Source of the DNA: Noviherbaspirillum sp. Root189
GTDB taxonomy: Bacteria > Pseudomonadota > Gammaproteobacteria > Burkholderiales > Burkholderiaceae_D
Direction of reading: 5' to 3'
Assembly: GCF_001428545.1 (NCBI RefSeq)
Contig: NZ_LMHZ01000036.1
Span: 573-34,274, forward strand
DNA length: 33,702 nucleotides
Part shown: positions 1 to 33,702 of the stretch, one piece after another
Layout of the letters: each line of letters opens with the position of its first letter
Position numbering within the stretch: the stretch's first letter is position 1
Translations under genes and position numbers: made by a program
Notes under the pieces: model-generated
The model's input: the letters and a program-made list of their open reading frames with translations, nothing else
Told to the model about the DNA's origin: nothing
The model's database searches: none

Positions 1-223
1 GTTCGAACTTGACCTTCTTGCCGCCGATGGTCACGCCCTTGGCGTTGAGTTCGTCGATCGCCATGCGGGCGCCGTTTTCGTTGTCCTTACCCAGGTGAGC
101 AATAGCGCCGGAGATCGGGCCGACGTGGCCGATCTTGACGACTTGTTCCTGTGCCGAAGCTGTGCCTGCGAATGCAAATGCCAGTGCTGCGGCCAACGGA
201 ATCATTTTTGTTGTGGACTGCAT
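1..223 (-). CDS. Branched-chain amino-acid ABC transporter substrate-binding protein (LivJ/LivK-like), N-terminal part
   Basis: Periplasmic binding protein that delivers branched-chain (or related) amino acids to a Liv-type ABC importer. Only the first 74 codons are inside the window; the gene runs off the left edge. The reading begins MQSTTKMIPLAAALAFAFAG, a Sec signal peptide with a likely cut after TASA, followed by a mature start EQVVKIGHVGPISG typical of type I periplasmic binding proteins, then GKDNENGARMAIDELN, where the family contacts ligand. The ATG at 223 is preceded by a perfect AGGAGG at 231-236 with a 7-nt spacer. It is divergent from the Lrp-family gene at 470, which is a natural candidate regulator (inference). 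The exact substrate cannot be told from this fragment. Confidence 0.88.
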   Translation of the reverse strand, partial: MQSTTKMIPLAAALAFAFAGTASAQEQVVKIGHVGPISGAIAHLGKDNENGARMAIDELNAKGVTIGGKKVKFE

Positions 224-366
224 AAAATATCCTCCTAAGGATTGATAAAACACGGGGTAACTGCAACACTCACCTCTCAGGTTGCCGCGAGTCCGCTGCG
301 GTTGTTCGAGTCATCGGAAGAAGTCCCCTAGTCGATGATTCGCGACGCCTGCATCGCCTCGCGGCA

Positions 367-439
367 GCCTGTTGTCTATTCAGAAAACTGAACAGGCAGA
401 CGGTACAACAGAAAAAATGGTTCGCAAAGAGTTTTTCTG
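367..439. promoter_or_regulatory. Divergent intergenic region with three inverted repeats (possible Lrp-type operators)
   Basis: The 246-bp gap between the Liv binding protein and the Lrp-family gene holds GCCTGTT (367-373) / AACAGGC (391-397), the palindrome TTCAG-AAAA-CTGAA (379-392), and CAGAAAAA (409-416) / TTTTTCTG (432-439), all perfect arms. Stacked AT-rich dyads beside an lrp-type gene are what an autoregulatory site looks like, but binding is inference. The rest of the gap (224-366) shows only the ribosome binding site of the leftward gene. Confidence 0.35.
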
Positions 440-469
440 CGGTTTTTCGTAATTTTCGACAATTTTTAT

Positions 470-979
470 ATGCCTAAATTTCATGCACTCGACAAGGTCG
501 ACCGCAAGCTTCTGAACCTGCTTCAAAAGGATAATCAGATACCGACACGGACCCTTGCCGAGAAAGTGCACATCTCTCAACCGACCTGCCTCAGGCGCGT
601 CCGCGAACTGCGCGAGGCAGGAGTGATCAGCGCCGACGTCGCCTTGGTCGATCCCTTCGCGCTGGGCTACGGCATGCTGGCTTTTCTCGAGGTGTCCCTG
701 AACAATCAGTCGGATGAGCATATGCAGGAATTCGAGGCGCGCATGGCCAAGGAAAGCGAAGTGATGCAGTGCTACTTCGTATCGGGCGACTATGACTATT
801 TCCTCGTGGTTCATGTGGTCGATATGGATGCGTATTACCAGTTCGTGCGACGTGTGATTTCCGGCTCCGGCAACGTGCGGCATTTCCAGTCGCGCTTTCC
901 AATGAAGCGCGCCAAATTTGCAACCCGCATCGCTTTCGACGAAAAACTGGCGGAAGTACAGGTTCGCGTGCCAAAGTAA
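470..979 (+). CDS. Lrp/AsnC family transcriptional regulator
   Basis: Feast/famine DNA-binding regulator, 169 aa, the usual length for the family. Residues about 8-55 form the winged helix-turn-helix (DRKLLNLLQKDNQIPTRTLA, then SQPTCLRRVRELREAGVI), followed by the RAM ligand-sensing/oligomerisation domain at about 65-155 with the segment YFVSGDYDYFLVVHVVDMDA. It faces dadA across a shared terminator and diverges from a Liv binding protein; in proteobacteria Lrp-like activators often sit by dadA (family knowledge), so it may control dadA, the binding protein, or both. There is no Shine-Dalgarno sequence before the ATG: the upstream bases are AT-rich, with a -10-like GACAAT at 458-463 just 6 nt before the start. 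Its effector is unknown. Confidence 0.9.
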   Translation: MPKFHALDKVDRKLLNLLQKDNQIPTRTLAEKVHISQPTCLRRVRELREAGVISADVALVDPFALGYGMLAFLEVSLNNQSDEHMQEFEARMAKESEVMQCYFVSGDYDYFLVVHVVDMDAYYQFVRRVISGSGNVRHFQSRFPMKRAKFATRIAFDEKLAEVQVRVPK

Positions 980-1061
980 GCCAGCTTATTTGGTATAAGC
1001 CGATGTGCTGAGTTGACTCCACATCGTCCTTCCATAACGCGTCATGATGCGCGCGGATGAC

Positions 1062-1118
1062 AAAAGCCCCCTGAATCTGCCTAGGTAGTTTCCGCAGAAT
1101 TCAGGGGGCTTTATTTAT
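1062..1118. terminator. Bidirectional intrinsic terminator between the lrp-type gene and dadA
   Basis: AAAGCCCCCTGAAT (1063-1076) pairs perfectly with ATTCAGGGGGCTTT (1099-1112); four more pairs (CTGC/GCAG) follow after a one-base bulge, with a 13-nt loop. T-rich sequence follows on the plus strand and A-rich sequence lies on the other flank, so it can end both convergent genes. Confidence 0.9.
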
Positions 1119-1149
1119 GTTGCCGTCAATGATGGATATTGACGCCGTC

Positions 1150-2466
1150 TTATGCGCGCACCGGCAATGAGGTGGTGAACTGGCCCGGTGTGCGGCGGGG
1201 CACGCCGGTAAAGGCAAAATCCACTTCCGGCTGGCGACCCGACACGATGTCGGCGATCGCGCGTCCGGAGCCGCAACCCATGGTCCAACCCAGCGTACCA
1301 TGGCCGGTATTGAGGAAAAGATTGCTGATCTTCGATTTGCCGATGTAAGGCACGTTCGATGGCGTCAGCGGGCGCAAGCCGGTCCAGTACACCGGGTTGT
1401 CGTAATCGCAGGCGCCTGGGAACAGTTCACGTGTACGGCGCGTAATCGCTTCACAGCGGGTCGTATTCAGTTCGCGGGTATAGCCGTTGAGCTCGCAGGT
1501 GCCGGCGACGCGGAGTCGGTCACCAAGACGCGATACCACCAGTTTGTAACCATCGTCGGTCAGCGACACGGTAGGCGCTGCATCCGGATTGGTGACGGCA
1601 TAGGTTGCCGAGTACCCCTTGCCAGGGTAAATCATGAGATCAATGCCCAGCGGTTTGAGCAAGGGCACGGAGAAACTGCCCATTGCCATGACAAACGCAT
1701 CGGCATGCAGCACTTGGTGGCGTCCATCCGGATGGATGACTTCAACACCGGTAACTTTGGCCGATCCACCCGATCCTTCGGTAATCAGTCGCGTGATGGT
1801 GGTATTGAAACGGAAGTTGACGCCGGCATCGGCGGCACGCTGCGCCAGGCCGGTGGTGAATTTGTAGACGTCGCCCGACTCGTCCGTCGCGGTAAAGTCA
1901 CCGCCGACAATCTTGTCGCGGATGCTTGCCAGTGCAGGCTCGATGCGCACGACTTCATCAGCGCCAATTGAATCGCGCGGGCATCCAAGATCGCGCATCA
2001 GTTTGGCGGCCGGCAGCGAATCGTCGAACTCTTTCTTGTCGGTGTAGAAGTGCAGGATGCCGCTGGTCAGATGGTCATAATCAATGCCAGTCTCGGCGCG
2101 GACCGCCTGCAGGGTCTGGCGGCTGTATTCGGAGATGGCGACGATCTGGCGGATGTTTTCAGCAGTACGGCCGGGCGTGCATTCGCGCAGGAAGTGCAGA
2201 CCCCAGTTCCACTGCAGCCATTCAGGACGGAAACGATAGAGCAGCGGCGCATCTTCCTTGCCCAGCCATTTCAGGATTTTGAGCGGCGCGGAGGGATTGG
2301 CCCACGGTTCCGCATGGGAAACGGAAATCTGACAGCCATTGGCAAAGCTGGTTTCTTGCGCAACACCGGGTTGGCGTTCAATGACAGTCACATCATGACC
2401 TGCCTTGTTGAGGAACCATGCTGACGTGGTACCGATGATGCCCGAGCCGAGTACGATAACTTTCAT
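1150..2466 (-). CDS. dadA: D-amino-acid dehydrogenase, small subunit
   Basis: FAD-dependent, membrane-associated oxidation of D-amino acids (classically D-alanine to pyruvate and ammonia), feeding electrons to the respiratory chain. The protein opens with MKVIVLGSGIIGTTSAWFLN, the GxGxxG FAD-binding Rossmann fold, then VIERQPG and ETSFANGCQISVSHAEPWANP, signature of DadA; the C-terminal WTGLRPLTPSNVPYIG and GHGTLGWTMGCGSG complete the DAO fold. It has 438 residues against 432 in E. coli. I start at the ATG at 2466, nine bases after GGAGA; a TTG three codons upstream overlaps that ribosome binding site and is unlikely. Convergent with the Lrp-family gene. Confidence 0.93.
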   Translation of the reverse strand: MKVIVLGSGIIGTTSAWFLNKAGHDVTVIERQPGVAQETSFANGCQISVSHAEPWANPSAPLKILKWLGKEDAPLLYRFRPEWLQWNWGLHFLRECTPGRTAENIRQIVAISEYSRQTLQAVRAETGIDYDHLTSGILHFYTDKKEFDDSLPAAKLMRDLGCPRDSIGADEVVRIEPALASIRDKIVGGDFTATDESGDVYKFTTGLAQRAADAGVNFRFNTTITRLITEGSGGSAKVTGVEVIHPDGRHQVLHADAFVMAMGSFSVPLLKPLGIDLMIYPGKGYSATYAVTNPDAAPTVSLTDDGYKLVVSRLGDRLRVAGTCELNGYTRELNTTRCEAITRRTRELFPGACDYDNPVYWTGLRPLTPSNVPYIGKSKISNLFLNTGHGTLGWTMGCGSGRAIADIVSGRQPEVDFAFTGVPRRTPGQFTTSLPVRA

Positions 2467-2496
2467 GACACACAATCTCCGTTTAGCGATGACGGA

Positions 2497-2530
2497 ATTG
2501 TAAAAAGTTATCGATATTTTGAGTAATCAA
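2497..2530 (-). promoter_or_regulatory. Candidate dadA promoter -10 and upstream dyad
   Basis: On the minus strand a -10-like TACAAT (2502-2497) lies about 30 nt before the dadA ATG, and the dyad TTGA-GTAA-TCAA (2519-2530) sits where a -35 would be. No good -35 hexamer is visible, so the promoter may depend on an activator; the neighbouring Lrp-family protein is the obvious candidate, by inference only. Confidence 0.3.
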
Positions 2531-2581
2531 GAATAGCTGCAGGATTTTTATTTGAAAACACCTCAAACCCATATGTGTTTG

Positions 2582-2599
2582 AAAATCCAAAAATTGGAT
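2582..2599 (-). terminator. Possible weak terminator after the DUF2486-like gene
   Basis: On the minus strand ATCCAA-TTT-TTGGAT is followed by TTTT. The stem has only 6 A/T-containing pairs, so this is a marginal call. Confidence 0.3.
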
Positions 2600-2607
2600 G
2601 GGCAGAC

Positions 2608-3009
2608 TTATTTTTTTAAAGACTGCAGTTTCGTGATTTCCTGCGCCACTGCGCGTGAAACAACGTCTTTGATCGAATGGTGCAACCCATCCTTGATGTC
2701 GTTCGCCAGTCGTTCGACCGCTAGCTGGAGTACATCGGCAAGGCTATCGCGTACGCGCTGTTCCAGCACAAAGTCGACCCGTTCCAGTACCTGGACCAGA
2801 ACGCGTTCACGAACTTCCCGTTCAAGACGCTCCCAATCGGCTTCATCCCATATCCTTTCCGTGGGCGGTTCCAGGGTAACGATTGCTTCCGTTACCGGCA
2901 GTTCGGGCGGGATATCGACGGTGACCGTTATCTCTGCGGGAGCGGTGGCGGGAGCCGGAATAATTTCAGTCAGGACCGGGATGCCGGCGTCCAGGATATT
3001 GTTGCTCAT
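2608..3009 (-). CDS. Conserved hypothetical protein (DUF2486-like), downstream of holC
   Basis: A 133-aa soluble, acidic protein of unknown function. The N-terminal half is proline/valine rich (DAGIPVLTEIIPAPATAPAE), matching my memory of the Burkholderiales family labelled DUF2486, which is typically found beside holC. The C-terminal half (about 55-130) is a charged amphipathic helix (WERLEREVRERVLVQVLERV and on), probably a coiled coil. Its ATG overlaps the holC stop codon, so the two are translationally coupled; this suggests a link with holC expression but gives no function. It ends in LKK just before an A/T-rich spacer. Confidence 0.72.
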   Translation of the reverse strand: MSNNILDAGIPVLTEIIPAPATAPAEITVTVDIPPELPVTEAIVTLEPPTERIWDEADWERLEREVRERVLVQVLERVDFVLEQRVRDSLADVLQLAVERLANDIKDGLHHSIKDVVSRAVAQEITKLQSLKK

Positions 3010-3431
3010 GCCGGGTCCGCGACAAAGTGAGTGAGAGGATAGCCGCGCTGCTGATAAAACCGGTAACGATCCCTGCCTGCTGCCTTGTCGATGTCGTCGC
3101 TGGAAATGATTTCGAACATGCGCTCGAAGCGGGCGAAATGGATTGGCGTACCCGAAGACAGGTTGATTAGCACTTGATGATGCGGCAGTTCAGCCTCATC
3201 ACTGTCGGTCAGGACAATCGGCGTACTGACGGCAAGCGGATCGCCGGCGGTCACGTGCGGCAGAAAATCCAGCGCCGAAAAGGTCCACAGCGCCTCATCC
3301 AGCTTTGAAAGTAGGGCACGATCATCCACGCGCAGCACGATGTTGCAGTTGGCGGTACGGGCCTTGCGCACCAGTCGGCAGGCATACAACAGCTTGTCTG
3401 GCACATTGCTATGAAAATCAATGCGGGTCAT
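3006..3431 (-). CDS. holC: DNA polymerase III chi subunit
   Basis: Chi joins psi in the clamp-loader complex and contacts the C-terminal tail of SSB. The protein is 141 aa (E. coli chi 147). Recognisable segments are the start RIDFHSNVPDKLLYACRLVRKA, the strand-loop LWTFSALDFLPHV near residue 50, and the C-terminal half VLINLSSGTPIHFARFERMFEI then DRYRFYQQRGYPL, all characteristic of the family. It is the fourth gene of a tight minus-strand run from folD, 33 nt after the glutaredoxin-type gene, and it overlaps the DUF2486-like gene by 4 nt. Confidence 0.93.
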   Translation of the reverse strand: MTRIDFHSNVPDKLLYACRLVRKARTANCNIVLRVDDRALLSKLDEALWTFSALDFLPHVTAGDPLAVSTPIVLTDSDEAELPHHQVLINLSSGTPIHFARFERMFEIISSDDIDKAAGRDRYRFYQQRGYPLTHFVADPA

Positions 3432-3464
3432 GTGCGCATCCCCGCGGTAGAAACCCAGCCCATG

Positions 3465-4094
3465 TCAGAACCGGAAGCCAGGTGGGGCGTTGCCGATGGC
3501 CGGCGGCAGATCGGTCGCCGACGGTCGCGACGAACCCTGCTCCTCGACTTTTCCCGGGCTTGCGGCGACGCTTTTCGGTGTTGGCGCAGCTGCCTGCGGA
3601 GGCGGATTGCGATAGCTCTTGGGAAGTACGCTGGTTTCCGGATATCCAGCATTGGACAGTGCCCCATTCCATGCGCCCGGCTCAAACCCGAGTTGCTTGT
3701 TCCGTCCAACTGTCAGCATCGGCAACTGACCGTCACCGCCAGCCTGCTTGAACTGAGCAAGGTCATCATTGCTGTTGACCGTCTTTTCCCTGAAGGGGAT
3801 GCCACGCTCCGACAGCAATTTTCGGCCGTCATCACAGGCAGCGCAGTTGCGTGTCGTGTAGAGCGTCACGGCATGGGACTTCGCCGCTTCGGCCAGTTCG
3901 AAGGGCAGGCCGGCGGTATTGGTGTCGCCGGAAGGCAGCGCTTTGGTTTCGACCTTGGCCGCCGTCTTCGGCGGTGGTACGTCGCTATAGGTGACCTTGC
4001 CATCCGGGCCCACCCATTTGTACAGTTGTGCTTGTGCTGCTGCACTGCAAAAGCACAGCAGCAGCACAGAACAGCATTGCAGCGGACGTTTCAT
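3465..4094 (-). CDS. Exported DUF4124/glutaredoxin-domain protein
   Basis: A 209-aa exported protein with three parts. Residues 1-22 are a signal peptide (MKRPLQCCSVLLLCFCSAAA, cut near AQAQ). Residues about 23-45 carry the DUF4124 pattern LYKWVGPDGKVTYSDVPPP. Residues about 75-150 form a glutaredoxin-like thioredoxin fold: VTLYTTRNCAACDDGRKLL holds a CAAC redox pair, and GDGQLPMLTVGR gives the cis-proline loop. The tail (about 160-209) is proline-rich and probably disordered. An envelope thiol-disulfide role is likely, but partner and direction are unknown. It lies 20 nt after prlC and before holC, apparently in the same transcript, with no obvious functional link. Confidence 0.82.
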   Translation of the reverse strand: MKRPLQCCSVLLLCFCSAAAQAQLYKWVGPDGKVTYSDVPPPKTAAKVETKALPSGDTNTAGLPFELAEAAKSHAVTLYTTRNCAACDDGRKLLSERGIPFREKTVNSNDDLAQFKQAGGDGQLPMLTVGRNKQLGFEPGAWNGALSNAGYPETSVLPKSYRNPPPQAAAPTPKSVAASPGKVEEQGSSRPSATDLPPAIGNAPPGFRF

Positions 4095-4114
4095 TTCACT
4101 CCCTTGATTCTTTT

Positions 4115-6181
4115 TTATGCCGTCATGCCGTTGTGCCGTAGCAACGCGTCGATGCTCGGCTCCCGGCCGCGGAAAGCCTTAAATGATTCCAGTGCAGACC
4201 GGGCACCGCCCATGGAGAGGATTTCCTCCATAAATTTGCGCCCCGTATCCGCGGAAAGGATGTTTCCGCCTACAGCGCCGGCCTCCTCGAACGCGCTATA
4301 GGCATCCGCCGACAAGACCTCTGCCCATTTATAGCTATAGTAGCCTGCCGAATAGCCGCCCGCAAAGATATGACTGAAGGAATTCTGGAAGCGATTGAAC
4401 GGCGGCGGAATCATTACCGCAAAACGGCTGCGCACATCATTGAGTACCTCTTGTGCAGTGCGGGGGCCGTGCGGATCGTGGTCAAAATGCAAATGCATGT
4501 CGAACAACGCAAACTCCACCTGGCGCAGCGTCTGCAGGCCGGACTGGAAATTCTTGGCCGCGATCATCTTGTCAAACAGGGCGCGTGGCAGCGGAGCGCC
4601 GGTATCGACATGCGCGGTCATGTGCTGCAGCACGTCCCATTCCCAGCAAAAGTTTTCGAGGAATTGTGAAGGCAGTTCGACAGCATCCCATTCAACGCCG
4701 GAAATGCCGGACACGCCGAGTTCATCCACCTGCGTGAGCATGTGATGCAGGCCATGACCGAATTCATGGAATAGCGTAATCACTTCGTCGTGCGAGAACA
4801 GCGCTGGTTTCGCTTTGCCGTTCACCACGGTTGGTTCGGTGAAGTTGCAGGTCAGATAAGCGACCGGTGTTTGCACCTTTGGGCCGATCAGGCGACGCCC
4901 GCGCGCATCATCCATCCATGCGCCACCGCGCTTGCCATGGCGCGCATACAAATCGAGATAGAACTGCCCAACGAGCTGGCCATTACGCTCGATACGGAAA
5001 AACTTCACGTCCTTGTGCCAGGTCGTCGCGGTATCCTGTTTGACCTCGACCGAGAACAGGCTCTGGATGACGCGAAACAGGCCTTCGATCACCTTCGGCT
5101 CCTGGAAGTACTGTTTCACTTCCTGTTCCGAAAAGGCGTAGCGCTGTTCCCGCAGCTTTTCGGACGCATAGGTGACATCCCATGCTTCCAGCTTGGCTAT
5201 GCCCAGTTCCTTTTGCGCGAATGCACGCAGTTCTGCGAGATCGTTTTCGGCAAACGGTTTTGCACGCTGTGCAAGGTCTTCCAGAAAGCCGATCACCTGT
5301 TGCGGATTTTCGGCCATCTTGGGAACCAGGGAGACTTCAGCGAAGTTATTGAAGCCGAGCAGCTTGGCTTCTTCATCGCGCAACTTCAGCAGTTCGGCAA
5401 TGTTTTGCGTATTGTCCCATTCCGGTTTGGCGCCGAGTTCCGAAGCCTTGGTCACGTTGGCACGGTAAATCGTTTCGCGCAGTTCGCGCTTGTCTGCGTA
5501 CTGGAGGATCGGGAAATAAGAGGGGAAGTGCAGCGTAAATTTATAGCCAGGCTTGCCATCCCGTTCAGCGGCGGCGCGGGCAGCATGCTTCGCGTCTTCC
5601 GGCAGGCCGGCCAGGTCAGCTTCGTTGTCGACAAACAGCGCGTAGTCGTTGGTGGCGTCGAGGACATTTTCAGAAAACTTTGTCGCCAGGGCGGCATGCT
5701 TTTCCTGAATCTGCGCATAGCGGGCCTTCTTGTCGTCGGGAAGTTCAGCGCCGCCCAGACGGAAATCGCGCAGTGCGTTTTCGATGATCTTCTTGCGGGC
5801 TGCCGACAGGCTGGTGTAGTCGGTGCTTTCCTTGAGTGCCTTGTACTTGTCGAACAGCGCGAGGTTTTGTCCAAGCTCGGTCCAGAACTCGGTAACCTTC
5901 GGCTGGTTTTCGTTGTATGCCGCGCGCAGTTCCGGCGTATCGACCACCGAGTTCAGGTGGCTGACGACGCCCCATGCACGGCCGAGTTTTTCGGTGGCGT
6001 TCTCGAGCGGTTCGACAAAGTTCTCCCAGCTGACCTTGTCCATCGGTGCTTCGAGCCGCTTGACCACGGTGCGCGCTTCATCGAGCAGCGCAGCGATCGC
6101 GGGAGCGACGTGTTCAGGTTTTACAGCGTCGAAACGCGGGAGGTCGGAAAAGTCGAGCAGGGGATTCAGGGCACTAGTCAT
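4115..6181 (-). CDS. prlC: Oligopeptidase A (M3 metallopeptidase)
   Basis: Cytoplasmic zinc oligopeptidase that degrades short peptides, including cleaved signal peptides. The zinc site HEFGH lies near residue 470 in VITLFHEFGHGLHHML, and the downstream glutamate is in SGVEWDAVELPSQFLENF. It has 688 residues (E. coli PrlC 680) from the ATG at 6181, giving MTSALNPLLDFSDLPRFDAV. An in-frame TTG at 6208 would add nine residues but overlaps the end of folD; the ATG sits 4 nt after the folD stop, so translational coupling with folD is likely. The start has only a weak purine-rich ribosome binding site inside the folD end. The next gene follows after 20 nt. Confidence 0.95.
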   Translation of the reverse strand: MTSALNPLLDFSDLPRFDAVKPEHVAPAIAALLDEARTVVKRLEAPMDKVSWENFVEPLENATEKLGRAWGVVSHLNSVVDTPELRAAYNENQPKVTEFWTELGQNLALFDKYKALKESTDYTSLSAARKKIIENALRDFRLGGAELPDDKKARYAQIQEKHAALATKFSENVLDATNDYALFVDNEADLAGLPEDAKHAARAAAERDGKPGYKFTLHFPSYFPILQYADKRELRETIYRANVTKASELGAKPEWDNTQNIAELLKLRDEEAKLLGFNNFAEVSLVPKMAENPQQVIGFLEDLAQRAKPFAENDLAELRAFAQKELGIAKLEAWDVTYASEKLREQRYAFSEQEVKQYFQEPKVIEGLFRVIQSLFSVEVKQDTATTWHKDVKFFRIERNGQLVGQFYLDLYARHGKRGGAWMDDARGRRLIGPKVQTPVAYLTCNFTEPTVVNGKAKPALFSHDEVITLFHEFGHGLHHMLTQVDELGVSGISGVEWDAVELPSQFLENFCWEWDVLQHMTAHVDTGAPLPRALFDKMIAAKNFQSGLQTLRQVEFALFDMHLHFDHDPHGPRTAQEVLNDVRSRFAVMIPPPFNRFQNSFSHIFAGGYSAGYYSYKWAEVLSADAYSAFEEAGAVGGNILSADTGRKFMEEILSMGGARSALESFKAFRGREPSIDALLRHNGMTA

Positions 6182-6185
6182 TCGG

Positions 6186-7031
6186 TCAGGTTCTTTCTGC
6201 GGCTTCAATAGTGTTGACGAGCAGCATCGTAATAGTCATCGGCCCGACACCGCCGGGGACCGGAGTGATGTATCCGGCCACTTCCTTGGCGTTGGCGAAA
6301 TCGACGTCGCCGCAGAGTTTGCCTGCGTCGTCGCGATTCATGCCGACATCGATCACGACCGCACCGGGCTTGATCATGTCGGCGGTCACGATATTACGTT
6401 TGCCGGTGGCGACCACAAGGATATCGGCGTTCCTGGTGTGGTAGCCGAGGTCCCGGGTCTTCGAGTTACAGATGGTGACCGTTGCGCCAGCTTGCAAGAG
6501 CAACATCGCCTGCGGCTTGCCCACAATATTGGATGCGCCAACCACGACGGCATTGGCGCCGCGCACCGGATAGTCGATCGATTCCAGCATTTTCATGACG
6601 CCGTACGGCGTGCAGGGACGGAACAGCGGCTGGCCGGTCATCAGCAGGCCTGCATTGCTGATATGGAACCCGTCGACATCCTTCTCCGGTGCGATCGCTT
6701 CGATCACCTTATGAGCATTGATGTGTGCAGGCAAGGGAAGTTGCACCAGGATGCCATGAATTTTGGGGTCCTTGTTCAGGGCGTCGACACGCGCCAGCAG
6801 CGCCTCTTCGGTCAGGTCGGCATCGTATTTTTCCATGACCGAGTAAATGCCGTTGTCTTCGCACGCTTTGACCTTGTTGCGCACATAGACCTGGGACGCC
6901 GGATTGTCGCCGACGAGCACGACGGCCAGTCCTGGTTGTTTGCCTTTTGCGGTGAGGGCCGCGGCGCGTGTGGCGACATCGGCGCGGAGTTGTTGGGAGA
7001 GCAGGTTACCGTTGATGAGCTGTGCGGTCAT
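6186..7031 (-). CDS. folD: Methylenetetrahydrofolate dehydrogenase / methenyltetrahydrofolate cyclohydrolase
   Basis: Bifunctional enzyme interconverting 5,10-methylene-THF, 5,10-methenyl-THF and 10-formyl-THF with NADP, supplying one-carbon units for purines and formyl-Met. It has 281 residues, the family length. Visible signatures are [20 protein letters not shown] (catalytic Lys in YVRNK, about residue 55), [13 protein letters not shown] (about 95), [18 protein letters not shown] (dinucleotide fold, about 165) and the C-terminal [13 protein letters not shown]. It leads a minus-strand cluster. TATAAT (7073-7068) is a plausible -10 but no good -35 goes with it. No ZTP-type riboswitch is seen here, unlike glyA in this window. 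Confidence 0.96.
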
Positions 7032-7163
7032 GGCGTGTGGAGGAAGGGTGAGTACAGTGAAAACAGAATTATAAGACGGCAGCCATGCCAGGCTGCTTCC
7101 GAGCGCATTAAAAATGCTGCAGCGCCGCAGTGAATTTCATATTATAAAAAACAATACCGTAAT

Positions 7164-7192
7164 TTGAAAAGTTGAAAAAGTGCTGTTAGAAT
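7164..7192 (+). promoter_or_regulatory. Sigma70 promoter of the pyruvate dehydrogenase operon
   Basis: TTGAAA (7164-7169), a 17-bp spacer and TAGAAT (7187-7192), each one or two bases from consensus. It predicts a start near 7199 and an 80-nt leader before aceE. No clear PdhR-type dyad was seen around it. Confidence 0.7.
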
Positions 7193-7282
7193 CTTTTCAA
7201 CGCGCACCATTCAAGCTATTTCTTGTCAAAAAAGCCCGGTCACTACAGTGGTCGGTAAGGCCCATAACCCAGGAGACACAAC

Positions 7283-9979
7283 ATGTCCGCCCAGCTCGAC
7301 CAAGTGTTGGCACAAGCCGCCAACGATCCCGATGTCATGGAAACGCAGGAATGGCTCGATGCACTCGAAGCCGTGATCGAAACGGAAGGCCCCGAGCGCG
7401 CGCATTACCTGATGGAGCGCATGGTTGATCTGGCCCGCCGCCGCGGTGCCCATATCCCGTTCTCAAGCAATACCGCCTACGTCAATACCATCCCCGCCCA
7501 CCTCGGCGAACACTGCCCCGGCAATCTGGAATACGAGGAGCGCCTGCGCTCGTGGATGCGCTGGAATGCAATGGCGATGGTGGTCAAAACCAACCGTGCC
7601 GATGGCGATCTCGGCGGCCACATTTCCAGCTTTGCTTCGCTGGCCAACATGCTCGGTATCGGCTTCAACCATTTCTGGCATGCGCCGACCGAAGACCACG
7701 GCGGCGACTTGCTCTATATCCAGGGGCACTCCTCGCCCGGTATCTATGCACGCTCCTTCCTCGAAGGCCGCCTGACTGAAGAGCAACTGCTGAACTTCCG
7801 CCGTGAAGTGGACGGCAAGGGACTTTCTTCCTATCCGCATCCGAAGCTGATGCCGGACTACTGGCAGTTCCCCACGGTATCGATGGGCCTTGGCCCGTTG
7901 ATGGCGATCTATCAGGCGCGCTTCCTCAAATACCTGCATGCACGCGACATCGCCAAGACCGACAATCGCAAGGTATGGGCATTCTGCGGTGACGGCGAAA
8001 TGGATGAACCGGAATCGATGGGTGCGATCGGTGTGGCCGGTCGCGAACACCTCGACAATCTCGTGATTGTCGTCAACTGCAATCTGCAGCGACTCGACGG
8101 ACCGGTGCGCGGCAACGGCAAGATCATCCAGGAACTCGAAGCCGATTTCCGCGGTGCCGGCTGGAACGTCATCAAGGTAATCTGGGGCAGCTATTGGGAT
8201 GAACTGCTGGCGCGCGACAAGGAGGGCATCCTCCAGCGCGTGATGATGGAAACCGTCGATGGCGAGTATCAGAACTACAAGGCCAAGGATGGCGCTTACG
8301 TGCGCAAACACTTCTTTGGCAAGCATCCCAAGCTGCTCGAAATGGTGTCCAAGATGTCCGATGACGATATCTGGCGCCTCAACCGCGGCGGGCATGATCC
8401 ACACAAGATCTACGCGGCATTCAAGCAGGCGCAGGAGCACAAGGGCCAGCCGACCGTATTGCTGGTCAAGACCATCAAGGGCTTCGGCATGGGCAAGTCC
8501 GGCGAGGCACGCAACACCGCCCACCAGACCAAAAAGCTCGACGACCAGGCCGTGCGCGAAATGCGCGACCGCTTCAATATTCCGATTCCGGACGACAAGC
8601 TGGCCGAAGTGCCGTTCTTCAAGCCGTCCGACGACTCACCCGAAATGAAGTACCTGCACGAGCGCCGCAAGGCACTTGGCGGTTATCTGCCGCAGCGCCG
8701 CAAGCAGGCTGACGAGACGCTGCCGGTTCCTGAGTTGTCTGCGTTCCAGGCAGTGCTTGACCCCACTGCGGAAGGTCGCGAGATTTCCACGACGCAGGCT
8801 TACGTCCGCATCATCACAACACTGCTGCGCGACCCCAATCTTGGCAAACGGGTAGTGCCGATCCTGGTCGACGAAGCACGTACCTTCGGCATGGAGGGTT
8901 TGTTCCGCCAGATTGGTATCTTCAACCAGCAAGGTCAATTGTACGAGCCGGTCGACAAGGACCAGGTGATGTACTACCGCGAGGATAAGGCCGGTCAGAT
9001 CCTGCAGGAAGGTATCAACGAAGCCGGTGCGATGAGTTCCTGGATCGCTGCGGCGACCTCGTATTCGACCAACAATCGCGTCATGATTCCGTTCTACATC
9101 TTCTACTCGATGTTCGGGTTGCAGCGTGTCGGCGATCTGGCATGGGCGGCGGGCGACATGCGTGCGCGAGGCTTCCTGCTCGGCGGTACTGCAGGGCGTA
9201 CCACGCTCAATGGCGAAGGCTTGCAGCACGAGGACGGTCACAGCCATGTGCTGGCCTCGACCATTCCGAACTGCATTCCCTATGACCCGACCTTTGCGCA
9301 CGAAGTCGCGGTGATCATGCATGACGGCTTGAAGCGCATGGTCGAAAAGCAGGAAGACGTGTTCTACTACATCACGCTGATGAACGAGAACTACCCGCAC
9401 CCGGGTTTGCGTCCAGGCACCGAGCAAGACCTGCTCAAGGGCATGTATTTGCTGCAGGAAGGCGACAAGGGCGGCAAGCAGCGCGTGCAACTGATGGGCT
9501 CCGGCACCATCCTGCGTGAAGTGATGGCCGCAGCCGACCTGCTCAGGAATGACTGGGGCATCGAATCCGACATCTGGTCGGCCCCGTCGTTCACGCTGCT
9601 GGCGCGCGATGGCCAGGATGCAGACCGCTGGAACCTGCTGCACCCGACCGAAGCGCCGCGCCTGTCACATGTCGCGAAACTGCTGCAAGGCACTACCGGC
9701 CCGATCGTTGCGTCGACCGACTACATGCGGACATTTGCTGAGCAGATCCGTGCATACATGCCGAAGGGCCGCAACTACAAGGTACTGGGAACCGATGGTT
9801 TCGGACGCTCCGACAGCCGTGCGAAACTACGCGAATTCTTTGAAGTCAATCGTTATTACGTGACGGTTGCCGCATTGAAGGCATTGGCGGAAGATGGTGC
9901 CCTCAAGCCGGCTGTCGTTGCGGAAGCAATCGCGAAATACGGCATCAATCCGAACAAGCCGAATCCGGTAACGCTGTAA
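7283..9979 (+). CDS. aceE: Pyruvate dehydrogenase E1 component (homodimeric)
   Basis: Thiamine-diphosphate-dependent decarboxylation of pyruvate and reductive acetylation of the E2 lipoyl arm. The protein has 898 residues, as expected for the single-chain E1 of proteobacteria (E. coli 887). The ThDP/Mg motif GDGEMDEPES begins near residue 232, ending VVNCNLQRLDGPVRGNGK. Further family blocks are NTIPAHLGEHCPGNLEYEER at the N terminus, GHSSPGIYARSFLEGRL, GRTTLNGEGLQHEDGHSH near 640 and GTDGFGRSDSRAKLREFFEV near the end. The ATG at 7283 has AGGAG 7 nt upstream. First gene of the aceE-aceF-BPH-lpdA operon. Confidence 0.98.
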   Translation: MSAQLDQVLAQAANDPDVMETQEWLDALEAVIETEGPERAHYLMERMVDLARRRGAHIPFSSNTAYVNTIPAHLGEHCPGNLEYEERLRSWMRWNAMAMVVKTNRADGDLGGHISSFASLANMLGIGFNHFWHAPTEDHGGDLLYIQGHSSPGIYARSFLEGRLTEEQLLNFRREVDGKGLSSYPHPKLMPDYWQFPTVSMGLGPLMAIYQARFLKYLHARDIAKTDNRKVWAFCGDGEMDEPESMGAIGVAGREHLDNLVIVVNCNLQRLDGPVRGNGKIIQELEADFRGAGWNVIKVIWGSYWDELLARDKEGILQRVMMETVDGEYQNYKAKDGAYVRKHFFGKHPKLLEMVSKMSDDDIWRLNRGGHDPHKIYAAFKQAQEHKGQPTVLLVKTIKGFGMGKSGEARNTAHQTKKLDDQAVREMRDRFNIPIPDDKLAEVPFFKPSDDSPEMKYLHERRKALGGYLPQRRKQADETLPVPELSAFQAVLDPTAEGREISTTQAYVRIITTLLRDPNLGKRVVPILVDEARTFGMEGLFRQIGIFNQQGQLYEPVDKDQVMYYREDKAGQILQEGINEAGAMSSWIAAATSYSTNNRVMIPFYIFYSMFGLQRVGDLAWAAGDMRARGFLLGGTAGRTTLNGEGLQHEDGHSHVLASTIPNCIPYDPTFAHEVAVIMHDGLKRMVEKQEDVFYYITLMNENYPHPGLRPGTEQDLLKGMYLLQEGDKGGKQRVQLMGSGTILREVMAAADLLRNDWGIESDIWSAPSFTLLARDGQDADRWNLLHPTEAPRLSHVAKLLQGTTGPIVASTDYMRTFAEQIRAYMPKGRNYKVLGTDGFGRSDSRAKLREFFEVNRYYVTVAALKALAEDGALKPAVVAEAIAKYGINPNKPNPVTL

Positions 9980-10002
9980 CTCTCAATTAACAAGACTAAC
10001 AA

Positions 10003-10090
10003 CTCCCTCCCGGCCGGGAGAGGGTTGGGTCGGGATGGCTTTCCAATGCACATTGGAAACCGTCCCCCCAGCCTCGTGCCCGGGGAGGGT
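10003..10090. repeat. GC-rich intercistronic hairpin/repeat between aceE and aceF
   Basis: The 129-bp gap after aceE is almost one large imperfect hairpin. Its core pairs GGGATGG (10032-10038) plus TTTCCAATG (10040-10048) with CATTGGAAA (10051-10059) plus CCGTCCC (10060-10066): 16 pairs with one G-U and one bulged C. The outer arms include the palindrome TCCCGGCCGGGA and a CTCCCTCCC versus GGGGAGGG match. It has no T-tract, so it looks like a REP-type element or RNA-stability hairpin rather than a terminator. Whether it recurs in the genome cannot be seen here. Confidence 0.6.
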
Positions 10091-10108
10091 GAGAACGGAG
10101 CAAACGCT

Positions 10109-11773
10109 ATGAGTACAACGGTCAAAGTCCCGGACATCGGCGATTTCAAGGAAGTGGAAATTATTGAACTGCTGGTCAAGCCGGGTGATACCGTCACGGT
10201 CGACCAGTCACTGATCACGGTCGAATCCGACAAAGCCAGCATGGAAATCCCGTCCAGCCATGCGGGCGTGGTCAGGGAAGTGAAGGTCAAGGTCGGCGAC
10301 AAGGTCTCTGAAGGCAGCGTGCTGCTGGTGCTCGACGAAGCCGCCGGCGCCGCTACCGCCGCACCTGCCCCTGCAGCCACAACCGCAGCCGCGCCAGCGC
10401 CGGCTCCCGCGCCAGTCCCTGCGCCGGCAGCCGCTGCGCCTGCACCTGCACCTGCCGCAAGCGGGTCGACCGTCGAAGTCCAGGTGCCGGACATTGGCGA
10501 CTTCAAGGAGGTTGAAGTCATCGAACTGATGGTCAAGCCCGGCGATACCGTGAAAGTTGACCAGTCGCTGCTGACCGTCGAATCCGACAAGGCCAGCATG
10601 GAGATTCCCTCCAGCCATGCAGGCGTGGTCAAGGAATTGAAGGTCAAGGTCGGCGACAAGGTGTCAAAGGGGTCATTGATCCTGACCCTGGCTGCCGAAG
10701 GCGGTGCGCCTGCGCAGGCCGCTGCACCTGCTCCCGCTCCCCAGGCCGCCGCTGTTGCACAGGCTTCCGCTAGTGCCCCGGCTCCCGCGCCGGAATCCCG
10801 TCCCGCACCGACCGCCGCACTCGAACCGGTGCAAGGAACTGGCAGCAAGGCCCATGCATCACCTTCCATCCGCAAGTTTGCCCGTGAACTCGGTGTCGAT
10901 CTCGGTCGCTTGAAGGGAAGCGGCCCCAAGGGGCGCATCCTGCAGGAAGACGTACAAGGCTTCGTCAAGTCCGTCATGTCCGGCGCCGCTGCGGCACCGG
11001 CGGCATCCGCTGCGAAAGGCGGCAGTGGAGGAGGACTCCAGGTGCTGGCATGGCCATCGCTCGATTTCTCCAAATTTGGCGAAACCGAATTGCAGCCGCT
11101 GTCCCGCATCAAGAAGATCAGTGGTCCCAACCTGCATCGCAACTGGGTGATGATCCCGCACGTTACGCAGTTCGAAGAGGCCGATGTCACTGAGCTCGAA
11201 GAATTTCGCAAGAATTCCAACGCGGCGATGGCCAAGTCCGGCGTCAAGCTCACCATGCTGGCATTCGTCATCAAGGCCAGCGTTTCGGCATTGAAGAAAT
11301 TCCCGGCCTTTAATGCCTCGCTGGATGAGAAGGGCGAGAACTTGATCCTCAAAAAGTTCTACAACATCGGCTTTGCGGCAGATACCCCGAACGGCCTGGT
11401 GGTCCCGGTGATCAAGAATGCCGACGCCAAGAGCATCTCGCAGATCGCGCAGGAAATGGGCGACTTGTCCGCGCAAGCGCGCGAGGGCAAGCTCAAGCCG
11501 GCCGACATGCAGGGTGCGACCTTCACCATTTCCTCGCTTGGCGGTATTGGCGGGACGGCATTCACGCCGATTATCAACGCGCCTGAAGTGGCGATCCTTG
11601 GCTTATCCAAGTCGGGGATCAAGCCGGTGTGGGACGGCAAACAATTTGCCCCTCGCCTGATGCTGCCGCTGTCGCTGTCGTATGACCATCGTGTGATCGA
11701 CGGTGCGATGGGTGCGCGGTTTGCGGCGTATCTCGCGGAAGTGCTGGGCGACATGCGCAAGACATTGCTGTAA
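10109..11773 (+). CDS. aceF: Dihydrolipoamide acetyltransferase (PDH E2)
   Basis: Core of the PDH complex: transfers the acetyl group from lipoamide to CoA. Domains of the 554-aa protein: lipoyl domain 1 (about 1-77, lipoyl Lys42 in [10 protein letters not shown]), Ala/Pro linker, lipoyl domain 2 (about 120-196, Lys161), second Ala/Pro linker, peripheral-subunit-binding domain (about 249-286, SPSIRKFARELGVDLGRLKG), then the catalytic domain with SYDHRVIDGAMGARF (His near 527) close to the C terminus. A longer reading from 10025 would run through the intercistronic hairpin; the ATG at 10109 has GGAG 8 nt upstream and begins exactly at the lipoyl domain. Two lipoyl domains rather than the three of E. 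coli. Confidence 0.97.
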   Translation: MSTTVKVPDIGDFKEVEIIELLVKPGDTVTVDQSLITVESDKASMEIPSSHAGVVREVKVKVGDKVSEGSVLLVLDEAAGAATAAPAPAATTAAAPAPAPAPVPAPAAAAPAPAPAASGSTVEVQVPDIGDFKEVEVIELMVKPGDTVKVDQSLLTVESDKASMEIPSSHAGVVKELKVKVGDKVSKGSLILTLAAEGGAPAQAAAPAPAPQAAAVAQASASAPAPAPESRPAPTAALEPVQGTGSKAHASPSIRKFARELGVDLGRLKGSGPKGRILQEDVQGFVKSVMSGAAAAPAASAAKGGSGGGLQVLAWPSLDFSKFGETELQPLSRIKKISGPNLHRNWVMIPHVTQFEEADVTELEEFRKNSNAAMAKSGVKLTMLAFVIKASVSALKKFPAFNASLDEKGENLILKKFYNIGFAADTPNGLVVPVIKNADAKSISQIAQEMGDLSAQAREGKLKPADMQGATFTISSLGGIGGTAFTPIINAPEVAILGLSKSGIKPVWDGKQFAPRLMLPLSLSYDHRVIDGAMGARFAAYLAEVLGDMRKTLL

Positions 11774-11877
11774 TCCAATAGTCGAGGTGCCGGGCGCCGG
11801 TCACAGCGGAAAGTGAGAAAATCGCTCTCTTTTCACTGAAGACCTGGCGCTTCACACCTTGCTTACGGAGAGTCCCA

Positions 11878-12447
11878 ATGACCACTTGCGTCGTCGTCAA
11901 GAAGAACAATCAAATCGCCATTGCATCCGATTCACTTGTGACGTTCGGCGATACCCGGTTGTCCCATGCATACGAAGTCAACGAAAAGATTTTTCCGGTA
12001 GGGGATTCCTACGTCACGCTGGCCGGCACGGCGGCGCACTTTCCGGTGATGCGCAAACTGCTCACCGGCATGGGCGACGAATGCAAGCTGGGCAACCGCG
12101 ACGAAGTCTTCGAGACGTTTTCGCGAGTGCACGAAATTTTGAAGGAAAAGTATTTCCTGAACACGAAGGAAGATGAGGACGATCCCTATGAGTCGTCGCA
12201 GATCACCGCGCTGATCGCCAATCCGAACGGCATCTTCGGCGTGTATTCGTATCGGGAAGTATTCAGCTTCGATCGATTCTGGGGCATTGGCAGCGGGCGC
12301 AATTTTGCATTAGGCGCCATGTATGCGGCGTACGACAAAGCGGCAAGCGCGCGTGAAATTGCCGAGATCGGCGTGCATGCGGGTGCGGAGTTCGACAAGA
12401 GCACATCGGGACCATTCCGGATCTACAGCATCCCGATGAGAGATTGA
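11878..12447 (+). CDS. Betaproteobacterial proteasome homologue (BPH), HslV-like Ntn hydrolase
   Basis: A 189-aa self-compartmentalising protease-type subunit related to HslV and proteasome beta subunits. After removal of Met1 the chain starts TTCVVVKKNNQIAIASDS, giving an N-terminal Thr nucleophile, with Asp17 (mature numbering) and a Lys near 36 (EVNEKIF) in the places of the proteasome Asp17/Lys33. GTAAHF near 50 and FWGIGSGRNFALGAMYAAYD near 140 match HslV IGSGGNYAL-type blocks; SAREIAEIG is also shared. The BPH family is known from betaproteobacteria, where it forms double-ring assemblies (established knowledge). Here it sits between aceF and lpdA with GGAG 7 nt before the ATG. No HslU-type ATPase is adjacent; its substrate is unknown. 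Confidence 0.85.
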   Translation: MTTCVVVKKNNQIAIASDSLVTFGDTRLSHAYEVNEKIFPVGDSYVTLAGTAAHFPVMRKLLTGMGDECKLGNRDEVFETFSRVHEILKEKYFLNTKEDEDDPYESSQITALIANPNGIFGVYSYREVFSFDRFWGIGSGRNFALGAMYAAYDKAASAREIAEIGVHAGAEFDKSTSGPFRIYSIPMRD

Positions 12448-12495
12448 TAATAAGTTCCTTCCCCGGCGAGGGCGGAGGAGAACGGAGCTAAAGCT

Positions 12496-14277
12496 ATGAG
12501 CATGATCGAAGTAAAGGTCCCCGATATCGGCGACTTCAAGGAAGTGGAAGTCATCGAGTTGCTGGTCAAGGCCGGCGACACCATCAAGGTCGACCAGTCG
12601 CTGATCACGGTCGAGTCCGACAAGGCCAGCATGGAAATTCCATCGAGTCATGCGGGTGTGGTCAAGGATTTGAAGGTCAAGGTTGGCGACAAGGTGTCGG
12701 AAGGCTCATTGCTGTTGCTGCTCGAATCTTCCGGTGCGGCCGTGGCCGACTCGGTGCAAGCACCCGCCAGCTATGGCGCATCAGCGCCTGCCGGTACGAC
12801 GCCTGCGCCAGTTCCCGCACCGGCACCGACTGCCGCAAGTTTCAGCGGCTCGGCAGACGTGCAATGCGACATGCTGGTGCTGGGCGCCGGTCCAGGCGGC
12901 TATTCTGCCGCCTTCCGCGCGGCCGATCTCGGCATGAATACGGTTCTGGTCGAACGCTATGCGACCCTTGGCGGTGTCTGCCTTAACGTCGGCTGCATTC
13001 CTTCCAAGGCATTGTTGCACGTGGCAGCAGTGATCGATGAAACGGCATCCATGGCAGCGCATGGCGTGACCTTCGGCAAGCCGCAGATCGATATCGACAA
13101 GCTGCGCGAGTACAAAGACAAGGTGGTCAAGAAAATGACAGGCGGCCTTGCTGGAATGGCAAAGGCACGCAAGGTCAATGTAGTACAGGGTGTAGGCCAG
13201 TTCGTCGGCGCCAACCATCTTGAAGTCACTGCGGCTGACGGCAGCAAGAAGACCGTGCAGTTCAAGCAGGCCATCATTGCCGCCGGTTCCTCCGTTGTAA
13301 ATCTGCCTTTCGTTCCGCAAGACCCGCGCATCGTCGACTCTACCGGCGCGCTGGAATTGCGCGAGGTTCCCAAGAAGATGCTGGTGATCGGCGGCGGCAT
13401 TATCGGCCTCGAAATGGCAACCGTCTACTCGACGCTCGGTGCCCGTATCGACGTGGTTGAAATGATGGATGGATTGATGCAGGGCGCTGACCGCGACATG
13501 GTCAAGGTCTGGCAGAAGTTCAATGAAAAGCGTTTCGACAAGATCATGACCAAGACCAAAACGGTCGGTGTGGAAGCCCTGAAGGAAGGGATCAAGGTCA
13601 TCTTCGAAAGCGCGGACCCGTCAGCGACGGCTCCCGAGCCGCAACTCTATGACATGGTCCTGGTTGCGGTTGGCCGCAGCCCGAATGGCAAGAAGATCGC
13701 CGCCGACAAGGCGGGCGTCGCCGTGACCGACAGGGGATTCATCAACGTCGATTCACAGATGCGCACCAACGTGCCGCACATCTTTGCGATCGGTGACATC
13801 ATCGGCCAGCCTATGCTGGCGCACAAGGCGGTGCATGAAGCGCATGTTGCTGCGGAAGCAGCCGCAGGACAGAAGTCGCATTTCGATGCGCGAGTCATTC
13901 CTTCGGTCGCTTACACCGATCCGGAAGTGGCATGGGTTGGTCTTACCGAAGACGAAGCGAAAGCCCAGGGCATCAAACTCGAGAAAGGCTTGTTCCCCTG
14001 GGCCGCTAGCGGACGCGCGGTTGCCAATGGGCGTGATGAAGGGTTCACCAAACTGCTGTTCGATGCCGAGACACATCGCATCGTTGGCGGCGGCATCGTC
14101 GGCACGCATGCCGGCGACATGATCGGTGAACTCGCATTGGCGATTGAGATGGGTGCCGACGCGGTCGATATCGGCAAGACGATTCACCCGCACCCGACCT
14201 TGGGCGAATCGATCGGCATGGCTGCGGAAGTCTTCGAGGGTGTGTGTACGGACTTGCCGCCAATGCGCAAAAAGTAA
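12496..14277 (+). CDS. lpdA: Dihydrolipoamide dehydrogenase (PDH E3) with N-terminal lipoyl domain
   Basis: FAD-dependent reoxidation of dihydrolipoamide with NAD. The 593-aa protein is longer than the usual ~475 because residues 1-78 are a lipoyl domain (Lys43 in [10 protein letters not shown]) joined by an Ala/Pro linker (about 80-118). The E3 part has the FAD fold [15 protein letters not shown] (about 126), the redox disulfide Cys162/Cys167 in [13 protein letters not shown], the NAD fold [20 protein letters not shown], the second FAD motif [17 protein letters not shown] and the catalytic [15 protein letters not shown] near the end. Lipoyl-E3 fusions are known in betaproteobacteria and Neisseria. 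Its first ~225 bp and ribosome binding site resemble those of aceF. Confidence 0.97.
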
Positions 14278-14302
14278 ATTTGCGCGACTGAAAAACCGCA
14301 AC

Positions 14303-14338
14303 AAAAAGGCGACGTGTTTTCACGTCGCCTTTTTATTT
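14303..14338 (+). terminator. Intrinsic terminator of the PDH operon
   Basis: AAAAAGGCGACGTG (14303-14316), TTTT loop, CACGTCGCCTTTTT (14321-14334), then ATTTT: a perfect 14-bp stem with a T-run, 25 nt after the lpdA stop. The A-run on the other side means it can also work for argD, which converges on it. Confidence 0.95.
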
Positions 14339-14374
14339 TGCTTCCAGCGCAGACGTCGATCCGCGCTTCGATGA

Positions 14375-15577
14375 TCAATGACCCAGCTTGATCAGGATGT
14401 CGGACAGCATCGACACCATCTGGTCCAGTTCTTCCTTGGTCACGTTCAGGGACGGCATGAAACGCAGCAGGTCGGGACGCGGCGAATTCAGCAACAGGCC
14501 TACCGGCTCCATGTTGCGGGCGGCTTCCACGATTTGCGGGCCGATATCCTTGCCAAGTTTCAGAGCACGCAGCAAACCTTCACCGCGCTCGCCTTCCAGA
14601 CCATGCTTTTCGCTCAGCTTCAGCAGTTCGCCGCGCAGGTAGGCACCCTTGTCCTTGACGGACTGCAGAAAACCCGGCTTGAGCAACTCGTTGAGCACGG
14701 CAATGCCGACTGCGGTCATGACCGGATTGCCATTGTAGGTACCACCTTGCTCACCGGGTTCAAACACCGAGACTTCCTCGCGTGCCAGCAAGGCAGCCAG
14801 CGGTACGCCACCGCCAATGCCTTTGCCCAAGGTCATGATATCGGGCTCGATGTTTGACAACTGATACGCAAACAATTCGCCTGTCCGTCCCATGCCGGCC
14901 TGTACTTCATCGACGATCAGCAGCATGTTGTGCTTCTTGGTCAATGCACGCAGAGCCTCCATGAATTCGCGTGTAGCGGGCATCACGCCGCTTTCGCCTT
15001 GCACCGGCTCCAGCATGACAGCGACGCTTTTATCGGTGATCAACTTTTCAACGCTGGCAATGTCGTTCAATTCAGCTTTCGGGAAGCCGGGAACCTGGGG
15101 CGCGAACATCGTATCCCAGCCGGACTTGCCGCTGGCTGACATGGTCGCGAGCGTACGGCCATGGAAGCCGTGGTTGAAGGTGATGATTTCATAGCGGCTT
15201 TCGCCGGCTGCATTCTTGTTGACCTTGCCCCATTTGCGTGCGAGCTTGATAGCACCTTCGTTTGCCTCTGCGCCGCTGTTGGCAAAGAATACGCGATCAA
15301 ATACGGAATTGGCGGTCAGCAAGGATGCCAGCACGATGGAAGGTTCGTTATAAAAAGCAGGGGAGGGATTGAGCAGCTTTCCTGCCTGTGACGTAATGGC
15401 GTCGACGATGCATTGCGGCGAATGGCCAAGGCAATTCACTGCCCAGCCTTGCAGGTAATCGAGATAGCGCTTGCCGTTATTGTCCGTCAGCCACATGCCT
15501 TGGCCTTGCGTAAATACGAGTGATGGCCTGCTGGTGATTTGCATGAGGGCGTTGACGTCGTACTGGCTGAATTCCAT
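14375..15577 (-). CDS. argD: Acetylornithine aminotransferase (class III, PLP)
   Basis: Converts N-acetylglutamate semialdehyde to N-acetylornithine in arginine synthesis. The 400-aa protein (E. coli 406) shows [20 protein letters not shown] (about 95-115), [26 protein letters not shown], the cofactor-binding [15 protein letters not shown] (about 210-225) and the PLP lysine in [32 protein letters not shown] is the N terminus I recall for Burkholderiales ArgD. The ATG at 15577 has AGGAG 7 nt upstream; a longer reading to 15622 lacks a ribosome binding site. No arg neighbours, but an unusual leader (15632-15786) precedes it. A related succinylornithine or GABA aminotransferase is possible but less likely. 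Confidence 0.88.
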
Positions 15578-15631
15578 CTCGGGGCTCCTGGAGAAAGTCG
15601 ATGTAAAGTCGATGAGGGTCAAAAATCGGGT

Positions 15632-15665
15632 TCAAAAAAAAAGCCACAGGGCAGACCTGTGGCTT
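15632..15665 (-). terminator. Intrinsic terminator in the argD leader (possible attenuator)
   Basis: On the minus strand AAGCCACAGG (15665-15656), loop TCTGC, CCTGTGGCTT (15650-15641), then a run of nine further T (15640-15632): a textbook terminator, 54 nt before the argD start. It follows the 22-codon reading at 15682-15750 by 16 nt. It could simply end the flavin reductase transcript, but a good promoter lies between that gene and the stem, and no convincing promoter lies between the stem and argD, so conditional readthrough is a real possibility. Confidence 0.88.
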
Positions 15666-15681
15666 AGTGAGCAGCAAACAC

Positions 15682-15750
15682 TTACACGCACGGCTTCCCG
15701 GGTTGAGGCAGCAGGGTACGGCGTCGCAAGGATTTGGCTGTCATATTCAT
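15682..15750 (-). CDS. Putative leaderless Arg-rich leader peptide upstream of argD
   Basis: A 22-codon reading beginning MNMTAKSLRRRTLLPQPGKP and ending CV-stop. Codons 9-11 are CGA CGC CGT, three different arginine codons in tandem. The ATG lies 7 nt after a -10-like hexamer, so transcription would start at or next to the A of ATG, and there is no Shine-Dalgarno, as in leaderless mRNAs. The stop comes 16 nt before a strong intrinsic terminator in the path to argD. Bases around the Arg codons (CTTGCGACGC, 15730-15721) can pair with GCGTGTAAG (15689-15681) allowing one bulge and two G-U pairs. Arginine-sensing attenuation is inference; the peptide could be fortuitous. Confidence 0.45.
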   Translation of the reverse strand: MNMTAKSLRRRTLLPQPGKPCV

Positions 15751-15757
15751 AAAGTCA

Positions 15758-15786
15758 ATGTTAAGACCTTTTGCGCGGTGCGTCAA
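15758..15786 (-). promoter_or_regulatory. Sigma70-like promoter of the argD leader
   Basis: Minus strand: TTGACG (15786-15781), 17-bp spacer, TAACAT (15763-15758), starting 3 nt after the stop codon of the flavin reductase gene. It predicts initiation at about 15752-15750, directly at the ATG of the leader reading. Confidence 0.6.
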
Positions 15787-15789
15787 AAA

Positions 15790-16833
15790 CTATTTCGTTG
15801 TCAAAACACCATCCGCCAGATCAGCCTCGGAAGTGAAGGCATCTGCGTAGAATTCTTCTTCCGGCAATTTGCACTGTCCAACAAAATCCCGCTTCGCCGA
15901 ATCGACCATGACGGGAGCGCCACAGGCATAGACTTGATATCCGGACATATCTGGCAGGTCGGCGATCACTGTCTGGTGCACAAAGCCGGTACGCCCGGTC
16001 CAGCCATCTTCCGGCAAGGCATTGGAAATGACCGGCACATACTTGAAGTTCGGCAGCGTCGCAGCCCATTCTTCACACAGGGCATTCATGTACAGGTCCT
16101 TCGGCCGGCGACCTCCCCAGTACAGCACCATGGGGCGTGTAGTCTTGTTATGAATCGCCTGTTCAACGATGGCCTTGATCGGTGCGAATCCAGTGCCCGA
16201 TGCCAGCAGGATCATCGGTTTTTCGGATTCCTCGCGAAGGAAGAATGTTCCCAGCGGTCCCTCGAAACGCAGGATGTCGCGCTCCTTCATGTTATTAAAT
16301 ACATGGTCGGTGAACACGCCGCCGCTCATGTGGCGAATGTGTAGCGTCAGGTGCTCATCCAGATGCGGCGCATTGGCCATGCTGTAGCTGCGGCGCTTGC
16401 CATCCTTGAGCAGGAATTCAATGTACTGGCCAGCCTTGTACTGAAGACGTTCATTGGCGGGCAGTTGCAGCGACAGAACCATGACGTCGTCGGCAACTTT
16501 GTCGAGCTTTGCTACGCGGGTCGGCAGCTTCTTGATCGGGAACTCGCCTATGCCAAGCACTTCACGCGCTTCAATGACGATGTCCGAACCCGGCATTGCG
16601 CAGCAGAACAGCGACCAGCCTTTTTCTTCGTCCGCGAAGGACAGCGCCTTCTCCTGATGTGCTCGATGTTCAACCGAACCCTCAAGCAGTTTGCCTTTGC
16701 AGCTGCCACATGCCCCGTTCTTGCAACCGTAAGGCAGGCCGACGCCGGCGCGAATGGCCGCCGTCAATACGGTTTCGCCTTCTTCGCATGTGAATTGCCG
16801 ACCACTCGGCTGAACTGTTACTTGGAAAGTCAT
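15790..16833 (-). CDS. 2Fe-2S ferredoxin/FAD/NAD(P) reductase (CDP-6-deoxy-delta-3,4-glucoseen reductase-like)
   Basis: Single-chain electron-transfer flavoprotein, 347 aa. Residues 1-90 are a plant-type 2Fe-2S ferredoxin with Cys37, Cys42, Cys45 (GCKNGACGSCKG) and Cys77. The FAD domain follows, with RRSYSMANAP (about 150), then the NAD(P) domain with LLASGTGFAPIKAIVEQA (about 210), VLYWGGRRPKDLY and YACGAPVMVDSAKRDF near the C terminus. Betaproteobacterial members are usually labelled CDP-6-deoxy-glucoseen reductase, but without deoxysugar genes nearby it is more likely a general reductase or the reductase of an unplaced oxygenase. Its ATG is only 12 nt from the divergent epimerase gene; AGGA sits 4 nt before the start. 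Confidence 0.85.
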   Translation of the reverse strand: MTFQVTVQPSGRQFTCEEGETVLTAAIRAGVGLPYGCKNGACGSCKGKLLEGSVEHRAHQEKALSFADEEKGWSLFCCAMPGSDIVIEAREVLGIGEFPIKKLPTRVAKLDKVADDVMVLSLQLPANERLQYKAGQYIEFLLKDGKRRSYSMANAPHLDEHLTLHIRHMSGGVFTDHVFNNMKERDILRFEGPLGTFFLREESEKPMILLASGTGFAPIKAIVEQAIHNKTTRPMVLYWGGRRPKDLYMNALCEEWAATLPNFKYVPVISNALPEDGWTGRTGFVHQTVIADLPDMSGYQVYACGAPVMVDSAKRDFVGQCKLPEEEFYADAFTSEADLADGVLTTK

Positions 16834-16838
16834 ACAAT
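16810..16838 (+). promoter_or_regulatory. Candidate promoter of the epimerase gene, overlapping the divergent reductase start
   Basis: TACAAT (16833-16838) lies 7 nt before the ATG at 16846; CTGAAC (16810-16815) is a weak -35 at a 17-bp spacing. The geometry would give a leaderless transcript. The promoter lies within the first codons of the divergent flavin reductase. Confidence 0.35.
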
Positions 16839-16845
16839 CCTGATC

Positions 16846-17748
16846 ATGAAAAACATTGAATCAAAAGCAGCGACAAAGCTGAACCGGCCTCGTCTGCTCA
16901 TCCTCGGGTGTGGCGATGTCGGCATGCGCTTGCTGCCGCTGGTTCGCGACCGCTTCCGCATCTTTGCGGTCACTAGCCAGCCTTCACGCTGTGCCGAGCT
17001 GCGCATCGCGGGCGCCGTCCCGCTGATCGCGGACCTGGATCAGCCCGCGACACTGGCTCGCCTCGCCCGACTGGCACCAACCATCGTGCATCTGGCGCCG
17101 CCGCAACCGGATGGACTGATGGACCGCCGCACCCGTCATTTGACCGCCATTTTACCCGACCAGGCGACGCTCGTTTATGTCAGTACAACGGGAGTCTATG
17201 GGGATTGTGGCGGTGCCTGGGCGGATGAGACACGGACGGTAAATCCTCAAAATGCACGGGCCAGGCGGCGTGTCGATGCCGAAAAGGTATTGCGGACCTG
17301 GGCGCGGCGTTCAGGATCTCGCCTCGCGATCCTGCGCGTACCGGGCATTTATGCTGCCAACCGATTGCCCGTCGAGCGTCTGCAAAAGGGAACCCCGGCG
17401 TTGCTTCCAGAGGATGATGTCTATACCAATCACATTCATGCCGACGACCTGGCGCGCATCATCGCGCTCTCGATCTTTCGCGGTCAGCCGGGGCGTATCT
17501 ATCATGCGGTCGATGACTCGGTGTTGAAGATGGCCGACTACTTTGATATGGTTGCCGATGCCTTCAGGCTTCCTCGCGCACCGCGTCTGACACGCGATGC
17601 GCTTGCGAAAGAGGTATCGCCGGTGCTGCTGTCCTTCATGTCGGAATCCCGGCGTCTTGCTAATCGACGTATCAAACAGGAACTCGGTGTCAGGCTGCGA
17701 TACGCAACCGTACAGCAAGCATTGCAGGGAATGGCAATCCCAACCTGA
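16846..17748 (+). CDS. NAD(P)-dependent epimerase/dehydratase family protein (YeeZ-like SDR)
   Basis: A 300-aa extended short-chain dehydrogenase. The Rossmann fold is LLILGCGDVGMRLLPLV (about residues 16-32); the substrate domain has the serine/threonine strand TLVYVSTTGVYGDCGGAWADE near 110, with YGDC giving the catalytic Tyr region, then RLAILRVPGIYAANRLPVER and VYTNHIHADDLARIIAL. These are the features of the family containing E. coli YeeZ; the substrate is unknown. The ATG at 16846 is the only reasonable start but has no Shine-Dalgarno sequence. It is divergent from the flavin reductase by 12 nt and convergent with the copZ-like gene, 20 nt away. Confidence 0.82.
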   Translation: MKNIESKAATKLNRPRLLILGCGDVGMRLLPLVRDRFRIFAVTSQPSRCAELRIAGAVPLIADLDQPATLARLARLAPTIVHLAPPQPDGLMDRRTRHLTAILPDQATLVYVSTTGVYGDCGGAWADETRTVNPQNARARRRVDAEKVLRTWARRSGSRLAILRVPGIYAANRLPVERLQKGTPALLPEDDVYTNHIHADDLARIIALSIFRGQPGRIYHAVDDSVLKMADYFDMVADAFRLPRAPRLTRDALAKEVSPVLLSFMSESRRLANRRIKQELGVRLRYATVQQALQGMAIPT

Positions 17749-17768
17749 CACCGGCGCGAAACTGTTTC

Positions 17769-17975
17769 TCAGCATGCGGTGGTTCGCAGTACCGGATACC
17801 CGGCTTCTTCCACGGAAGACTTGATACGCTCTATATCCGCCTCTGATGAAATGGACACTTTTTGCTCGGCTAAAACGACATTGACCTTCGCAGTGGGATC
17901 GACATCCTGAACGGCTTGCGTAACAGCATTGATGCAATGGTTGCAGCTCATTCCCTCTACTTGTAATTCGTACAT
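17769..17975 (-). CDS. copZ: CopZ-like heavy-metal chaperone (HMA domain)
   Basis: A 68-aa single HMA domain: MYELQVEGMSCNHCINAVTQ with the metal-binding GMSCNHC (Cys11, Cys14) and the ferredoxin-like beta-alpha-beta fold ending IKSSVEEAGYPV. Such proteins carry Cu(I) to a copper ATPase such as CopA (family knowledge). AAAGGA precedes the ATG. The gene stands alone: no copA or cueR in the window, but its promoter region looks CueR-type (18015-18045), which supports copper over other metals. The symbol is by family; a mercury or other metal role is less likely. Confidence 0.87.
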   Translation of the reverse strand: MYELQVEGMSCNHCINAVTQAVQDVDPTAKVNVVLAEQKVSISSEADIERIKSSVEEAGYPVLRTTAC

Positions 17976-18014
17976 GATGATTTCCTTTGCTGTTTATCGA
18001 TGGCCAGGAATTTG

Positions 18015-18045
18015 ACTATAAAGTTTCCTACAATGGCAAGGTCAA
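18015..18045 (-). promoter_or_regulatory. CueR/MerR-type promoter of copZ (19-bp spacer)
   Basis: Minus strand: -35 TTGACC (18045-18040), a 19-bp spacer, -10 TATAGT (18020-18015). The long spacer and the partial dyad CCTTGCC...GGAAACTT between the hexamers resemble the E. coli copA promoter that CueR activates by DNA distortion (known mechanism; resemblance by memory). The transcript would start about 35 nt before the copZ ATG. Confidence 0.6.
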
Positions 18046-18051
18046 ACAAGT

Positions 18052-18214
18052 CTAGAGCGCTTCCGTCCTGTCTGTACCGTCGATGCCGGGCGCTTTGCCC
18101 GCGGCACCGCGTTGCAACTCCTTGCCATGGCTCGCCATGTCGCGTCGCCGCGCCTTGTTCCGCAGGCAAATCACCTCGGCCTCGCCTGGCCCAGTCAGGA
18201 CGAAAGCGCTCTAG
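18052..18214. repeat. 163-bp element bounded by 19-bp inverted repeats (MITE-like or structured RNA)
   Basis: CTAGAGCGCTTCCGTCCTG (18052-18070) faces CAGGACGAAAGCGCTCTAG (18196-18214): 18 of 19 positions are complementary, and both ends finish in the self-complementary CTAG. Inside are the perfect hairpin CATGGC-TC-GCCATG and the palindrome GTTGCAAC, plus an imperfect GCCGGGC/GCCCGCGGC stem. There is no convincing coding sequence. It is richer in GC than the AT-rich flank to the right. A non-autonomous transposon remnant or a family of dispersed intergenic repeats is the best guess; a second copy was not noticed in this window. Confidence 0.55.
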
Positions 18215-18384
18215 CGCAGGAAGAGGAATTTTCTTGGCAAGCAGTCGCAATAAATTTAATCACGAGAAAAATTTCCTTGCAAATCAGGAGCATGCGTACA
18301 AAGATCAGGCTTATCCACAAGCTTGACCACAGTGAATGGGGATAACTCTGGACAGGCATGAATGAATGGCGTCTCTTGTCCGGG
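18215..18384. other. AT-richer noncoding stretch with paired DnaA-box-like sites
   Basis: No gene is visible here. It contains TTATCCACA (18311-18319), a perfect DnaA-box consensus, and the inverted, one-mismatch TGGGGATAA (18337-18345) 17 nt further on. An imperfect dyad around 18224-18275 could fold. Two boxes are far too few to call an origin. Confidence 0.4.
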
Positions 18385-18576
18385 TTACTTGCGAATCGAA
18401 GCAGGCCGCCATTCCTTGATTTGCTCGAACGGGCATACCGTCGGCACGTTGGCATCAGCGAGATAGAAACACCAATCCCGCCTGCTCCAACGGACCTCTC
18501 GTTCCTTGCCGTCGGTCATGGCTGCAATGCAGATTTCGCTGTCGTAGAGATGGGATAGTGCGCTGTCTGCTCTCAT
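18385..18576 (-). CDS. Small hypothetical protein
   Basis: A 63-aa reading that I do not recognise. It contains a well-balanced, tryptophan-rich segment REVRWSRRDWCFYLADANVP followed by TVCPFEQIKEWRP, and its third codon positions are G/C-biased like the neighbouring genes, which argues for real coding. There is no clear ribosome binding site before the ATG at 18576; an internal ATG at 18519 (MTDGKEREVRW) may be the true start. No signal peptide or membrane segment. It lies between the DUF1275 gene and the gene-poor stretch, same strand as both neighbours. Confidence 0.5.
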   Translation of the reverse strand: MRADSALSHLYDSEICIAAMTDGKEREVRWSRRDWCFYLADANVPTVCPFEQIKEWRPASIRK

Positions 18577-18644
18577 GTGCGTGCGACTACACGCAGACAG
18601 CCAAGTTCAAGGTTTTGCACTGGATATAGCACACCAGCAAACGC

Positions 18645-19409
18645 CTATTTGCTTTTCCTTAGTCTGCGCGACAGGACAAGCAGATCATCGAACGCGGGCA
18701 CAATGGCAAGGGCGACCAACACCAGTGCGAGCGGCACTGTCGCAAGGTAGCCGACATGTTTGAAGCCGAGCGCGCCGAGCACTCCACCGAGAAAGAAAAA
18801 ACCGACCAGTAGTGACAGTGTCCTGAGTCGCGTTCTATCAGCCAGAACCCTCGGTTTTTCCGTAGACCGATCAATATTCCAGTAAAACAGTTTGCCGAGT
18901 TCAATGCCGATATCGGTCACGGTTCCCGTGAGATGCGTGGTTCGGATTTCGGATCGGGAAATCTTGGTAATCACGGCGTTTTGCAAACCCATAATGAAAC
19001 ACAGAAACATCACTGTCAGCGAAACAAAGAGCCCTTTGATAACCGACATCTGTGCGCCCAGAACGCCAAAGCAAAGCAGTAAGACTGCCTCCAGAAGCAA
19101 GGGCATCGCGTATTCGCTGTACAGCTGATGGCGTCGCGCATAGTTCACCATTATCGCAGTACAGGCGCTTCCAAGAATGAAGGAAATCAGCGCGCCAACT
19201 CCCGCGGAAACCGCCCCATATCCGCCTAACGCCAGATTGTCGGCCATAGACGAGACGATGCCAGTCATGTGGGAAGTGTATTGCTGTACCGCGAGGAAGC
19301 CACCCGCATTGGTGGCACCGGCGATGAATGCCAGAGCGAAACCTAGATGCCGGTTTGCGACCGGTGTCCGGTCACGTCCTGTCAGGCGTCTGGCGTAATA
19401 GATGGGCAC
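18645..19409 (-). CDS. DUF1275 (YoaK) family membrane protein
   Basis: A 254-aa inner-membrane protein of unknown function. About six hydrophobic segments are visible, including LGFALAFIAGATNAGGFLAV, AVSAGVGALISFILGSAC, LLLEAVLLLCFGVLGA, GLFVSLTVMFLCFIMG and a C-terminal pair. The family blocks are ATNAGGF...TSHMTG near residue 45 and MGLQNAVITKISRSEIRTTHLTGTVTDIG near 150. I start at the GTG at 19409 (VPIYYARR read as MPIYYARR) because AGGAG lies 9 nt upstream; a longer open frame continues back through the tRNA gene and is an artefact. A palindrome overlaps the putative -35. Confidence 0.85.
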   Translation of the reverse strand: MPIYYARRLTGRDRTPVANRHLGFALAFIAGATNAGGFLAVQQYTSHMTGIVSSMADNLALGGYGAVSAGVGALISFILGSACTAIMVNYARRHQLYSEYAMPLLLEAVLLLCFGVLGAQMSVIKGLFVSLTVMFLCFIMGLQNAVITKISRSEIRTTHLTGTVTDIGIELGKLFYWNIDRSTEKPRVLADRTRLRTLSLLVGFFFLGGVLGALGFKHVGYLATVPLALVLVALAIVPAFDDLLVLSRRLRKSK

Positions 19410-19452
19410 GGATGGCAGCTCCTGAATGCCTGGCGGAATCAATGGAAATTTA

Positions 19453-19494
19453 ATTTTACTGCGTAGGGGCGGCGGACGATCAACTACTTGATCG
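19453..19494 (-). promoter_or_regulatory. Putative promoter/operator of the DUF1275 gene
   Basis: Minus strand: TTGATC (19483-19478), 19-bp spacer, TAAAAT (19458-19453). The -35 is one arm of a perfect dyad, CGATCAA-CTAC-TTGATCG (19477-19494). This looks like an operator for a dimeric regulator covering the -35; the regulator is unknown. Confidence 0.4.
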
Positions 19495-19602
19495 ACGCCA
19501 TGAAGAAGAGCGCGGACTGCCGTCGCTTTTGTTATCGGCTGGGGGAGAAAAACTGCGCTGCGTGTGCACAAGCACATGTACGCGGACTTGAAATGGAAAT
19601 CC

Positions 19603-19644
19603 AAAAACAGAAAGGGCTTACATGGTGGAACCATGTAAGCCCTT
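19603..19644 (-). terminator. Intrinsic terminator of tRNA-Lys
   Basis: AAGGGCTTACATGG (19612-19625) and CCATGTAAGCCCTT (19631-19644) pair perfectly over 14 bp with a 5-nt loop; on the minus strand T-rich sequence (TTTCTGTTTTT) follows. It begins 7 nt after the tRNA 3' end. Confidence 0.9.
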
Positions 19645-19651
19645 GCATTCG

Positions 19652-19727
19652 TGGTAGGCCGTGCGGGATTCGAACCTGCGACCAACGGATTAAAAGTCCG
19701 CTGCTCTACCAGCTGAGCTAACGACCC
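19652..19727 (-). tRNA. tRNA-Lys (anticodon TTT)
   Basis: A 76-nt cloverleaf on the minus strand starting GGGTCGTTAGCTCAGCTGG, with the anticodon loop CTTTTAA in CGGACTTTTAATCCG, T-arm GCAGGTTCGAATCCCGC and an encoded 3' CCA. The acceptor stem GGGTCGT pairs with ACGGCCT (two G-U). Reading through it gives the SLAQLVEQ-type false peptide well known for tRNA antisense or overlap translations. It has its own consensus promoter and terminator. Confidence 0.97.
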
Positions 19728-19737
19728 GAAGACCAAG

Positions 19738-19767
19738 ATTATAGAGACCTTTTATGCCATCTGTCAA
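19738..19767 (-). promoter_or_regulatory. Consensus sigma70 promoter of tRNA-Lys
   Basis: Minus strand: perfect TTGACA (19767-19762), 18-bp spacer, perfect TATAAT (19743-19738), ending 10 nt before the tRNA 5' end. The discriminator is not strongly GC-rich. Confidence 0.85.
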
Positions 19768-19875
19768 ATGAGTCTCGACAGAAAAATGAAAAGTCCCTAT
19801 TTAAAACATTTCACGCCCATCATTGCTGACCAACCTAGCGTTACAAGGGCCCCTACAACACCAGCGAGAAACTAA

Positions 19876-20625
19876 CTACTTGAGTGCTGCCAGTCGTTCT
19901 TTTGCTGTCTCGGCGGACTGCGACTGAGGGTACTGTGCCACCAGGGTTTCAAGGGTTTTCTTTGCCGCTGCCTTGTCCTTGAGTTCCAGGTAGCAGCTGG
20001 CAATGTTCAGCAATGCATCGGCTGCTTTGGGGCTATCGGCATAGTTCTTGACGACCACCTGCTGTGCAGTAATCGCATTGCGATAGTCGCGCTGTGCATA
20101 GTAGGTATTGCCGAGCCAGTACTGCGCGGATGGCGCAAGGCCGGATTGCGGATAGCGTTTCGTGAAATCGAAGAACGCTGCACCCGCACTGCGATAGTCG
20201 CCCGCCTTGAAGAAGGCGAGAGCAGCGTCATAGGCCCGCTGCTCACCCTGTTCGACCATGACATCCTTCCCATCGACCGTTACCTGCTGCGGTTCAAGCT
20301 TGCGCACCCGCGTATCCAGGTCTACGTAGAAGTCCTTCTGGCGCTTCTGCGTATTAGCCAACTCGTTGGTCAGCACCTCGATCTGGCCGCGCAGGCGGGA
20401 AATTTCCTGTCTGAGCTGCACATTCTCATTGTTCAGGTCAAGACTATTGGTCTTGTCCGCCTTGGCGTTAATCTCGCTTTGCATGTTCGCGAGGCGGTTG
20501 CGGATTTCGAGGATAGCTTTGCGGGCTTCCTCGTCTTCAAACAGTGCCGCCTGCGCGTGCAGGGGGATTAATGCGCTTGCGGCCAGTGCAGCCGCAGCAA
20601 GTGTCGATCGAAAGAAGGTCTTCAT
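19876..20625 (-). CDS. cpoB: Tol-Pal associated periplasmic protein CpoB (YbgF)
   Basis: Periplasmic TPR protein that coordinates PBP1B-driven septal peptidoglycan synthesis with Tol-mediated outer-membrane constriction (known in E. coli). 249 aa: signal peptide MKTFFRSTLAAAALAASALI cut after HAQA; trimerising coiled coil at about 35-105 (EEARKAILEIRNRL, ENVQLRQEISRLRGQIEVLT); three TPR repeats at about 125-245, including YDAALAFFKAGDYRSAGAAF, APSAQYWLGNTYYAQRDYRN and DALLNIASCYLELKDKAAAKK. It is the last gene of the cluster, starting 3 nt after the pal stop codon. Confidence 0.94.
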   Translation of the reverse strand: MKTFFRSTLAAAALAASALIPLHAQAALFEDEEARKAILEIRNRLANMQSEINAKADKTNSLDLNNENVQLRQEISRLRGQIEVLTNELANTQKRQKDFYVDLDTRVRKLEPQQVTVDGKDVMVEQGEQRAYDAALAFFKAGDYRSAGAAFFDFTKRYPQSGLAPSAQYWLGNTYYAQRDYRNAITAQQVVVKNYADSPKAADALLNIASCYLELKDKAAAKKTLETLVAQYPQSQSAETAKERLAALK

Positions 20626-20628
20626 GTT

Positions 20629-21156
20629 TTATTGATAGGCCAGATCGGCGCGGCGGTTTTCTGCCCACGCGGCTTCATCGCTGCCAGTTGCTTTCGGCTT
20701 TTCCTTGCCGAAGGAGACAGCTTCCATTTGCGCATCGGAGACTCCCAGCAGAGACAGGGACTTGCGAACGGCTTCCGCACGTTTTTGGCCGAGTGCCAGG
20801 TTGTATTCACGGCCACCGCGTTCGTCGGTATTGCCCTGGATGACGATCTTGCGGCCCTTGTTGGCGACTAGGTACTTGGCGTGTGCGTCCACGACCGGCT
20901 TGAACTCGTCCTTTACGATGTAGCTGTCGTAGTCGAAATACACGCTGCGCTTGGCCAGGATGCCTTTCGGATCGTTGAGCGGATCGGTCGAACCGGTGTT
21001 CACGGTACTGATGGCGCGGGAATCGGCGGTCGCCGGGACAGTGGTGCCCGAGCGCTCTTCGATCTTGGCGTTGTCGTCCAGCTTGACGGAAGAACCGCAA
21101 GCTGTCAGCGCCAGCGCGCTGGAAAGAAGAAGAGCGAGAGTTGTGGTAGTGCGCAT
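20629..21156 (-). CDS. pal: Peptidoglycan-associated lipoprotein Pal
   Basis: Outer-membrane lipoprotein that binds peptidoglycan and TolB. 175 aa: lipoprotein signal peptide with lipobox LTAC (lipid-bearing Cys20), a flexible linker, then an OmpA-like domain at about 65-175. SVYFDYDSYIVKDEFKPVVD opens the domain and VIQGNTDERGGREYNLALGQ with KRAEAVRKSL carries the Asp and Arg that hold the meso-DAP of peptidoglycan. AGGAGG precedes the ATG. It lies 41 nt after tolB. Confidence 0.97.
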   Translation of the reverse strand: MRTTTTLALLLSSALALTACGSSVKLDDNAKIEERSGTTVPATADSRAISTVNTGSTDPLNDPKGILAKRSVYFDYDSYIVKDEFKPVVDAHAKYLVANKGRKIVIQGNTDERGGREYNLALGQKRAEAVRKSLSLLGVSDAQMEAVSFGKEKPKATGSDEAAWAENRRADLAYQ

Positions 21157-21197
21157 TAAAAAATTCCTCCTGAGTGAGTATTGCTTCGAACCATCTA

Positions 21198-22463
21198 TTA
21201 TTTCATGAACGGGCCCCAGGTGGGCTCCCTGATATCGCCTGCACGCGTGGTCAGGCTATGCCTGACGCGGCCATCAACTGAAACCACGGCAAGCGAGCCG
21301 CGTCCGGTTGCATACATGATGTATTTGCCATTCGGCGAAAAGCTCGGCGACTCGTCCTTGGCCGAGTCCGACAGGCGTAGTTCCTGGCCGCTTGACAAAT
21401 CGAGCACGTACAGCTGGAACCGGCCTTCACGACGGGAAATGTAAGCGATCGACTTGCCATCGGGCGCGACACGCGGGCTGATGTTATAGCTGCCGTTGAA
21501 GGTGACACGTTGTGCTTCGCCGCCGTTGGCGCTCATGCGATAGATTTGCGGACCGCCGCTGCGGTCGCTGGTGAAGTAAATATGCTGGCCGTCCGCTGAG
21601 AACTGGGGCTCGGTTTCGATGCCGTTGGAGTTGGTCAGTTGACGCAGGCTGGAGCCGTCGGCGTTGACCACATACACTTGGGTATAGCCACTACGCGATA
21701 GAGCGAGGGCAAGCTTTGAACCGTCCGGCGACCAGGATGGTGCCGAATTGTTGCCACGGTGATTGGCCACGACGGTACGCTGGCGCGAGGTCAGGTCCTG
21801 CACATAAACCACCGGCTTTTTCGCCTCGAACGACACGTAGGCTACCTTGGTGCCATCCGGTGACCAGGAAGGGGAAATGATGGGCTCGTTGGAGCGCAAT
21901 GCGACTTGCGTTCCTTCGCCGTCGGCATCCGCCACTTCCAATCGATATTCGTTACCGACCTTGGTCACGTAAGCGATACGGGTCGAGAATGCGCCGCGTA
22001 CACCGATCAGTTTTTCGTAAATATCGTCAGCGATCTTGTGGGAGGCGACCCGCAAGCGGTCCGGACCGGCAACCTGGCCGAACCCCGACAGGCTGGTTGA
22101 CTTGACCGTGTCCAGCAAGCGATAGCGCACGTCGTAACGGCCATCGGCAAGACGCTGCACGCTGCCGACCACGAGTGCGTCGGCGCCCCTGGATTTCCAT
22201 TCGCCAAAGTTGATTTGTGTCGTCTCCGACATGGAGTTGCCGGTGTCGATGATCTTGAAATAACCACTGCGCGCAAGGTCGGCCTTGATGATGGCGGTGA
22301 TCTGCTGAGGTGCGACGGTTTCATCAGCAAAGCCTGCAATGGCGACGGGAATCTGTGTCGCACCGACGCCGGAGGTTTCGACGCGCAACTGCGCCTGTGC
22401 GAACGTGGCCGTGAAGCCGACGGCAAGAATCACAAACGTACGCGAAAAAAGATTTTTTATCAT
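21198..22463 (-). CDS. tolB: Tol-Pal system beta-propeller protein TolB
   Basis: Periplasmic protein that shuttles between TolA and Pal. 421 aa: signal peptide ending FAQA before QLRVE; N-terminal alpha/beta domain at about 25-165 (VAPQQITAIIKADLARSGYF, LVVGSVQRLADGRYDVRYRL); then a six-bladed propeller with repeated SPSWSPDGTKVAYVSFE, APSWSPDGSKLALALSRSG, EPQFSADGQHIYFTSDRSGG and SPSFSPNGKYIMYATGRG blades. The mature N terminus, which binds TolA, is present. It follows tolA by 6 nt. Confidence 0.97.
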   Translation of the reverse strand: MIKNLFSRTFVILAVGFTATFAQAQLRVETSGVGATQIPVAIAGFADETVAPQQITAIIKADLARSGYFKIIDTGNSMSETTQINFGEWKSRGADALVVGSVQRLADGRYDVRYRLLDTVKSTSLSGFGQVAGPDRLRVASHKIADDIYEKLIGVRGAFSTRIAYVTKVGNEYRLEVADADGEGTQVALRSNEPIISPSWSPDGTKVAYVSFEAKKPVVYVQDLTSRQRTVVANHRGNNSAPSWSPDGSKLALALSRSGYTQVYVVNADGSSLRQLTNSNGIETEPQFSADGQHIYFTSDRSGGPQIYRMSANGGEAQRVTFNGSYNISPRVAPDGKSIAYISRREGRFQLYVLDLSSGQELRLSDSAKDESPSFSPNGKYIMYATGRGSLAVVSVDGRVRHSLTTRAGDIREPTWGPFMK

Positions 22464-22469
22464 GGTCGC

Positions 22470-23486
22470 TTACTGGTCTTTGGGTTTATGGTGGCCTATG
22501 AATGTAGACGGCACGCTGCCCGACGAGTCTTTCGGATAAGGCTGAGAGCGCTCAATCGCGCGAGCGACAGCTTCATCGAAACCCGGCACGCCGGAAGAGC
22601 GCAGCTTGCGCAAGCCGGCTACCGAGCCGTCGGGAAGCAAGCGCACTTCGTATTCTACAGGGGGGTTGCCCTGCAAGCTCTCCGGCACAATAAAGCTGAT
22701 GTTGGATCGGATCTTGGCAGCGATACGCTGGCTATACGCGCCGTCGGCCCGGCCACCTTGTGCCTTGGGGGCGTCGCCCGAGCCGCCTGCGCCGGTGATG
22801 CGGCGCATATCTTCTTCGCGCATTTTCTGCGCGAGCTTAGCGTCCGCTTCTTCCTGCTGGCGTTTTTTCTCCGCGAGTTTCTTGTCGGCCTCGGCTTTCG
22901 CTGCTTTTTCCTTTTCCAGGCGCTTGGCTTCTTCCGCCTTGGCCTTGGCGATTTTTTCTTTTTCTTCCTGCTCGCGCTTTTCCTGTTCGCGTTTCTTTTC
23001 CTTCGCCAGATCTTCGTCGCGGCGCTTCTTTTCAAGAGCGAGCTTCTCGTCCTGTTGTTTCTTTTCCAACGCGATTTTTTCTTTCCGCTCTTCTTCCTTG
23101 CGCTCTTCCTCTTCGCGGCGCTTTTTCTCTTCGATCTTGCGTTTCTTTTCCTGTTCGAGCGCGATATCCGGCTTGGCTACCGGAGGTTCTTCGACCTTGG
23201 GCTTGGGCGGTTCCGGCACAGCGACCTTGGGGACTGGTTGTGGCTCGGGTTTCGGCTCCGGCTTGGGTTCCGGTGCTTTTACCGGTTCTGGCACGGGCGC
23301 GGCTTCACGCGGTTGGGGACTCCAGACTTCGGCTTCAATCGTGGTCGGGGTTTCATTCTGCCAACGCACACCAATCCACAGGAACACCAGCAGTGCCAGA
23401 TGCACCAGTGCGGCCAGGATCAGCGCGCGCCAGCGGCCGCGCTCCTGTGGAACGGTGTACGGGGCGGAATCAGTCATTGCATTCAT
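22470..23486 (-). CDS. tolA: Cell envelope integrity protein TolA
   Basis: Transmits proton-motive force from TolQR to TolB-Pal. 338 aa in three parts: a single N-terminal membrane anchor (WRALILAALVHLALLVFLWI, about 20-42); a proline-rich stretch (about 60-105) and a very long charged helix (about 108-235) made almost wholly of K, E, R, A, visible as EEKKRREEEERKEEERKEK and similar; and a C-terminal TonB/TolA-like domain (about 245-338) with AYSQRIAAKIRSNISFIVPE and VEYEVRLLPDGSVAGLRKLR. The ATG overlaps the tolR stop by 4 nt. The coiled-coil composition generates a long false reading on the other strand. Confidence 0.95.
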   Translation of the reverse strand: MNAMTDSAPYTVPQERGRWRALILAALVHLALLVFLWIGVRWQNETPTTIEAEVWSPQPREAAPVPEPVKAPEPKPEPKPEPQPVPKVAVPEPPKPKVEEPPVAKPDIALEQEKKRKIEEKKRREEEERKEEERKEKIALEKKQQDEKLALEKKRRDEDLAKEKKREQEKREQEEKEKIAKAKAEEAKRLEKEKAAKAEADKKLAEKKRQQEEADAKLAQKMREEDMRRITGAGGSGDAPKAQGGRADGAYSQRIAAKIRSNISFIVPESLQGNPPVEYEVRLLPDGSVAGLRKLRSSGVPGFDEAVARAIERSQPYPKDSSGSVPSTFIGHHKPKDQ

Positions 23487-23920
23487 TGCTTGGTTGCCAA
23501 CCCCACGCGAGTGATGCCCAGCTTCTTGGCCTCGGAAATGATCTGGATCACTTCGTCGTACTTGATGTCCTTGTCGCCGGAGATCATGACAGGCATGTCG
23601 GGATTCGCTTCATGCATGGCACGCAGCTTCTGGATCAAGCCACTGCGACCGCCTACTTTTTCAGCCTGGCTGGCGCTCTTTTGACCGATGATGCCGATAG
23701 TCGCAGTGGTATCTGGTTTGAGTGAAATCTGGATATATTCAGTCGGCGGCAGCGACGATTTCGCTGCGGTTGGCAGATTGATCACGCCGGGATTGGTCAT
23801 CGGTGTGGCCACCATGAAAATCACCAGCAGCACCAGCATCACGTCGATGTAGGGGACGACGTTGATTTCGGATTTGAACTTGCGGCTACGCCCACCGCGC
23901 ATCGTACTGTTGCCTGCCAT
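23483..23920 (-). CDS. tolR: TolR (ExbD/TolR family)
   Basis: Inner-membrane component of the TolQR stator/motor. 145 aa: cytoplasmic N terminus, one membrane segment VPYIDVMLVLLVIFMVATPM (about 21-42) with the proton-path Asp in YIDVMLVLL, and a periplasmic dimerising domain (about 60-145) ending DEVIQIISEAKKLGITRVGL. It overlaps tolQ by one base (TAATG) and tolA by four, indicating tight coupling. Confidence 0.96.
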   Translation of the reverse strand: MAGNSTMRGGRSRKFKSEINVVPYIDVMLVLLVIFMVATPMTNPGVINLPTAAKSSLPPTEYIQISLKPDTTATIGIIGQKSASQAEKVGGRSGLIQKLRAMHEANPDMPVMISGDKDIKYDEVIQIISEAKKLGITRVGLATKQ

Positions 23921-24618
23921 TAGCGAACCTGACGTTGCAAGATATTGGAGAATTCTTCGATAAAGCTTTCGAAGCGGATCGCGAGACGGTCGATGTCATG
24001 CGAATAGCGGTTGTAGGCAACCACGGCCGGAATCGCGGCGAACAAGCCGATGGCGGTCGCTATCAGCGCTTCGGCAATACCTGGTGCGACTGATGCCAGC
24101 GTCGCCTGCTGGACATTTGCCAGTCCGCGGAATGCGTTCATGATACCCCACACCGTACCAAACAGGCCTACATACGGCGATACGGAACCGACTGATGCGA
24201 GAAAGGCAAGATGCGATTCCAATGCATCCATTTCACGCTGGTAAGCCGCACGCATGGCGCGGCGTGCACCGTCGATCATGCTGCCCTGATCAATCTGGCC
24301 CTTGCCGGCGAAAATCGCCTTGCCCTTGATGAATTCGCCCATGCCGGATTCAAAGATGCGCTCCAGGGCGCCGCTCTTTCCGTTGCGTCGGCGGTTCGAC
24401 GTTGCTTCTTCATACAAGGCATTCAGGTTACCGCCCGACCAGAATGCGCGCTCGAATTCCTCGGTCTGTACCTGCGCACTTTTGATCGCGAACATTTTGC
24501 GGAAAATATAAGTCCAGCTCATGATCGAAACCAGCAACAGCAGCGCCATGACGAGCTGGACGAGCACGGATGCATTACTGATCAGGGAAATAAACGAAAG
24601 GTCTTGTGTGACGCTCAT
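23920..24618 (-). CDS. tolQ: TolQ (MotA/TolQ/ExbB family proton channel)
   Basis: Inner-membrane proton-channel subunit of Tol. 232 aa (E. coli 230) with three membrane segments: SNASVLVQLVMALLLLVSIM (about 14-35), VGSVSPYVGLFGTVWGIMNA (about 140-165) and AEALIATAIGLFAAIPAVVA (about 180-200). The family block GLFGTVWGIMNAFRGLANVQ and the ATAIGLFAAIPAV helix are clear. The start has only a weak purine stretch; translation may depend on structure, since a strong hairpin precedes it (24653-24692). Confidence 0.96.
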   Translation of the reverse strand: MSVTQDLSFISLISNASVLVQLVMALLLLVSIMSWTYIFRKMFAIKSAQVQTEEFERAFWSGGNLNALYEEATSNRRRNGKSGALERIFESGMGEFIKGKAIFAGKGQIDQGSMIDGARRAMRAAYQREMDALESHLAFLASVGSVSPYVGLFGTVWGIMNAFRGLANVQQATLASVAPGIAEALIATAIGLFAAIPAVVAYNRYSHDIDRLAIRFESFIEEFSNILQRQVR

Positions 24619-24652
24619 TGGCTTCTTTTAACGTAATTGCAAATTCTAACCA

Positions 24653-24692
24653 TGCAAGGACATTGCCCACTTTGGTGAGCAATGTCCTTGCA
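24653..24692. other. Strong hairpin between ybgC and tolQ
   Basis: TGCAAGGACATTGC (24653-24666) and GCAATGTCCTTGCA (24679-24692) form a perfect 14-bp stem; the 12-nt loop can add a small CAC/GTG stem. On the minus strand no T-run follows, so it is not a standard terminator. It begins just after the ybgC stop and ends 34 nt before the tolQ start. Confidence 0.7.
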
Positions 24693-24698
24693 GGGGAT

Positions 24699-25139
24699 TT
24701 AAGCTCTGCCGCTATTGCTTTTATGTATACGGCCCAGCACTTCGTCGGGAATGGGCGTTGGCCGAAAGCTTTCGGTATGTACGCAGCCGACCCGAATCTT
24801 ACCCTTGGTCAGCAATTTTTTCTCAACGCCATTTATTCGCCACGCTTCTTGTGCGAATTCCACGGAAGCGCGGCCCAGCCGTTCGACTACGACCGTGAGT
24901 TTCAGTTCATCATCTAATTTCGCGGGAGCATGATAATCGACCGCCGTGCTTTTGACGACAAACATTACATGGTGTTTCTCGGCTAACAATTGCTGACCGA
25001 TTCCATGAGTCCGCAGCCACTCAGTACGCGCACGCTCGAAGAATTTGAGGTAATTGGCATAGAAGACGACACCACCGGTATCGGTGTCTTCATAGTACAC
25101 GCGGACAGGCCAGGAAAAATCGGAAGTCGAATTGTCCAT
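24699..25139 (-). CDS. ybgC: Tol-Pal associated acyl-CoA thioesterase YbgC
   Basis: Hotdog-fold thioesterase acting on acyl-CoA or acyl-ACP, conserved at the head of the tol-pal cluster. 146 aa; PVRVYYEDTDTGGVVFYANY (about 11-30) holds the catalytic Asp and the family signature YxDTDxGGVVYHxNY-like block, followed by FFERARTEWLRTHGI and the central strands VVKSTAVDYHAPAKLDDELK. GGAAG sits 4 nt before the ATG. The upstream ydfG-like gene ends 52 nt away on the same strand, and tolQ follows after an 80-nt gap containing a hairpin. Confidence 0.94.
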   Translation of the reverse strand: MDNSTSDFSWPVRVYYEDTDTGGVVFYANYLKFFERARTEWLRTHGIGQQLLAEKHHVMFVVKSTAVDYHAPAKLDDELKLTVVVERLGRASVEFAQEAWRINGVEKKLLTKGKIRVGCVHTESFRPTPIPDEVLGRIHKSNSGRA

Positions 25140-25191
25140 TACATGGCGCTTCCACGGATTGGGGACAATGTGGCAATATGAACGGTCAGCA

Positions 25192-25938
25192 TTACATGTT
25201 GCGCTTGATATTAAACGCGCTGAAGCCTTGGCAGGTCGGCATCATTTCAATGTAATTAATATTGACGTGTGCCGGCAATGTGGCGATCCAGTAGGCGGAT
25301 TCGGCAATGTCGGTTGCAGTCAGCGGTACGGTACCTTCGTAGACCTTTGCTGCTGCATTATCGTCCTTTAGGCGGACATTGGAAAATTCTGTGCCGCCGC
25401 ATAGACCCGGAGCAATATTCGTGGCGCGTACACCGGTGCCGATCAGATCGGCTCGCAGGTTCAGCGTAAACTGGTCGACAAAGGCCTTGGTCGCGCCGTA
25501 GACGTTGCCGCCAGGATAGGGGTAGGCCCCCGCCGTTGAACCAATATTGATCACTGTGCCGCGTCCCCGTGCGACCATGCCCGGCAGGATTGCGTGGGTC
25601 ATTGTGACCAAACCTTTGCAATTGGTGTCGATCATGGTTTCCCAGTCTTCCAGCGAGGCTTTCTGTGCAGGCTCAATGCCGAGCGCAAGGCCAGCATTGT
25701 TGACCAGCACATCGATGTCTTTCCAGTCCTGTGGCAGACCGTCGAGCGCCTGCATGATCGACACCTTGCTCGTGACGTCCATTTCGATGGGGAGCAGGGA
25801 GGCGCCGAGTTCGGCGGCAATCTTGTCAAGTCGGTCGCGGCGACGGCCGGTTGCGATGACCTGATGGCCATGTTTGGCGAATTTGCGCGCCATTTCTTCT
25901 CCGAAGCCCGAAGTTGCACCGGTAATCAGCACGATCAT
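25192..25938 (-). CDS. ydfG: NADP-dependent 3-hydroxy acid dehydrogenase, SDR family (YdfG-like)
   Basis: Classical short-chain dehydrogenase oxidising L-allo-threonine, serine and 3-hydroxy acids in E. coli YdfG. From the ATG at 25938 the protein has 248 residues, equal to E. coli YdfG. Motifs: cofactor TGATSGFG (6-13), NNAG (80-83), catalytic Ser134, Tyr147, Lys151 in NIGSTAGAYPYPGGNVYGAT followed by K. GRRRDRLDKI after the second strand suits NADP. AAAGGA with a good spacer decides this ATG over an in-frame upstream start. Probably co-transcribed into ybgC, but the link with Tol-Pal is only positional. Confidence 0.9.
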   Translation of the reverse strand: MIVLITGATSGFGEEMARKFAKHGHQVIATGRRRDRLDKIAAELGASLLPIEMDVTSKVSIMQALDGLPQDWKDIDVLVNNAGLALGIEPAQKASLEDWETMIDTNCKGLVTMTHAILPGMVARGRGTVINIGSTAGAYPYPGGNVYGATKAFVDQFTLNLRADLIGTGVRATNIAPGLCGGTEFSNVRLKDDNAAAKVYEGTVPLTATDIAESAYWIATLPAHVNINYIEMMPTCQGFSAFNIKRNM

Positions 25939-26034
25939 GGTATTTCCTTTCATACAAAAAGGTTAGGTTGGCAAAATTGTAGCCGAAAGGCGGATGCCCG
26001 ATTCCAATTCGGAAAAAAGGTTTGCTGGCGATCC

Positions 26035-26063
26035 TTGCCACATTCGAGGCGCTACCTTACAAT
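26035..26063 (+). promoter_or_regulatory. Sigma70 promoter of the glyA riboswitch transcript
   Basis: TTGCCA (26035-26040), 17-bp spacer, TACAAT (26058-26063): each hexamer one base from consensus. It predicts initiation near 26070, a few bases before the first riboswitch stem and about 210 nt before glyA. Confidence 0.75.
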
Positions 26064-26077
26064 TTAGGTCCATTTCG

Positions 26078-26181
26078 TCTCACGTAACTGGCGAATGCCG
26101 GGCGCGCAGCTAGTCGCGGTTCGGCTAAAAGGTGGAAATCCACCGGGGAACGTGAGATATCAACAGCCGTTCGCCTGGGCA
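26078..26181 (+). promoter_or_regulatory. ZTP/ZMP riboswitch (pfl motif) controlling glyA
   Basis: Senses the purine intermediate ZMP/ZTP (AICAR phosphates), which build up when 10-formyl-THF is short, and raises expression of one-carbon genes (known for the class). TCTCACGT (26078-26085) pairs perfectly with ACGTGAGA (26150-26157), enclosing the conserved AACTGGCG (26086-26093) and CCACCGGGGAACGTGA region; the 3' domain has CCGTTCGCCTGGGCA (26167-26181), whose CGCC can pair with GGCG for the pseudoknot. An extra internal stem accounts for the 104-nt length. glyA is a common target of the class. Recognised by motif, not by covariance search. Confidence 0.85.
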
Positions 26182-26220
26182 GCCCAAATGGAATGCACGA
26201 CTGAGGCTGCCTGTCTTCTT
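26176..26220 (+). terminator. Riboswitch expression platform: terminator overlapping the aptamer 3' end
   Basis: GGCAGCC (26178-26184) pairs with GGCTGCC (26205-26211), extendable by G-U pairs, and a U-rich TGTCTTCTTTCT follows. The 5' arm contains the conserved GGCA of the aptamer, so ligand binding and terminator formation exclude each other, giving an ON switch. Confidence 0.65.
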
Positions 26221-26282
26221 TCTATTGGCCCTCATTCGATTTCGGCAAACCCACTTTGCATCCTTAATCGATTGGAGTTTTC

Positions 26283-27527
26283 ATGTTCACAAAAGACCAT
26301 ACCATTGCCAAAGTCGACCCTGATCTTTGGTCCGCCATCCAGCAGGAAAACGCGCGCCAGCAAGATCATATCGAACTGATCGCGTCCGAGAACTACACAT
26401 CACCCGCTGTGATGGAAGCGCAGGGCTCCCAGCTGACCAATAAGTACGCCGAGGGCTATCCGGGGAAGCGTTATTACGGTGGCTGCGAATTCGTCGACAT
26501 CGCCGAGGCGCTGGCGATCAACCGTCTGAAGGAGTTGTTTGGCGCTGAAGCGGCGAACGTGCAGCCGAATTCCGGCTCGCAGGCAAACCAGGGTGTGTTT
26601 TTCGCGATGCTGAAGCCGGGCGACACCATCATGGGCATGTCGCTGGCCGAAGGCGGTCACCTCACGCACGGCATGGCACTGAACATGTCCGGCAAATGGT
26701 TCAACGTGGTGTCCTACGGTCTCAATGAGAAGGAAGAGATTGATTATGACGCGATGGAGCGCCTCGCACGGGAGAAGAAGCCGAAGATGATCATTGCCGG
26801 CGCATCTGCTTATGCGCTGCGTATCGATTTCGAACGGTTTGCGAAGATTGCCAAGGAAGTTGGTGCTTATTTCATGGTCGACATGGCGCACTACGCTGGC
26901 CTGATCGCCGCTGGCGTGTATCCTAATCCGGTGCCGCACGCTGACTTCGTGACATCGACGACGCACAAGTCCCTGCGCGGTCCGCGCGGCGGCGTCATCC
27001 TGATGAAAGCCGAGCACGAGAAGGCCATCAATTCCGCGATCTTCCCAGGCATTCAGGGCGGCCCGCTGATGCATGTCATCGCTGGCAAGGCGGTCGCATT
27101 CAAGGAGGCGCTGTCGCCTGAGTTCAAGACTTACCAGGAACAAGTCGTCAAGAATGCTGACGCGCTGGCGAAAGCGCTGATCGCACGTGGCTTGCGTATT
27201 GTGTCCGGTCGCACCGAATCGCATGTGATGCTGGTTGATCTGCGTGCCAAGAAGATTACCGGTAAGGAAGCTGAAGCTATCCTTGGTTCGGCACACATGA
27301 CCTGCAACAAGAACGCGATTCCAAACGATCCGGAAAAACCATTTGTCACCTCCGGCATCCGTCTCGGCAGTCCGGCGATGACGACTCGTGGCTTCAAGGA
27401 AGCCGAGGCGACCAAGGTCGGTAATTTGATCGCTGACGTACTCGACAATCCGCACGATGCCGCAACGATCGAGCGCGTGAAGGCGGAAGTCAGGAAGCTG
27501 ACCGAAGCGTTCCCGGTTTACGGTTAA
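26283..27527 (+). CDS. glyA: Serine hydroxymethyltransferase
   Basis: PLP enzyme converting serine and THF to glycine and 5,10-methylene-THF, the main source of one-carbon units. 414 aa (E. coli 417). Visible: [19 protein letters not shown] (30-48), [17 protein letters not shown] (53-69), [33 protein letters not shown], and the PLP Lys229 in [14 protein letters not shown]. The C-terminal [12 protein letters not shown] is also intact. GGAG lies upstream of the ATG. Product methylene-THF is the substrate of FolD, encoded about 19 kb away in this window; expression is predicted to be set by the ZTP riboswitch. Confidence 0.98.
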
Positions 27528-27570
27528 ATTCCGATGGTCGGTTCGGGATCTGGATTGCAATCAGGGCCCG

Positions 27571-27595
27571 GACCGGTATGACTGGTCATAATCTG
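27571..27595 (+). terminator. Possible weak terminator after glyA
   Basis: GACCGGT-ATG-ACTGGTC (27571-27587) is a 7-bp stem with one G-U pair, followed by ATAATCTGTTTCT. The tail is only loosely T-rich, so termination is uncertain. The rest of the glyA-nrdR gap shows a short TGGTAG tandem and no clear promoter. Confidence 0.35.
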
Positions 27596-27771
27596 TTTCT
27601 CACATCAGGTTGATCGCCCAGTCTGCTGCTAACGTGTTGTAATGGTAATGATAGTGGTAGTGGTAGCAGGGCCGGCACGCCAGGCGCTATCCATTGCTGA
27701 GTTGATAATATTGTATGCGATACTAGCGGCTACGATTTCCGAATACGTTCGCACTCATCACCACAGCCGCC

Positions 27772-28242
27772 ATGAAATGTCCCTTCTGTCAGCATGAAGA
27801 CACCCAAGTCATCGACACTCGCGTGTCCGAGGAAGGGGATACCATACGCCGCCGGCGCCGTTGCGCTCACTGCGATAAACGCTTCACTACCTATGAACGC
27901 ATCGAATTATCGATGCCGGTCATCGTCAAGAAAAACGGCAGCCGTACCGATTTCGACCCTGCCAAACTCCGCGCCAGCCTGATGCTGGCTCTTCGCAAGC
28001 GGCCTGTCTCTGCCGAGGCAGTCGATGCAGCAATCCATCGTATCGAAGAGAAGCTTCTGTCCAGCGGCTCCCGCGAAGTGGTGTCCGGCCACATTGGCGA
28101 ACTTGTCATGCGCGAACTGAAGCGTCTCGACAAGATTGCCTATATTCGTTTTGCCTCCGTTTATAAAAGCTTCGAAGACGTGGCGGAGTTTCAGGACGCC
28201 ATCGCCGAAGTTGGTCCTGAACGCAAAACCCCCTCCAAGTAA
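27772..28242 (+). CDS. nrdR: Transcriptional repressor NrdR
   Basis: ATP/dATP-sensing repressor of ribonucleotide reductase genes, which binds NrdR boxes. 156 aa (E. coli 149). The zinc ribbon uses Cys3, Cys6 ([17 protein letters not shown]), Cys31 and Cys34 ([17 protein letters not shown]); residues about 50-140 form the ATP-cone, with [20 protein letters not shown] and [20 protein letters not shown]. The glyA-nrdR order is common in betaproteobacteria. There is no obvious Shine-Dalgarno sequence before the ATG, which is nevertheless fixed by the zinc-ribbon start. Confidence 0.97.
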
Positions 28243-28251
28243 ACATCCTGC

Positions 28252-28316
28252 TACTACCTCCCGCGTAGTATTGCCGTTAAAAATATTGCCATTTATATAA
28301 TTATCAAATATATAAT
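28252..28316 (+). promoter_or_regulatory. AT-rich candidate promoter region of the pilVWXY1 operon
   Basis: TTGCCG (28271-28276), 17-bp spacer, TATATA (28294-28299) is one candidate; TTGCCA (28286-28291), 19-bp spacer, TATAAT (28311-28316) is another. The dyad TACTAC/GTAGTA (28252-28257/28265-28270) lies directly upstream and could be an operator or a weak end to nrdR. Which hexamers are used cannot be told by eye. Confidence 0.45.
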
Positions 28317-28360
28317 ATTGTCACTTGGGAATTGACAATTCATGGCAAGGAGAGGACGGC

Positions 28361-28942
28361 ATGGTGAGAAGGAGGCATATGGTTGGCTTCTCGTTGATTG
28401 AGGTGTTGGTCGCGGTACTGGTTCTCGCGTTGGGCGTGATCGGCGCGGCCGGTATGCAGTTGACCGCCATGCGTACCGGTCATCAGTCCGGCCTGCAAAC
28501 GATGGCAGTTCAGCTCGCTGCCGAACTTGCCGACAAAATGCGTGCCAATGACGGGCAGATGAAAAAGAACGATGTAGACAATCCCTTTATCGGCATAAGC
28601 TTCCGGCACTCGGTCGAAGGCACTCCGGCCACACCCTCCAAGTTGTGCTACAGCGCGAGTTGCGACAGCCGCGAACTTGCGGATTTCGATATCTACGAAT
28701 GGAAGAAGCGTCTCGCTGCGACGCTGCCAGACGCACGCGCTGCCGTATGTCGCGATGCGCAGCCTTGGGATGATGCACAGCAGTCACTTGCATGGGAATG
28801 CCAGGGAGGTGCTGGTGCAGGCGCTTCAGTTGTCATTAAAGTCGGGTGGCAAGCTAAAAATCCGGATGGTACTTTGGTCAGAAACGCTTCCAAGGAATTC
28901 CCGCCCACCGTGGCATTCACTGTGGAGCCCTATATTCAATGA
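28361..28942 (+). CDS. pilV: Type IV pilus minor pilin PilV
   Basis: Minor pilin that primes pilus assembly. From the ATG at 28361 the prepilin is 193 aa: leader MVRRRHMVG, prepilin-peptidase site G/F, then FSLIEVLVAVLVLALGVIGA, the class III signal helix with the conserved Glu5. The globular part has a Cys pair (LCYSASCDSREL) and ends in VAFTVEPYIQ. AAGGAG with an 8-nt spacer supports this start over a TTG 12 codons upstream and an ATG six codons later. It overlaps pilW by 4 nt. The LALGVIGAAGMQL segment is typical of PilV. Confidence 0.9.
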   Translation: MVRRRHMVGFSLIEVLVAVLVLALGVIGAAGMQLTAMRTGHQSGLQTMAVQLAAELADKMRANDGQMKKNDVDNPFIGISFRHSVEGTPATPSKLCYSASCDSRELADFDIYEWKKRLAATLPDARAAVCRDAQPWDDAQQSLAWECQGGAGAGASVVIKVGWQAKNPDGTLVRNASKEFPPTVAFTVEPYIQ

Positions 28943-29904
28943 GGCCAATGCGATTGCATGCGCTCGCCCCGCAGTGTTGTGGCGCCGGGCGGCAATACGG
29001 CCTGACCTTAATCGAGCTCATGATCTCCATTACGCTTGGATTGCTGGTTGTCATGGCGGCGACCGCATTGCTGCTGTCCGCAAAGTCGGGCTACATCGCC
29101 CAGGATGACGGTGCGCGCATGGATGACACCGGCCGTTACGCGGTTGAGTTGATTACACGCGCTATTCGACAGGCCGCCTATGTCAACTGGGATCGGCAGG
29201 AAGCACCTGCGGTAGTCAGACCGGGAATGAGCCCAAGCCTGGAGGGCCTTGATGCTCATCGATTGAAGGCCACTACACCCGGCATGACGTCACCGCTTGG
29301 TGCGGCGGTAAATGGCAGCGATGTATTGTCGGTCCAGTTTTTTGGAGCCACGGATGACGCCGTCGTCAATTGCGCCGGCTTTCCAATCGCTAACCAGGAG
29401 CGCAGCGCCAGTATTTTCTATGTGGCGGAAGATTCGATCGGCGAGCCGCAGCTGTACTGCAAGTACCAGGGAGACAGCAACTGGAGGGCAGAAGGCGTCG
29501 CACGTGGGGTTGAAGCGTTTCAGGTGTTATATGGGGTAGATACCGATGAGGACGGGCTACCCAACAAGATGCTGAATGCGGCTGCAATCAATGCACTCGA
29601 TTCCGCGACGGCAGCCGGAGAAATAAGTGACGAGGCACGCAATGCCAAAACATTCTGGAAAAAAATATCAACTGTGCGCATCGCCGTGCTGGTCCGCGGC
29701 ACCAATAACTCACGTGTTCCGGCAGATAAAACTAAAACGGTCTACGACTTGTTCGGTGATGAATATTCAAGCATGCACGCGTCGGATGACAAGGGTACAC
29801 ATCTGAGCGAAACCGATTTTCCCAAGAGCGTCAGACAACGGCCGCGCAAGGTGTACACGGCGACGGTGCAACTGCGTAACCAGGCATCCGGCAGCGGCGA
29901 ATAA
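28939..29904 (+). CDS. pilW: Type IV pilus assembly protein PilW
   Basis: Minor pilin-like protein, 321 aa. A longer than usual leader ends GRQYG, followed by LTLIELMISITLGLLVVMAA (class III signal helix, Glu5 present). The following segment SAKSGYIAQDDGARMDDTGR and AVELITRAIRQAAYVNW matches the PilW pattern; the C terminus RPRKVYTATVQLRNQ is also typical. It starts within the pilV stop (ATGA overlap) and its own stop overlaps the pilX ATG by one base, so the operon is translationally coupled. Confidence 0.9.
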   Translation: MRPMRLHALAPQCCGAGRQYGLTLIELMISITLGLLVVMAATALLLSAKSGYIAQDDGARMDDTGRYAVELITRAIRQAAYVNWDRQEAPAVVRPGMSPSLEGLDAHRLKATTPGMTSPLGAAVNGSDVLSVQFFGATDDAVVNCAGFPIANQERSASIFYVAEDSIGEPQLYCKYQGDSNWRAEGVARGVEAFQVLYGVDTDEDGLPNKMLNAAAINALDSATAAGEISDEARNAKTFWKKISTVRIAVLVRGTNNSRVPADKTKTVYDLFGDEYSSMHASDDKGTHLSETDFPKSVRQRPRKVYTATVQLRNQASGSGE

Positions 29905-30551
29905 TGGCAACGGACCTGAGCTTAGCCGCGCTGTGCCGTCACAGCGACCCCATTGTTAATCCACGGGAGCAGGGGGCTTCACTCGTCGTCGCCCTGATGA
30001 TGCTGGTGGTAACTATGCTGCTTGGTATTTCTGCCGCACAGATTGCCCTTCAGGGCGAAAAAATTTCCCGCAATGACCGCGACAGACAAGTGGCGCTGCA
30101 AGCGGCGGAAGCAGCGCTCATGGATGCGGAGCTTGATATCGAAAGTTCGCCGGATGCCGCCAAATCGCGTAGTGCCTTGTTCGCGTCGGACAATATTCTG
30201 GCGTTCCCCGAGGCCGGATGTGGCTCCGGTCTGGGCAGTACCAACTTGGGACTTTGCGCCGTCGCAGCAGAGACAACGACTCCTATGTGGCAGAGCGTCG
30301 ACTTCCTGAACGATTCCAGCAACGCTAGTTCGGTCCCCTATGGCCGCTTTACCGGTTATGTTTTCCCATCAGGTAAGGGGGCGCTTCCTGCAAAACTTCC
30401 CCGATACATCATTGAGCCGATGATGTTTTCTTACAAAGGGCATGGAGCCGAGAAGCCGGAAGTGTTCTTTCGCGTCACCGCAATCGGGTTTGGCATGCGG
30501 GATACCACACAGGTGGTCTTGCAGACCTTTTACAGAAAGGCTGGTAAATAA
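29904..30551 (+). CDS. pilX: Type IV pilus assembly protein PilX
   Basis: Minor pilin-like protein, 215 aa. The N-terminal stretch is cytoplasmic (about 1-24, ending NPREQG), followed by ASLVVALMMLVVTMLLGISA, and then AAQIALQGEKISRNDRDRQ with VALQAAEAALMDAE, the characteristic PilX helix. The C terminus FFRVTAIGFGMRDTTQVVLQ with TFY is the family ending. No Glu5 is expected in PilX. pilY1 starts immediately after the stop codon. Confidence 0.9.
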   Translation: MATDLSLAALCRHSDPIVNPREQGASLVVALMMLVVTMLLGISAAQIALQGEKISRNDRDRQVALQAAEAALMDAELDIESSPDAAKSRSALFASDNILAFPEAGCGSGLGSTNLGLCAVAAETTTPMWQSVDFLNDSSNASSVPYGRFTGYVFPSGKGALPAKLPRYIIEPMMFSYKGHGAEKPEVFFRVTAIGFGMRDTTQVVLQTFYRKAGK

Positions 30552-33500
30552 ATGACCAGAATAATCTTACTGGACGCAGGTGCAATTGGGATACGCTGTG
30601 CACTTGGAATCGTATTAACGGCAATCGCTGTTACAACAAGCGCCGCAAATCCAGAGGTCAAGATGGCCAGTGGGCCTCTGTTTAATGGACGCGCAAATAT
30701 CCATCCCAATCTGCTGCTCAGCCTGTCGGTGGAGTTTCCCACGGTAGGTGTCGCCTACCGTGGAGACAAAGGGACCTATAACCGTACATTCGAGTACGTG
30801 GGTTATTTCAATCCAAAAAAATGTTATCAATACAAAGGCAGCAAGCGTAATCCCGGAAACGACCCTGACATCTACTACGAAGACCAGTACTTCATCCCCG
30901 ACAAGAATGCCGACGCCTTGCACGAATGTGGGAATGCCACATTTAGTGGCAATTTCATGAATTGGGCAGCGTCTTCAGCGATCGACATGGTGCGTTACGC
31001 GCTGACCGGCGGTGACCGAATTCTCGATACGGACCAGCAGACCATCCTGCAGCGCGCCGTACTACGGGATAGCCCGGAGACCAATTTTTACGCACACAAC
31101 ACCTATTTTCCGCGGCGTGCGGTAACCATGGGCGGCAATGCCAGTGCGCCGGGGATGGTAACCCCGTTCGATGTCAAGACCTTGTACATCGTCTCCTGCC
31201 GCAACCGCATCCTGTTCAGCGATGTAAGCAGCGGTACGGTGGACAGCAAGGAGGCGAGTAAGTATTGCACCTCCGTCTGGGATGGCAGTGGCAGTCTTCC
31301 GAAGCTGGCGACGGACAAGAAGCTGGGAGATTACCTGGTCAGAGTCAAGGTGTGCGACGACGACGAAGGGCCGCAACGCACCGACCTCTGCCAGAAATAC
31401 GGGAATGCCTATAAACCCGTCGGCCAAATCCAGCGTCATGCCGAGAAGTTGCGTGTCGGTGCAATGGGCTATCTGCTGGACGACAAAGTGCAGCGCTACG
31501 GCGGTGTATTACGGGCGCCAATGAAATATGTTGGGCCTCTTCGCAGGGACGCGCCGGATTTTATTGCAAAGGACAACGATCTGCGCGAATGGGATCCGGT
31601 TTCCGGACGCTTTCACAATAATCCTGAAATCCCCTCGGACCGGGATGGCAATCCCAACAGCGGCGTCCTCAATTATCTGAACAAGTTCGGCCGTTCCGGC
31701 AACTACAAGAGCTACGACCCGGTCAGTGAGCTTTACTACGAAGGCATCCGCTATTTTCAGGGAAAGGGACCGACCCCTGAGGCCACCAGCGGGATAGCCG
31801 ATAGCATGAAAGATAGCTTTCCTGTGATTACGACATGGAAGGATCCGGTAATTGCCTCATGCCAGAAAAATTACATTCTCAATATCGCAGACGTCAACAC
31901 CCATTGGGATCGTTTTATCCCTGGGAACAAACGTACAAGTTTTGCGACAGGTACTGGTGGAAGTGATGCGTATGATGATGTACGTGCAGTGGAATCCGCT
32001 GATGCGACAACACCGGAGCTAAACGTCGTCGAATGGACGCGTCTCGTGGGCGAAATGGAGAGTGACGCCAGTGGAAAATTCGGTAATCCAAGCACAAATA
32101 CCTCCCTCGCAGGCCTTGAAGCGAAAGACACCGGAGCCAGCGGGCATGGAACTTATTACATGCCGGGCCTTGCGTACTGGGCAAACACTCACGACATACG
32201 ATTGGACAAACCAACACGCGTGAAGACGTTTGTGATCGATGTCGATGAAGGCGGAAACGGTTTGATCGATGGCAGCAACCGCAGCACCAAACCGCGTGAC
32301 AGCCAGCTTTATCTCGCAGCCAAATATGGCGGTTTTGATGCAAAGACCAAGGAGAATAATCCCTTCATTACACTGGATGCGAATGGGCAGCCAGTCTCTG
32401 GAAGCTATGTGGAATGGAGCAACGGAAAAACGGCCGCGGCGGTTCCCAGCAATTATTTCCTGGCGGGCCAGCCAAAGGAAATGATCAGTGCCATCGGCAA
32501 GGTCTTTGCCTTGTTGTCCGGGAGTGGAGGGACGATTTCCGGCGTGTCGATGTCAACTTCCCGTATTTCCACCGACGGGGCCTATGTTTTTCAACCGGGC
32601 TTTGATTCCGCAAGCTGGAGCGGTAGTCTGAAAAAACGCAAGCTGGCATTGGGCAGTGATGAAGTCGTGCATATTGCGAATACCGCAGAATGGGACGCCG
32701 GAGAATTGCTGACAGGTACAGCGGCAAAAGCACCGAGTCCTGCGCCCGAGAAGCGCAAAATATTCACGTCAGCTCCGGCTCCGGGCGGAGGTATCGCTGC
32801 AGTCGAGTTCAAATGGAGCGAGCTGGCCGACAGTCAAAAGATCTTGCTGAATACGTCGCCGACAAGCGGACAGGCCGACGGACTGGGAAGCGATCGGGTC
32901 GATTACCTGCGTGGGAAACGCGAACTGGAAGCTGACCGGCCAAACGGCATCTTCCGAACAAGGAAGGGTGTACTGGGTGACATCATCAATGGCAACCCGG
33001 TCTATGTCGGTGCACCGTCGACAAGTGTCCAGGGCAGCAGTTACCTGTCCTTTTACAAGAAACATGCTGAGCGCGCCGGGGCAGTGTATGTCGGTGCCAA
33101 TGACGGCATGCTGCATGCCTTTGATGCATCCAGCGGCGCGGAATTATTTGCCTATGTACCCGATGCCTTGTTCCAAGGCCTGAACCGCCTTACTGCCCCC
33201 GAATACCAGCACCAGCCATACATGGACGGTGCAATCGCAGTTGGCGAAGCCTATGCAGGCAATGCGTGGAAAACCGTGCTGGCGGCTGGCATGGGGGGTG
33301 GGGCCCAGGGCGTATTCGCGCTGGACGTCAGCGATCCTTCCGCGTTTGCGGAGGGAGGCAAGGTGCTCTTTGAATTTACCGACATCGCTGATCCGGATAT
33401 GGGAAACGTCACCGGTGTACCTGGTATTGCCAAATTCCGCGTCGGCATGAAGGACGGAGTCCCGGAGTACAAGTATTTTGCCGTCGTCGCCAGCGGTTTC

Positions 33501-33607
33501 AACAACTACCTGAACGATGGCGCTGACAAGTTCAATAATGATGCAGCGGGCTCGCTGTTTCTCCTGTCACTTGACAAGTCACCAGCGGCCAAATGGCAGC
33601 TCGGGGT
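30552..33607 (+). CDS. pilY1: Type IV pilus tip adhesin/biogenesis factor PilY1, 5' exon (interrupted)
   Basis: PilY1/PilC-type protein at the pilus tip, needed for extension and surface sensing. Exon length is 1018 codons plus 2 nt. The N terminus is a signal peptide (ALGIVLTAIAVTTSAANPEV, cut near SAA), followed by a large poorly conserved region; LYIVSCRNRILFSD and KTFVIDVDEGGNGL lie in it. From about residue 840 the C-terminal propeller is clear: AGAVYVGANDGMLHAFDASS, QPYMDGAIAVGEAYAG, LAAGMGGGAQGVFALDVSDP, and SLFLLSLDKSPAAKWQLG. Just where the family continues with VNYY-type sequence, the frame enters unrelated bases and stops after about 30 codons. That junction coincides with a group II intron 5' end; the rest of pilY1 must lie beyond the window. 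Confidence 0.85.
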
Positions 33608-33702
33608 GTGCGCCGTGATAAGGCGATGTAGTTCCAGCGGGTGGAAGCCCCGCCCGGCGAAGTGCTCCCGCCGGAAGCTACCGGAGCAGCGGTGGAGGTA
33701 AC
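33608..33702 (+). mobile_element. Group II intron, 5' end (domain I start), inserted in pilY1
   Basis: At the pilY1 break the sequence begins GTGCGCC, matching the GUGYG 5' end of group II introns (GTGTG at 33606 is an alternative boundary). It then folds as expected for domain I: CGCC (33611-33614) with GGCG (33622-33625), TTCCA (33632-33636) with TGGAA (33642-33646), CCGGCG (33654-33659) with CGCCGG (33669-33674). The phrase AGTTCCAGCGGGTGGAAGCC followed by GGAAGCTACC is familiar from bacterial group II introns. Orientation is the same as pilY1, so splicing could restore the message. The intron-encoded reverse transcriptase and the 3' end are outside the window. Confidence 0.75.

Follow-up and report, generated by a model that had tools for sequence, protein, structure and literature searches.

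How can a bacterium in which the arginine repressor seems to be missing adjust the expression of argD, the gene for acetylornithine transaminase, to its supply of arginine? The question is raised by a locus of Noviherbaspirillum sp. Root189, contained in a stretch of 33,702 nucleotides of contig NZ_LMHZ01000036.1 (hereafter, the window). ArgR is the regulator that usually governs arg genes; a search for this protein (PF01316) gave no match in the genome of this strain and one match among 60 genomes, below the cut-off, with the control of the search matching in 9 of 14. Control of argD by ArgR was rejected for this reason, and the essential absence of the repressor where it was searched leads one to expect another arginine sensor. 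An initial annotation of the window had proposed that such a sensor might be encoded just upstream of argD, as an attenuator with a leaderless leader peptide. That interpretation is supported by the analysis reported here: sequence comparison indicates that the region is very probably a ribosome-mediated transcription attenuator of the trp-like kind, in which translation of a leaderless leader peptide reports the level of charged Arg-tRNA and thereby controls argD.

Parts of the argD leader

The proposed switch, the gene that it would regulate and the upstream neighbour are all located on the minus strand of the window, as follows.

15790..16833 (-): 2Fe-2S/FAD reductase gene, the upstream neighbour, not part of the switch
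15781..15786 (-): -35 hexamer TTGACG, from the promoter scan; TTGACG in 66 of 67 distinct leaders
15758..15763 (-): -10 hexamer TAACAT, from the promoter scan; TAATAT in 34 of 67 leaders
15682..15750 (-): leader-peptide sORF MNMTAKSLRRRTLLPQPGKPCV, 22 codons plus TAA, with a putative leaderless start
15718..15726 (-): tandem Arg codons CGA CGC CGT, codons 9-11 of the sORF, the proposed sensing site
15668..15743 (-): hairpin 1:2, the putative anti-antiterminator, from the predicted fold and covariation
15686..15694 (-): segment 2, GCCGUGCGU, 5' strand of the candidate antiterminator
15655..15663 (-): segment 3, GCCACAGGU, 3' strand of the candidate antiterminator, made of the terminator 5' arm and the first loop base
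15641..15665 (-): intrinsic terminator hairpin 3:4, AAGCCACAGG/CCTGTGGCTT, from the terminator scan
15585..15589 (-): AGGAG, likely ribosome-binding site of argD, from the sequence; AGGAG in most of 20 loci
14375..15577 (-): argD, acetylornithine transaminase (NCBIfam NF002985), the gene proposed as regulated

The two promoter hexamers are separated by a spacer of 17 nt, and 7 nt lie between the -10 and the ATG of the sORF (15750-15748); the TAA (15684-15682) is followed after 16 nt by the terminator stem, a perfect helix of 10 bp running into nine T, with the T-run reaching 15634. The argD product matches NF002985 with 737.9 bits, against a cut-off of 568. Every piece listed in the initial annotation, that is the sigma70-like promoter, the ATG, the 22-codon reading with CGA CGC CGT, the stop, the 16-nt interval and the terminator, was found as claimed; its statement that no good promoter lies between terminator and argD also agrees with a scan of positions 15300-16100, which lists no promoter-like site in that interval.

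By themselves these parts would carry little weight. The same scan returned two promoter-like sites, against 0.6 expected, and one terminator, against 0.7 expected; when the window's 124-nt leader was shuffled 5000 times with dinucleotides preserved, 13 of the shuffles contained an ATG-started sORF with RRR. Since the promoter and terminator scans of the window alone are near chance, the case rests on comparison, and conservation is what lifts the leader parts above chance. Two further elements were noted elsewhere in the window: a ZMP/ZTP riboswitch aptamer at 26074-26187 (+), with 61.5 bits, and a tRNA gene at 19655-19727 (-).

Conservation, linkage to argD and the leader peptide

A blastn search with a query of 301 bases matched 23 of 60 genomes; at loci L021-L023 the match covered the reductase end only, and 20 of the remaining loci were aligned. 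Sequence comparison of these loci establishes the parts of the leader and their order: promoter, ATG, sORF with two or three tandem Arg codons, stop and terminator are kept in all 20, and insertions at L016 (+3), L017 (+3 twice) and L020 (+9) preserve the reading frame. The sORF and its Arg run, on whose presence in related genomes the original proposal had been made to depend, are indeed conserved, and so is the place where the sORF starts.

A covariance model built from the 20 loci (R1) matched 127 of 294 family genomes, belonging to 22 of 44 genera; at least one of these genomes is a doubtful case, since G258 has as its only match the weak locus L118, which has no argD nearby. Among 399 genomes drawn from the order, 12 were matched, six of them from the same family; of the six outside it, L061 and L062 are placed before argD and four lie elsewhere. 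There is one match per genome as a rule, and one in the genome of Root189; the plasmid collection gave none. The matches L063-L066, L112, L117 and L118, weak and with neither argD nor the reductase gene nearby, were discarded as chance terminators.

More distant relatives were considered through a named set of 80 argD loci, the closest named genus being Noviherbaspirillum. In 59 of them a CCAC..GTGG stem comes after a tandem-Arg sORF, whose Arg codons number three in 45 loci, four in 13 and two in one; the four-Arg leaders include those of Ralstonia, Burkholderia, Trinickia and Chitinasiproducens. The element is absent from the other 21, among which are eight loci of Polynucleobacter and locus L204, with only 335 nt upstream. 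The peptide is MNQALHLRRRRTLLPPGSHAAVC in Ralstonia (L224), MNRIQTELRRRRALPAWEAVG in Trinickia and MHCTAATAGSRRRRLC in Chitinasiproducens, and it begins with MKNFTDMSSPNIARRR in the Undibacterium type; little is common to all lineages beyond the promoter-close ATG, the run of Arg codons and a terminator ahead of argD.

The strong R1 matches that were fetched are all upstream of argD, except for L054. At L046, L056, L058, L084, L093 and L125, argD follows the element, and the 1.2-1.5 kb upstream contain nothing that matches the reductase. Among 167 element-negative family genomes, 19 were examined: 17 have only distant ArgD-like proteins, the best being 35-44% identical, and two, G018 and G026, carry a close argD orthologue without the element. 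At the G026 locus (L128), a stretch with long inverted repeats is found between reductase gene and argD, the element being missing. The exception L054 (genome G074; coordinates 1501-1653 and 1701-2126) places the element before a GNAT acetyltransferase gene, where relatives carry argD; behind this gene lies a convergent lpd-like gene, an arrangement also shown by argD in the window.

This linkage bears on the simplest alternative, in which the terminator merely ends the reductase transcript, argD has a promoter of its own and the sORF is due to chance. Terminators after genes are ordinary, and the terminator-like sites of the region do not exceed the chance level; against this, a promoter and an sORF with frame-keeping indels are conserved between reductase gene and terminator, a change of the upstream gene does not part the element from argD, and at L019, L070 and L085 a gap of 16 nt separates the end of the T-run from the argD ATG. 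A role of the terminator as a plain reductase 3' end was rejected in view of the argD linkage and these short gaps, and the alternative as a whole is considered very unlikely. Indeed, 16 nt leave no room for another promoter, so that a transcription start downstream of the terminator, which the initial annotation had mentioned as an argument against itself, appears implausible in these three relatives.

Features of the leader peptide were compared in a set of 72 leaders (A2), obtained after two spurious matches were dropped and exclusive of L088, L100, the Undibacterium-type and other divergent loci; removal of L089, L097, L099 and L103, in which no in-frame ATG was found, and of one duplicate gave the 67-leader set. 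In all 67, a distance of 35-37 nt separates the ATG from the first base of the -35, a spacing that would put it at about +1 and suggests a leaderless start: transcription would begin at the A of the ATG or one base before it, and the sORF would be translated from the very 5' end of the RNA.

All 59 named leaders open the Arg run with CGA, while the codons after it show synonymous CGC/CGT changes. CGA is a rare codon, accounting for 6 of 103 Arg codons in seven coding sequences of the window; its wobble A is paired in the window's own fold and unpaired in the consensus hairpin, so its constancy is not readily explained by pairing, and slow reading of a rare codon would fit. In 10 of 67 leaders the third Arg has given way to His, Cys, Pro or Gln, and a single Arg is left at locus L100. 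Two further stretches of the Root189 genome, one preceding argC and the other preceding a second argD-like gene, were read by eye, and no tandem-Arg leader was seen there; the protein encoded by the latter gene (G000:C23:232079-233236, minus strand) is 38% identical to ArgD. For argF, the stretch covered reached to about 110 nt from the matched gene.

Many leaders share the C-terminal sequence PGxPC[AV]-stop, as would be expected of a nascent-chain arrest peptide in the style of TnaC or SpeFL, binding free arginine or an arginine intermediate instead of reporting Arg-tRNA. However, L068, L092, L101 and L088 stop early, soon after the Arg run, so that the peptide C-terminus is not made and not needed there; the C-termini of the Herbaspirillum, Undibacterium, Ralstonia and Burkholderia forms differ, and the conserved PC codons fall in the candidate antiterminator strand GCCGUGC. 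An arrest peptide is thus judged improbable, though a little less so than the plain terminator.

The distance from stop codon to terminator varies little: counted from the first base of the stop codon, CCACAGG lies 22 nt further on in 49 of 67 leaders, and 21-26 nt further on in 61. A perfect intrinsic terminator at a nearly fixed distance from the stop codon is hardly what would be expected if the sORF acted by translation coupling or by Rho, as in Salmonella orf34-speF, where two tandem Arg codons do sense arginine (PMC6386406); this is the least credible of the explanations considered, with a probability close to nil. Attenuation at the intrinsic terminator, governed by the ribosome on the Arg run, remains the preferred reading.

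Predicted competing RNA structures

The leader alone is predicted to fold as one long sORF hairpin (1:2), in which the 5' half of the sORF is paired with the sORF 3' end plus the spacer, followed by the terminator (3:4). Fold z-scores in six leaders range from -3.1 to -5.3, the terminator contributing part of this stability. Covariation in helix 1:2 is established by the comparison of the 67 leaders: the score is 0.200 versus 0.163 +- 0.007 after shuffling (reached in 0 of 500 shuffles; kinship of the sequences, which shuffling leaves in place, inflates scores of this kind), 63 cells are changed on both sides versus 36 in shuffles, and 74.8% of cells are paired versus 71.3%. With the first 20 loci only, the score for 1:2 plus terminator was 0.108 versus 0.100, equalled in 39 of 500 shuffles. 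The pairing CTTGCGACGC/GCGTGTAAG, which the initial annotation had thought would be opened by a stalled ribosome, belongs to this covarying hairpin.

Nine of the ten pairs of the terminator stem are invariant in 20 loci, which could be explained by a need of its arms to pair with two partners. The same near invariance, together with the leader's own promoter, its strong terminator with a long T-run and the L054 element standing without argD, might also be taken to mean that the terminated leader acts mainly in trans, either through the RNA itself, as an sRNA, or through a small protein rich in Arg. Attenuation would in any case yield a short RNA, though, and the close linkage to argD, the presence as a rule of a single copy per genome and the possible double pairing just mentioned argue against a trans-acting product; the subthreshold Rfam match to suhB, 19.1 bits against a cut-off of 41, is chance-like. 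The probability left to this explanation is very small, comparable to that of a plain terminator.

For the attenuator, the initial annotation had declared the lack of a convincing antiterminator to be its weak point. A candidate can now be proposed, helix 2:3, in which GCCGUG of the 3' arm of hairpin 1:2 pairs with CACAGG of the terminator 5' arm. With a ribosome placed on the Arg codons, the terminator arm pairs with a CCGTG-like element in 44 of 67 minimum-energy folds and is held upstream in some way in 58 of 67. Of the cells of helix 2:3, 91.7% can pair, compared with 17-46% for slid partners; RNAalifold, applied to the exposed segments alone, predicts five 2:3 pairs, with only -1.7 kcal/mol. 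The single covarying pair is the end pair (GC 46, GU 8, AU 5, broken 7), and there is no excess of 2:3 pairs changed on both sides, 1 versus 1.3 in shuffles (444 of 500). The exact CCGTG is absent in 17 of 72 leaders, and in the Undibacterium type a different sequence, GCCUGGG, is predicted to pair with CCACAGGC. Other possible antiterminator strands, the first codons of the sORF and a CCNGCUG loop, were dropped by eye, their bases not being kept.

These structures suggest how the switch may operate. When Arg-tRNA is plentiful, the ribosome would reach the stop codon and cover segment 2, so that terminator 3:4 would form and argD would be off; if the sORF were not translated, hairpin 1:2 would form and the terminator would again be allowed to fold. 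When Arg-tRNA is scarce, the ribosome would stall on CGA-CGC-CGT and cover segment 1; segment 2 (GCCGUG) would be freed to pair with the terminator 5' arm (CACAGG) as this emerges, 2:3 would win kinetically over 3:4, and RNA polymerase, with the terminator blocked, would continue into argD, giving a response to arginine. Transcripts arriving from the reductase gene would have no leaderless sORF start and should be terminated.

Modelling of the folds with the ribosome at successive positions is in line with this scheme. In the 67 leaders, the mean chance that the terminator 5' arm is held upstream is 0.10 in the ribosome-free RNA and 0.62-0.69 when the P-site lies within a range that opens two codons ahead of the first Arg codon and closes five codons beyond it; once the ribosome is at the stop, the value is about 0.1. 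A control on the 2:3 energy gave 0.64 observed versus 0.51 when the upstream sequence had been shuffled, and the 90th percentile of a leader's own shuffles was exceeded in 9 of 67 cases, roughly the number expected by chance; the position dependence would thus come mainly from hairpin 1:2 and the placement of the stop. Helix 2:3 is a candidate antiterminator, but its energetic strength, taken by itself, is weak and in the model hardly exceeds that of shuffles.

The same modelled switch was obtained for 11 of 12 Undibacterium-type leaders, L104 failing with a value of 0.85 already in the ribosome-free state; it fails also for L110, and for L061 and L062 the value is still elevated when the ribosome has reached the stop (0.61 and 0.99). 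Ralstonia leaders mostly give about 0.6 as free RNA; their values are 0.59-0.85 with the ribosome at Arg and 0.23-0.28 with it at the stop, and L224 has 0.70 free versus 0.59 at Arg. In these calculations the L103 row was unused, and L115, L116 and L121 are comparable only at Arg and at the stop.

Proposed arginine sensing in the family and known attenuators

Extended to Burkholderiaceae in the wide sense, which here include Noviherbaspirillum, Herbaspirillum, Undibacterium, Ralstonia, Burkholderia and others, the comparison points to a more general scheme that is probable, with less confidence than the attenuator itself. These bacteria, which as far as searched have no ArgR, would gauge arginine by a leaderless, ribosome-read argD attenuator; the tandem Arg run starting with the rare CGA and the logic of the switch would have remained constant, while the RNA was rebuilt in each lineage with different antiterminator strands. 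If this is true, the leader would show how a seemingly ArgR-less bacterial group senses arginine; it would also offer a natural leaderless leader peptide for studying leaderless initiation coupled to attenuation, and could serve directly to report how far Arg-tRNA is charged.

At the leader no Rfam family reaches its gathering score, and no attenuator of this type for argD or arginine biosynthesis was met in searches of open-licence papers. Amino-acid attenuation itself is textbook knowledge. The argD leader shares with the trp/his/leu-type attenuators of Proteobacteria the tandem codons for the end product in the leader peptide, a proposed competition between the structures 1:2, 2:3 and 3:4, and an intrinsic terminator before a biosynthetic gene; it would differ from them in that arginine is sensed and the gene downstream is argD. 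A leaderless attenuator is reportedly represented by trpL of Sinorhizobium meliloti. There, as in the argD leader, the start of the peptide is expected at the first base of the transcript, whereas the amino acid is tryptophan instead of arginine, and lineage and gene are different.

The attenuators named in a 2013 survey are those for His, Leu, Thr, Trp, Ile/Val and Phe, arginine not being among them (PMC3766115), and the main text of another paper, PMC2965389, mentions neither argD nor arginine. The carA leader of Pseudomonas also precedes an arginine-related gene, includes a leader peptide in P. aeruginosa and may be subject to attenuation; this is, however, ascribed to pyrimidines (PMC4997734). 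The closest arginine-sensing leader met is orf34-speF of Salmonella (DUF2618), in which two consecutive Arg codons serve as the sensor; Rho and RNase G take part there and the regulated gene is a polyamine gene (PMC6386406), whereas the argD leader has an intrinsic terminator, a biosynthetic gene and a different peptide.
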